The translations under genes were made by a program, and so were the position numbers. The notes beneath the pieces are model-generated. The model was not told the DNA's origin. It did not search any database and worked only from the letters and a program-made list of their open reading frames with translations. From an uncultured Alistipes sp. (GTDB lineage: Bacteria > Bacteroidota > Bacteroidia > Bacteroidales > Rikenellaceae), in the NCBI GenBank assembly GCA_944321945.1, contig CALUNE010000015.1:1-52862 (forward strand): a stretch of 52,862 nucleotides of DNA. The letters run 5' to 3'. Positions 1 to 52,862 of this stretch are shown piece by piece (position 1 is the stretch's first letter; every line of letters starts with the position of its first letter).

Positions 1-968
1 TTGATCTTGTGGATGTAGAGCTTCTTCATGTTGTCACGAGCCGGACCCAGGTACTTGCGGGGGTCGAACTCGGCGGGTTTCGTGGCGAAGACCTCACGGA
101 TGGCGGCGGTCATGGCCAGACGCGAGTCGGAGTCGATGTTGATCTTGCAGACAGCGCTCTTGGCAGCCTTGCGCAGCTCCTCCTCGGGAATGCCGACAGC
201 AGCCTTCAGCGCACCGCCGTACTTGTTGATCGTGTCGACCTCCTCCTGGGGAACCGACGACGATCCGTGGAGTACGATGGGGAAGCCGGGGAGCTCCTTC
301 TCGATGGCCTCCAGTACGTCGAATGCCAGGGGGGGCGGAACCAGACGGCCCGTCTTCGGGTCAACGGTGCACTGCTCGGGCGTGAACTTGTAGGCTCCGT
401 GCGAGGTGCCGATCGAGATGGCCAGCGAGTCTACGCCGGTCTTCGTGACGAAGTCAACGACCTCTTCGGGTTTGGTGTAGTGGCTCTCCTCGGCGGCAAC
501 CTCGTCCTCGACGCCGGCCAGCACGCCCAGCTCGCCCTCGACCGTCACGTCGAACTGGTGAGCGTATTCAACGACCTTCTTCGTCAGGGCGACGTTCTCG
601 TCATAGGGGAGCGACGAACCGTCGATCATCACCGACGAGAAGCCCATGTCGACGCAGCTCTTGCACAGCTCGAACGAATCTCCGTGGTCGAGGTGCAGCA
701 CGATCTGGGGATGAGCCCAGCCCAGCTCCTTGGCATACTCCACGGCGCCTTCGGCCATGTAGCGCAGCAGGGTCTGGTTGGCGTAGTTGCGGGCGCCCTT
801 CGAGACCTGCAGGATGACCGGCGACTTGGTCTCGGCGGCAGCCTGGATAATGGCCTGGAGCTGCTCCATGTTGTTGAAGTTGAATGCCGGAACGGCATAA
901 CCTCCCTTGATGGCCTTGGCAAACATCTCACGGGTGTTTACGAGGCCCAGATCTTTGTACGATACCAT
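1..968 (-). CDS. fbaA: class II fructose-bisphosphate aldolase (partial, C-terminus beyond window)
   Basis: Cleaves fructose 1,6-bisphosphate to dihydroxyacetone phosphate and glyceraldehyde 3-phosphate in cytosolic glycolysis/gluconeogenesis. The reading frame starts at the ATG whose complement is at 966-968 (MVSYKDLGLV...) and runs about 322 codons to the left edge without a stop, so the C-terminal end is missing. Class II zinc-site signatures are visible in the expected order: HLDHGDS near residue 85 (catalytic Asp and zinc His), EGELG, GTSHGAYK (zinc His) and LHGSSSVP (zinc His). The NIDSDSR segment near the end is the phosphate-binding region. Class I aldolases lack these motifs. The gene is divergent from fumarase across a 195 bp promoter region. 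Bacteroides homologues are about 334 residues, so probably only a dozen residues are lost. Confidence 0.95.
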   Translation of the reverse strand, partial: MVSYKDLGLVNTREMFAKAIKGGYAVPAFNFNNMEQLQAIIQAAAETKSPVILQVSKGARNYANQTLLRYMAEGAVEYAKELGWAHPQIVLHLDHGDSFELCKSCVDMGFSSVMIDGSSLPYDENVALTKKVVEYAHQFDVTVEGELGVLAGVEDEVAAEESHYTKPEEVVDFVTKTGVDSLAISIGTSHGAYKFTPEQCTVDPKTGRLVPPPLAFDVLEAIEKELPGFPIVLHGSSSVPQEEVDTINKYGGALKAAVGIPEEELRKAAKSAVCKINIDSDSRLAMTAAIREVFATKPAEFDPRKYLGPARDNMKKLYIHKI

Positions 969-1011
969 AGTATTTAGGGTTTAGAGAATTTATGTCCTAT
1001 CAAAAACCGCA

Positions 1012-1019
1012 CAAATTTA
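1012..1019 (-). promoter_or_regulatory. probable -7 element for the aldolase gene
   Basis: CAAATTTA on the plus strand reads TAAATTTG on the minus strand, matching the Bacteroidetes TAnnTTTG box. It sits about 43 bases upstream of the aldolase ATG. No clear TTG -33 element is visible at the usual distance, so confidence is moderate. Confidence 0.5.
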
Positions 1020-1078
1020 CTAAAAAATCTAAATAATAGTCTCTTTTTGTGAAAAAAATAACAGAGAGGCGGAAATAG

Positions 1079-1110
1079 TTGTACAATCCGGATTGTTTTT
1101 TGTACTTTTG
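1079..1110 (+). promoter_or_regulatory. Bacteroidetes-type promoter for fumarase
   Basis: TTG at 1079-1081, 21 bp spacer, then TACTTTTG at 1103-1110. This matches the TTG/TAnnTTTG consensus and leaves a leader of roughly 50 bases before the fumarase ATG. Confidence 0.75.
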
Positions 1111-1163
1111 CCGTAGCAAAAAAACGAACTTTACCCCGCAAACAACAACAAACACATACGATC

Positions 1164-2777
<1,614 letters not shown>

Positions 2778-2822
2778 AATTCCGCCGTCGACAGATACTA
2801 AAGGACGGCGTGATGCGTTGTA

Positions 2823-2898
2823 CTTCCGAAAGGAAGGATGAGGCAGCCCTCTTCCCGGAGCATGAAGCTCCGACGGCCGGCCGCAGGAGGCCGGCCGT
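2823..2898 (+). other. three consecutive hairpins between fumarase and batD
   Basis: Three inverted repeats follow each other: CTTCC-GAAA-GGAAG (2823-2836), GGAGC-ATGAA-GCTCC (2857-2871) and a perfect 10 bp stem ACGGCCGGCC/GGCCGGCCGT (2873-2898). None has a T-tract, so a simple intrinsic terminator is not clear. They may end the fumarase mRNA or lead into batD. Confidence 0.5.
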
Positions 2899-2946
2899 GC
2901 GGGTTGCGGTGTGCATGATTAACCGATCTATCGCTTTGTATTTGTG

Positions 2947-4800
2947 ATGAGAGCATTCTTTGCGAAATTGTCTCTGGTGGCGCTCCTCGTGGCGACGGTC
3001 TTCCCGGCCCGGGCCGACGAGGAGGTCGTCTTTGAGGCCAACTCTCCGCTGACGGTTGCCGTCGGCGGAGCGTTCCGTGTGGAGTTCTCGCTCAATGCCA
3101 AACCCGACAAGGGGTCGTTCCAGGCACCGTCGTTCGAAGGATTCGACGTGCTGGCCGGACCCGCGGAGTCCACGGGCTCCTCGATCCAGTTCATCAACGG
3201 AACGATGACCAAGAGCGTGAGCCATACCTATACGTATGTCCTGCTGCCGCAGTCGGCGGGCACGGTGACGATCGGTTCGGCCGAAGTCAAGGTTGACGGC
3301 CGGACCTACCGCACCCGGCAACTGCCGATCGAGGTGGTGGACGAGGGTGACGGCGGCCGCTCGCAGCAGCAGCAACAGCAGCGTGGCGGTACGGCGGATT
3401 CCAGCGAAGCCCAAAGCCGGATCGGCAAGGATGACATTCTGTTGCGGGCCGTCGTGTCGCGCACGTCGGTCTACAAGAACGAACCGCTGCACGTGGCCTT
3501 CAAGCTCTATACGCGGGTGCCGTTTGCGAACGTGGTGCCGGAGTCGGCCCCGTCGTTCAACGGCTTCTGGTCGCAGGATCTGACGGATCCGAACGTCGAG
3601 CAGGTGAGCCGCGAAACCTACAACGGCAAGGTCTACGAAACCCGTGTGCTGGCCGACTATCTGCTCTATCCGCAGCAGGTCGGCACGCTGTCGATCGATC
3701 CGCTGGAGGTGACCGTCGTGGCACAGGTCATCATCCAGAGCCGCAACGCCGATCCCTTCTTCGGCATGGGGCGCGAGGTGCTGAACGTGCCGAAAAAGCT
3801 CCGGAGCCAGCGTGTTTCGGTGACGGTCAAGCCGCTCCCGGACGGAGCCCCCGCCAGCTTCAACGGAGCCGTGGGCCGTTTCACGATGGATACCGAACTG
3901 CCCTCCGAACGCCTGACGGCCAACTCCGGTGCCAACATCACGGTCAAGATCTCGGGACAGGGAAACCTGACCTTCGTGCAGGCTCCGAAACTGCAGCTTC
4001 CGGCGTCGTTCGAACTCTACAACGTCAAGACGACCGAGTCGATCAACGCTTCGACGGCGGGAATTGCCGGCTACCGTCAGTTCGAATACCCGTTCATCGC
4101 GCGTGCCGAGGGCTCCTATGAGATCGAACCGCTCGAATTCTCCTATTTCGATCCGCAGCGTATGGAATATGTGACGCTGAAGTCGCGGACGATGAACTTC
4201 GAGGTCGCCCCCGATGCACGGGGCGGCGGTGAAGCGGTGGTGATGCAGGGACGCGGGGTCTCGAAGGAGGAGGTCCGGCAGCTGGGCCAGGATATCCGCT
4301 TCATCAAGCTGGGCGCTCCCCAGTTGCGGACGGTTGCCGTGCCGTTCCTCTTCGGTACGGCCTACTGGATCGTTCTGGTCGGCATCCTGGTTCTCTTCGC
4401 ACTGATCTATGTGGCGCTGCGGCGTCAGATCCGCGAATCGCAGAATGTGGCGCTCGTGCGCGGCAAACGGGCCAACAAGGTGGCCGTACAGCGTTTCCGC
4501 ACGGCCAAACGCTACATGGAGGAGCAGAACCGCCACGCCTTCTACGAGGAGATGCTGCGGGCGCTGTGGGGATACATGAGCGACAAGTTCAACATCCCGA
4601 TGGCCAACCTCACGAAGGAGAACGTTCGCGAGGAGCTCAACAAGCGCGGCGTCTCGGCGGAGATCTCGCAAAGCTTCACGAACATCATCACCCGTTGCGA
4701 CGAGGCACAGTACTCGCCGGTCGAGTCGACACGCATGAGCGACGTCTACTCCGAGGGTGTGAATCTGATTTCGCAGATCGAATCGGTAATCAAACGGTGA
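2947..4800 (+). CDS. batD: BatD family membrane protein
   Basis: Member of the BatD (aerotolerance) family; the exact biochemical role is unknown, but in Bacteroides fragilis the Bat proteins support oxygen tolerance. It has an N-terminal signal peptide ending near the alanine-rich ARADEE, a large periplasmic beta-rich region made of repeated immunoglobulin-like segments, a glutamine run at about residue 140, one transmembrane helix near residue 475, and a cytosolic tail of about 130 residues. An in-frame GTG directly precedes the ATG; I chose the ATG because it gives the usual short basic n-region. It is followed 7 bp later by the BatE-like gene and then recR, all on the plus strand. The usual partners moxR, batA, batB and batC are not in the preceding DNA. 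Confidence 0.88.
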   Translation: MRAFFAKLSLVALLVATVFPARADEEVVFEANSPLTVAVGGAFRVEFSLNAKPDKGSFQAPSFEGFDVLAGPAESTGSSIQFINGTMTKSVSHTYTYVLLPQSAGTVTIGSAEVKVDGRTYRTRQLPIEVVDEGDGGRSQQQQQQRGGTADSSEAQSRIGKDDILLRAVVSRTSVYKNEPLHVAFKLYTRVPFANVVPESAPSFNGFWSQDLTDPNVEQVSRETYNGKVYETRVLADYLLYPQQVGTLSIDPLEVTVVAQVIIQSRNADPFFGMGREVLNVPKKLRSQRVSVTVKPLPDGAPASFNGAVGRFTMDTELPSERLTANSGANITVKISGQGNLTFVQAPKLQLPASFELYNVKTTESINASTAGIAGYRQFEYPFIARAEGSYEIEPLEFSYFDPQRMEYVTLKSRTMNFEVAPDARGGGEAVVMQGRGVSKEEVRQLGQDIRFIKLGAPQLRTVAVPFLFGTAYWIVLVGILVLFALIYVALRRQIRESQNVALVRGKRANKVAVQRFRTAKRYMEEQNRHAFYEEMLRALWGYMSDKFNIPMANLTKENVREELNKRGVSAEISQSFTNIITRCDEAQYSPVESTRMSDVYSEGVNLISQIESVIKR

Positions 4801-4807
4801 TCGAATC

Positions 4808-5665
4808 ATGAAACGACTGTTATTGTTCCTCATACTGGTCTGGGGCGTGGGCGAGGCCCGCTCCCAGCAACCGGCCGATACGGCGGCCGATACGGCGGCC
4901 GATACGGCGGCCGAGGCGCAGGCCGTTACGACAACGGCAGATGAAGCGTCGGCGGCGACCGGCGCCGAAACGCCCGAGCAACTGTGGGACCGCGCCAATA
5001 CGGCTTACGTCAACGGAGACTTTCATGCCGCCACGACGTCCTATGAAGAGATCCTTGCCCGCGGATTGAGCTCCGTGAAACTCTACTACAACCTGGGCAA
5101 CTCCTGCTTCAAGGAGGGGCGTCTGGGTGAGGCGATTCTCTACTACCGCCGGGCTTTGCGCATGGCGCCGGGCAACGACGACATCCGTTACAACCTCGAG
5201 GTGGCCGAATCGCGCACGAAGGACAACATCGAACAGATTCCGGAGTTCTTTCTCACGCAGTGGCTGCGCAGCGTGCGCCACATGATGAGCTGTACGGCCT
5301 GGAGCCTGCTGTCGCTCGTGGCGCTGGTTTGTGCGCTGGGATTGTTCCTGGTCTATCTGTTGGCACGGCGCTTGTCGTGGCGCAAGGGCGGATTCTACGG
5401 AACGATGGTGGCCGTGCTGCTCTTCATCGTGACGACTTCGTTTGCCATGGGCGAGCGTCGCGAGATGCTCGACCGGACGCAGGCCGTGGTGATGTCGCTC
5501 TCGACGGCCGTGAAGAGTTCGCCCGACAGGTCGGCCACGGATCTCTTCGTGCTGCATGAGGGTACGCTGGTCGAGATTACCGGCCGTCTGGAAGGGTGGT
5601 GCGAGATCACCATTGCCGACGGCAAGAAAGGGTGGCTCGAGGAGAAAACGATCGAGACGATTTAG
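4808..5665 (+). CDS. batE: BatE-like TPR protein with C-terminal SH3-type domain
   Basis: Predicted exported or membrane-anchored TPR protein that accompanies BatD. After a short signal peptide there is a low-complexity stretch with ADTA repeated three times (about residues 23-34). TPR motifs follow around residues 58-140 (WDRANTAYVNGDF, YYNLGNSCFKEGRLGEAILYYRRAL). Two hydrophobic helices lie around residues 160-215, and a bacterial SH3-like domain ends the protein (TDLFVLHEGTLVEITGRLEGW). This TPR/two-helix/SH3 layout is the BatE architecture. It starts 7 bp after batD and its stop codon abuts the recR start, so the three genes are almost certainly one operon. Confidence 0.85.
   Translation: MKRLLLFLILVWGVGEARSQQPADTAADTAADTAAEAQAVTTTADEASAATGAETPEQLWDRANTAYVNGDFHAATTSYEEILARGLSSVKLYYNLGNSCFKEGRLGEAILYYRRALRMAPGNDDIRYNLEVAESRTKDNIEQIPEFFLTQWLRSVRHMMSCTAWSLLSLVALVCALGLFLVYLLARRLSWRKGGFYGTMVAVLLFIVTTSFAMGERREMLDRTQAVVMSLSTAVKSSPDRSATDLFVLHEGTLVEITGRLEGWCEITIADGKKGWLEEKTIETI
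4874..4909 (+). repeat. three exact 12 bp tandem repeats inside batE
   Basis: The unit GCCGATACGGCG occurs three times without mismatch (4874-4885, 4886-4897, 4898-4909), encoding ADTA each time. Copy-number change would keep the frame and lengthen the linker after the signal peptide. Confidence 0.9.
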
Positions 5666-6262
5666 ATGTCGCAACTCCTGCAGAATGTGGTCGGGGAGTT
5701 GTCGAAACTCCCGGGGGTCGGACGTCGGACCGCTCTGCGGCTGGCCATCCACCTGTTGCGGATGGACCGTGAGTCGGTGGCCGAGATGACCGAAAGCATC
5801 GACCGCTTCCGGAACGGGATCCGCTACTGCGCGCAGTGCAACAACCTTTCCGACGAGGAGATCTGTCCGATCTGCGCCGATCCGGAACGGGACCATGCGA
5901 CGATTTGTGTCGTGGAACAGGTGGCCGACGTGCTGTCGATCGAGAATACGCATCAGTACAAGGGGCTTTACCACGTGCTGGGCGGGCTGATTTCGCCGAT
6001 GCAGGGGATTTCGCCCTCGGATCTGAAGATCGATCTGTTGTGTGACCGCATCGCGGCAGGGGGTGTCCGGGAGGTGATCCTGGCCATCTCGACCTCGGTC
6101 GAGGGTGAGACGACGCTCTTCTATCTGATGAACCGCCTGCGGCACTTTGCCGGGCTGAAGATCACCTCGATTGCGCGGGGCATCGGATTCGGCGACGAGT
6201 TGGAGTATGTCGACGAGCTGACGATCACGCATGCGCTGCGCAACCGTCGCGAAATCGAATAA
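5666..6262 (+). CDS. recR: recombination mediator RecR
   Basis: Works with RecO (and RecF, encoded 7 kb away here) to load RecA on gapped single-stranded DNA. The 198-residue protein has the expected order: N-terminal helix-hairpin-helix (KLPGVGRRTALRLA, residues 14-27), a four-cysteine zinc finger (C55, C58, C67, C70) and a Toprim domain (VVEQVADVLSIENTHQYKG) with conserved glutamate and aspartate. The ATG immediately follows the batE stop codon with no spacer, which suggests translational coupling. RecR in an operon with bat genes is probably a lineage-specific arrangement. Confidence 0.96.
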   Translation: MSQLLQNVVGELSKLPGVGRRTALRLAIHLLRMDRESVAEMTESIDRFRNGIRYCAQCNNLSDEEICPICADPERDHATICVVEQVADVLSIENTHQYKGLYHVLGGLISPMQGISPSDLKIDLLCDRIAAGGVREVILAISTSVEGETTLFYLMNRLRHFAGLKITSIARGIGFGDELEYVDELTITHALRNRREIE

Positions 6263-6523
6263 CCGGGGGGGCGCTGAGAGGGGCCGGGCAGGATCGGGAG
6301 AGAGACCGGGCGGAGCCGGGAGAGGACCTGAGGGTGGCTGGGAGAAGGATCGGGAGAAGGGCGGGGAGAGAGCGGAGCGAGCAGGAGAAGCGAGGCCCGA
6401 GGTCCGGACTGTGACCGGCAGCGCATTGCCGACAGGGCGCGTGTGGTTGGATGGAGAAGAGGTGAAGAAAGAGATATGAAAAGAACTTTTTTATAATAAG
6501 AAACGTTTATAAACAAACGAACT
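6263..6523 (+). other. non-coding, strongly purine-rich spacer between recR and mdh
   Basis: No gene is supported here. From about 6264 to 6400 the plus strand is dominated by G and A with many GGG and GGAGA blocks, and GGATCGGGAGA recurs. The last 45 bases are AT-rich (TTTTTTATAATAAG) and probably hold the mdh promoter, but no good TAnnTTTG box is visible. Confidence 0.6.
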
Positions 6524-7522
6524 ATGGAATTTCTGACAAACGAAAAACTCACGATCGTGGGTGCAGCCGGTATGATCGGCTCGAACATGGCTCAGACGGC
6601 CCTGATGATGCGTCTTACGCCGAACATCTGCCTCTATGACCCCTTTGCTCCGGCTCTGGAGGGTGTTGCCGAGGAGCTTTATCACTGCGCATTCGAGGGT
6701 GTGAACATCACCTGGACGACCGACGTCAAGGAGGCGCTGACGGGTGCCGCTTATGTGGTATCGTCGGGTGGTGCCGCCCGCAAGGCCGGCATGACGCGCG
6801 AGGACCTGCTCAAGGGCAACGCGCAGATCGCCGAGGACTTCGGTAAGAACATCAAGGCCTACTGCCCCGATGTGAAGCATGTGGTCGTTATCTTCAACCC
6901 GGCCGACATCACGGGTCTGATCGCCCTGATCTACAGCGGTCTGAAACCCTCGCAGCTGACGACGCTGGCTGCGCTGGATTCGACGCGTCTGCGTTCGGAG
7001 CTGGCCAAGTACTTCAAGATTTCGCCCGACGAGGTGCGCAACTGCCGTACGTACGGCGGCCACGGCGAGCAGATGGCCGTCTTCGCTTCGACGACGATGG
7101 TTGCCGGCAAGCCCCTGTCGGAACTCATCGGCAAGGAGATGCCCGAGGCTGACTGGGCTGCCCTGCAGCAGCGTGTGATCCAGGGTGGAAAGCATATCAT
7201 CGACCTGCGCGGCCGTTCGTCGTTCCAGAGCCCGGCCTACGTTTCGATCTGCATGATCGCTGCCGCCATGGGTGGCAAACCCTTCGAGTACCCGGCCGGA
7301 ACCTACGTGCACAACGGCGAGTTCAACCACATCATGATGGCCATGGAGACCGAGATCACGAAGGATGGTGTTCACTACAAGGATGTCAAGGGTACGCCCG
7401 AGGAGCACAAGAAGCTCAAGGAGAGCTACGAGCACCTGGTTACGCTGCGTGACGAGGTGATCGAGATGGGTGTGCTGCCCGCCATCGACAAGTGGGGCGA
7501 GCTGAACCCGAACCTCAAGTAA
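6524..7522 (+). CDS. mdh: malate dehydrogenase (NAD-dependent)
   Basis: Interconverts malate and oxaloacetate; with fumarase it forms the carbon route between oxaloacetate and fumarate. The protein of 332 residues belongs to the lactate/malate dehydrogenase superfamily: Rossmann motif VGAAGMIGSN at residues 12-21, substrate/cofactor loop region VVSSGGAARKAGMTREDLL, the VIFNPADITG segment, LDSTRLRSELA, and the catalytic histidine in TYGGHGEQM. It is longer than the 312-residue Bacteroides type and resembles the variant found in Porphyromonas and Alistipes. Its unit ends in two strong hairpins. Confidence 0.93.
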   Translation: MEFLTNEKLTIVGAAGMIGSNMAQTALMMRLTPNICLYDPFAPALEGVAEELYHCAFEGVNITWTTDVKEALTGAAYVVSSGGAARKAGMTREDLLKGNAQIAEDFGKNIKAYCPDVKHVVVIFNPADITGLIALIYSGLKPSQLTTLAALDSTRLRSELAKYFKISPDEVRNCRTYGGHGEQMAVFASTTMVAGKPLSELIGKEMPEADWAALQQRVIQGGKHIIDLRGRSSFQSPAYVSICMIAAAMGGKPFEYPAGTYVHNGEFNHIMMAMETEITKDGVHYKDVKGTPEEHKKLKESYEHLVTLRDEVIEMGVLPAIDKWGELNPNLK

Positions 7523-7557
7523 GGTCCATCGGACCGTGCGTCCGACAAAGCGACGAA

Positions 7558-7584
7558 GCCGTCCTCCCCGTGCGGGAGGGCGGC
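7558..7584 (+). terminator. intrinsic terminator after mdh
   Basis: GCCGTCCTCCC pairs with GGGAGGGCGGC across a short loop (11 bp stem, one G-T pair), 36 bp after the mdh stop. The T-tract is weak (TTCTCGTT). Confidence 0.7.
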
Positions 7585-7647
7585 TTCTCGTTGCTGGAGG
7601 AGCGGATCGTCGGCGCATCAGGGGAGGGATGGCCGACGCATCATGAG

Positions 7648-7681
7648 AACGGCGGAACCGGACGATCCGGTTCCGCCGTTT
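7648..7681. terminator. bidirectional hairpin between mdh and the META lipoprotein
   Basis: A perfect 14 bp inverted repeat (AACGGCGGAACCGG / CCGGTTCCGCCGTT) with a 5-base loop lies between the two convergent genes. It probably ends transcription from both sides. Confidence 0.75.
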
Positions 7682-7700
7682 GCGTGAGACGGGGTGCCGT

Positions 7701-8144
7701 TTATTGGGCAGCCGGGGCCGGGATGGCCTGGAAGACGGCCCGCAGTTCGCCGTTGGAGAGGAGCAGCAGCATCGGCCCGTCCATGTCGTAGTGGGTGGCC
7801 GCTTCGAGGGCTTCGATGAAGGCCTGTTCATGTTTGGCGTCGGGGCAGGCCATGCGGGTCGAGGCCAGGGGGCCGATCTTCAGCGAACGATCCTTGTCGC
7901 TCTGATAGGGACCCGTGATGTGGTTGCACGACCCTACGCCCGAGAGCTGTCCCGTCTGTTCGGAGAGCGTCAGGGTGAAGGTGCCTTCCGAGGGGCGGAT
8001 CGTCTCGCCGCCGAGCTGGATCAGCTGCCATTCGGTACCGGTCAGCGGCCGCCGGGTTTTCTTCTGGTAGGAGCGGCAGGGGCAGCATCCGGCCAGAAGA
8101 AGCACGAGCCCAGCCACTACCGTGGTGCGAAGCAGATTTTTCAT
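7701..8144 (-). CDS. META-domain (HslJ-like) lipoprotein
   Basis: Predicted envelope lipoprotein of 147 residues. I start it at the ATG at 8144 because this gives a typical lipoprotein signal with lipobox LLAGC (Cys20); the open frame extends upstream without a good signal. The mature part contains one META domain, recognised by TEWQLIQLGG, the segment GSCNHITGPYQ and LASTRMACPDAKHEQAF, the last being the conserved TxMACP-type motif. HslJ proteins are linked to novobiocin resistance and heat response in E. coli, but the function in Bacteroidales is unknown. It is divergent from ridA and convergent with mdh. Confidence 0.85.
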   Translation of the reverse strand: MKNLLRTTVVAGLVLLLAGCCPCRSYQKKTRRPLTGTEWQLIQLGGETIRPSEGTFTLTLSEQTGQLSGVGSCNHITGPYQSDKDRSLKIGPLASTRMACPDAKHEQAFIEALEAATHYDMDGPMLLLLSNGELRAVFQAIPAPAAQ

Positions 8145-8167
8145 GGTTTTTACATCGGGTTTTGCTG

Positions 8168-8175
8168 CAAATATA
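8168..8175 (-). promoter_or_regulatory. -7 element for the META lipoprotein
   Basis: CAAATATA reads TATATTTG on the minus strand, matching TAnnTTTG, and lies 23 bases upstream of the chosen ATG. Confidence 0.6.
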
Positions 8176-8187
8176 GAGAATAAATCG

Positions 8188-8195
8188 TACCTTTG
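8188..8195 (+). promoter_or_regulatory. -7 element for ridA
   Basis: TACCTTTG matches TAnnTTTG; a TTTGC further upstream is a possible -33 element, with a slightly long spacer. The predicted transcript starts 10-15 bases before the RidA ATG. The divergent promoters are only about 13 bp apart. Confidence 0.65.
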
Positions 8196-8216
8196 GTGTC
8201 CCAAAGATACATGGAT

Positions 8217-8591
8217 ATGAAAAAGATCATCGCTTCACCGCAGGCTCCCAAAGCCGTGGGGCCTTATTCCCAGGCCGTTGAGACGGGCGGGACACTTTAT
8301 GTTTCGGGCCAGCTGCCCATCGACGGCGCTACGGGCAAGATGGCCGAAGGCATCGAGGCCCAGACGCGTCAGTCGCTGACCAACGTCGGACATATCCTCC
8401 GCGAAGCGGGTTACGACTTCTCGGACGTGGTGAAAACAACCGTACTGTTGCAGTCGATGAGCGATTTTGCGGCCATGAATGCCGTTTATGCCGAGTTCTT
8501 CACGGGGGACAAACCGGCGCGGATGTGTTATCAGGTAGCCGCTCTTCCGATGGGGGCACTGGTTGAGATCGATGCCGTGGGCGTGAAGTAG
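8217..8591 (+). CDS. ridA: RidA family enamine/imine deaminase
   Basis: Hydrolyses reactive 2-aminoacrylate-type intermediates released by PLP enzymes, protecting other enzymes in the cytosol. The 124-residue protein has the standard start MKKIIASPQAPKAVGPYSQ, the glycine-rich GTLYVSGQLPID, and the C-terminal signature with the catalytic arginine, ARMCYQVAALPMGALVEIDAV (near residue 103). In-frame ATGs lie at 8211 and 8217; I chose 8217 by family length. It is a single-gene unit followed by a strong terminator. Confidence 0.95.
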   Translation: MKKIIASPQAPKAVGPYSQAVETGGTLYVSGQLPIDGATGKMAEGIEAQTRQSLTNVGHILREAGYDFSDVVKTTVLLQSMSDFAAMNAVYAEFFTGDKPARMCYQVAALPMGALVEIDAVGVK

Positions 8592-8610
8592 AACCCCTGA
8601 ATACGAGTGA

Positions 8611-8646
8611 GCGCGCCCCGGGGACCCTGGGGCGCGCCTTTTCGCC
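8611..8646 (+). terminator. terminator after ridA
   Basis: GCGCGCCCC (8611-8619) pairs with GGGGCGCGC (8629-8637), followed by CTTTTCGCCTTTT. Confidence 0.85.
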
Positions 8647-8666
8647 TTTTGTAGATAAATTGTCGA

Positions 8667-8674
8667 TAAGTTTG
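8667..8674 (+). promoter_or_regulatory. possible -7 element for nrdJ
   Basis: TAAGTTTG fits TAnnTTTG but the nearest TTG upstream is only about 15 bp away, so this is a weak assignment. A run of 11 C lies between it and the start codon. Confidence 0.3.
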
Positions 8675-8730
8675 ATAGTGCGGATTGGCTTTTTAGGGGG
8701 AAAAGTCTGAAATTTGTAGAACCGCACTTG

Positions 8731-8741
8731 CCCCCCCCCCC
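8731..8741 (+). repeat. homopolymer of 11 C upstream of nrdJ
   Basis: Eleven consecutive C in the intergenic leader, about 63 bases before the nrdJ ATG. Such tracts are prone to slipped-strand length change. Confidence 0.9.
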
Positions 8742-8804
8742 GGCAAAGGAGGGTGACCAGACAATGGATGAAAACAGCAAAAAATAGATAAGTATCAAGT
8801 TATT

Positions 8805-11357
8805 ATGTCGAAAACAACCAATACCGAAGCGCCGCAGAAGGTCGATTACAACGATGCGGTTGCCGAGTCGAAGAAGTACTTCGAGGGGGATGATCTTGCC
8901 GCCACGGTGTGGGTGAGCAAGTACGCGCTGAAGGACTCCTTCGGGAACATCTACGAGCGTTCGCCGCGCGAGATGCATGAGCGTATCGCCGCCGAGATCG
9001 AGCGTATCGAAAACAAATATCCGAACCCCCTCTCCCGACAGGAGGCCTTCGATCTGCTCGACCATTTCCGCTACGTCATCCCGCAGGGCGGCCCGATGAC
9101 CGGCATCGGCAACAATTTCCAGGTGGCGTCGCTGTCGAACTGCTTCGTCATCGGCCACAAGCATCCGGCCGACTCCTACGGCGGCATCTTCCGCATGGAT
9201 GAGGAGCAGGTGCAGCTGATGAAACGCCGCGGCGGCGTGGGGCACGACCTCTCGCACATCCGCCCGACGGGCAGCCCGGTGCTGAACTCGGCCCTCACGT
9301 CGACGGGTATCGTCCCCTTCATGGAGCGCTACTCGAACTCGACGCGCGAGGTGGCCCAGGACGGCCGCCGCGGTGCGCTGATGCTCACCCTCTCGATCAA
9401 ACACCCCGATGCCGAACGCTTCATCGACGCCAAGGTCGACACGGGCAAGGTGACCGGCGCCAACGTCTCGATCAAGATCGACGACGAATTCATGCGTGCG
9501 GCGCTGGCCGGCAAGAAGTACCACCAGCAGTTCCCGATCGACTCGGACCACCCGAAGTATGAGCAGGACATCGATGCCCGCAAGCTCTGGGAGAAGATCA
9601 TCCACAATGCCTGGAAGTCGGCCGAACCGGGCGTGCTGTTCTGGGATACGGTCATCCGCGAAAGCATCCCCGACTGCTATGCCGACGAGGGCTTCGTGAC
9701 CGTCTCGACCAACCCCTGCGGCGAGATTCCGCTCTGTCCCTACGATTCGTGCCGGCTGCTGGCGATGAACCTCTTCAGCTATGTGGACAACCCGTTCAAG
9801 CCGGATGCGAAGTTCAACTTCGAGAAGTTCCGCGACCACGTGGGCAAGGCCATGCACATGATGGACGACATCATCGATCTGGAGCTGGAGAAGGTCGAGC
9901 AGATCATCACCAAGATCGAAAACGACCCCGAGGATCTGGATGTCCGCCGCGTGGAGCTGGAGCTCTGGAAGAAGATCCGCACGATGGCCCTCAAGGGCCG
10001 CCGCACGGGCCTCGGCATCACGGCCGAAGGCGACATGCTGGCCGCTCTGGGGCTGCGCTACGGTTCGCCCGAGGCGATCGATTTCGCCGTCGAGGTGCAG
10101 AAGACCCTGGCGCTGGCCGCCTATCGGGCTTCGGTGAAGATGGCCGCCGAACGCGGTGCCTTCCCGATCTACGACACGGCCAAGGAGGTGAACAACCCGA
10201 TGATCGCCCGCATCCGCGAGGCCGATCCCGAACTCTACGAGGAGATGGCCAAGGTCGGACGCCGCAACATCGCCATGCTGACCATCGCCCCGACCGGCAC
10301 CACGTCGCTCATGTCGCAGACCACGTCGGGCATCGAGCCCGTCTTCCGCACGGTCTACAAGCGCCGCCGCAAGATCAACCCCTCGGACCACGACACGCAT
10401 GTCGACTACGAGGACGAAACGGGCGAAAAGTTCCAGGAGTACAACGTCTACCACCACAACTTCGTGAAGTGGCTCGAGGCCAACGGCTACGATACTTCGA
10501 AACTGGCAACGATCTCCGATGCGGAGCTCGACGAGTGGGTGAAGGCTTCGCCCTACCACGGCGCCACGGCCAACGATATCGACTGGGTGGCCAAGGTCAA
10601 GATGCAGGGAGCCATCCAGAAGTGGGTCGACCACTCGATCTCGGTGACGGTCAACCTGCCGAACAACGTCTCGGAGGCGCTGGTGGCCGATGTCTACCGT
10701 ACGGCCTGGGAGTGCGGCTGCAAGGGCGTTACGGTCTACCGCGACGGATGCCGTTCGGGAGTGTTGCTCGACAAAAACTCGAAGAGCAAGAAAACCTGCG
10801 AGGAGCATCCGGGCGAGGTGCAGAAACGCCCGAAGTCCATCCCGGCCGACATCGTCCGCTTCAAGAACGGTTCGGAGGACTGGATTGCCTTCGTCGGTCT
10901 GCAGAACGGACGTCCGTATGAGATCTTCACCGGAAAGATCGAGGAGGATGCCATGTACATTCCGCCCAAGATCAAGAAGGGCTATATCATTAAGGTGCGC
11001 GAGGAGGACGGTACCAAACGCTACGACTTCCAGTATACGGACCGTTACGGATACACGAATACGATCGGCGGCATCTCGCGTCTGTTCAACGAGGAGTTCT
11101 GGAACTATGCCAAACTGATCTCGGGTGTGCTGCGTCACGGTATGCCGATCGAAAAGACGGTTTCGCTCATCGAATCGCTGCATCTGGACAGCGTGTCGAT
11201 CAACACCTGGAAGACGGGTGTCTGCCGTGCGCTGAAGCAGTATATCGTCGACGGCACGAAGTCCAAAGGCAAGTGTCCGAGCTGCGGTCAGGAGAACATG
11301 GCTTACCAGAACGGCTGTCTGACCTGCATGTCCTGTGGCTACTCGAAGTGCGGATGA
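8805..11357 (+). CDS. nrdJ: adenosylcobalamin-dependent (class II) ribonucleotide reductase
   Basis: Reduces ribonucleotides to deoxyribonucleotides using a radical generated from adenosylcobalamin, independent of oxygen. The 850-residue chain contains the family signatures LSNCFVIGHK (first redox Cys), RRGGVGHDLSHIRPTG, NPCGEIPLCP (radical Cys and Glu of the active site) and APTGTTSLMSQTTSGIEPVF. The C-terminal 30 residues form a cysteine-rich tail (CPSCGQENM, CLTCMSCGYSKCG) that combines a zinc-ribbon-like pair with the redox cysteines that recharge the active site. The C-terminal domain including EDWIAFVGLQNGRPYEIFTG is typical of the longer NrdJ subtype. No cobalamin riboswitch is seen upstream. 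It is a single-gene unit. Confidence 0.95.
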   Translation: MSKTTNTEAPQKVDYNDAVAESKKYFEGDDLAATVWVSKYALKDSFGNIYERSPREMHERIAAEIERIENKYPNPLSRQEAFDLLDHFRYVIPQGGPMTGIGNNFQVASLSNCFVIGHKHPADSYGGIFRMDEEQVQLMKRRGGVGHDLSHIRPTGSPVLNSALTSTGIVPFMERYSNSTREVAQDGRRGALMLTLSIKHPDAERFIDAKVDTGKVTGANVSIKIDDEFMRAALAGKKYHQQFPIDSDHPKYEQDIDARKLWEKIIHNAWKSAEPGVLFWDTVIRESIPDCYADEGFVTVSTNPCGEIPLCPYDSCRLLAMNLFSYVDNPFKPDAKFNFEKFRDHVGKAMHMMDDIIDLELEKVEQIITKIENDPEDLDVRRVELELWKKIRTMALKGRRTGLGITAEGDMLAALGLRYGSPEAIDFAVEVQKTLALAAYRASVKMAAERGAFPIYDTAKEVNNPMIARIREADPELYEEMAKVGRRNIAMLTIAPTGTTSLMSQTTSGIEPVFRTVYKRRRKINPSDHDTHVDYEDETGEKFQEYNVYHHNFVKWLEANGYDTSKLATISDAELDEWVKASPYHGATANDIDWVAKVKMQGAIQKWVDHSISVTVNLPNNVSEALVADVYRTAWECGCKGVTVYRDGCRSGVLLDKNSKSKKTCEEHPGEVQKRPKSIPADIVRFKNGSEDWIAFVGLQNGRPYEIFTGKIEEDAMYIPPKIKKGYIIKVREEDGTKRYDFQYTDRYGYTNTIGGISRLFNEEFWNYAKLISGVLRHGMPIEKTVSLIESLHLDSVSINTWKTGVCRALKQYIVDGTKSKGKCPSCGQENMAYQNGCLTCMSCGYSKCG

Positions 11358-11385
11358 TATAACGTAAAACGTTCATATGCTACGC

Positions 11386-11421
11386 AAAAAAGGCTCGGGG
11401 GATCTTCTTCGGGCCTTTTCT
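11386..11421 (+). terminator. terminator after nrdJ
   Basis: AAAAGGCTCG pairs with CGGGCCTTTT (one bulge) around a 12-base loop, ending in TTTTCT. The A-rich left arm could make it work from both sides. Confidence 0.75.
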
Positions 11422-11466
11422 GACGGATAAAAGTCGATTTCTGCACTTTTTTTGTGGCGCGAACGC

Positions 11467-11495
11467 TTTGAATTGTAAAAAAATGAGTACTTTTA
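11467..11495 (+). promoter_or_regulatory. probable promoter of the OmpA-family gene
   Basis: TTTG at 11467-11470 and TACTTTTA at 11488-11495 form a near-consensus pair (last base A instead of G; spacer 17). The leader would be about 40 bases. Confidence 0.45.
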
Positions 11496-11540
11496 CGACA
11501 AGTATGTGACGTACACGAACCATAAATAATTTGTATCAAT

Positions 11541-12731
11541 ATGAAGAAAATTTTCCTGACCTTTATGCTCGCGGCCTTTGCGGTTTCGGCATGGGCCGAA
11601 GGCACTCCCAAGAAGCCGAGCTTCTCGGGATTTGTCACCAACGGTTTCTGGGACAACTGGGAAGTGTCGGCCGGACTGGGTGGCGGTACGGCTTTCTCGA
11701 ACAGCGGTAACCTCGGAACGTGGGGCAATCGCTTCGGCTTCGAGGGCAATGTCTCGCTGACCAAATGGCTGCATCCGGTTGTCGGAGTGCGCGGTCAGCT
11801 GCAGGGCGGCTGGTTCAACAATACCGATGCCGATCTGGGCAAGTTGACGTGGCCCTACCTGTTCGCTCACGCCGACCTGATGATCAATGCCTCGAACTGG
11901 ATCGGCGGCTATCGCGAGGATCGCGCCTGGTATGGCGTTCCGTTTGTGGGCTTCGGCTACATGGCCTCGAACTTTACGGACTCGAGCCAGCGCGACAACC
12001 AGACGGGTACCAACCAGGAGTTCGCCTTCACGGCCGGTTTGCTCAACAAGTTCCGTCTGTCGCCCTCCTTCGATTTCAATATCGAACTCAAGGGCCTGAT
12101 CGCCAAGTCGGAACTCTGCCCGGCATCGGTCAGCGGCGCCTATCTGTTCGGTTTCACGGCTACGGCCGGCATCACCTATCGCTTCAACCAGCGTAACTGG
12201 GAGCGCGGTGTTCCGGGCTACACGGCCGAGGATATCCGGGCCTTCCAGGATGCCGTGGCTGCCGGCAATGCGGCACTCGAGGCTTCGAAGGCCGAGAATG
12301 CCCGTCTGAACAAGAAGCTGTCGGAGGCCGAGGCTGCTGCCAAGGCTGCCGAGACGGCCGCTGCCGAGGCTGAAGCCAAGGCTGCCGCCGAGGCCAAGAA
12401 GGTGAATACCTCCATGCCGACGTCGATCATCCTGTACGATTACAGCATGTCGAAACTGACGGCCAAGGACAAGACGCGTCTGGAACTGACGGCCGATCTG
12501 ATCAAGAACGGTCCGAAGGATCGGGTCTACACGATTCAGGGCCACGCCGATCAGCAGACCGGTACGGCTGCCGGTAACAAGCGCGTAGCCGAGAACCGTG
12601 CCAAGAATGTCTACGACTACCTGATCAAGTGCGGTGTGAACCCCAAGCAGCTGACCTACGAAGGTTTGGGCAACCAGCCTGATGTCTACAAGAACATCCA
12701 GAAGGCCAACCGTTCGGTGATCATCAAGTAA
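11541..12731 (+). CDS. OmpA family outer membrane protein
   Basis: Predicted outer-membrane protein that ties the membrane to peptidoglycan. The 396 residues show a cleavable signal peptide (cut near VSAWA-EG), an N-terminal beta-barrel of about 210 residues rich in alternating aromatics and ending in TAGITYRFN, an alanine/glutamate-rich coiled coil (about residues 245-290) and a C-terminal OmpA domain (about 295-396) with the peptidoglycan-binding motif GHADQQTGTAAGNKRVAENRA. Bacteroidales OmpA-like proteins are abundant and often immunodominant. It is monocistronic, bounded by terminators on both sides. Confidence 0.93.
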   Translation: MKKIFLTFMLAAFAVSAWAEGTPKKPSFSGFVTNGFWDNWEVSAGLGGGTAFSNSGNLGTWGNRFGFEGNVSLTKWLHPVVGVRGQLQGGWFNNTDADLGKLTWPYLFAHADLMINASNWIGGYREDRAWYGVPFVGFGYMASNFTDSSQRDNQTGTNQEFAFTAGLLNKFRLSPSFDFNIELKGLIAKSELCPASVSGAYLFGFTATAGITYRFNQRNWERGVPGYTAEDIRAFQDAVAAGNAALEASKAENARLNKKLSEAEAAAKAAETAAAEAEAKAAAEAKKVNTSMPTSIILYDYSMSKLTAKDKTRLELTADLIKNGPKDRVYTIQGHADQQTGTAAGNKRVAENRAKNVYDYLIKCGVNPKQLTYEGLGNQPDVYKNIQKANRSVIIK

Positions 12732-12761
12732 CAATCACGCCGGATCGTCCGGATCCGATTG

Positions 12762-12797
12762 AAAAAGAGCAGCCCATGCAAGTGGGCTGCTCTTTTT
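12762..12797. terminator. strong terminator after the OmpA-family gene
   Basis: A perfect 15 bp stem (AAAAAGAGCAGCCCA / TGGGCTGCTCTTTTT) with a 6-base loop. The A/T ends make it bidirectional, so it also serves the DUF721-recF unit arriving from the right. Confidence 0.92.
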
Positions 12798-13086
12798 ACG
12801 TGTATGGGTATCGACGGCGGAAACGGAGGGCGGGGCTGGGGATCGGAATCGAGTTGCCTGCGAGGTCGGAACGGCGGATTTCCCAGAACTGAGGGCCGGA
12901 GCTGAAGATTTCGCGGGCCGGGAACTGCGGCCCATGCGCGTTGAATGGCCCTTGTGCCGGTTGTGGCTCTTCCCGTGTGGGTGTGAGGGCAGATGGTGTG
13001 GGTGTCGGACCGGATCTGTGCAGGTGGAAAGCCGGTCCCTGCGGGGTATTCATGCAGATTGTGAGCCTTTTGCGGCCCGGATACCG
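12798..13086. other. non-coding spacer between convergent genes
   Basis: Nothing convincing is seen here. Overlapping proline/arginine-rich open frames exist on both strands but have no family features. The minus-strand frame 12796-13053 ends inside the terminator hairpin and is probably chance. Confidence 0.5.
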
Positions 13087-13377
13087 TCAGCGGATGATGA
13101 CCGCATTGACCAGGCGGACACCCGATCGGCGGTTGATCTCCTCCTTGAGGGCCTCGCGCTGGTAGAAGAGCTCCGAGCGGACGACACTCGACTGAATCCG
13201 GACGTAAAGTATATGTTTGTCGAGCCTCAGCTCGGTGGTCATGTCGGCCACGCGGTCGCCGACCACTTCGCGCCATGTGTCGGGCAACTTCCCTTCGGCC
13301 ACCTTTGCGGCTACGTACGGGCGCTTGAAGAACTCCTCCAGCAGTTCGCCCATCACCATGGTTTTCGTGCGTCTCAT
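13087..13377 (-). CDS. DUF721 (DciA-like) family protein
   Basis: Small 96-residue cytosolic protein of the DUF721 family. The family includes DciA, which helps load the replicative helicase, although short Bacteroidetes members are uncharacterised. Visible features: MGELLEEFFKRPYVAAKVAEGKL at the start, the conserved tryptophan segment PDTWREVVGD at about residues 32-41, and LYVRIQSSVVRSELFYQREALKEEIN, the KH-like core. It overlaps the 3' end of recF by 4 bases (ATGA), so the two are co-translated. The recF-DUF721 pairing agrees with a role in DNA replication or repair. Confidence 0.85.
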   Translation of the reverse strand: MRRTKTMVMGELLEEFFKRPYVAAKVAEGKLPDTWREVVGDRVADMTTELRLDKHILYVRIQSSVVRSELFYQREALKEEINRRSGVRLVNAVIIR

Positions 13378-14600
13378 GCCTCTGCGTTTTTATCGTCGGG
13401 CTCCGTCGGATGCGGATCCGATTCCGGTTCGGGATTTTGCGGTTCTGCAGCGGCCGACGCGGTTTCCTGTTTTCGCAGTTCCTCCTCGGCGGTCTGTCGG
13501 GCTGTCATTCGTTCCTGGGTGACGGAGCCGTCGGCCACGGCGAAGAGGGCATAGTCGCCCCCTGTACGGTCGAGAATCGTCTTCAGACGCGTCGGATTGC
13601 AGTCGGAGATGAGGATCTGTCCGAAGGTCTCGTCCGACACCAGCCGGATCAGCTGCTCGACCCGCCCGGCATCGAGTTTGTCGAAGAGATCATCCAGCAA
13701 CAGGATCGGCCGTTCGTGCTTCTCCTCGGCCACAATGGCGTACTGGGCCAGCTTGAGTGCGATGAGAAAGGACTTCTGCTGCCCCTGCGAGCCGTATTTG
13801 CGCAACGGATAACCGCCGATCTTCAGCACCAGGTCGTCGCGGTGGATACCGGAAGTCGTGAATTCGTTGACAAGGTCCTTCTGCCGGGACGCCTGGAGGA
13901 TCTCCTCGAACGGCCGCTCGTTCAACTCCGACTTGTAGAGCAGTTCGACCTGTTCGCGATCCCCGGAGAGCATGCGGTAATACTCAGCGACGATGGGCTG
14001 CAGGCGTCGGACGAACTCCTTGCGACGGGCGTGGATCACGCCTCCGTGGTCGCAGAGCTGGCGGTCGTAGATCTGAAGCATCGTCTCGTCGGGCTGCATC
14101 TTGAGCAGGCGGTTGCGTTCGGCCAGCACGGCGTTGTAGCGCATCACGGCCTGGAGATAGCTGCGGTCCAGTTGCGAGATGAAGGCGTTGAGGTAGCGGC
14201 GACGCTCGTCGGCGGCGTCGGAGATCAGCGCACTGTCGGCCGGGGAGACGATCACCGCGGGGATCAGCCCTACGTGGTCCGACAGCCGGTCGTACTCCTT
14301 TCCGTTGCGTTTGAGGATCTTGCCGCCCTTTCGTGAGAACGTGCAGGCGATCACCTCCCGTTTGCCCGCATCGGTCAGGTAGTTTCCCTCGATGAGGAAG
14401 AAGTCGGCATCGTGGCGGATGCTCTGGCCGTCGGTCATCTGCAGCGACGACTTGCACATCGACAGGTAGTAGACCGCATCGATGACATTGGTCTTTCCGG
14501 CGCCGTTGTCGCCCACCAGGGCGTTGATTCCGGGGCACAGCGCGAGCTCCTCCTGGCGGATGTTTTTGAAATTCAGCAGCGCTATTTTCTTCAGATACAT
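13374..14600 (-). CDS. recF: DNA replication and repair protein RecF
   Basis: SMC-like ATPase that acts at single-strand gaps with RecO and RecR. I start at the ATG at 14600 (MYLKKIALLNFKNIRQEEL), the family start; the frame extends 11 codons upstream. Walker A is VGDNGAGKTN (about residues 31-40), the signature motif is KYGSQGQQKSF, and Walker B is ILLLDDLFDKLD, in the usual order. An acidic, proline-rich tail of about 45 residues after residue 360 is unusual relative to E. coli RecF. A promoter -7 box lies only four bases upstream of this ATG, so the transcript may begin at or near the start codon. Confidence 0.95.
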   Translation of the reverse strand: MYLKKIALLNFKNIRQEELALCPGINALVGDNGAGKTNVIDAVYYLSMCKSSLQMTDGQSIRHDADFFLIEGNYLTDAGKREVIACTFSRKGGKILKRNGKEYDRLSDHVGLIPAVIVSPADSALISDAADERRRYLNAFISQLDRSYLQAVMRYNAVLAERNRLLKMQPDETMLQIYDRQLCDHGGVIHARRKEFVRRLQPIVAEYYRMLSGDREQVELLYKSELNERPFEEILQASRQKDLVNEFTTSGIHRDDLVLKIGGYPLRKYGSQGQQKSFLIALKLAQYAIVAEEKHERPILLLDDLFDKLDAGRVEQLIRLVSDETFGQILISDCNPTRLKTILDRTGGDYALFAVADGSVTQERMTARQTAEEELRKQETASAAAEPQNPEPESDPHPTEPDDKNAEA

Positions 14601-14604
14601 AGGA

Positions 14605-14612
14605 CAAAAATA
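14605..14612 (-). promoter_or_regulatory. -7 element for recF, next to the start codon
   Basis: CAAAAATA reads TATTTTTG on the minus strand (TAnnTTTG). Its downstream edge is four bases from the recF ATG. Confidence 0.6.
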
Positions 14613-14632
14613 CAAAAAATCCGGACACGACA

Positions 14633-14662
14633 TTGCACATTGTGAATAGTTTTGTATCTTTG
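14633..14662 (+). promoter_or_regulatory. promoter of the TPR protein and ribH
   Basis: TTG at 14633-14635, 19 bp spacer, TATCTTTG at 14655-14662: a full match to the Bacteroidetes consensus. Leader of about 40 bases. Confidence 0.85.
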
Positions 14663-14705
14663 CAAACTATCGTACGGATTATAAACTAAAAACATTCGAT
14701 ACACT

Positions 14706-15389
14706 ATGGCAAAACAGAACGTCGCCGAACCGGAAACTCTCGGCGAGGCAATGAACAAAACGGAGCTTTTTTTCGAAAAGAACGGTCGTATGATGTCCTA
14801 CATTTTCCTGGGACTGCTGGTCGTTGCGGCTCTGATTTTCGGCTATCGGTCGTTGATCGTCCTGCCGCGCGCCGAGAAGGCCGCCGAGATGATCGCCGAG
14901 GCGCAGAACCGCTTCGATGCCCAGACGCCCGACTTCGAGCTGGCTCTGCACGGTGATGCCAACGGCGCCGGCTTCCTCGACGTGGTCGAGAAGTACGGTT
15001 CGACGCCTTCGGGCAACCTCGCCAAACACTATGCCGGCATCTGCTACCTGCGGACGGGCGATCTGGAGAACGCTGCGAAATACCTCGCCAAGTTCTCGCC
15101 CGTGAAGGGAATTCCCGGAGCCTTGATCAATGCCCAGAACTACGGTCTGCAGGGTGATATCGCCGTCGAGCAGCAGAACTACGCCCAGGCCGTGAAGTTC
15201 TACGAGAAGGCCGTGAAGGCTGCCGACAACAACATGACGGCTCCGATGTACCTGCGCAAGGCCGGCCTCGCCGAGCAGGCCCTGGGCAACAACGAAAAGG
15301 CTGCCGCCTGCTACGAGCGTATCCTGACGTCGTACCCCGCCTCGATGGAGGCCCGTGATGCCGAGAAGCTGCTCGGCAGCGTGAAATAG
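14706..15389 (+). CDS. membrane-anchored tetratricopeptide repeat protein
   Basis: Predicted inner-membrane protein of 227 residues with a cytosolic N-terminus of about 28 residues, one transmembrane helix (about residues 31-52, MSYIFLGLLVVAALIFGY) and a periplasmic TPR domain. TPR helices are visible as NLAKHYAGICYLRTGDLENAAKYL, LQGDIAVEQQNYAQAVKFYEKAV and KAGLAEQALGNNEKAAACYERIL. The layout resembles YfgM of the Sec/BamB region, but orthology is not certain. It is separated from ribH by 8 bp, so they share the strong promoter upstream. Confidence 0.85.
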   Translation: MAKQNVAEPETLGEAMNKTELFFEKNGRMMSYIFLGLLVVAALIFGYRSLIVLPRAEKAAEMIAEAQNRFDAQTPDFELALHGDANGAGFLDVVEKYGSTPSGNLAKHYAGICYLRTGDLENAAKYLAKFSPVKGIPGALINAQNYGLQGDIAVEQQNYAQAVKFYEKAVKAADNNMTAPMYLRKAGLAEQALGNNEKAAACYERILTSYPASMEARDAEKLLGSVK

Positions 15390-15397
15390 TTCCGATC

Positions 15398-15928
15398 ATG
15401 GCGACCCGGAATCATAATCTTTCGAAATTCGATTCTCCGCTGCCGTCGGCGGCGGACATGCGGTTCGGCATTGTCGTGGCCGAATGGAACCGTGAGGTGA
15501 CCGAGGCCCTGCTCGAAGGGGCCGTGCGGACCCTGCGGGCGGCCGGATGCCCCGACATGAACATCCAGGTGAAGTATGTCCCCGGAACCTTTGAACTGGC
15601 TCTTGGCGCGCAGTTCTTCGCCGAATATACGGATGTTGATGCCGTGATTGCGCTGGGGTGTGTGATCCAGGGCGATACGCGCCATTTCGACTTCATCTGC
15701 CAGGGCGTGACCCAGGGCATCACGCAGCTGCAGATCCAGTGGAACATGCCCATCTCGTTCGGTGTGCTGACGGTCAACGACATGCAGCAGGCGTTGGATC
15801 GCTGCGGCGGACGTCTTGGCAACAAGGGTGACGAAGCTGCGGCCGCAGCCATCAACATGGTGAAGCTGCAGATCGACATGGAGGCCGCATCGCCCGAAAA
15901 GGAGCCTGATCGTCGAAACATCAACTGA
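15398..15928 (+). CDS. ribH: 6,7-dimethyl-8-ribityllumazine synthase
   Basis: Penultimate step of riboflavin synthesis, condensing the 5-amino-ribitylaminouracil intermediate with 3,4-dihydroxy-2-butanone 4-phosphate; the enzyme usually forms pentamers or icosahedral shells. In the 176 residues I see VVAEWNREVTEALLEGA (substrate aromatic), VPGTFELALGA, the catalytic-histidine motif GCVIQGDTRHFDF and PISFGVLTVN. The C-terminus is longer than average and charged. It is co-transcribed with the TPR gene and followed by a terminator. No other riboflavin genes are in the window. Confidence 0.96.
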   Translation: MATRNHNLSKFDSPLPSAADMRFGIVVAEWNREVTEALLEGAVRTLRAAGCPDMNIQVKYVPGTFELALGAQFFAEYTDVDAVIALGCVIQGDTRHFDFICQGVTQGITQLQIQWNMPISFGVLTVNDMQQALDRCGGRLGNKGDEAAAAAINMVKLQIDMEAASPEKEPDRRNIN

Positions 15929-15970
15929 CCCGGGGCCTCGGGTCGGGGGTGGTAATTCCGATCAAACGTG

Positions 15971-16005
15971 AAAACGGACATTGCAATGTGCAGTGTCCGT
16001 TTTTC
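15971..16005. terminator. bidirectional terminator between ribH and the symporter
   Basis: AAAACGGACA (15971-15980) pairs with TGTCCGTTTT (15994-16003), followed by more T. It serves the two convergent genes. Confidence 0.85.
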
Positions 16006-16045
16006 TTGTCGGGGGGCAGATTCCGCCGGGGCTTGTTCCCTGCTT

Positions 16046-17398
16046 TCAGAATATACCCAGATTGTCGAGGAAGACCAGCAACAGAACCGCGGGGCAAAGA
16101 TATCGCAGCAGGACGATGAAAAGCCCGTAGATGCGGAACTTCAGTGCGCCGTTGTTGGTGATCTGATCCCGGAGTACCTGCCGGTCGAGTTTCCAGCCGA
16201 CGAAGATACAGGTGAAGAATCCGCCGACAGGCAGCAGAATATTGGCCGTGACGTAATCCAGCAGATCGAACAGATTGAGTCCGAAGAGGGTCCAGCCGCT
16301 CAGAACACCGACCGACAGCGAGGCCAGAGCTCCCAGGACGGTCGTCGCGAGGGTTGTGGACCAGGCAGCGGCGCGACGGCTCATGTGCCACTCTTCGTGG
16401 AGATAGGCCGTGATGACCTCGTGCAGCGAGATGGTTGAGGTGAGGGCCGCAACGACCAGCAGCAGGAAGAAGACAGCCGACCAGACCATGCTCAGCGGCA
16501 TGCCGTTGAAGATGCTCGGCAGGGTGATGAAGACCAGCGAGGGACCCGACGACGGCTCGATGCCGACGCTGAAGACCGCCGGAAAGATCACCACACCGGC
16601 CAGAACGGCCACCATCGTGTCGAGGATCGTGACGTTGAGGGCCGTGTGGCGCAGATTGGTTTCGGGCTTGAAGTAGGAGGCATAGGTCACCATGGTTCCG
16701 ATGCCGATCGAGAGCGAGAAGAAGGCCTGTCCGAGAGCCACGAGGAAGGTCGAAGGGGTCACTTTCGAGAAGTCGGGCTTGAAGAAGAAGCGCAGCCCCT
16801 CTTCGCCGCCGGGCATCAGCAGCGAATGGATCGACAGCGCGATCAGGATCACGAACAGCAGCGGCATCAGCACCTTGGCCGATCGTTCGATGCCCTTCTG
16901 GACCCCCAGCGCGATGACGAAATGGGTGGCCAGGGCGAACAGGGTCGTGTAGAGGACCGGCCGCCAGGGATTACGGATGAAGTTCGTGAAGATGGATTCG
17001 TATTCGGCGGCGGTCGTATATTGCGCCAGACTGCCCGTCACGGAGTGGACCATGTATTCGGCCGTCCAGCCCGAGACGACGAAGTAGAATCCCAGGATGA
17101 GAAAGGCGGCCACTACGCCGTTGTAACCGAGGAAGCTCCATCGCTTGTCGAGAGCCCGATAGGCGCCGACGGCGTTGAGATGCGAGGCGCGGCCCACGGT
17201 GAACTCGGCGATCATGAGCGGCAGTCCGAGCAGTGCGACGCAGAGGATGTAGATCACCAGAAAGGCACCGCCGCCGTTGTCGCCGGCAACGTACGGGAAG
17301 CGCCAGATGTTGCCCAGTCCCACGGAGCTGCCCGCAGCGACCAGTACGGCGCTCAGTTTTCCGCCCAGAGTGGCGCGATTGTGTGAATGAGTATGCAT
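16046..17398 (-). CDS. sodium-dependent transporter, neurotransmitter:sodium symporter family
   Basis: Predicted inner-membrane Na+-coupled symporter of the NSS/SNF family (LeuT, TnaT and MhsT relatives), probably for an amino acid or tryptophan-like substrate. The 450 residues contain about 11-12 hydrophobic helices. The TM1 signature GSSVGLGNIWRFPYVAGDNGGGAF, with the unwound sodium/substrate site, is intact. TM6 and TM8 regions (LGQAFFSLSIGIGTMVTYASY) are also typical. Substrate cannot be read from sequence. It follows the folB terminator on the minus strand with no obvious consensus promoter. Confidence 0.93.
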   Translation of the reverse strand: MHTHSHNRATLGGKLSAVLVAAGSSVGLGNIWRFPYVAGDNGGGAFLVIYILCVALLGLPLMIAEFTVGRASHLNAVGAYRALDKRWSFLGYNGVVAAFLILGFYFVVSGWTAEYMVHSVTGSLAQYTTAAEYESIFTNFIRNPWRPVLYTTLFALATHFVIALGVQKGIERSAKVLMPLLFVILIALSIHSLLMPGGEEGLRFFFKPDFSKVTPSTFLVALGQAFFSLSIGIGTMVTYASYFKPETNLRHTALNVTILDTMVAVLAGVVIFPAVFSVGIEPSSGPSLVFITLPSIFNGMPLSMVWSAVFFLLLVVAALTSTISLHEVITAYLHEEWHMSRRAAAWSTTLATTVLGALASLSVGVLSGWTLFGLNLFDLLDYVTANILLPVGGFFTCIFVGWKLDRQVLRDQITNNGALKFRIYGLFIVLLRYLCPAVLLLVFLDNLGIF

Positions 17399-17417
17399 AA
17401 GCGGACGTTTTGCAAAA

Positions 17418-17455
17418 CGCCCGGCAGCGGGGAGTCCGCTCCCGGCTGCCGGGCG
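17418..17455 (-). terminator. terminator after folB
   Basis: CGCCCGGCAGC pairs with GCTGCCGGGCG, with an inner GGGAG/CTCCC stem. On the minus strand it is followed by TTTTG. Confidence 0.8.
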
Positions 17456-17462
17456 CTTCGGT

Positions 17463-17816
17463 TTATTTTTCCAGTACGACGCTCACCCGATCGATCTTGC
17501 CGCCGAGTGGGGGCGCCAGTTTCGAAACGGTGCATTTCACGTGCCGGACCGCGTCGAAACGCTCCTTGATGGCGTCGATGATGTTCATGGCGACGCGTTC
17601 GATCGTGCGCTGCGTAAGGACCATCTGTTCGCGGACCACTTCGTAGACCGTGAGGTAGTTGACGGCCTTTTCGACGCTGTCTTCCGCGGCCACGTCGCCC
17701 AGTTCGGCCGTGATCTCCACGTCGACCGTGAAGCGGTTGCCGACCTTGCGTTCCAGTTCGTAACAGCCGTGCAGGGCATGGAACTCCATGCGTTGGAGGA
17801 CGATGCGGTATTCCAT
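17463..17816 (-). CDS. folB: dihydroneopterin aldolase
   Basis: Converts 7,8-dihydroneopterin to 6-hydroxymethyl-7,8-dihydropterin and glycolaldehyde in folate synthesis. The 117-residue length is normal. Typical sequence is visible: the start IVLQRMEFHALHGCYELERKVG with the substrate-contacting segment, the catalytic glutamate/tyrosine region VEKAVNYLTVYEVV, and the lysine in VSKLAPPLGG. It begins one base after the tyrS stop codon, so it is translated from the dnaX-tyrS-folB message. Confidence 0.95.
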   Translation of the reverse strand: MEYRIVLQRMEFHALHGCYELERKVGNRFTVDVEITAELGDVAAEDSVEKAVNYLTVYEVVREQMVLTQRTIERVAMNIIDAIKERFDAVRHVKCTVSKLAPPLGGKIDRVSVVLEK

Positions 17817-17817
17817 G

Positions 17818-19122
17818 CTATTCGGCGATCACGAGGTAGTAGTTCTTCTTGCCGCGCTGGACGAGAAGGTACTTGCCGGCGATCAGCTCGTCGGCCGAGA
17901 CCGTCCGCTGGGCGTCGGTGATCTTTTCGCGGTTCATCGAAACGCCGCCGCCCTGGACGAGCTTGCGGCATTCGCCCTTCGAGGAGAAGATTTGGGCCTT
18001 TTCGGTGCAGAGATCCACGAACGGAACGCCGGCTTCGAGTTCGGTCCGGGCCACGCGGAACTGCGGCACGCCCTCGAAGACCTGCAGCAGGGTCGCTTCG
18101 TCCAGCCGCCGCAGCGCCTCGGAGGTGGCGCCGCCGAAGAGGATGTTCGAGGCCTCGACGGCCTTTTCGTACTCCTCGCGCGAGTGGATCATCGTGGTGA
18201 CCTCCTGGGCCAGCCGTTTCTGCAGGATGCGCAGGTGCGGGGCGGCATCGTGTTCGGCGATCAGCCCTTCGATCGTCTCCCGGTCGAGCAGCGTGAAGAT
18301 CTTGATGTACCGTTTGGCATCCTCGTCGCTGACGTTGAGCCAGAACTGGTAGAACTTGTAGGGCGACGTATAGCGCGGATCGAGCCAGACGTTACCGCTT
18401 TCGGTCTTGCCGAATTTCGTGCCGTCGGCCTTGGTGATCAGCGGGCAGGTGATGGCAAAGGCTTCGGCTTCGGGGCCGAGTTTGCGGCGGATGAGCTCGG
18501 TGCCGGTGGTGATGTTGCCCCACTGGTCGGCGCCGCCGAGCTGAATCTTGCAGTTCATCGTCTGGTAGAGGTGCAGGAAGTCGTAGCCCTGAACCAGCTG
18601 GTAGGTGAATTCGGTGAACGACATGCCGTCGCCTTCGCCGTTGAAGCGCTTCTTGACCGAATCCTTGGCCATCATGTAGTTGACGGTGATGCACTTGCCG
18701 ATGTCGCGGATGAAATCCAGGAACGTGAAGTCCTTCATCCAGTCGTAGTTGTTGACCATGCGGGCGGCGTTCGGCGCATCGGAGTCGAAGTCGAGGAGTT
18801 TGGACAGTTGGGCCTTGATGGCCTCCTGATTGTGGCGCAGCGTGGCTTCGTCGAGCAGGTTGCGCTCCTGCGACTTGCCCGACGGGTCGCCGATCATGCC
18901 CGTAGCGCCTCCGACGAGGGCCAGCGGACGGTGACCGCACAGTTGGAAGTGCTTGAGGATCATCACGCCCACCAGGTGGCCGATATGCAGCGAGTCGGCC
19001 GTCGGGTCGATGCCCAGGTAGGCCGTCGTCATCTCCTTTTCCAGTTGTTCCTTGGCTCCGGGCATGATCGTGTGGATCATGCCGCGCCATTCAAGTTCTT
19101 CGATAAAGTTTTTCGTTGCCAT
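17818..19122 (-). CDS. tyrS: tyrosyl-tRNA synthetase
   Basis: Charges tRNA-Tyr. The 434-residue class I synthetase has the HIGH-type motif SLHIGHLVG near residue 41, the tyrosine-binding [10 protein letters not shown], and the KMSKS-type motif KFGKTESG, normal for bacterial TyrS. A C-terminal S4-like RNA-binding segment ([16 protein letters not shown]) follows. The gene lies 67 bp downstream of dnaX on the same strand, with a G9 tract in that gap. Confidence 0.96.
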
Positions 19123-19172
19123 ATTTTTTCAGTCTCTATTTGTTTTCGGTTTGTGATCGGCGGGACGGGGTG

Positions 19173-19181
19173 CCCCCCCCC
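19173..19181 (-). repeat. homopolymer of nine G between dnaX and tyrS
   Basis: Nine C on the plus strand (nine G in the mRNA sense) in the 67 bp dnaX-tyrS gap, 51 bases before the tyrS start. Confidence 0.9.
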
Positions 19182-19189
19182 TCCGTGGA

Positions 19190-21133
19190 TTATTCGACCT
19201 CGAGATCCAATGCCTTGCGCAGCTCGGTGAGCAGCGGATTCTTGTCGGTCATGTGTTTGACGCGGTCCTCGAGTTTGATGGGGCGTGCGACCCGGATCTC
19301 CTCGTTGACCTCCACCTCCAGCTCCATGGCACCCGTTACGCCGGCCAGTTCGGCAATTCGCATCAGCATGCCCGTTTTCGAACGGAGAATTTCGTCGTGC
19401 AGCTCCTGGGTTTGGACGCTCACCGAGATCCGGTTACCCTCGAAGCGCATCTCCTCGAAGACCGGGACGAAGCGCGGACGACGTTCGCGGATGAGGTTCA
19501 GAATCTTCTCGCGTGCCGCTTCCAGTTTCTGCTGGCACTGTGGATCGATCGTCACCGTTGCGGTCGAGACCGACTCCGGCGTCTGTTCAACTTGAGCCTG
19601 CGGAGCTCCTCCCGTAGCCAGCAGTTCGGAGAGCGACGTGCCCGAGATCAGCGGCTTGCGATGGGGTTGTGCGGACGGTCGGGCTGTTGAACCGGCTTGA
19701 ACGTTCGGACCCGGTTGAACGGCCGTCCCGGGAGTGCCCGAACTGCCTGGTGCATCGGGGCGTCCGGCGTATGCCGCAGATGCGGACCGCTCCGTGGCGG
19801 TTGTCGCAGACGGGACCGGAGGGGGAGCCGTCACGCTCGCTGCCGTTGCCGGACTTGTCGGGCCTGCTGCCGGGGCCTGCTGTGCCGGACGGGGCGCGGA
19901 TGGCATCGGTTGTCCGGATTGGGCCGGATTTGGTGTCGTTGCCACGGGCTGCGGCCCGGGAGTTGCCGTGCCGACCGCGGCCGGACGAGGCGTCAATTCG
20001 GGAAGCGGATACTCCCCGGCGGAAATCAGGTCGTTATTTTTTTTTTGGCCGAGCCCTGCGATCTTCATCAGGCCCAGCTCGACGAGCAATCGTTGGTTCG
20101 ACGATTGTCGGATCTTTCCGTCGAGATCCGTCAGCAGGGCGATGGCCCCGAAGAGGAAATCGACACTGCAGGCCTCCGCCTGCACGCGGTATCGTTCGAG
20201 CAGCGTACCGGTCATTTCGATCAGCCGCAGCGTTTCGGGGCGTTTGGCCATCAGCAGGTCGCGCATGTGGCGGTTCAGACCGGCCATGAAGGTCTGTCCC
20301 GAGAAACCTTTGGCGAGGACCTCGTCGAAGCGGATCAGCGCATCGACGTAGTTGCCCGCAAGGAGCATCTCCGTCACGCCGAAATAGGTGTCGTAGTCCA
20401 GCACGTTGAGCGTCTGGGCGACGTGGCGGTAGTCGAGCGTCGTGCCGCAGAACGAGACGGCCTTGTCGAACATCGACAGGGCGTCGCGCATGCCGCCGTC
20501 GGCCTTCTGCGAGATGAGGTTCAGCGACTCCTCGTCGGCGGTGATTCCCTCCTCGGAGGCGATGTATTTGAGGTATTCGACCGAATCCTCGACGCGGATG
20601 CGGTTGAAGTCGTAGATCTGACACCGCGAGAGGATCGTCGGCAGGATCTTGTGTTTCTCGGTGGTGGCGAGGATGAAGATGGCGTGGGCGGGGGGCTCTT
20701 CGAGGGTCTTCAGGAAAGCGTTGAAGGCCGCTGCCGAGAGCATGTGGACCTCGTCGATGATGAAGACCGAGTAGCGGCCCACCTGCGGAATGATGCGCAC
20801 CTGTTCGATGAGCGATCGGATGTCCTCGACCGAGTTGTTCGATGCCGCGTCCAGTTCGTGGATGTTGAGCGAACGCCCCTCGTTGAACGAGCGGCACGAT
20901 TCGCACTCGTTGCAGGCCTCGGCGCCATGGGGGTGGAGGCAGTTGATGGCCTTGGCGAAGATTCGCGCGCAGGTGGTCTTGCCGACGCCCCGCGGGCCGC
21001 AGAAGAGATAGGCATGGGCCAGTTGTCCGCGCTCGATGGCATTCTGAAGCGTGGAGGTGATATGTTTCTGACCGACGACCGAGCGGAAGGTCGCGGGGCG
21101 ATATTTGCGTGCGCTGACGATGAAATCACTCAT
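19190..21133 (-). CDS. dnaX: DNA polymerase III subunit tau/gamma
   Basis: Clamp-loader ATPase that also couples polymerases at the fork. The start is the ATG at 21133 (MSDFIVSARKYRPATF), the family start. The 647 residues show domain I with Walker A GPRGVGKTT (46-54), four zinc cysteines (C65, C74, C77, C80), Walker B IIDEVHML and the sensor region. Domains II-III run to about residue 362. A proline/alanine-rich linker spans about 375-500, and the C-terminal tau domain (about 510-647) includes KLEAAREKILNLIRERRPRF. At codons 363-366 the coding strand has ten consecutive A. A one-base slip there produces QKKK followed by a stop, i.e. a gamma-like product of 366 residues (domains I-III only). 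Confidence 0.95.
   Translation of the reverse strand: MSDFIVSARKYRPATFRSVVGQKHITSTLQNAIERGQLAHAYLFCGPRGVGKTTCARIFAKAINCLHPHGAEACNECESCRSFNEGRSLNIHELDAASNNSVEDIRSLIEQVRIIPQVGRYSVFIIDEVHMLSAAAFNAFLKTLEEPPAHAIFILATTEKHKILPTILSRCQIYDFNRIRVEDSVEYLKYIASEEGITADEESLNLISQKADGGMRDALSMFDKAVSFCGTTLDYRHVAQTLNVLDYDTYFGVTEMLLAGNYVDALIRFDEVLAKGFSGQTFMAGLNRHMRDLLMAKRPETLRLIEMTGTLLERYRVQAEACSVDFLFGAIALLTDLDGKIRQSSNQRLLVELGLMKIAGLGQKKNNDLISAGEYPLPELTPRPAAVGTATPGPQPVATTPNPAQSGQPMPSAPRPAQQAPAAGPTSPATAASVTAPPPVPSATTATERSASAAYAGRPDAPGSSGTPGTAVQPGPNVQAGSTARPSAQPHRKPLISGTSLSELLATGGAPQAQVEQTPESVSTATVTIDPQCQQKLEAAREKILNLIRERRPRFVPVFEEMRFEGNRISVSVQTQELHDEILRSKTGMLMRIAELAGVTGAMELEVEVNEEIRVARPIKLEDRVKHMTDKNPLLTELRKALDLEVE
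19999..20018 (-). other. small hairpin downstream of the dnaX slippage site
   Basis: On the mRNA strand CGGGGAG pairs with CTTCCCG around a 6-base loop, beginning 18 bases after the A-run. This is farther than usual for stimulating ribosomal frameshifting, so its role is doubtful. Confidence 0.35.
20037..20046 (-). promoter_or_regulatory. A10 slippage site predicted to make the short (gamma-type) DnaX
   Basis: The coding strand reads C followed by ten A and TAAC. In frame this is CAA AAA AAA AAT AAC. After a -1 shift, or with one extra A in the mRNA, it is CAA AAA AAA AAA TAA, a stop. Thermus thermophilus uses an A9 run in dnaX for transcriptional slippage and E. coli uses A6G for ribosomal frameshifting; the analogy is inference. 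Confidence 0.7.
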
Positions 21134-21140
21134 GGTGTTG

Positions 21141-21148
21141 CAAAGATA
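21141..21148 (-). promoter_or_regulatory. -7 element for dnaX
   Basis: CAAAGATA reads TATCTTTG on the minus strand. Only seven bases separate it from the dnaX ATG, so the transcript would have almost no leader. Confidence 0.6.
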
Positions 21149-21310
21149 TACAATATTATTCTTATTTTGGAGCCGGAAACCGATTTTCTGCCGCGGCAAA
21201 GGCGGTCATCGGAGGCTTTTTGTCGGGACGGGTTCCCGGCGGGGCGGACGGTGGCCGTTTGCGGGAGGGCGGTTCCGAATGATGTCAAACCTTACAAATT
21301 ACGGAATCTG

Positions 21311-21733
21311 ATGAAGAGATGGATTCGCATGGGAATGGCGGTGCTGGTGGCGCTGCTGTTTGCGGGACGGTCGGTGGCACAGGAACCCGTCTGTCAATTG
21401 AGTACGCATATGCTGGACGTGTCGCGCGGGGCGCCGGCCGCCGGGGTTGAGGTTGAGCTTTCGCGGCAGACGCCCGACGGAGGCTGGCAGACGGTGGATC
21501 GGCGCGTGACCGACCGCAACGGACGTGTCACCGGTCTGCTGCCGATCCGTGAGCCGGATGCCAACCGCGGAATCTACCGCCTGCGTTTCGAAACGCAACC
21601 TTACTTCGAGGCTCAGGGACAGTCGTCAATCTATCCCTATGTCGAGGTGGTTTTCCGCATCGAGGGCGACGGTCATTACCACATTCCGATCACCATGTCG
21701 GCCAACGGTTACGCGACCTATCGCGGCAACTGA
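21311..21733 (+). CDS. exported 5-hydroxyisourate hydrolase-like (transthyretin-related) protein
   Basis: Transthyretin-related family; cytosolic relatives hydrolyse 5-hydroxyisourate in urate breakdown. The 140-residue protein has a signal peptide (KRWIRMGMAVLVALLFAG, cut near SVAQ-EP), so it should act in the periplasm. The N-terminal signature QLSTHMLDVSRGAPAAGVEVEL is intact, including the catalytic histidine (H33). The second histidine pair is in GDGHYHIPITMSANGYATYRGN. The C-terminus is YRGN where the family signature is YRGS, so the last active-site position is changed. No uricase or other purine-catabolism gene is nearby. Activity on 5-hydroxyisourate is therefore uncertain. Confidence 0.85.
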   Translation: MKRWIRMGMAVLVALLFAGRSVAQEPVCQLSTHMLDVSRGAPAAGVEVELSRQTPDGGWQTVDRRVTDRNGRVTGLLPIREPDANRGIYRLRFETQPYFEAQGQSSIYPYVEVVFRIEGDGHYHIPITMSANGYATYRGN

Positions 21734-21782
21734 CCGGCGGTGGCGAACTTCGCAGGGACGGGCTTGACCCGGCTCTCGGGCA

Positions 21783-21811
21783 GCGGGGGACTGAGGTCTC
21801 CCGCTTTTTTG
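21783..21811 (+). terminator. terminator after the HIU-hydrolase-like gene
   Basis: GCGGGGGAC pairs with GTCTCCCGC (one G-T pair), followed by six T. Confidence 0.85.
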
Positions 21812-21871
21812 TTGTCCGATGTCCGACGATAGCACCGGGCGGCTGTTTCGGACTGCCGGTTTGGCGGAAGG

Positions 21872-21900
21872 TGTCAGTCTGCGAGTGACAATTTGTGTCA
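21872..21900 (+). promoter_or_regulatory. TGTCA/TGACA repeat array upstream of clpB
   Basis: TGTCA (21872-21876), TGACA (21886-21890) and TGTCA (21896-21900) alternate in orientation; the last two form an inverted repeat with a 5-base centre. The array lies about 100 bp before clpB, where no TAnnTTTG box is visible. A heat-shock operator or alternative-sigma site is possible but unproven. Confidence 0.35.
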
Positions 21901-22000
21901 TTTTTGGCGAAAAGTATGTCGAAATGTCCGGATGCCGAACGTGGCAAGCCTTTTGCTCGGTATGGAAGCGAAATTGGAAAACAAATAAAACAACACGGAT

Positions 22001-24598
<2,598 letters not shown>

Positions 24599-24620
24599 TC
24601 GTGCAGGCCGCATAAAATGA

Positions 24621-24656
24621 AGGGTTCCACCCCATGCGGGGTGGAACCCTTTTTTT
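24621..24656. terminator. strong terminator after clpB
   Basis: A perfect 13 bp stem (AGGGTTCCACCCC / GGGGTGGAACCCT) with a 4-base loop, then a run of T. It lies between clpB and the convergent esterase. Confidence 0.95.
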
Positions 24657-24792
24657 GTGTCCGTGTCTCGAGGCGGAGCGGCCGATGTCGTCGTTTCGGC
24701 GCGGTCTGGCGCTGTCTGATCGGGCCGGGTTTGGCTCCGACGGTTCGGACCGGCGGCGGGACGAAGTCCCGGATGCGGTCCGCTTCGGCCCG

Positions 24793-25656
24793 TTATCGGA
24801 TCCAGCGACTGAAGAAGCGCCACAGCTCCTCGCAGGTGTCGACGCCCGTGTCGCGCCAGGAGTGCCGGCCGCCGATCGTTTCGTAGAGCCATACTTCGTG
24901 CCCGTCCGTACCGCCCGTGTAACGATGGGCGATGACCTGCAGCTGCCCCTCGCGGCACGGCAGCGTGTCGATGCGGTGTTCGAGACATTTGTTCCGGGCG
25001 GCCCAGTAGGAGACGGCCATCGGGATCGGAAGATAGGCTCCCCAGCCGTCGCGGTTCTCCGGATCGCCCTCCCAGCGGGTTGTTTGGTCGGCCGTGCCGT
25101 GGATCTCGAAGAGCGGAACCGGCCGGCGGCATTCGTCCCGTCTCAGGATCTCGACCGACATGAAGCCCGCCACGGGCCCGAGTGCCGAGAAGAGATCGGG
25201 ACGTTTCGAGGCCAGCAGGTAGCACATGTCGCCGCCGTTGGACATGCCCGTACAGAAGACGTTGTGGCGGCTCAGCCCGTAGCGGCGCTGCAGGTGGCGG
25301 ACCAGATCGGAGAGGAACTTCACGTCGTCGATCCGCATGTCGGCCTGAAAGGGATATCCCACGTTCCAGCAGGTTTTGCCGCGGCCGTCGCGTTCGCCCT
25401 GGGGGTAGCAGACGGCGAATCCGTGTCGGTCGGCCGTTGAATTCATGCCGAAATAGTTCGGATCGGCCTTGCCGGTGTAGCCGTGGAGGACGATGACCAG
25501 CGGCGCCTCCGACGGAAGATCCGCCGGGAGGTGGATCGTGTAGCTGCGGTCGATGCCGCCCGAACGCAGGGTTTCGGTACGGTCAGTCTGGGCCTGGGCC
25601 GCTGCGGTGAGCAGCGTCAGCAGGAGGGCCGGAATCAATCTTCGGATCGGTGTCAT
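24793..25656 (-). CDS. secreted alpha/beta-hydrolase esterase (PHB depolymerase / feruloyl esterase-like)
   Basis: Exported serine esterase of the LpqC/polyhydroxybutyrate-depolymerase/CE1-like family. Within Bacteroidales such enzymes often remove ester groups from plant polysaccharides, but the substrate is unknown here. The ATG at 25656 gives a signal peptide (MTPIRRLIPALLLTLLTAAA, cut near AQAQ). Features: oxyanion-hole motif VIVLHGYTG near residue 58, nucleophile elbow GMSNGG with S139, and the C-terminal catalytic histidine in GGRHSWRDT. Several cysteines (C83, C96, C135, C145) could form disulfides. It begins 32 bp after the glycosyltransferase stop and may be its operon partner. Confidence 0.85.
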   Translation of the reverse strand: MTPIRRLIPALLLTLLTAAAQAQTDRTETLRSGGIDRSYTIHLPADLPSEAPLVIVLHGYTGKADPNYFGMNSTADRHGFAVCYPQGERDGRGKTCWNVGYPFQADMRIDDVKFLSDLVRHLQRRYGLSRHNVFCTGMSNGGDMCYLLASKRPDLFSALGPVAGFMSVEILRRDECRRPVPLFEIHGTADQTTRWEGDPENRDGWGAYLPIPMAVSYWAARNKCLEHRIDTLPCREGQLQVIAHRYTGGTDGHEVWLYETIGGRHSWRDTGVDTCEELWRFFSRWIR

Positions 25657-25688
25657 GGAGTGCGGTTTTTTGACGGCTTTACGCTTGT

Positions 25689-26618
25689 TTACAGCCCCTT
25701 GCGGGCGAGACGCCAGGCCAGGGCGTTGTAGACGTCGAGCAGCGGCCCGCGCCAGGCGACGGGCAGACGGTTCAGCAGCCGCACCTTGCGCAGCGTGCGG
25801 CGATAGATCTTCGTCCAGTGGAAGAAACGGGCGGCGCGGTCCGCCTCCTCGCTTCCGCCCTTTACGCTCTGGATCAGTGCTTTGCCCAGTGCGGCCCGGG
25901 CGATGAATTCGCGTTCCTCCTCGGGAGCCGCCGGGTCGTACAGCTCTTCGAACGAATGGTCGGTCCGTTCGGGGGTGTAGCTCGATGCCGAGCGGTTCGA
26001 GGCCACCCGCGAGTAGCGGACCAGCCGTTCGGGGGTATAGCAGACCCGATAGCGGCGTGCGATGCGGATCCAGAGGTGAAGATCCTCGGCGATCTTCATC
26101 CCCACGGGGAAGTCTCCCACGTCGTCGAAGACGCGGCGGGGAATGCAGCTGACCGAAGGGATGGCGATGTAGCGGTGGGCCGAATCGCGGAAGAAGTTCT
26201 CGACCACACCGCGCCGTTCGGGTCCCGGGGCGGGGAAGCATCCGTCGTGGCTCACGACCGTGAAGCCCGTGCAGTAGAGCCCGCAGTCGGGGAACTCGTC
26301 GATCAGGGCTTCGACGGCGGCCAGGAAGCCCGGTTCCCATTCGTCGTCGGCATCGAGCAGGGCGATGTGCGATCCGCGGGCCTCGGCGATGCCGCAGTTG
26401 CGGGCGGCGCTGACTCCGGCGTTGGGTTGCGTGATGAGGCGCACGAGCGGCGAATCCACCCGGCGTACCTCGGCCACACTGCCGTCGGTCGAGCCGTCGT
26501 CGACGACGAGAATCTCCTCCGGGAGACGTGTCTGCCGGAGCACCGAGCGGAGCGTGGCACCGATCTCCCGCTCCTTGTTGTAGAGAGGGATGACGACCGT
26601 GAAGGTGGGCTTCGGCAT
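25689..26618 (-). CDS. family 2 glycosyltransferase
   Basis: GT-A fold glycosyltransferase transferring a sugar from a nucleotide donor to a surface glycan acceptor. The ATG at 26618 (MPKPTFTVVIPLYNKE) is the family start. Donor-site motifs: VVIPLYNKEREIGATLRSVL, VVDDGSTDGS, AGVSAARNCGI and the metal-binding DADDEW. Acceptor-side ED in GMKIAEDLHLWIRIA. The C-terminal third is basic and may lie on the membrane. Donor and acceptor cannot be inferred. It is divergent from the DUF115 gene, 71 bp between starts, suggesting shared control of surface glycan genes. Confidence 0.92.
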   Translation of the reverse strand: MPKPTFTVVIPLYNKEREIGATLRSVLRQTRLPEEILVVDDGSTDGSVAEVRRVDSPLVRLITQPNAGVSAARNCGIAEARGSHIALLDADDEWEPGFLAAVEALIDEFPDCGLYCTGFTVVSHDGCFPAPGPERRGVVENFFRDSAHRYIAIPSVSCIPRRVFDDVGDFPVGMKIAEDLHLWIRIARRYRVCYTPERLVRYSRVASNRSASSYTPERTDHSFEELYDPAAPEEEREFIARAALGKALIQSVKGGSEEADRAARFFHWTKIYRRTLRKVRLLNRLPVAWRGPLLDVYNALAWRLARKGL

Positions 26619-26636
26619 GGCTGAGGGGCTGATTTT

Positions 26637-26667
26637 TTGCGAAGATACCGATCTTTTGCTACTTTTG
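26637..26667 (+). promoter_or_regulatory. promoter of the DUF115 gene
   Basis: TTG at 26637-26639, 20 bp spacer, TACTTTTG at 26660-26667. Leader of about 20 bases. Confidence 0.8.
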
Positions 26668-26689
26668 CAAGAAAATCCCCCGCAGCCGC

Positions 26690-27577
26690 ATGACCGCATT
26701 CGAAAAAGTCGACCGTTTCCTGCGCAATCTCTACGAGACGGCGTTTTATCTGGCCGTGATGGCCGTCAAGGAGAACTTCCGCAACTACGTTGGTCGGGCC
26801 GGAACGGTCGGTCGCCCGCATGCAACCATGGCCATCCTCGGCAACGGTCCGTCGCTGGGGCACGAACTGCCCCGGCTGCTTGCCGACGGAGCCTTCGGTG
26901 AGCGCGACTGCATGGCGGTCAACTTCTTTGCGCTCGACGAGCGCTTCGAGCAGGTGCGGCCGGCCTATTACGTGTTGTCGGATCCGATGTTCTTCCGCGA
27001 CAGTGCCCTGCGTGACCGTGTGGCCGAACTCTACCGGACGTTGAACCGCCGGGTTGCGTGGCCCATGCACCTCTACGTGCAGTACTACAACCCCGAGCAT
27101 TTCGACTACCGGGCCGTGCTGCCCAATCCGCAGATCCGCATCATTCCGTTCCATACGCAGCTCTACCGCGGTTTTCCGGCGTTGAGTTTCCGGCTCTTCC
27201 GGCGGGGGCTGGGCAGTGCCAACTTCGGCACGGTGGTGCAGGTGTGCGAGTATATTGCGCTGCTGCTCGGCTACCGTACGGTGGAACTTTACGGCGTGGA
27301 CCACACGCTGCTCGACGGTCTGACGGTCGACGACCGGAACCGTCTCTGCCGCATCGACAGCCACTATTACGATGCAGCGCCGGCCGCTCCGAAACCCATC
27401 TTCCAGAAGGTTCCGCCGCGACCCTATACGATGTCGGTCTATCTGGCCGAGGTGGCCGAACTCTTCCGCGGCCACGAGATTCTGCGCGACTATGCCACGT
27501 GGCTCGGGGCACGGATCATCAACCGCACGCGCGGCTCGCTGATCGATGCCTACGAACGCGACCCGCTCGATGCCTGA
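26690..27577 (+). CDS. DUF115 (MptE-like / Maf-type) family protein
   Basis: The family name comes from archaeal 6-hydroxymethylpterin pyrophosphokinase MptE. Bacterial relatives include the Maf proteins, which add nonulosonic acids to flagellin in Campylobacter and Aeromonas. The 295 residues carry the hallmark ILGNGPSLGHELPRL (about residues 49-63) and DERFEQVRPAYYVLSDPMFF. A later segment GSANFGTVVQVCEYIALLLGYRTVELYGVDHTLL resembles sialyltransferase-like nucleotide sites. It starts at the first good ATG after a strong promoter. A CMP-sugar cytidylyltransferase is encoded convergently 225 bp away, so a role as a glycosyltransferase using a CMP-activated sugar is a reasonable inference; it is not shown. 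Confidence 0.75.
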   Translation: MTAFEKVDRFLRNLYETAFYLAVMAVKENFRNYVGRAGTVGRPHATMAILGNGPSLGHELPRLLADGAFGERDCMAVNFFALDERFEQVRPAYYVLSDPMFFRDSALRDRVAELYRTLNRRVAWPMHLYVQYYNPEHFDYRAVLPNPQIRIIPFHTQLYRGFPALSFRLFRRGLGSANFGTVVQVCEYIALLLGYRTVELYGVDHTLLDGLTVDDRNRLCRIDSHYYDAAPAAPKPIFQKVPPRPYTMSVYLAEVAELFRGHEILRDYATWLGARIINRTRGSLIDAYERDPLDA

Positions 27578-27590
27578 TCGCGTGAAGTCC

Positions 27591-27650
27591 GCCACCTGAT
27601 CGTCCGCCGCCTGATCGTCCGCCACCTGATCGTTCGCCGTTTGACCGCAT
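27591..27650 (+). repeat. 15 bp tandem repeat (about four units)
   Basis: GCCACCTGATCGTCC (27591-27605) is followed by GCCGCCTGATCGTCC, GCCACCTGATCGTTC and a more diverged fourth unit. It begins just after the DUF115 stop codon and is intergenic. Confidence 0.85.
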
Positions 27651-27729
27651 GAGGCCCGTCGCCCCTCCCCGCCGTCTGCTGCCTTCCGCCCGACCGTTTG
27701 CCCGCCCGGCCCGGGACCCGGGAGTGTCG

Positions 27730-27765
27730 AAAAAGCCGGAGCAGGATTTCCTGCTCCGGCTTTTT
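27730..27765. terminator. bidirectional terminator between DUF115 and cytidylyltransferase genes
   Basis: A perfect 15 bp stem (AAAAAGCCGGAGCAG / CTGCTCCGGCTTTTT) with a 6-base loop between convergent genes. Confidence 0.93.
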
Positions 27766-27802
27766 GTGTCTGAATGCCCGCAATGCCGCTTGCCAGGGGC
27801 GC

Positions 27803-28456
27803 CTATTGGGGTAGATTGCGGCTGGCGGCGATGATCTCGGCCATGGCGAAATCCTCCGGATAGTCGATATCCAGCCCCTCGATGCGGTCGACGACAGCCA
27901 TCCACGGACGGTCGCCGATGCGCTGACGGCGTTCGCACCACAGCGCCCGCGGGAAGATGAAGAAGGCGCTCGTCTCGATGTAGACCGGTTCGATGGTCTG
28001 CGTGCGGGGAATGTTGTCGAGGCGGTAGTTGAGCGGGTGTCCTTCGTACCAGGCGAAGGTCTGGATGCGCTCGGCGCTGAACGACGAGTCGTACTCGCCC
28101 GATTTCACCCTGGCAAGTGCCTCGGCGATGGTCGTCGGACGGATGAAGGGTGACGTGGCGTGGGCCAGGACGTAGAGATCGGCCTCGACCTCTGCGGTGA
28201 AGGCGTCGTAGATCTCGCGCCCGAGCGTCGTGTCGCGGTCCAGCGAGGCGTCGCGGCGCAGGAAGCGCACCCCTTCGGGCAACAGCGGGCGGATCGTTTC
28301 GTCGCTGCAGTAGACATAGACCTCGTCGATCCCCTCCACACGGGTTAGCGTCCGCAGAATGTGGCACATCAGCGGCGAACCGCTCAGCGGGCGGAGGTTT
28401 TTGCCCGCCACGCGCTGGCTGTTGAGCCGGATGGGGACGAATGCAACGGTTTTCAT
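27803..28456 (-). CDS. acylneuraminate cytidylyltransferase family protein (NeuA/PseF/LegF-like)
   Basis: Predicted to activate a nonulosonic acid (sialic, legionaminic, pseudaminic or similar) or Kdo-like sugar with CTP, giving a CMP-sugar. The 217 residues open with the CTP-binding signature VAFVPIRLNSQRVAGKNLRPLSG, followed by YCSDETIRPLL, the HATSPFIRP segment that contacts the sugar, and the metal-site region GLDIDYPEDFAMAE at the end. Kdo-specific KdsB proteins are longer (about 250) and differ at the start. No sialate synthase or epimerase is nearby. Together with the LuxE-like gene 30 bp upstream it forms a two-gene unit. Confidence 0.85.
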   Translation of the reverse strand: MKTVAFVPIRLNSQRVAGKNLRPLSGSPLMCHILRTLTRVEGIDEVYVYCSDETIRPLLPEGVRFLRRDASLDRDTTLGREIYDAFTAEVEADLYVLAHATSPFIRPTTIAEALARVKSGEYDSSFSAERIQTFAWYEGHPLNYRLDNIPRTQTIEPVYIETSAFFIFPRALWCERRQRIGDRPWMAVVDRIEGLDIDYPEDFAMAEIIAASRNLPQ

Positions 28457-28485
28457 GGCGTATGCTCTTTTTTTGACGGTGCGTG

Positions 28486-29457
28486 TTATTGGACCAGCAG
28501 ATTGCAGCCGCGGATTTCGGCGTGGTCGATGCGCCCCTCGATGACGAACGATCCGTCATCGTCGACCCGCCCGACATCCTGCGTCTGGATGAAGGCGCAG
28601 GACCAGCGGTTGGCCAGATCGACGAGGTTCAGACCGCCGCGCTGTCCGGCCGGCAGCAGGTCGAACGGATCGTTGACGTCGCGGCACGCGACCCGCATCC
28701 ATGCCGGGCAGCGGAACCGGTTGCCGCCCGACGAATAGGCCTGCGACGTCAATTCCGCCATGCCGTACTCCGAGTGGATGGCCTCCATGCCGAAGGCGTC
28801 GCACAGAATGCGGTGGAACTCCTCCTTGGGGATCTCTTCGCGGTAGCCCTTCATGCCGCCGGTCTCCATGACGACGGTGTCGTGCAGCTTCGGGGCGTAA
28901 CGCTCGGCCAGGTCCCACAGCGCATAGCTCACACCGAGCAGGATCTTCGGTTTCGGATCCCGGGCCATGTCGCGCAGCAGGGTGTCGTAGTCATCCAGGT
29001 AGAAGCCGCCCGAACCGCAGTCTGTGATCAGTCGGTCGGCCATGTAGACCAGCGACGAACCCTTCCGCCGCAGGTAGTTCGGGAGCAGGGCATAGAGGCT
29101 CCAGTGCGACGGCTCGCCGTAGAAGGTGCGGAATGCTCCGCGGAATGCCTCCTCGTAGAGGGCCAGCGACCGCATCGGATGGCGCGACGGGATCATTCCC
29201 GTGGTGGCCGACGAGGTGAAGACCGCCTCGGGCGGCTCCGTGCAGCAGTAGATTTCGTGGCTCTTGAAGAGTTCGATGGGCAGGAAGGGGATCTCCCGCA
29301 GCGCGCCGACCCGCTCCGGCCGCAAGCCGATTCGTCGGATATACTCGCGGTAGGGCGGGCACGCTTCGGCCTGGAAGCGGAAGAGCTCCAGTGCCGCGGC
29401 TTCGAAGGCCGCCGCATCGTCCGCCTTCAGGCGGAATATGTCGTCTGTGGAGATCAT
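28486..29457 (-). CDS. LuxE-type acyl-protein synthetase family protein
   Basis: LuxE activates a fatty acid as acyl-AMP in the luciferase reductase complex; relatives without lux genes occur in surface-glycan loci and probably acylate sugars or proteins. The ATG at 29457 (MISTDDIFRLKADD) is the family start and gives 323 residues. Adenylate-forming motifs: FTSSATTGMIPSRHP (phosphate-binding loop, about residue 105), VMETGGMKGYREEIPKEEF, HSEYGMAELTSQAYS and the C-terminal DVGRVDDDGSFVIEGR. No luxC/luxD partner is present. It sits 30 bp before the cytidylyltransferase. Its promoter box lies only five bases from the ATG. Confidence 0.85.
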   Translation of the reverse strand: MISTDDIFRLKADDAAAFEAAALELFRFQAEACPPYREYIRRIGLRPERVGALREIPFLPIELFKSHEIYCCTEPPEAVFTSSATTGMIPSRHPMRSLALYEEAFRGAFRTFYGEPSHWSLYALLPNYLRRKGSSLVYMADRLITDCGSGGFYLDDYDTLLRDMARDPKPKILLGVSYALWDLAERYAPKLHDTVVMETGGMKGYREEIPKEEFHRILCDAFGMEAIHSEYGMAELTSQAYSSGGNRFRCPAWMRVACRDVNDPFDLLPAGQRGGLNLVDLANRWSCAFIQTQDVGRVDDDGSFVIEGRIDHAEIRGCNLLVQ

Positions 29458-29462
29458 CGTTG

Positions 29463-29470
29463 CAAAGGTA
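29463..29470 (-). promoter_or_regulatory. -7 element for the LuxE-like gene
   Basis: CAAAGGTA reads TACCTTTG on the minus strand; five bases separate it from the ATG. Confidence 0.6.
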
Positions 29471-29506
29471 CGCAAAAAAATGCAACGTGCGACAGCCGCA
29501 AACGAC

Positions 29507-29539
29507 GAACCCCGGAGAACTTCGCGTTCTTCGGGGTTC
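29507..29539. terminator. hairpin after infC
   Basis: A 14 bp stem (GAACCCCGGAGAAC / GTTCTTCGGGGTTC, one G-T pair) with a 5-base loop separates infC from the LuxE-like gene. There is no clear T-tract. Confidence 0.65.
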
Positions 29540-29599
29540 ATGCGCTATGCGGGATCCGATTCTCATCGCCTTGCGGCGGATGATGACCGGTGCAGCAGG

Positions 29600-30220
29600 C
29601 TACTTTTTCGACTTGGGGGCAAGCATCATGTTCATCTTCTTGCCGTCGAGCTTGGGCATCATCTCCACCTTGGCGACATCCTCCAGATCGGTGGCGAAGC
29701 GCAGCAGCAGAATCTCGCCCTGCTCCTTGAAGACGATCGAACGTCCGCGGAAGAAGACGTAAGCCTTCACCTTGGAACCCTCCTTGAGGAAGTTCTGGGC
29801 GTGCTTGAGCTTGAAGTTGTAGTCGTGGTCGTCGGTCTGGGGGCCGAAGCGGATCTCCTTGACGACGACTTTCGCCTGATTGGCCTTCAGCTCCTTGGCC
29901 TTTTTCTTCTGCTGGTAGAGGAACTTCTGGTAGTCGGCGATGCGGCATACGGGCGGATCGGCCTTCGGCGAGATCTCGATCAGATCCAGCTCCATTTCGT
30001 CGGCCAGACGCAGGGCGTCGCGGATCGGCATGACCTGTGCCTGGGGCACGTTGTCACCCACCACGCGTACTTCCGGGGCCGTAATCTGGTCGTTGATACG
30101 GTGCGGGTTCTCCTTTTCGGGCGCTTTGCGTCCCAGGCGGGGATTGTTGCCTGTAGCCGGTTTCGGTCTGTTATTCCCGGGGTTGAACGGCCGCGGCGGG
30201 AATGGTTTCGGTGCTGCGAT
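29600..30220 (-). CDS. infC: translation initiation factor IF-3, probable AUC start
   Basis: Binds the 30S subunit and checks start codons. The conserved IF3 core begins at [17 protein letters not shown], upstream of the first GTG (30064), so a start there would delete essential sequence. Extending the frame upstream, no ATG, GTG or TTG occurs before the in-frame stop at 30233-30235. The best candidate is ATC at 30218-30220, which gives 206 residues beginning with a proline/arginine/asparagine-rich extension of about 40 residues. E. coli infC starts with AUU and IF3 uses this for autoregulation; the same logic is inferred here. The N-domain, helical linker ([18 protein letters not shown]) and C-domain ([20 protein letters not shown]) are all intact. 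It lies 48 bp after thrS. Confidence 0.85.
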
Positions 30221-30268
30221 AGTTGTATGTGTTTAAGTTAATACTGTGTTGTCCTGTTTCGTGGAACC

Positions 30269-32221
30269 TCATTTTTTCACGATCTTGTTGGCCTCGACCT
30301 CGGCTTTGACCAGTCCGGTCAGGAAGTCGCGGAACTGCTCCATGGTCATCTGACCCTTGTCGCCTTCGCCCTGGGCGCGGACCGAAACCAGCCCTTCGGC
30401 CTCCTCCTTCTCGCCGACGATCAGCAGATAGGGAATGCGCTTGAGTTCGTTGTCGCGGATCTTGCGGCCGATCTTTTCGTTGCGGTCGTCGATTTCCGTG
30501 CGGACGTCGTAGCTGTTCAGGTAGTCGCAGACCTTTTGGGCGTAGTCGTTGAACTTCTCCGAGATCGGGAGTACGACGACCTGCTGGGGCGAGAGCCACA
30601 GCGGGAATTTGCCGCCCGTATGCTCGAGCAGCACGGCCACGAAACGCTCCATCGAACCGAACGGCGCGCGGTGGATCATGATCGGGCGGTGGAGTTTGTC
30701 ATCGGCACCCTTGTACGTCAGATCGAAACGTTCCGGGAGGTTGTAGTCCACCTGGATGGTGCCCAACTGCCACTTGCGGCCGATGGCGTCCTTGACCATG
30801 AAGTCGAGTTTCGGGCCGTAGAAGGCGGCTTCGCCGTATTCGACCACCGTGGTGAGGCCCTTCTCCTTGGCGGCCTGCATGATGGCCGACTCGGCCTTTT
30901 CCCAGTTTTCGTCCGAACCGATGTACTTCTCCTTGTTGTTGGGGTCGCGCAGCGAGATCTGGGCGGTGTAGCTGTCGAATTTCAGCGTCTTGAAGATGTA
31001 GAGCACGATGTCGATCACGCGTTCGAACTCCTCGAGCAGCTGGTCGGGGCGTACGAACAGGTGGGCGTCGTCCTGCGTGAATCCACGCACACGGGTCAGT
31101 CCGTGGAGCTCACCCGACTGCTCGTAGCGGTAGACCGTACCGAACTCGGCCAGACGTACCGGCAGCTCCTTGTACGAACGGGGTTTCGAGCGGTAGATTT
31201 CGCAGTGGTGGGGGCAGTTCATCGGCTTGAGCAGATACTCTTCGCCCTCGATCGGGGTGTGGATCGGCTGGAACGAGTCCTTGCCGTACTTGGCGTAGTG
31301 GCCCGAGGTGACATAGAGCTCTTTGTTGCCGATGTGCGGGGTGATGACCTGCTGATAGCCGTACTGTTTCTGGACGTTGCGCAGGAACTGCTCCAGGCGG
31401 TCGCGCAGGGCGGCGCCTTTGGGCAGCCACAACGGAAGTCCCGGGCCGACGCGCTGCGAGAAGGTGAACAGTTCGAGTTCCTTGCCCAGTTTGCGGTGGT
31501 CGCGCTTCTTGGCCTCCTCCATCATCTTGAGGTACTCGTCGAGCATCGACTTCTTGGGGAACGAGATGCCGTAGATACGCGTGAGCATCTTGTTCTTCTC
31601 GTTGCCGCGCCAGTAGGCTCCGGCCACGGAGGTCAGCTTGATGGCCTTGATGTAGCCCGTGTTGGGGATATGGGGGCCGCGGCAGAGATCCGTGAAGGCG
31701 CCGTTGGTATAGAAGGAGATGGTACCGTCCTGGAGGTCGGAGATCAGTTCGACCTTGTACTGGTCGCCCTTCTTGGTGAAGGTCTCCAGGGCTTCGGCCT
31801 TGGGCACTTCACGACGGACGAGCGGCTCCTTGTTGCGGGCCAGTTCCACCATTTTGTTTTCGATTGCGGGCAGATCGGCTTCGGTGATGGGCGTCGGCGA
31901 ATCGACGTCGTAGTAGAAACCGTTGTCGATAGCGGGGCCGATACCGAACTTGATGCCCGGATAGAGGGCTTCGAGGGCTTCGGCCAGCAGGTGTGACGAG
32001 GTGTGCCAGAAGGCATGCTTGCCTTCGTCGTCATCCCACTTGTAGAATTTGATCGAGGCATCCGCTTCGATCGGGCGCATCATGTCGACCGTTGCGCCGT
32101 TTACCGAGGCCGCCAGCGAGTCAGCAGCTAAACGAGGGCTGATGCTCTCTGCGATCTGGTAGGCAGTCGTCCCTTCGGCATACTCGCGTACGGAACCGTC
32201 GGGGAATGTGATTTTGATCAT
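30269..32221 (-). CDS. thrS: threonyl-tRNA synthetase
   Basis: Class II synthetase charging tRNA-Thr, with editing of mischarged serine. The ATG at 32221 ([19 protein letters not shown]) gives 650 residues: TGS domain (1-65), editing domain with [11 protein letters not shown] (near residue 73), catalytic core with zinc-site [12 protein letters not shown] and [32 protein letters not shown], and a C-terminal anticodon-binding domain starting near [15 protein letters not shown]. Transcribed with infC. Upstream, pdxA ends 149 bp away on the same strand; no clear thrS promoter box is seen in that gap. Confidence 0.97.
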
Positions 32222-32370
32222 AAAAGTTTTATCATTAAAATTTTCGGGGTCTTCGGCGCTTCCACAATTACGAGACGGAATACACCTCCGGTTTGCCCGT
32301 TGTTTTCTGTTTTCATATTCCGGCCGTCCGGATGATACTGCACCCTGGGCCGGCGTCCGTTCCAGACGGC

Positions 32371-33465
32371 CTAACCCTTGTCGGCCGGTTGCTGAAGATC
32401 TTTTACCGATGCGTCGCGGTTCGACTTTTCGCGTTCGGCGCGCGGCAGCGGGTTGGCGCTCCACCGGGCCCATTCGGCGCGGCGGCGGACGATGTCGATA
32501 GCCGTGTAGATGGCGTTGCGCATCGATTGCGGATCGGCCTTGTCCTTGCCGGCGATGTCAAAAGCCGTGCCGTGGTCGGGCGAGGTGCGTACGGCCGAAA
32601 GCCCGGCCGTGAAGTTCACGCCGTCGGGCGAGATGCTCTTGAAGGGGGCCAGTCCCTGGTCGTGATACATGGCCAGGATGCCGTCGTAGCGGGCATATCC
32701 GCCACCGGCGAAGAGCCCGTCGGCGGCAAAGGGCCCGAAGGCGAGAATTCCCGCGTCGAAGGCCTCGACGATGGCCGGGCGGATGATCTCCTGCTCCTCG
32801 CGGCCCAGCAGGCCGCCGTCGCCGGCGTGGGGGTTGAGGGCCATCACGGCGATGCGCGGGCGGACGATGCCGAAATCCTCGATGAGCGAGCGGTTGAGGA
32901 TCCGCAGATCCCCGACGATCTTTTCGCGGGTGATGTTGGCGGCGATCTCGGCCACGGGGATGTGTTTGGTCACCAGACCCACGCGCAGCACGTCGCTGCA
33001 CATGATCATCATCGATTCTCCGTCGAGTTCCGAGGCGAGGTATTCGGTGTGGCCCGTGAAGCGGAAGTCGTCGCTCTGGACCGTCTCCTTGTCGAACGGG
33101 GCCGTGACCAGGGCGTCGAGTTCGCCGGCCTTCAGATCCTGCATGGCGGTGCGCAACGCCTCGACGGCGGCGTGTCCGGCCTCGGGGGTCGGTTTGCCGG
33201 GTTCGACGTTGGCCACCTCGCCGCACGCCACGAGGTTGATCTTTCCGCGGCGGGCCTCGGCGGCCGAAGCGACGTTCGTCAGCGTGAACTGCTCGATTTC
33301 GGCAATGGTGTCACGATAGCAGGCGGCGGCTTTGGGCGATCCGTAGATGACGGGCGTGAACAGCTCGGTGATCCGCGGGTCAGCGAGGGCCTTGATGATG
33401 ACCTCCCAGCCGATGCCGTTGGGGTCGCCCTGCGTGATGCCTATTTTGTATTTCTGTTCGGTCAT
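32371..33465 (-). CDS. pdxA: 4-hydroxythreonine-4-phosphate dehydrogenase
   Basis: Oxidises 4-phosphohydroxy-threonine in the DXP-dependent pyridoxal phosphate pathway. Two in-frame ATGs (33474, 33465) are possible; I chose 33465 ([19 protein letters not shown]). The 364 residues contain [10 protein letters not shown] (residues 12-21), three metal-binding histidines in [20 protein letters not shown] and [11 protein letters not shown], and [15 protein letters not shown] basic C-terminal tail of about 30 residues ([16 protein letters not shown]) extends past the usual family end. Promoter box about 78 bp upstream. Confidence 0.95.
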
Positions 33466-33542
33466 AGATCTCATCTTTGTTGCGGAGCCGGGGGTGGACG
33501 CAGGGTCGTGCCCCGGGAGCTAAATGCAACAGTTCCAACTCA

Positions 33543-33550
33543 CAAAGGTA
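33543..33550 (-). promoter_or_regulatory. -7 element for pdxA
   Basis: CAAAGGTA reads TACCTTTG on the minus strand, 77 bases upstream of the chosen ATG. No -33 TTG is obvious. Confidence 0.55.
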
Positions 33551-33592
33551 TAAAATTTCGGGAAATGAACGTCAGCCGGGAGGATAAAATTG

Positions 33593-34369
33593 TTATTTCT
33601 TTCCGAAATCTGTCGGATTTGGGGTCGGGTGGCCGGTCTGACGCCGGAATTCGGCGCAGACGATGCCCGTGGCCATGGCGACGTTGAGCGATTCCGAGCC
33701 GTGGCGGTCGGCGGGCCAGGGCGGGATGAAGAGTTTTCGAGAAATACATTCCGCGACCGAGGGGGTTACGCCGCGGCCTTCGTTGCCCATCACGACGATA
33801 CCCGTCGGCGAGAGGCGTGTTTCGTAGAGGTTTTGCCCCTCGAGGAAGGTCCCGTAGATGGGTATTCCCTCCGCTGCGGCCTCCGCGAGCCGGGCGGCCA
33901 GATCCGTGTAGTGGACCCTTACGCGCAGGATGGCCCCCATGGTGGCCTGGACGACCTTCGGGTTGAAGCAGTCGGCCGTCCCCTCCGAGCAGAGGATGTC
34001 CCGGATGCCGAACCAGTCGGCCAGCCGGATGATGGTTCCCAGATTGCCGGGGTTCTGCACCTCGTCGAGCGCCAGCGTCAGCTGTCCGTGCAGCTCCTCC
34101 GGCCGGAGCCGGTAGCGGGGTATCTCGACCACGGCCACCGAGTTCGACGGGGTCTTCAGCTGTGAGATGCGCTCCATTTCGCGCGGCGAGACCACCTCGA
34201 CCTCTTCGCCCGCGAAGAGCCCCTCGAGGGCATAGATCCGCCGCACGTGCAGCTGTGACGTGCGCAGTTCGCCGATGAGCTTTTCGCCCTCGGCCAGGAA
34301 GAGACCCTGTTCCGTGCGGCCGCGCTTGTCGGTCAGCGAACGGATGAGTTGGATTTCGGCTTTGGTCAT
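33593..34369 (-). CDS. TrmH/SpoU family RNA 2'-O-methyltransferase
   Basis: Knotted SPOUT methyltransferase acting on tRNA or rRNA; the exact target is not readable. The 258 residues have an N-terminal substrate-binding domain (EGEKLIGELRTSQLHVRRIYALE) and the three SpoU motifs in order: DEVQNPGNLGTIIRLADWFGI, GIVVMGNEGRGVTPSVAE and SESLNVAMATGIVCAEFRRQ. Its ATG overlaps the TGA of the upstream ribonuclease Z gene by four bases, so the pair is translationally coupled. Confidence 0.93.
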   Translation of the reverse strand: MTKAEIQLIRSLTDKRGRTEQGLFLAEGEKLIGELRTSQLHVRRIYALEGLFAGEEVEVVSPREMERISQLKTPSNSVAVVEIPRYRLRPEELHGQLTLALDEVQNPGNLGTIIRLADWFGIRDILCSEGTADCFNPKVVQATMGAILRVRVHYTDLAARLAEAAAEGIPIYGTFLEGQNLYETRLSPTGIVVMGNEGRGVTPSVAECISRKLFIPPWPADRHGSESLNVAMATGIVCAEFRRQTGHPTPNPTDFGKK

Positions 34370-35289
34370 GGCTGTTTTTCGATGGTGAAAGTGGTGCCTT
34401 CGGTGGCGGGCCAGGTTTCGGGGAAGAGCTCCCGGGCCTCGTCGACCAGCACCCCTTCGTCCTTGTAGCGTGACGAGTAGTGGCCGATGACGAGCCTTCG
34501 GGCGCCGGCCTTCAGGGCGGCCTTCGCGGCGTCGAGCGTCGTCGAATGGCCGCGTTCGCGGGCCGCACGCTGTTCGTCGGCGGCATAGGTCGCCTCGTGG
34601 TACATCAGATCGACCCCCCGGCACAGCTCCGCGGCCCGGGCCGAGAAGTTCGTATCCGAGAGGTAGGCGTACGACCGGGCCCGGTAGGGGCGGTAGGTCA
34701 GCTCGCCGTTCGGGATCACCTCGCCCGTTTCGAGCGTCACCTCTTCGCCGCGCTTGGCCGCGGTGATCTGGGCGATCGAGAGGGCGTATTTCACGATCTT
34801 GAACTTGTCGACGTTCAGCGGCGGCTCCTTTTCGCGGAAGAGGAATCCGGCACACGGCACCCGGTGGCGCAGCGGGATGCTCCACACCTCGATCGTGCGG
34901 TTCTCGAAGAGCCGCGCGTGCTGCGTGGTGTCGACCCGATGCCAGACCACTTCGTAGGGCAGCTGCGTGTCGAAGAGGCGCAGATGGGCCTCAAGCATCT
35001 CGCCGAACGGCGCCGGCGCATAGACGTCGAGCGGCGTGCGCCTTCCGTAGAGCCCCAGGGTCGAGATCAGCGGGAAGAGCCCGAAGACGTGGTCGCCGTG
35101 GAGGTGCGAGATGAACACCGCGCGCAGTTTCAGCGGGTTGATGCCGTAACGGATCAGCTGCTGCTGCGTCCCCTCGCCCGCATCCACGAGGTAGTACTGC
35201 TCGTGGATGTTCACCGCCTGGCCCGAGGGGTGGCGGTTCGGGGTGGGCTTGGCCGACGAGCAGCCCAGTATGGTCACCGCAAAGCTCAC
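34366..35289 (-). CDS. rnz: ribonuclease Z
   Basis: Zinc endonuclease that removes the 3' trailer from tRNA precursors. The start is a GTG at 35289 overlapping the trxB stop (GTGA); no closer ATG keeps the conserved N-terminus SFAVTILGCSSAKPT. The 307 residues show the metal motif HLHGDH (H62, H64, D66, H67), LVDAGEGTQQQLIRYGI, the PxKxx-like flexible-arm segment, and the distal histidines in YHEATYAADEQ and HSTTLDAAK. Coupled on both sides (trxB before, TrmH-like after), it belongs to a tight trxB-rnz-methyltransferase block. Confidence 0.95.
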   Translation of the reverse strand: MSFAVTILGCSSAKPTPNRHPSGQAVNIHEQYYLVDAGEGTQQQLIRYGINPLKLRAVFISHLHGDHVFGLFPLISTLGLYGRRTPLDVYAPAPFGEMLEAHLRLFDTQLPYEVVWHRVDTTQHARLFENRTIEVWSIPLRHRVPCAGFLFREKEPPLNVDKFKIVKYALSIAQITAAKRGEEVTLETGEVIPNGELTYRPYRARSYAYLSDTNFSARAAELCRGVDLMYHEATYAADEQRAARERGHSTTLDAAKAALKAGARRLVIGHYSSRYKDEGVLVDEARELFPETWPATEGTTFTIEKQP

Positions 35290-36218
35290 TGCAGCAGGAA
35301 TCGTTCGCAGTCCAGGGCGGCGATGCAGCCCGAGCCGGCCGCGGTGATGGCCTGACGGTAGTGGGGGTCCTTCACGTCGCCGGCGGCGAAGACACCCTCG
35401 ACCGACGTCTTCGACGTGTTTCCCTCCGTACGGATGTAGCCCTCCTCGTCGAGGTCGAGCTGTCCGGCGAAGATCTCCGTATTGGGGTGGTGGCCGATGG
35501 CCAGGAAGAAGCCGGCGATGTCGATCGTGCGCTCCGAGCCGTCGCTCTTGACCAGACGGGCCCCCGTCACGCCCGAATCGTCGCCCAGCACCTCGGCGGT
35601 GTTGTACTCGAAGAGGACCTCGATGTTTTCGGTGTTGAACACGCGCTCCTGCATGGCCTTCGAGGCGCGCAGGAAGGGCTTGCGGACGATCATGTAGACC
35701 TTGCGGCACAGCGAGGCCAGGTAGGTGGCCTCTTCGCAGGCCGTGTCGCCGCCGCCGACGACGGCCACATCCTTGCGGCGGTAGAAGAATCCGTCGCACG
35801 TGGCGCAGGCGCTGACGCCCTGTCCGCGGAACTTCGTCTCCGAAGGCAGGCCGAGGTATTTGGCCGTGGCGCCGGTCGAGACGATGAGGCTCCGGGCCAG
35901 AATCTCCTTCTCGCCGTCGACTTCGACGCGGAACGGGCGCTCCGAGAGATCGATCTTCGTGACCGAGCCGGCGCGCAGGTCGGTGCCCAGGCGTTCGGCC
36001 TGTGCCCGCATGCGCGACATCAGTTCCGGGCCGTCGATCCCCTCGGGATAACCCGGGAAGTTCTCGACGGCGGTGGTTGTCGTGAGCTGGCCGCCGGGTT
36101 CGATGCCTTCGTAAAGAACCGGCGCCAGGTTGGCGCGCGACAGGTAGATGGCAGCCGTATAGCCGGCCGGGCCGCTGCCGATGATCAGGACTTTAACCTC
36201 TTCTTTGTTGGTTTCCAT
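35286..36218 (-). CDS. trxB: thioredoxin reductase
   Basis: NADPH-dependent flavoenzyme that reduces thioredoxin. The ATG at 36218 (METNKEEVKVLIIGSGPAG) gives 310 residues. FAD-binding GSGPAGYTAA (residues 14-23), redox disulfide CATC (C138, C141), NADPH-binding VVGGGDTACEEA and the C-terminal FAD motif GVFAAGDVKDPHYRQAITAAGSG are all intact. It follows the pseudokinase gene by 64 bp with no TAnnTTTG box on the minus strand between them, so it is probably read from the upstream signalling cluster. Confidence 0.96.
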   Translation of the reverse strand: METNKEEVKVLIIGSGPAGYTAAIYLSRANLAPVLYEGIEPGGQLTTTTAVENFPGYPEGIDGPELMSRMRAQAERLGTDLRAGSVTKIDLSERPFRVEVDGEKEILARSLIVSTGATAKYLGLPSETKFRGQGVSACATCDGFFYRRKDVAVVGGGDTACEEATYLASLCRKVYMIVRKPFLRASKAMQERVFNTENIEVLFEYNTAEVLGDDSGVTGARLVKSDGSERTIDIAGFFLAIGHHPNTEIFAGQLDLDEEGYIRTEGNTSKTSVEGVFAAGDVKDPHYRQAITAAGSGCIAALDCERFLLQ

Positions 36219-36282
36219 GGTGTTGTCTGTATTTGTTGTTTGTATCTTTGTTTCTGTATTGGCCCCGTGGCGGGGCGGGGTA

Positions 36283-37260
36283 TTACGGTCGGGCCGAGCG
36301 CTCGCCGAATTGCGACTGCTGACGCCCCAGGTAGTCGAATTCGGCCCAGAGTCCCTCCTTGCGGACGAAGACATTGCTCTCGACGGGGTCGTAGTCGACA
36401 ATTTCGTAGACGGGCGGGATGATCCACCGGCCCTGACGATCGAGCAGGCCCATGCCCGTTTCGGTCTCGGCCTCGGCGCGGCCTTCGTGGAAATCGGAGG
36501 CCCAGCGGAGTGTCGAGGGGATTACCACCCGGTTTTCGGCATCGACGTAGCCGTATCCGCTTTCGTCCTCGACGCAGACCAGCCCTTCGGAGAGCTGGCT
36601 TGTCCAGCGATGGCCGGTCAGTCTGCGCAGCGGGTTGTACTCGGCGGTGACATCCGAGACCTGCATCGGATCCGAATGGCGAATCACCTCGGCGCGCAGA
36701 TCCTCGAAGAAGGGCGCATCGTTCTCGGGGTGTCCGAAGCGGGCGTCCTGATAGCGCATCGGGATGAAGCGGTCGCCGACCCATTGCAGATTGCGCGGCC
36801 GGAGGTTGTTGTGGGCGAACTCCAGCCGGCGCAGGGCCTCCTGCAGGCGGTCGAGGGCTTCGAGCAGCCGGTCGGTGGGTTCGCGGAGCAGCGCCTCTTC
36901 GAAGGAGAGGCCTTCGGGCAGGTATTCGAGCAGCAGATCGCTGTGCTGCTCATCGCCCGCCGGTGTTGTCCAACGCATTTCGCCCGTCAGCATCCGATAG
37001 GGGGAGAGCCAGTCGGTGTTGAGCCTTCCGATATGCGAGGCCGTGCGTTCGACGGAGACGATGGCCGACGGCGAGAGCGGCATCGAAAGCAGCCAGCGGC
37101 GATGCTGCCATTCGATCGTCGCTTCGACGAAACGGGTCGTGCGCATCAGTTGCGGCAGCCCTTCGGGGCCGAGCTTTACCCGTGCATCGGCAAGGCGTGA
37201 GAAACTGATATCGGGCATCAGCAGTGCCCGTGTAAAGGTTTGGATCGTAGGTGTCATCAT
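36283..37260 (-). CDS. pseudokinase-like protein with C-terminal WG repeats
   Basis: No characterised function. The 325-residue protein resembles the kinase-like gene at 40182-41396 along its length: similar N-terminus, a kinase-like middle, then WG (tryptophan-glycine, beta-hairpin) repeats. The position of the catalytic loop reads HNNLRPRN (residues 150-157) where the relative has HGDLKPEN, so the catalytic Asp is Asn. The metal-binding Asp of DFG/DFD is Arg (RYQDARFG, 169-176). Catalysis is therefore unlikely. About residues 230-317 hold WG-type units (YGYVDAENRVVIPS, MGLLDRQGRWIIPPVYE, LWAEFDYLGR). It starts 15 bp after the VWA gene. A scaffold or decoy role in the cluster is inference. 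Confidence 0.75.
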   Translation of the reverse strand: MMTPTIQTFTRALLMPDISFSRLADARVKLGPEGLPQLMRTTRFVEATIEWQHRRWLLSMPLSPSAIVSVERTASHIGRLNTDWLSPYRMLTGEMRWTTPAGDEQHSDLLLEYLPEGLSFEEALLREPTDRLLEALDRLQEALRRLEFAHNNLRPRNLQWVGDRFIPMRYQDARFGHPENDAPFFEDLRAEVIRHSDPMQVSDVTAEYNPLRRLTGHRWTSQLSEGLVCVEDESGYGYVDAENRVVIPSTLRWASDFHEGRAEAETETGMGLLDRQGRWIIPPVYEIVDYDPVESNVFVRKEGLWAEFDYLGRQQSQFGERSARP

Positions 37261-37275
37261 GGCGCTTGTGACTCT

Positions 37276-38133
37276 TTACTCGGTCTTGACGCTGATCGAG
37301 CCGATGTTGAGCATGGCGATCAGCTGTTCGGGCGAGGCGTTGTAGCTCATGCCGCGGAACGGCGGCAGGGCGCCGGGGCCCTTGGCTTCGCGGATCGCTT
37401 CGTTGAAGACCTCGGGCATCGGGCTCGAACAGTCGTAGAGCAGCCTTGCGTAGCGGTTCGGATAGCCGGCCTCCTCCTCCGAGGGGAAGAAGATGGCCTG
37501 CTGGGCGTCGCCCGGGGCGATGTGGATGTTGATCAGCAGCACGTTGCCGTCGCACGTGCGCAGCGAACGCAGCCTTTCGGCCACGGCCCGAAGCTCTTCG
37601 TCGTCGCAGTCCGTGGCTTCGCCGTCGGTGATGTTGAAGACCGTGGGCGGGAAGCTCTCCGCGTGGGCCGGGTTGCGGCACCATTCGGCCACCAGTTCGC
37701 AGGCTTCGTCCAGGGCCTGGTGCATCGGGGTTTGTCCGGCAGCCTCGGGAGCGACCCACGCCGGGGCCGGAATTTCGCGCAGGGCCGTCGACCCGTCGGG
37801 CATGCGGCACTCGATGACTTCGCGCCGCGTGGGGGCCTCACGGGCGGCAAGTTCCGCCACGGAGATCATCTTCCGCCCGTCGGGCAGCAGTGAATAGACC
37901 TCGTCGTTGCCCGAATAGGCCATTACGGCGATGTCATAATAGTCTCTCACCCCGTCGTTACGGCGGGCGCGTTCGATCAGTTCGAACAGCAGGCCGTTGG
38001 TGATCGAGGCCACGGCTTCGGCCTTGGTTGTTCGTTTGCCGCGGAAGAGGATCTCCTCGGCCATGGATCCCGAACCGTCGATCAGCAGCACGAAGGCCGT
38101 GCGGTGGGATCGTGTGATGCTTTGTGTGTACAT
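37276..38133 (-). CDS. VWA-domain protein (TerY-like)
   Basis: Cytosolic 285-residue von Willebrand A protein; no signal peptide or membrane helix. The metal-ion-dependent adhesion site (MIDAS) is complete: DGSGSM at residues 19-24, the threonine in GQTPMHQALDEA, and the aspartate in FNITDGEATD. These features, with intracellular location, match the TerY-type VWA proteins associated with kinases and phosphatases in stress-response clusters. It begins 12 bp after the DUF4954 gene and is followed 15 bp later by the pseudokinase gene. It likely binds a divalent cation and a partner protein in a signalling complex; the partner is unknown. Confidence 0.85.
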   Translation of the reverse strand: MYTQSITRSHRTAFVLLIDGSGSMAEEILFRGKRTTKAEAVASITNGLLFELIERARRNDGVRDYYDIAVMAYSGNDEVYSLLPDGRKMISVAELAAREAPTRREVIECRMPDGSTALREIPAPAWVAPEAAGQTPMHQALDEACELVAEWCRNPAHAESFPPTVFNITDGEATDCDDEELRAVAERLRSLRTCDGNVLLINIHIAPGDAQQAIFFPSEEEAGYPNRYARLLYDCSSPMPEVFNEAIREAKGPGALPPFRGMSYNASPEQLIAMLNIGSISVKTE

Positions 38134-38145
38134 GGGTATTGCGGG

Positions 38146-39876
38146 CTATTTCAAACCTCTTACGGCGTAGTAATCCTTGCGCCGATCCTCTTCGTTGTCG
38201 CAGTCCAGGCCGTAGCTGACGGCCATATCGAGCGAGCAGTCGCGGTCGCGGTCCGCATCGGTTGTGCGGCGCATGGCGGCGTGGGCGTTGCGGCCGGCCT
38301 GGATGGCCTCGTTGAGTTCGTCGATGTCGGGCATGTGGCCCAGCATGGCGGCGTAGACGCTGACGGCCCAGCTGTGGGCGTAGTCGTCGTAGTGGACGTC
38401 GAAGATCCGGAAGCGGTTGTCGATCGCGGCCAGATCGGTCAGGCGGCCCTCATCCACCTCGTCGAGAATCTGCTGCATGGCGCGCCGCGTCATGTACTGC
38501 CCGGCCGCGTCGATCCAGCGGCCCGAACCGTCGTAGCGGGGATTCGACTCTCCGCGGTCGAGCATCGCCCCGAGGGCTGCCACGATGGCCTTGTTGTAGA
38601 GCTTCAGACCCCGCTGGAGCGAGGCGGCGCGGATCAGTGTCTTATTATAGGTATAGACCTCCGCATCGGGGTCCTGCTCCTGCAGCGTGTGGAGGATGTT
38701 CACGGCGTCGATCATCGCCCCCGTGACGTAGGGGTTGTATTCGTCGAAGTCGATGACGTCGCGCCGGATCTTCCGCCGGTCGCGGGCCGGCCACTTCTCG
38801 ACGTCGCGCACGGCGCCGTAGCTGGTCAGGTTGGCACCCGGCATCAGATGGCTCCGGCCCTCCTTTTCGATCAGATAGGAGTAGGGAAAGGCCGACGTGT
38901 CGTGGTGGTAGGAGTGGTGGCCCATGATCATCGTGAAGGCCCCCTCGAGGGCCGGCGACATGATGTAGGCGCTCGAGGCGAACTTGCAGCCCCGCAGGTG
39001 GACCGACTGATGCACGGCGCCGCTTTTGAAGAGGTGGTTGCTCTGGTTCGAGCCGCTGCCGGCGTTGAAGAACGAGAACATGCCGGCGATGAGCAGCGAC
39101 GACTTGTGGTGCGAGACGGTGTAGGGGCCGGCGAAGATCGAGGCGGCTTCGCCGTTTTCGCAGTGCGAGTTGGCGAAGAAGAGCGATTCGGCGGCCGTGA
39201 AGCCCTTGTCGAGGATGCAGCTTTCGCCCACGAAGCAGCGTTCGATGATCGTTCCGTTGCCGATCCGGGCGCCTTCGGCGGCGATCAGGTCGTAGGCCTT
39301 GACGTCGACACCGATCGTGACATCGTCGCAGAGGGTGGCGTTTTCGAGGGCCGAGGCGCCGTCGATCTGCACGCGGTCGCCCATGCGCACCTCGCGGATG
39401 AAGCGGGCGCCGGCGATCCGGCAGTTGCGGCCCACTTCGCCCAGCTCCGACGAGCGGCTCTCCGCGTAGGCGTCGATCATGCGCTCCAGGGCGGCGATGG
39501 TCTGCTGACGGTGGCGGTAGACGGCCATGACGTAGGCCACCTGGGCCGACATCGTATCGAAGATCTTGACCGTTCGGCCGCCGCATTCGTTCATCGTGGC
39601 CACGCCGACGCCGTTTCCGAACGACGAGCGGTGGCGGCATTCGAGCGAGGTGACCCCTTCGACGATCGAGCCTTCGCCGATGCGGTAGTTGCACACGCGC
39701 GAGCGTACCATGCGGACGCCGGATGCGATCTCGACCTCACCGTCGAGCCGGCACTGAAGCAGTTGGGAGGGTTGGAAGTCCTCCGAGACCCGGATTCGCG
39801 ACCACTCTTCGGCCGTGTTCCCCATTTTTTCGAGCGAGGCGATCTCCGCCGCGGTCAACGTTCTGAATGATGTCAT
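38146..39876 (-). CDS. DUF4954 family left-handed beta-helix protein
   Basis: Uncharacterised family common in Bacteroidales. The 576-residue protein starts at the ATG at 39876 (MTSFRTLTAAEIASLEKMG). The first two thirds are rich in hexapeptide-type repeats (IGEGSIVEGVTS, VGRNCRIAGARFIREVRMGDRVQIDGAS, IGNGTIIERCFVGESC) predicting a left-handed parallel beta-helix as in nucleotidyl- and acyltransferases. A histidine-rich segment (IMGHHSYHHDTSAFPYSYL) may be an active or metal site, and the C-terminal third is helical. No catalytic assignment can be made. It opens the DUF4954-VWA-pseudokinase-trxB-rnz-methyltransferase run, with two promoters upstream. Confidence 0.8.
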   Translation of the reverse strand: MTSFRTLTAAEIASLEKMGNTAEEWSRIRVSEDFQPSQLLQCRLDGEVEIASGVRMVRSRVCNYRIGEGSIVEGVTSLECRHRSSFGNGVGVATMNECGGRTVKIFDTMSAQVAYVMAVYRHRQQTIAALERMIDAYAESRSSELGEVGRNCRIAGARFIREVRMGDRVQIDGASALENATLCDDVTIGVDVKAYDLIAAEGARIGNGTIIERCFVGESCILDKGFTAAESLFFANSHCENGEAASIFAGPYTVSHHKSSLLIAGMFSFFNAGSGSNQSNHLFKSGAVHQSVHLRGCKFASSAYIMSPALEGAFTMIMGHHSYHHDTSAFPYSYLIEKEGRSHLMPGANLTSYGAVRDVEKWPARDRRKIRRDVIDFDEYNPYVTGAMIDAVNILHTLQEQDPDAEVYTYNKTLIRAASLQRGLKLYNKAIVAALGAMLDRGESNPRYDGSGRWIDAAGQYMTRRAMQQILDEVDEGRLTDLAAIDNRFRIFDVHYDDYAHSWAVSVYAAMLGHMPDIDELNEAIQAGRNAHAAMRRTTDADRDRDCSLDMAVSYGLDCDNEEDRRKDYYAVRGLK

Positions 39877-40181
39877 AGTCGATGTTTTCAAAGTTCTGTG
39901 CCGCACGGAGCCTTTCGGGCGTGGGGCGACAAACGGTCGCGGAGGCAGAGCGTGGGCGAACGGCGGGAGTGCCCGGACGGCAGGACTTTCCGGTCGATCG
40001 CGTTCTGTTCCGCGATGGGAGAGGCGGTTGTTTCCCTTGGTTCAGGGTCCGGTTGTCGTCTCTCATTTTACAAAGATAGCGAAAGCCGGGAGCAGAGACA
40101 AATAGAAAATGGAATTTTCGAGATTTGGCTATGCCGAGGCGCATCCTATCTAAGAGCGAAGTCAAAGATAACGAATCGCAG
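39877..40181 (-). other. 305 bp leader and promoter region of the DUF4954 operon
   Basis: No gene is supported. It holds two minus-strand promoters and, between the nearer one and the DUF4954 ATG, about 190 bases of GC-rich leader. A minus-strand open frame crosses it in another phase but has no recognisable features. Confidence 0.5.
40071..40101 (-). promoter_or_regulatory. proximal promoter of the DUF4954 operon
   Basis: CAAAGATA (40071-40078) and CAA (40099-40101), spacer 20, read on the minus strand as TTG-20-TATCTTTG: full consensus match. Confidence 0.75.
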
Positions 40182-40192
40182 TCAAATCTCAA
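40163..40192 (-). promoter_or_regulatory. distal promoter of the DUF4954 operon
   Basis: CAAAGATA (40163-40170) and CAA (40190-40192), spacer 19. It overlaps the last codons of the kinase-like gene. Confidence 0.55.
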
Positions 40193-41396
40193 ACACTCGA
40201 CCCTGCGGATCGATCTCCATCCATCGGCCGTTGCCGTGGATCCGGGCGCGGCCCTGGCGGAAGGGTTTGACGACATCGCAGCCGGGACAACTCAGCCGGG
40301 TGCGGCCTTCGGGGTCGATGAAGTGCCACGTGCGGCCGAGCAGCACGGCCGCCAGCTCCTCCGAGAAGTCGAATCCGTTGTCGTAGAGCGGTGGGACGAC
40401 CACCCGCTGCGGGGTGCGGAATCCCCAGCGGCCCCGTTCGACGAACAGTTCCGGCAGGGCATCCGGTTGGAGCTCCCCGCCGCTGTTTTCCGCACAGTGC
40501 ATCCCGCGGGATGCGTCACTCGGCCTTTCGCCCGTGTCCCGGTCGGCGCTCTCCACGGCGGCCGCCAGCAGCGGCGCGAGATCGGGCAGCTCCGGGCGCG
40601 GGGCGAGCAGTTGCTGGGCAATGCGGTAGGGAAGGGCCATGCCGAGCGCCTCGAAGCGTTCGAGCGTCTCCCGCAGGGCTTCATCCGTGGCGATATGCCG
40701 CGGGTCGTAGAGTAACGAGTCCGGTGTGCCGTAACGCTCCCAAAGCGTCGGATCGACACTCAGGGCGTGCAGCGCCGTGGAGATCAGGGCGGCCGGGTAG
40801 TCGTCGAGCCGTTCGTTGAAATCTTCGGCCGTGCGGGCGGGGTGCTGATAGGCGGCCGTGCCCAGTTCGGGGCTGTTCTGGCCGGCGAAGCAGGGCAGGT
40901 AGGAGGCGTCGAAATCGATCGGATGCAGCATGCCGTCGTCGGTGACGAGGATGTTTTCGGGTTTCAGATCCCCGTGGGCGCGGTCGTCGGCTACCAGCGA
41001 GGCCGCCAGCCGGTCGAAATTCCCGGCCAGACGCTTGAGACACTCCCTGTCCCGAAGCCCGGCGGCCCGGGCGATCGCTTCGTGGAGGCTGATGCCCTCG
41101 ATCCAGTCGCCCAGGACGACATCGACCCATACGCCGCTCTCGGGCGACGTGTAGAGGTAGAGCTCCTTTTCGAGCAGCCGGTCGCCGTAGATTTCGCGCA
41201 GGTGGCGTTGCGGCCGCAGGTAGCCGCGCAGCGAGCGGATCCGGCCCCGGTGGCGGATGCGGAACACGACGGCCGAGTTGCCGACGCTGAAGCACATCCG
41301 TCCCGCCGGGTCACGGCACACCTCCACCTCGCCCAGCGTGCGGGTCAGTCCCGCCGGGTCGGAGAGCGTCATCAGATATTGACGAAGCGTATACAT
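40182..41396 (-). CDS. kinase-like protein with C-terminal WG repeats
   Basis: Protein-kinase-like 404-residue cytosolic protein. The catalytic loop HGDLKPEN (141-148, catalytic D143) and the metal motif DFD (161-163) are intact. The N-lobe is degenerate: no glycine-rich loop is clear and the usual VAIK lysine appears as Arg (VVFRIR, about 43-48), so ATP binding may be atypical. About residues 300-404 carry WG-type units (ERGRWGFRTPQRVVVPPLYD, RTWHFIDPEGR, GNGRWMEIDPQGR). The whole protein resembles the pseudokinase at 36283-37260. It ends 306 bp before the DUF4954 start and has a terminator 52 bp upstream of its own start, so it is probably a separate unit in the same module. Target unknown. 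Confidence 0.8.
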   Translation of the reverse strand: MYTLRQYLMTLSDPAGLTRTLGEVEVCRDPAGRMCFSVGNSAVVFRIRHRGRIRSLRGYLRPQRHLREIYGDRLLEKELYLYTSPESGVWVDVVLGDWIEGISLHEAIARAAGLRDRECLKRLAGNFDRLAASLVADDRAHGDLKPENILVTDDGMLHPIDFDASYLPCFAGQNSPELGTAAYQHPARTAEDFNERLDDYPAALISTALHALSVDPTLWERYGTPDSLLYDPRHIATDEALRETLERFEALGMALPYRIAQQLLAPRPELPDLAPLLAAAVESADRDTGERPSDASRGMHCAENSGGELQPDALPELFVERGRWGFRTPQRVVVPPLYDNGFDFSEELAAVLLGRTWHFIDPEGRTRLSCPGCDVVKPFRQGRARIHGNGRWMEIDPQGRVFEI

Positions 41397-41448
41397 GTCG
41401 GATCGGAGAGTTTGAAAGGGTCCGTTGCGGGTGCCGTACGGTGATACG

Positions 41449-41478
41449 AAAAAACCGGATTCGTAAATCCGGTTTTTT
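41449..41478. terminator. bidirectional-looking terminator between slyD and the kinase-like gene
   Basis: A perfect 13 bp stem (AAAAAACCGGATT / AATCCGGTTTTTT) with a 4-base loop. Confidence 0.93.
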
Positions 41479-41604
41479 CATCCTGCGGAACTCCGGCCCG
41501 TCGGTTCCGCACCGGGTGCTCCGGGGTGCAAACTGCGGACCGCACGGGCTGCCGGCGGTCTGTGCGAGAACCGGAGCCGGGTCGCGAGCCGGACCGCGGC
41601 GTGA

Positions 41605-42153
41605 TCAGTGGCAGTGGCAGTGACCGTCGTGGTCGTCGCAGCAGCCGTCGCCGCAGTCGTGGTCGCCGCCGCACGATCCGCACGAGCAGTGGCCCTGCAG
41701 ATCCTCGGGCGTCACGTCGCGCACCGAAACCACCTCGACCTCGAAGTTCAGCGTCTTGCCGGCCATCGGGTGGTTGAAGTCCATCTTCACGTGCTCGTCG
41801 CCGACCTCCTTGACCGTACCCATCATGCGGTTGCCCTGGGCGTCGCTCATCGGCACCTGGCTTCCCTCGAAGAGGATCTCCTCGGCGAGTTTGCCGTCGA
41901 CCATGAAGATGTTCTTGGGCAGGTTGACGATAGCCTCCTCGATCACCTCGCCGTAGCCGTCCTTGGGCTCGAGCGTGAACGAGACCTTGTCACCGGGCTC
42001 CTTGCCGAGGATGGCCTCCTCGAATTTCGGGAGCAGCATGCCCGTGCCGAAGATGAACTCCAGGGGCTGGCCCGGACGCGACTGGTCCGCAATCTTGCCG
42101 TCGACGGTGAGCTTGTAGTCCACGGCGACCATTTTGTTCTGTTCTACTTTCAT
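41605..42153 (-). CDS. slyD: SlyD-type FKBP peptidyl-prolyl isomerase with metal-binding tail
   Basis: Cytosolic proline isomerase and chaperone. The 182 residues contain the split FKBP domain (VDYKLTVDGKIADQSR, FIFGTGMLLPKFEEAILG, EPKDGYGEV), the inserted IF chaperone domain (about 75-125, IVNLPKNIFMVDGKLAEEILFEG) and NHPMAGKTLNFEVEVVSV. After residue 152 the tail is packed with Cys and His (CSCGSCGGDHDCGDGCC, HCHCH), like the nickel-binding tail of E. coli SlyD. A role in metal storage or nickel enzyme maturation is plausible; I see no nickel enzyme here. Promoter 48 bp upstream. Confidence 0.93.
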   Translation of the reverse strand: MKVEQNKMVAVDYKLTVDGKIADQSRPGQPLEFIFGTGMLLPKFEEAILGKEPGDKVSFTLEPKDGYGEVIEEAIVNLPKNIFMVDGKLAEEILFEGSQVPMSDAQGNRMMGTVKEVGDEHVKMDFNHPMAGKTLNFEVEVVSVRDVTPEDLQGHCSCGSCGGDHDCGDGCCDDHDGHCHCH

Positions 42154-42201
42154 TTTCTATGGCTTTTTGAATGTTTTCGTACCGGTGTTGTTTGCAGCGC
42201 C

Positions 42202-42232
42202 CAAAGGTACGCACTTCGGGGCGAGTTGCCAA
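42202..42232 (-). promoter_or_regulatory. promoter of slyD
   Basis: CAAAGGTA (42202-42209) and CAA (42230-42232), spacer 20, read as TTG-20-TACCTTTG on the minus strand. Confidence 0.75.
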
Positions 42233-42278
42233 ATTATCGGGCAAAATTCTGCGTCCGAAAATCGTGCCGCGGCTGCAA

Positions 42279-42308
42279 AAACGGCGGCGGATTTCTCCGT
42301 CGCCGTTT
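42279..42308 (-). terminator. terminator after gcvP
   Basis: A 12 bp stem (AAACGGCGGCGG / CCGTCGCCGTTT, one G-T pair), followed on the minus strand by TTTTTGC. Confidence 0.8.
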
Positions 42309-42330
42309 CAGCGGGGGCTTGGGCGTCGTC

Positions 42331-45162
<2,832 letters not shown>

Positions 45163-45258
45163 AAAAGGTTTACGGGTTATTGAGTGTTTTTGTTGCTTGT
45201 CGACCGAATGTCCCGAGTCGGGCGGTTCCCGGCGGGGCGCGCCTCTTCGGGAATCATA

Positions 45259-45289
45259 CAAAGGTAAAACAAAAGCGACGGAAGCCCAA
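45259..45289 (-). promoter_or_regulatory. promoter of gcvP
   Basis: CAAAGGTA (45259-45266) and CAA (45287-45289), spacer 20, read as TTG-20-TACCTTTG on the minus strand. It overlaps the terminator of the preceding gene. Confidence 0.75.
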
Positions 45290-45302
45290 ATTTTCCGTCG
45301 CT
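45274..45302 (-). terminator. terminator after the nucleoside kinase
   Basis: AGCGACGGAA (45274-45283) pairs with TTCCGTCGCT (45293-45302); on the minus strand TTTGTTTT follows. Confidence 0.85.
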
Positions 45303-45331
45303 ATTTTTCGGGGGGGCGTCCCTCCGTCGGG

Positions 45332-47002
45332 TCAGTAGGTGAAGGAGCTGCCGCCGATGAATTCGCGCAGAATCGACGTCGGCGGAATCTCGTCCGATGC
45401 AATCGGAATGAAATTGTCCAGAAACTTCAGCAGCCGCCGGGCCTCGTTGAATTCCGGAACCGTGTCCGGCACCTCGCGCAGGATCTTCTCCGCATAGGGC
45501 CGCAGTACCGAGATCTCGTAGAAGAGCGACGAGTTCAGCATCACGTCGGCATTCTCCTGATAGGGGAAGATGTGCCGCTCCTCGCCGCGGCGCACCGACG
45601 CCCAGCGCGAAAGCGTGTGCAGGGCATCCGACCCCCGCTGCTTGTAGTCGCGCGTCAGACGCCGCAGCAGACGGTTGTCGGTCGTGGCGATGCGCGAGAG
45701 GTTGTCCATCGCCACCGACGTGAAGCACGAGATGTAGATGCGGAACTTCTTCGAGTCGGGGATCGAGGGGGTCAGCCGCGGATTGAGGCCGTGGATTCCC
45801 TCGATGATCAGAATCGACCGTTCGTCGAGCGTCAGCGGTGTGCCGTGCTGCGTGCGGCGCCCCGTGATGAAGTCGTAGCGCGGGATGTCGACGCTTTCGC
45901 CCGCCATCAGCCGGCGGAGGTGGTCGTTGAACAGATCGAGATCGATCGCCTCGAGGGCTTCGTAGTCATATTCGCCGTTTTCGTCCAGCGGGGTCTTCTC
46001 GCGGTCGACGAAGTAGTCGTCGAGCGAGATCATCACCGGGCGCAGCCCCAGCACGCCCAGCTGGATGCCGAGGCGTTTGGCCGAGGTGGTCTTGCCGCTC
46101 GACGAGGGGCCCGAGATCAGCACCATGCGGATGCCGCGTTCGGCGTTGGCGCGCTGGATGGCGTCGGCCACCTCGGCGAACTTCCGCTCGTGGAACGCCT
46201 CGGCCATCTTGATCATGCCGCCGGCATCGCCTGCCAGGGCCCGGGCGTTGACCGCTCCGATCGTCGGCACGCCCATCAGCGTCACCCATGACTGATACTC
46301 CTGGAAGATCGAGAACATCTTCTCCTGCTGGACGTTCTTGTTCAGACGGTCGGGGTCCGTGCGCAGCGGAAGCGCCAGGTAGAAGCCGTTGTAGTAGGGC
46401 TCGATGTCGAACAGGTGCAGGTAACCCGTCGACGGGGCCAGCGAACCGTAGAAATAGCCGGCCGTATCGTCCAGCGTGTAGAGGTCGCTGTAGAGGCGCG
46501 GACGGGTGTCGAGCAGTTCGATCTTGTCGGTGAAGCCCTCCTCGGCGTAGCGGGCGCGCACTTCGGTGGTGAGCATCCGGCGGCGTTCGATCGGGAGGTC
46601 CTCCTTGACCAGTGCGCGCATGCGGTCGCGCAGACGCGCCGTATCCGTCTCGGAGAGTTCGTCGATGCCTTCGATTTCGCAGTAGAAGCCGCTTTGGCCC
46701 ATCGAGTGGCGGATGTGGAGCCGTCGTTCCGGGTAGAGATCCTTGACGGCCTTCTGCAGCAGGAACCACGCCGTGCGCTGGTAGACGCGGATGCCGGCAA
46801 ACGAGGTGATGTCCACGAAGCGGACCGTGACCGGGGTATAGATCTTGTAGTTGAGTTCCTTGATGCGGTTGTTGACCAGGGCGGCCAGGAACGGATGCGC
46901 GCCCGGGGTCAATTGCCGGGCAATCTGCAGCAGCGGGGTGCCCATCTCCACGGAGAGTTTCCCGCCGAGGTTTTCGCAGATGATCTGAATGGAGTCGTTC
47001 AT
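45332..47002 (-). CDS. nucleoside (uridine) kinase with N-terminal ThrRS-like domain
   Basis: Predicted to phosphorylate a nucleoside, by similarity of its C-terminal half to uridine kinase. The ATG at 47002 (MNDSIQIICENLGG) gives 556 residues. The first 250 residues have a TGS-like segment and a domain resembling the ThrRS second domain (VDITSFAGIRVYQRTAWFLLQKAVKDLYP, HIRHSMGQSGFYCEIEG). The kinase half has the P-loop GPSSSGKTTSAKR (about 295-307), SLDDYFVDREKTP and ILIIEGIHGLNP. This fusion is widespread in Bacteroidetes and its N-terminal function is unknown. It is divergent from a 5'-nucleotidase. Confidence 0.88.
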   Translation of the reverse strand: MNDSIQIICENLGGKLSVEMGTPLLQIARQLTPGAHPFLAALVNNRIKELNYKIYTPVTVRFVDITSFAGIRVYQRTAWFLLQKAVKDLYPERRLHIRHSMGQSGFYCEIEGIDELSETDTARLRDRMRALVKEDLPIERRRMLTTEVRARYAEEGFTDKIELLDTRPRLYSDLYTLDDTAGYFYGSLAPSTGYLHLFDIEPYYNGFYLALPLRTDPDRLNKNVQQEKMFSIFQEYQSWVTLMGVPTIGAVNARALAGDAGGMIKMAEAFHERKFAEVADAIQRANAERGIRMVLISGPSSSGKTTSAKRLGIQLGVLGLRPVMISLDDYFVDREKTPLDENGEYDYEALEAIDLDLFNDHLRRLMAGESVDIPRYDFITGRRTQHGTPLTLDERSILIIEGIHGLNPRLTPSIPDSKKFRIYISCFTSVAMDNLSRIATTDNRLLRRLTRDYKQRGSDALHTLSRWASVRRGEERHIFPYQENADVMLNSSLFYEISVLRPYAEKILREVPDTVPEFNEARRLLKFLDNFIPIASDEIPPTSILREFIGGSSFTY

Positions 47003-47028
47003 CGGAAAAATTTTGCTGTGTCGAATCC

Positions 47029-47059
47029 CAAAGATAGGAATAATTTGTACTTTTGGCAA
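47029..47059 (-). promoter_or_regulatory. promoter of the nucleoside kinase
   Basis: CAAAGATA (47029-47036) and CAA (47057-47059), spacer 20: TTG-20-TATCTTTG on the minus strand. Confidence 0.8.
47048..47055 (+). promoter_or_regulatory. -7 element of the 5'-nucleotidase gene
   Basis: TACTTTTG matches TAnnTTTG and lies inside the spacer of the opposite promoter, so the two promoters overlap and may compete. Confidence 0.65.
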
Positions 47060-47093
47060 CCGATTGCCCGAAATGAAAAACAAGACCGTGAAT

Positions 47094-48515
47094 ATGAAAA
47101 ATTTACTTGCAGGGGGGCTTTGTGTGCTCGGCCTCGTGCTGGCGGCCTGCACGCCCCGTGAGACGACCCTTGTGGTGCTGTCGACCAACGACATGCACGC
47201 CCGGATTCAGAATTTCCCCCGGCTGGCGGCGGCCGTCGGGGCGTGCCGCGATACGGCCCGGCTGGTGATGCTGGTCGATGCCGGCGACCGTTGGACCGGC
47301 AATGCCTACGTCGACAAGGCCCCGACGCCCGGCATGCCGATGATCGCGCTGATGAACCGCCTGGGCTACGACATAGCGACGCTCGGCAACCACGAGTTCG
47401 ATTTCGGACAGACGTTCCTCGGCCGCATGATCGACAGCATGGATTTTCGTGTCGTCTGCGCCAACGTGGTGAGCGATACGTGTGTCTTTCCGCAGCTGCC
47501 GCCCTTTGTCGTCGTCGAGCGGCAGGGGATTCGCATCGGATTCGTCGGCGTGGTGACCAACTACGAGGGTCCGGGCCATCCGGCCGGCAATGCCGCCAAC
47601 TTCGAGGGGCTGCGCTTCCCCGATCCGCAGCAGATGGCGCGGCAGTATGCCGAGGAGCTGCGCCCGCAGGTCGACGTGCTGATCCTCGTCTCGCACATGG
47701 GCGACGACCGCGATGCGGAGCTGCTCGCCTCGGAGCACCATTACGACGTGGTGATCGGTGGCCATACCCATGAGCTGCGCGACACGCTGATCGGCGGGAC
47801 GCTGCTCACCCAGACGGGCAAGAACCTGGCCAATGTCGGCGTCACGACGATCCGCCTGCGCGGCCGCAAGGTGGTCGGGGTCGACTACCGGATCGTGCCG
47901 CTCGACGGTTACGAGCCGGATGCGGACTTTCAGGCCGAGGTCGACCGTTACTATGCCGATCCGGAGCTGAATCGCCCGGTGGGTGAGTTTGCGCATGCGG
48001 CCACGGCGTGGGGCGTGGCCAACTGGATGGCCTCGGCCGTGGCCGACGAGGCCGATGCCGAGGTGGGATTCTACCACGTGGGCGGTGTGCGGTTGGATTC
48101 GATTCCGGCCGGCGGTATGAGTACGGCCCGCATCTACGATCTGGAACCCTTCGGCACACAGATTGCCGTGATGCGCATGACCCCGGCCCAGATGCGGCGC
48201 ATGATCCTCTCGAAGTACAACGACACGCAGAACCGTAAGGAGGCGCACCGCATCGATCTGATCGCGACGACCCCTTACGAAATTGTCACCGATGCCGCCG
48301 ACAGCGCTCTCGACGTGCGCTTCCCGCAGCTGCGCGAGGGGCGTGCCTACCGCGTGGCCGTCAGCGACTACGTCTTCAAGAACTACCGCGATCTGGACTA
48401 TACCGACGGCGAGATCACCGACGGGAAGGTGGCCGACGTGCTGCTGGAGGAGCTGGAGGAGGCGTCGCCGATCACGCCCGACAACCGTCCGCGGCAGCGT
48501 GTCGTCCGTCGCTGA
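47094..48515 (+). CDS. 5'-nucleotidase / metallophosphatase family lipoprotein
   Basis: Predicted envelope lipoprotein that dephosphorylates nucleotides or a related phosphoester. I start at 47094 because it gives a compact lipoprotein signal ending in LVLAAC; an in-frame ATG at 47073 is an alternative. Metal-binding motifs of the UshA type: STNDMHARIQNFPRL, DAGDRWTGNAY, TLGNHEFDFGQ, LVSHMGDD and GGHTHELRDT. The C-terminal substrate domain follows (GFYHVGGVRLDSIPAG, DLEPFGTQIAVMRMT). Its divergence from a nucleoside kinase suggests a salvage pair: dephosphorylate outside, rephosphorylate inside. Confidence 0.9.
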   Translation: MKNLLAGGLCVLGLVLAACTPRETTLVVLSTNDMHARIQNFPRLAAAVGACRDTARLVMLVDAGDRWTGNAYVDKAPTPGMPMIALMNRLGYDIATLGNHEFDFGQTFLGRMIDSMDFRVVCANVVSDTCVFPQLPPFVVVERQGIRIGFVGVVTNYEGPGHPAGNAANFEGLRFPDPQQMARQYAEELRPQVDVLILVSHMGDDRDAELLASEHHYDVVIGGHTHELRDTLIGGTLLTQTGKNLANVGVTTIRLRGRKVVGVDYRIVPLDGYEPDADFQAEVDRYYADPELNRPVGEFAHAATAWGVANWMASAVADEADAEVGFYHVGGVRLDSIPAGGMSTARIYDLEPFGTQIAVMRMTPAQMRRMILSKYNDTQNRKEAHRIDLIATTPYEIVTDAADSALDVRFPQLREGRAYRVAVSDYVFKNYRDLDYTDGEITDGKVADVLLEELEEASPITPDNRPRQRVVRR

Positions 48516-48595
48516 ACACGCCTGCCTTGACCGTCGGACACGGCGCCCCGGCTTCGGATGCAGGGGACGAAGAACCGAAAAACCGACCGAAAAAT

Positions 48596-48625
48596 TTGAT
48601 TTTCAACGAAAAAGATGTATCTTTG
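48596..48625 (+). promoter_or_regulatory. promoter of rpsA
   Basis: TTG at 48596-48598, 19 bp spacer, TATCTTTG at 48618-48625: full consensus match, in front of a 90-base leader. Confidence 0.88.
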
Positions 48626-48661
48626 CAGTCCCGCGTGCGCGTGAAACATGCTGCATGGACG

Positions 48662-48706
48662 GGTTATCAAATTAATTATTAACCATTTAACGAGCGATTG
48701 TATCGC
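48662..48706 (+). other. two small hairpins in the rpsA leader
   Basis: GGTTA (48662-48666) can pair with TAACC (48680-48684), and GCGAT (48694-48698) with ATCGC (48702-48706), the second ending 16 bases before the ATG. S1 autoregulates its own mRNA in E. coli; a similar role is inference. Confidence 0.35.
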
Positions 48707-48722
48707 AAAAACAAGTTCCAAC

Positions 48723-50543
48723 ATGGAAGAAACAAAGAAAGTCGCAAACGAGAATTTCGACTGGAATGCCTTCGAAAACGATTCGGCCGTCTACGATCAG
48801 GACAAGGCCCAGATCACCGAGGCCTATGACAAGACGCTGTCGAACGTCAACGTCGGCGAAGTGGTCGAGGGTACCGTTACCGGCATCACCAAGCGTGAGG
48901 TGATGGTCAACATCGGCTACAAGAGTGAGGGCGTCATCCCCGTCTCGGAGTTCCGTTACAACCCCGATCTGAAGGTGGGCGACAAGGTGGAGGTTTACGT
49001 TGAGTCGGCCGAGGACAAGAACGGTCAGCTCTCCCTCTCGCACAAGAAGGCCCGTCAGCTCAAGTCGTGGGATCGCGTCAACGAGGCTCTCGAGAAGGAC
49101 GAAATCATCAAGGGTTACATCAAGTGCCGTACGAAGGGCGGTATGATCGTCGACGTGTTCGGCATCGAGGCTTTCCTCCCCGGCTCGCAGATCGATGTCA
49201 AGCCCATCCGCGACTATGACGTATATGTCGACAAGACCATGGAGTTCAAGGTTGTCAAGATCAACCAGGAGTTCCGCAACGTCGTCGTTTCGCACAAGGC
49301 CCTCATCGAGGCCGAACTCGAGGCTCAGAAGCAGATCATCATGTCGAAGCTCGAGAAGGGCCAGATCCTCGAGGGTACCGTCAAGAACATCACCTCCTAC
49401 GGCGTATTCGTCGACCTGGGCGGCGTAGACGGTCTGATCCACATCACCGACCTCTCGTGGGGCCGCGTAAACCACCCCGAAGAGATCGTTTCGCTCGACC
49501 AGAAGATCAACGTCGTGATCCTCGACTTCGACGAGGCCAAGAAGCGTATCGCTCTGGGTCTGAAGCAGCTTACCCCGCATCCGTGGGAGGCTCTCGATCC
49601 CAACCTCAAGGTCGGCGACAAGGTTAAGGGCCGCGTGGTCGTTATGGCCGATTACGGCGCCTTCGTCGAGATCGCTCCCGGCGTAGAGGGTCTGATCCAC
49701 GTTTCGGAGATGTCCTGGAGCCAGCACCTGCGTTCGGCTCAGGACTTCATGAAGGTCGGCGACGAAGTCGAGGCCGTCATCCTCACCCTCGACCGCGAGG
49801 AGCGCAAGATGTCGCTCGGCATCAAGCAGCTGACGCCCGATCCGTGGGAGAATATCGAAACCAAATACCCCGTCGGAACCCGTACCACCGCCAAGGTGCG
49901 CAACTTCACCAACTTCGGCGTATTCGTCGAGATCGAGGAGGGTATCGACGGTCTGATCCACATCTCGGACCTCAGCTGGACCAAGAAGATCAAGCACCCC
50001 GGTGAGTTCACCCAGGTAGGTGCCGACATCGACGTTGTCGTTCTCGAAATCGACAAGGAGAACCGCCGTCTCTCGCTGGGCCACAAGCAGCTCGAGGAGA
50101 ACCCCTGGAACGAGTTCGAGAACCAGTTCCCGGTAGATAGCATCCACGAGGGTACGATCACCGAACTCACGGACAAGGGCGCCGTCGTGGCACTCGGCGA
50201 GAATGTCGAGGGCTTCTGCCCGTCGCGTCAGCTCGTCAAGGAGGACGGTACGACCCCGAAGGTGGGCGACAAGCTCAACTTCAAGGTCATCGAGTTCTCG
50301 AAGGCTACCAAGCGAATCACCCTTTCGCACCTGCGCACCTACGACGATGCCCGCAAGGAGGCTGCCGCCGCCGAGAAGGCTGAAAAACGTGCCGCTGCCG
50401 ACGCTACGAAGTCGACCGTCAAGAAGATCAACGCTTCGGTCGAGAAGACGACGCTGGGCGACATCGCCGGACTGGCCGCTCTGAAGAGCGCCATGGAGGC
50501 TGCCGAGGCCAAGGAGGCTGCCGCCAAGAAGGACGAAGAGTAA
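48723..50543 (+). CDS. rpsA: 30S ribosomal protein S1
   Basis: Binds mRNA and brings it to the 30S subunit; important where Shine-Dalgarno pairing is weak, as in Bacteroidetes. The 606 residues start at the ATG at 48723 (MEETKKVANENFDWNAFEND). Six S1 OB-fold repeats follow; clear cores are VVEGTVTGITKREVMVNIGYKSEG, ILEGTVKNITSYGVFVDLGGVDGLIHITDLSW, VKGRVVVMADYGAFVEIAPGVEGLIHVSEMSW and TTAKVRNFTNFGVFVEIEEGIDGLIHISDLSW. The C-terminus ends in an alanine/lysine/glutamate-rich tail (about 560-606). Its own promoter and terminator make it monocistronic. Confidence 0.96.
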   Translation: MEETKKVANENFDWNAFENDSAVYDQDKAQITEAYDKTLSNVNVGEVVEGTVTGITKREVMVNIGYKSEGVIPVSEFRYNPDLKVGDKVEVYVESAEDKNGQLSLSHKKARQLKSWDRVNEALEKDEIIKGYIKCRTKGGMIVDVFGIEAFLPGSQIDVKPIRDYDVYVDKTMEFKVVKINQEFRNVVVSHKALIEAELEAQKQIIMSKLEKGQILEGTVKNITSYGVFVDLGGVDGLIHITDLSWGRVNHPEEIVSLDQKINVVILDFDEAKKRIALGLKQLTPHPWEALDPNLKVGDKVKGRVVVMADYGAFVEIAPGVEGLIHVSEMSWSQHLRSAQDFMKVGDEVEAVILTLDREERKMSLGIKQLTPDPWENIETKYPVGTRTTAKVRNFTNFGVFVEIEEGIDGLIHISDLSWTKKIKHPGEFTQVGADIDVVVLEIDKENRRLSLGHKQLEENPWNEFENQFPVDSIHEGTITELTDKGAVVALGENVEGFCPSRQLVKEDGTTPKVGDKLNFKVIEFSKATKRITLSHLRTYDDARKEAAAAEKAEKRAAADATKSTVKKINASVEKTTLGDIAGLAALKSAMEAAEAKEAAAKKDEE

Positions 50544-50627
50544 ATTTCCCGAGGGGAGGGGAGCTCAGGGGAGCCTGGGGGAGCCGGAGTGTTCGCACCC
50601 GACGATTCCCAACCTCGATTCTGAACG

Positions 50628-50662
50628 ACGCCTGCACGCAACTGCGTGCAGGCGTTTTTTTT
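50628..50662 (+). terminator. terminator after rpsA
   Basis: A 13 bp stem (ACGCCTGCACGCA / TGCGTGCAGGCGT) with a 2-base loop, then eight T. Confidence 0.93.
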
Positions 50663-50673
50663 GTGCCGGAATT

Positions 50674-50703
50674 TTGCTCGGAACGGACAAATGACTATCT
50701 TGC
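50674..50703 (+). promoter_or_regulatory. possible promoter of the DKNYY-repeat gene
   Basis: TTG at 50674-50676, 19 bp spacer, TATCTTGC at 50696-50703; the last three bases depart from TTTG. Confidence 0.4.
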
Positions 50704-50731
50704 CCGCCGAAACCTATCCATCAAAACGAAT

Positions 50732-51376
50732 ATGTCTCCGATTTTGAAACGACTGCTGTGGTTGGGATGTTTGCTGGGTGCCGTGGAAACAACGGTCCTG
50801 CCGTGGGGCGGTTCATTGCTTGCCACTACGTCCCGGGCCGCTTTGCAACACCCCGCATATGGACCTCCCCGCCCGCTGCCGGGCTATGTGAAGGATGCCT
50901 GGACGGTCTGGTTCCGCGGTCGGGAGGTCCGCGGGGCCTCTGCCTCGACGTTCGTGGATCTGGGAGCCGGTTATGGCAAGGATGCCTGGAGCGTCTTCTT
51001 CGAGGGAGAGGAGGTGAAGGAGGCCTCGGGCCAATCGTTCGCCGTGCTGACGGACGGTTATGCCCGTGACGACTGGCGCGTCTTCTGGAAGGGGCGCGTC
51101 GTGGCGGATGTATCGCCTGCGTCATTCGCGACGCTGGGGGACGGCTATGCGCGTGATAACTGGAAGGTCCTCTGGAATGGCCGCGCGCTGGAGAAGGCCT
51201 CTCCCGCTTCGTTCGAGGCGTTGGGCGACGGCTACGCCCGCGACAACTGGAAGGTCTTCTGGTGCGGGAACGAACTGCCCGATGCCGTCCCCTCCTCTTT
51301 CGAGGTCCTCGGACGCGGCTATGCCCGCGATGCCTGGAACACCTGGTATTTCGGCCGGCCCGTCGAGAGGTTCTGA
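50732..51376 (+). CDS. DKNYY-type repeat protein, exported or membrane-anchored
   Basis: No known function. The ATG at 50732 (MSPILKRLLWLGCLLGAV) gives 214 residues with an N-terminal hydrophobic segment (about 7-20) that is either a signal peptide or an anchor. From residue 51 a 29-residue unit repeats five full times and once partly: GY-x-x-D-x-W-x-V-F/W-x-x-G-x-x-V, then A-x-x-SF-x-x-L-G. This matches the DKNYY family pattern, in which each unit is a beta-hairpin pair with conserved Asp and aromatics. It stands alone between two strong terminators. The regular solenoid suggests a binding surface; ligand unknown. Confidence 0.75.
   Translation: MSPILKRLLWLGCLLGAVETTVLPWGGSLLATTSRAALQHPAYGPPRPLPGYVKDAWTVWFRGREVRGASASTFVDLGAGYGKDAWSVFFEGEEVKEASGQSFAVLTDGYARDDWRVFWKGRVVADVSPASFATLGDGYARDNWKVLWNGRALEKASPASFEALGDGYARDNWKVFWCGNELPDAVPSSFEVLGRGYARDAWNTWYFGRPVERF
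50882..51373 (+). repeat. 87 bp tandem repeats in the DKNYY gene
   Basis: Units start at 50882, 50969, 51056, 51143 and 51230, with a partial one at 51317. Units 3, 4 and 5 are most alike (GYARDxWKVxW), pointing to recent duplication. Confidence 0.85.
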
Positions 51377-51420
51377 ATGTCCGTCCGAACCATAGCATCC
51401 TCTTTTTCCCGGACGGATAA

Positions 51421-51463
51421 AATGAAACGGGAGGGATTCCGTCGGAATCCCTCCCGTTTCATT
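51421..51463. terminator. bidirectional terminator between the DKNYY gene and rplI
   Basis: A perfect 20 bp stem (AATGAAACGGGAGGGATTCC / GGAATCCCTCCCGTTTCATT) with a 3-base loop, the longest perfect hairpin in the window, between convergent genes. Confidence 0.93.
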
Positions 51464-51477
51464 CGTTGTGCGGAGCC

Positions 51478-51918
51478 TTATTCGGCAGCAACCACCGAGA
51501 ACTTGATCGTAGCCTTGACCTCCTTGTGCAGACGGGCCGAAGCCTCGTACTCGCCGACGGTCTTGATCGGCTCGACGCTGATCTGCTTGCGGTCGATCGT
51601 GATGCCCTTGGCACCCAGAGCCTCGGCGAGGTCCGTAGCGGTGACCGTACCGAAGAGCTTGCCCTCCTCGGCCTTCATCGAGAGCGTCAGCGGCAGGTTG
51701 GCGATGGTCTCGGCCAGGGCCTGAGCGTCGGCCAGGATCTTGGCATCCTTGTGGGCGCGCTGCTTCAGATTCTCGGCCAGGACCTTCTTGGCGGAAGCCG
51801 TAGCGGCTTTGGCATAGCCCTGGGGAATCAGGTAGTTGTTTGCATATCCGGGTTTTACGTTCACGATATCGTTGGCGTAACCCAGGTTCTCCATATCTTT
51901 AATCAGAATTACCTCCAT
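51478..51918 (-). CDS. rplI: 50S ribosomal protein L9
   Basis: Elongated two-domain protein at the base of the L1 stalk. The 146-residue length fits. The N-domain is typical (MEVILIKDMENLGYANDIVNVKPGYANNYLIPQGYA), followed by the long connecting helix (KKVLAENLKQRAHKDAKILAD) and the C-domain (GKLFGTVTATDLAEAL). Third gene of the rpsF-rpsR-rplI operon, 17 bp after rpsR. Confidence 0.97.
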   Translation of the reverse strand: MEVILIKDMENLGYANDIVNVKPGYANNYLIPQGYAKAATASAKKVLAENLKQRAHKDAKILADAQALAETIANLPLTLSMKAEEGKLFGTVTATDLAEALGAKGITIDRKQISVEPIKTVGEYEASARLHKEVKATIKFSVVAAE

Positions 51919-51935
51919 GGTTGTCCTCCTTTAAA

Positions 51936-52214
51936 TTATTTCATGCAATCGGTTACGAAGGGCAGGATGGCCAGGTGACGTGCACGTTTGACGGCCTGGG
52001 CGACCTTCTTCTGGAACTTCTGCGAGGTTCCGGTCAGACGGCGGGGCAGAATCTTGCCCTGCTCGTTGAGGAACTTCTTGAGGAACTCTCCGTCCTTGTA
52101 GTCTACATACTTGATGCCGAGCTTCTTGAAACGGCAATATTTCTTCTTTTTGACGTCGACCGATACGGGGTTGAGGTAACGGATTTCCGACTGAGCCTTG
52201 TTTTCCTGTGCCAT
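51936..52214 (-). CDS. rpsR: 30S ribosomal protein S18
   Basis: Platform protein that pairs with S6. The 92 residues include the S18 core [25 protein letters not shown] and [32 protein letters not shown], intact to the end. The single cysteine in KKYCRF gives no sign of a zinc-binding form. It starts 3 bases after the rpsF stop, consistent with tight co-expression of the S6:S18 pair. Confidence 0.97.
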
Positions 52215-52217
52215 GGT

Positions 52218-52562
52218 TTACTCCTCCTGTTTGTTAGAAAGTTTTGCACGACGTTTCTCCGAGTACTCTACGGCGAACTTGTCCTGCTTGAAAGTCAAGA
52301 AACGGATCACGCGCTCGTCGCGGCGATACTGCGTTTCGAGGGTGTTGATCAGCGAGCCTTCGCCCGTGAACTCCATGAGGAAGTAGAAACCGGTGGTCTT
52401 TTTCTGGATCGGGTATGCGAGCTTGCGAAGGCCCCACGACTCCCGGTTCACCATTTGACCGCCGTTTTCGGTGATGACACCCTGGAATTTGTCAGCGACC
52501 TCCTGAACCTGAGCATCGGACAGAACCGGCGTGACAATGAAAACGGTTTCGTAGTTGTTCAT
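52218..52562 (-). CDS. rpsF: 30S ribosomal protein S6
   Basis: Forms a heterodimer with S18 on the 30S platform. The 114 residues show [56 protein letters not shown] and [11 protein letters not shown]. It is the first gene of the rpsF-rpsR-rplI operon, with a promoter 38 bp upstream and a small hairpin at the predicted 5' end of the mRNA. Confidence 0.97.
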
Positions 52563-52583
52563 AATGCTTTTAATTAGTTGTTA

Positions 52584-52598
52584 GTCCCATTTCGGGAC
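52584..52598 (-). promoter_or_regulatory. hairpin at the 5' end of the rpsF mRNA
   Basis: On the mRNA strand GTCCC-GAAAT-GGGAC forms a 5 bp stem with a CCGAA-containing loop side, starting within a few bases of the predicted transcription start. S6:S18 binds leader stem-loops with a CCG motif in other bacteria; the match here is suggestive only. Confidence 0.3.
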
Positions 52599-52600
52599 CG

Positions 52601-52608
52601 CAAAGATA
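52601..52608 (-). promoter_or_regulatory. -7 element of the rpsF operon
   Basis: CAAAGATA reads TATCTTTG on the minus strand, 38 bases before the rpsF ATG. No clear -33 TTG is visible. Confidence 0.65.
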
Positions 52609-52862
52609 CGTATTAATTCGGGAAAAGAAAAATTCGGCGTCGAAAAATTTTCTTCAAGCGGGTGGTTTTCGGCGGTTTGCAGGGCCATCGTCATCGATGG
52701 ACGTACACTCTGCTGGGATCGGGGAGAAGTCTTAGGCCGGTTTATTGGGATCGTCCGGTCCGATTTGCCGCCACCGACGTTGCGGAACGCGGCGAGGCCG
52801 TGGCGCATAAAGGAGGCTTCTCAAGCCGGCTTCTTGTGGCCGTCCAGTCCGGTTTATCGCGC
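52609..52862. other. right-edge intergenic region
   Basis: No gene is supported. It holds an imperfect direct repeat: about 27 bases beginning GCCGGTTTATTGG near 52734 resemble those beginning GCCGGCTTCTTGT near 52819. Short open frames here have no family features. Confidence 0.4.

Follow-up and report, generated by a model that had tools for sequence, protein, structure and literature searches.

A TerY-P-like gene trio with a pseudokinase in the phosphatase slot in Rikenellaceae

We describe a conserved unit of three genes in the Rikenellaceae, encoding a protein-kinase-like protein (K1), a TerY-type von Willebrand A protein (VWA) and a pseudokinase (PK). PK occupies the slot that is held by a PP2C phosphatase in relatives outside the family. 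On balance we favour the view that K1, VWA and PK form a vertically inherited signalling trio derived from a TerY-P-type triad, in which PP2C was lost and a dead kinase duplicate came to sit in its slot.

The genes were found in the window, i.e. the whole stretch of 52,862 nucleotides of an uncultured Alistipes sp. that was analysed. Together with a DUF4954 gene they form a contiguous group on the minus strand (36283..41396), where the initial annotation had placed four neighbouring genes (Table 1). The last three, described there as 12-15 bp apart, are separated by 12 bp (DUF4954-VWA) and 15 bp (VWA-PK), and 305 bp lie between K1 and the ATG of the next gene.

Table 1. Genes and diagnostic residues of the locus in the window.
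Feature	Position	Strand	Basis
K1: protein-kinase-like, C-terminal WG repeat region, 404 aa	40182..41396	-	STK_OB, Pkinase and WG_beta_rep matches
K1 residue 57, Arg (presumed beta-3 lysine position)	41226..41228	-	Lys in 36/45 aligned K1s
K1 Asp143 (HGD, catalytic loop)	40968..40970	-	Asp in 44/45 aligned K1s
K1 Asp161 (DFD)	40914..40916	-	Asp in 45/45 aligned K1s
DUF4954/DUF6819 beta-helix protein, between K1 and VWA	38146..39876	-	PF16314, PF20683
VWA: TerY-type von Willebrand A protein, complete MIDAS, 285 aa	37276..38133	-	TerY model
MIDAS DxSxS of VWA, residues 19-23	38065..38079	-	alignment of 27 proteins
PK: pseudokinase, C-terminal WG repeats, 325 aa	36283..37260	-	profiles, tree, residue columns, AlphaFold model
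HNNLRPRN, PK catalytic-loop remnant, Asn152 replaces catalytic Asp	36790..36813	-	sequence, alignment
PK Arg169, at the DFD Asp position of K1	36754..36756	-	sequence, alignment

VWA matches the PADLOC model TerY (PDLC02224, E 8.5e-58), as do all 27 aligned members. Its MIDAS had been called complete and indeed has all five residues (D19-S21-S23 ... T135 ... D170), four of which (D19, S21, S23 and D170) are invariant among the 27 proteins, T135 being present in at least 90% of them. A search of solved structures gave no match to VWA. K1 matches the STK_OB model (PDLC02223, E 1.2e-22), which is also matched by 24/24 aligned K1 members, and the match in the window spans profile positions 108-236 of 562 only. 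The Pkinase match of K1 (E 0.0018) is below the Pfam cut-off, and its profile matches solved kinases with a best E of 8.2e-7. Its tail matches WG repeats only (WG_beta_rep, E 6.5e-6), with no sign there of an OB fold or zinc ribbon. The view of K1 as an intact kinase holds for HGDLKPEN (residues 141-148) and DFD (161-163), and Asn148 is Asn in all 45 aligned K1s. It may not hold for residue 57, an Arg in the window and in eight relatives of the same genus, against the Lys of most of the 45 family K1s. In 10 kinases from outside the family this column has Arg in six and Lys in four, and the alpha-C Glu column has Glu in 4/10; because of this mixture we regard column 57 as loosely aligned. Judging from the residue, K1 of the window may itself be weak.

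The resemblance between K1 and PK, proposed earlier to run end to end, is found over the full length in a comparison of their profiles (probability 100, E 6.4e-76), and WG repeats (PF14903) occur in both, as had also been said. PK has lost both catalytic aspartates, again in agreement with the first reading: its loop is HNNLRPRN and RYQ stands in place of the DFD of K1. The catalytic Asp is absent from 53/53 alignable PK members; the 54 aligned rows include one mislabelled kinase (L081_PK1), the sole row that has it. The DFD Asp is retained in 7 of the 54 rows. The kinase likeness of K1 and PK is apparent from sequence (profile against solved structures), and for PK also from a predicted kinase fold in an AlphaFold model, built from the PK of the window and 45 rows from named loci. 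The structural comparison covers residues 9-203, and no fold was assigned to the WG half. Pfam finds no kinase domain in any of 28 aligned PK members at E 0.001, and PK will therefore be annotated as a WG-repeat protein only. In a quick tree with long branches, 52 of 54 PK rows make a single clade, and the subgroups within it correspond for the most part to those of K1. A length filter had excluded one kinase from outside the family as well as 11 of the 65 PK rows; these 11 were too degraded or short and are outside both tree and residue counts. PK thus appears to have arisen by one duplication of a K1-type gene, with an origin that looks near-single.

The initial annotation would have been undermined by families adjacent in a single genome, or by kinase-like regions that bear no structural likeness to protein kinases. 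Neither applies to K1, VWA and PK, which co-occur family-wide. PK comes after VWA, in the same orientation, at 60 of the 61 Rikenellaceae loci read, with a median gap of 5 bp, and at 79/80 named loci (78 by script, plus L110, where the contig stops inside PK and the gene was counted since its start is visible). At L139, VWA is present and PK is lost. K1 is the loosest partner, because over 300 bp separate it from the next gene in the window and it falls outside the fetched stretch in 15/61 loci, but it is retained even where it is encoded elsewhere in the genome. One genome (G095) has VWA and PK with K1 unmatched. The genes are also lost jointly: in the genus of the window PK is matched in 28/28 genomes with VWA and in 0/4 without it, and K1 in 27/28 genomes with VWA, a stump being left in one of the four without.

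In keeping with the first reading, no PP2C of the triad type was detected at the locus or in the family genomes searched. The family PF13672 (PP2C_2) is found elsewhere in 14/120 family genomes, that of the window included, where it belongs to a separate cluster with kinase and FHA proteins (G000:C6). The match nearest to VWA is some 19 kb away (G040). The PF13672 library gave no family at E 0.01 in the TerY-P-type PP2Cs of three outside loci (L171, L172 and L175), and the search was therefore repeated with the PADLOC model. This model (PDLC02222) found a triad-type PP2C in 0/120 Rikenellaceae genomes, and it matched none of its 14 built-in control genomes. As an outside-family control it found PP2C immediately behind VWA, in the same orientation, in 10/10 chosen Bacteroidota genomes, a partly circular result since PP2C was already known in seven of them. 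The ten were drawn from the 19 genomes beyond the family in which VWA had any match; G186, where the VWA neighbours at L170 match no PP2C, was not among them. A PP2C that was merely missed is rejected on both searches, neither of which found one near VWA in the 120 family genomes.

The TerY-P triad (TerY-phosphorylation triad) is described in PMC11090510 and PMC7699616. PADLOC composes it of TerY, STK_OB and PP2C. The original papers are reportedly those of Anantharaman in 2012 and Gao in 2020. As in TerY-P, a TerY-type VWA with a complete MIDAS is here encoded beside a related protein kinase, and the gene immediately behind VWA is part of the unit. Unlike TerY-P, the family trio was found without PP2C and with a pseudokinase in its slot. 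The TerY-P kinase ends in an OB fold or zinc ribbon, whereas K1 ends in WG repeats, and TerY-P is patchy whereas the trio is near-universal in Rikenellaceae. The locus had been put forward as a new signalling system. VWA and the kinase part are recognisable as TerY-P parts, so the system is not wholly new and is better described as a phosphatase-less, pseudokinase-bearing form of the TerY-P triad. Bacteroidota outside the family have relatives of VWA and K1 in triads that keep PP2C: one encodes a WG-tailed kinase ending in nine WG stretches, VWA and PP2C (G610/L175), another an LRR-tailed kinase, DUF6939, VWA and PP2C (G307/L171). Where these outside triads were read, VWA had no pseudokinase next to it.

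Under the favoured reading, the PP2C gene would have been lost at the stem of the Rikenellaceae and a kinase duplicate stripped of catalysis placed directly behind VWA. VWA would be the adaptor, its MIDAS metal site joining K1, PK and a client. K1 would be the phosphotransferase, weakened or altered by Arg57 in the clade of the window, and PK, having no chemistry, would bind K1 and/or VWA and set the state of K1 or control how K1 reaches its substrate. Both K1 and PK would use their WG domains as sensing or binding ends. The complex, its substrate and signal, the direction in which PK acts and its role as a non-catalytic regulator on the VWA adaptor are all putative. One might speculate further that PK functionally replaced the phosphatase, so that the off-arm of TerY-P would no longer be a phosphate-removing enzyme but a catalytically dead paralogue of the kinase, bound to VWA and blocking or redirecting its live counterpart; we hold this to be possible but doubtful. 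If true, these bacteria would have exchanged enzymatic reversal for stoichiometric control in one gene slot.

Other readings of the locus have to be weighed. The DUF4954 beta-helix gene (PF16314, E 3.5e-139, 464.7 bits against a cut-off of 26.2; DUF6819, PF20683, also matched; no match among solved structures) had been counted as a fourth partner, and a single functional module of four genes would fit their adjacency in the window on one strand with 12-15 bp gaps, as well as the position of DUF4954 between K1 and VWA in 13/61 loci (window counted). But DUF4954 is located elsewhere in other genera (e.g. L192-L194), is kept in four genomes without the trio (in G066, G072 and G113 between fkbp and trxB, and in G045) and is missing from 6/28 own-genus genomes that have VWA. 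A four-gene module is thus most improbable, and we judge DUF4954 to be a bystander resident at the locus, outside the trio. The strong matches to TerY and STK_OB might instead indicate a TerY-P antiphage defence system whose detectable phosphatase was lost by chance, since stand-alone TerY-P is reported as antiphage in PMC11090510 and PMC7699616. Against this, VWA is not patchy but present in 66/71 good family genomes, and the trio is therefore probably core signalling and not mobile defence. Chromosomal sites are also shared, with trxB within the stretch in 21/26 fetched own-genus loci and, in other genera, a prephenate-dehydratase-type gene (a name that rests on L071) upstream in 17/39 loci. 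The tree largely tracks kinship, K1 covers only the kinase part of STK_OB, and the triad-type PP2C was found in none of the 120 family genomes. We consider a defence system of this kind improbable.

PK might also be a plain WG-repeat scaffold with a vestigial kinase-like half that does not regulate K1. Its four invariant columns (F257, E259, R261 and G312) all lie in the WG part, dN is higher in the kinase-like half in 15/19 pairs, and the alignment has a gap at the catalytic-loop part in L059, L061, L067 and L076, which would fit such a scaffold and a pseudokinase with a regulatory role equally well. Yet purifying selection acts on the kinase-like half, with dN/dS of 0.05-0.32 in 18/19 close pairs, similar to K1 (simple Nei-Gojobori estimates from the 19 pairs with PK, which are not independent, two giving identical values and probably being one pair under two names). 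It is also predicted to be an ordered fold, most blocks of the AlphaFold model having pLDDT >90, and it retains the alpha-C Glu in 49/54 rows although Lys stands at the partner column in only 9/54. A mere scaffold therefore seems to us unlikely, if somewhat less so than the defence reading. Decay of PK was considered separately and is rejected on dN/dS, apart from the outlier pair L128-L127 (0.57), in which K1 and VWA are high too.

Pairing of a kinase with a pseudokinase is a familiar theme in eukaryotic signalling, and we know of no VWA adaptor in such pairs from eukaryotes, parasites or viruses. E. coli has a small cluster, YegI-YegK-YegL (kinase, PP2C and VWA), which resembles the trio in joining a kinase to a VWA-type protein but differs in having PP2C; to our knowledge it includes no pseudokinase. 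Among the kinase-pseudokinase pairs, ROP18/ROP5 (PMC3493473) and poxvirus B1 with its paralogue (PMC6395007) likewise tie an active kinase to a dead relative, but they come from unrelated lineages and none is a bacterial operon. In the literature searched, outside which most subscription papers lie, we recognised no description of TerY-type triads that include a pseudokinase. A family-wide pair of bacterial kinase paralogues would be a simple test system for how a dead kinase takes over control. In this gut lineage the antiphage-labelled models TerY and STK_OB mark an apparently core, vertically inherited signalling unit, and defence annotation there is therefore probably misleading.

The four minus-strand genes that the initial annotation had placed together in the window are all at the stated positions. 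Three of them, a WG-tailed protein-kinase-like protein (K1), a TerY-type von Willebrand A protein (VWA) and a WG-tailed pseudokinase (PK), make up what we call the trio; the beta-helix gene DUF4954 lies between K1 and VWA.

Genes of the window considered here, with the matches of their products
Gene	Position	Strand	Basis
K1	40182-41396	-	Pfam WG repeats; PADLOC STK_OB
DUF4954 gene	38146-39876	-	Pfam DUF4954 and DUF6819
VWA	37276-38133	-	PADLOC TerY
PK	36283-37260	-	Pfam WG repeats

In its anatomy the trio resembles, in part, the TerY-P triad. In Pfam, K1 also carries WG repeats, its kinase match is sub-threshold, and the VWA matches of the VWA protein are weak and all under cut-off. The PADLOC TerY model covers nearly the full VWA protein (E 8.5e-58) and the STK_OB model matches the kinase part of K1 (E 1.2e-22); the triad has three parts, and these models stand for two of them. 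Among aligned family members TerY matches 27/27 VWA proteins, STK_OB 24/24 K1 proteins and the WG repeat 28/28 PK proteins.

A profile search found VWA in 107 of 120 Rikenellaceae genomes, and in 66 of the 71 good ones (at least 90% complete, at most 5% contamination). K1 and PK matched in 109 and 100 of the 120, many of these matches being partial or WG-only, and DUF4954 in 79. Beyond the family VWA is rare, with 9 of 247 genomes in the order sample (three of them own-family) and 14 of 296 in the phylum sample (one being the window's own genome); matches in G319 and G613 are weak, and distant TerY proteins may escape a profile built from family members.

The trio is co-inherited: the co-occurrence that the initial annotation proposed to check is borne out for K1, VWA and PK, which are found together and lost together across the family. 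In the own genus VWA occurs in 28 of 32 genomes; each of these 28 has a PK match, as against none of the other four. K1 matches in 27 of the 28 (the exception is G095) and, beyond these, only as a stump in G046. Three genomes (G066, G072, G113) have fkbp, DUF4954 and trxB consecutively, with the K1 side and the VWA-PK side both absent, and at the same place G046 has nothing of the trio except that stump. These four and G045 are the good family genomes in which VWA has no match; all five lack PK and a complete K1, and four retain DUF4954. Hence, the trio is lost as a unit and its loss does not take DUF4954 along, contrary to the proposed role of DUF4954 as fourth partner.

Descent can be followed in the chromosomal context. 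Of 26 own-genus loci, window excluded, 21 include trxB (thioredoxin reductase) in the stretch that was fetched, 20 include rnz and 19 trmH; these genes were named by reading sequences, with family matches backing trxB and rnz. In 17 of 39 further loci (L051-L089) a prephenate-dehydratase-type gene upstream marks another shared place. One might think of a mobile defence island, and two papers (PMC11090510, PMC7699616) describe TerY-P as a phosphorylation switch whose VWA protein binds metal, and report antiphage activity for its stand-alone forms. This is opposed by the shared neighbourhoods and near-universal family presence, which speak for vertical inheritance and a core role. Beyond the own genus the trio often sits behind aromatic amino-acid genes; prephenate dehydratase and DAHP synthase/chorismate mutase were both confirmed by family match in L071:2841-6798.

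We read gene order in the window and 60 loci hand-chosen from the 107 genomes with a VWA match. In all but one of the 61, PK follows VWA on its strand (60 loci; median gap 5 bp); the sole exception (L081) has PK upstream. K1 is at most 500 bp upstream of VWA in 28 loci, upstream with DUF4954 intervening in 13, about 1 kb upstream in two, nearby on the opposite strand in three and beyond the fetched stretch in 15, in several of which it was found elsewhere in the genome. In G077, G091, G093 and G102, four genomes of the own genus, the distant K1 is still a neighbour of fkbp. In a second set, 80 named loci kept from 372 confirmed places, a script found a PK-type gene or piece 3' of VWA in 78. 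For K1 it found a whole or partial gene of that type upstream in 61 with the orientation of VWA, and in three with the divergent one. The start of PK is visible at the contig end in L110; in L139 PK is lost, and all that is left between VWA and a trxB-like gene is a short stump (L139:8001-9000).

The initial annotation saw no phosphatase in the cluster; across the family the PADLOC TerY-P PP2C model matched in 0/120 genomes. PF13672 matches in 14 of them and shares a contig with VWA only in G040, about 19 kb away. Since the model's built-in control genomes gave no match, we applied it to outside genomes, taking 10 of the 19 in which VWA had any match; it matched in all ten, always immediately 3' of VWA on the same strand, the phosphatase being known beforehand in seven. 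Outside the family, too, G186 has no PP2C match in VWA's two neighbours on a 4.3-kb contig (L170:1-4282), and no K1-type kinase was seen within the stretch from G542 (L178). With these reservations, PK occupies the slot that PP2C has in the relatives. We propose that VWA serves as a metal-dependent adaptor and K1 as the phosphotransferase, and that PK, itself without catalysis, acts as a regulator which took over the phosphatase's position and perhaps its task. The analysis establishes how the trio is built and how it descended, and that it is co-inherited and under constraint; complex formation, the sign of the PK effect, a client and a signal are what we infer. That the pseudokinase replaced the phosphatase as off-arm is a bold reading, compatible with all that was found and rather doubtful.

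Other arrangements were seen in passing. L170 has a DarT-domain protein near its VWA gene. Outside-family TerY-P-type triads at L171:2566-8759 and L172:3091-8664 have kinases with BspA-type LRRs and with a different C-terminal extension, respectively, and in both the kinase and VWA genes flank a DUF6939 gene (PF22075). On a contig other than the window's, the own genome holds a further cluster (G000:C6:84000-93000, L195) that encodes a canonical kinase and two FHA proteins and also shows a PP2C_2 match and a trypsin-like domain.

K1, whose HGDLKPEN and DFD motifs were initially described as intact, should not be called fully intact, and its activity in the window is putative. Residue 57 is taken as the presumed beta-3 lysine from its position ahead of the invariant Glu78. 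The window has Arg there, as do 8 of 44 other aligned rows, all own genus; the other 36 have Lys. In outside-family kinases that column holds Arg in 6/10 and the Glu78 column Glu in just 4/10, so that the alignment is loose around residue 57. In PK, the alpha-C Glu (residue 94, window:36979-36981) is retained in 49 of 54 aligned rows and Lys at its partner column in 9. Four PK proteins (L059, L061, L067, L076) are gapped at the catalytic loop and keep their WG repeats; part of the C-lobe seems to be deleted in them.
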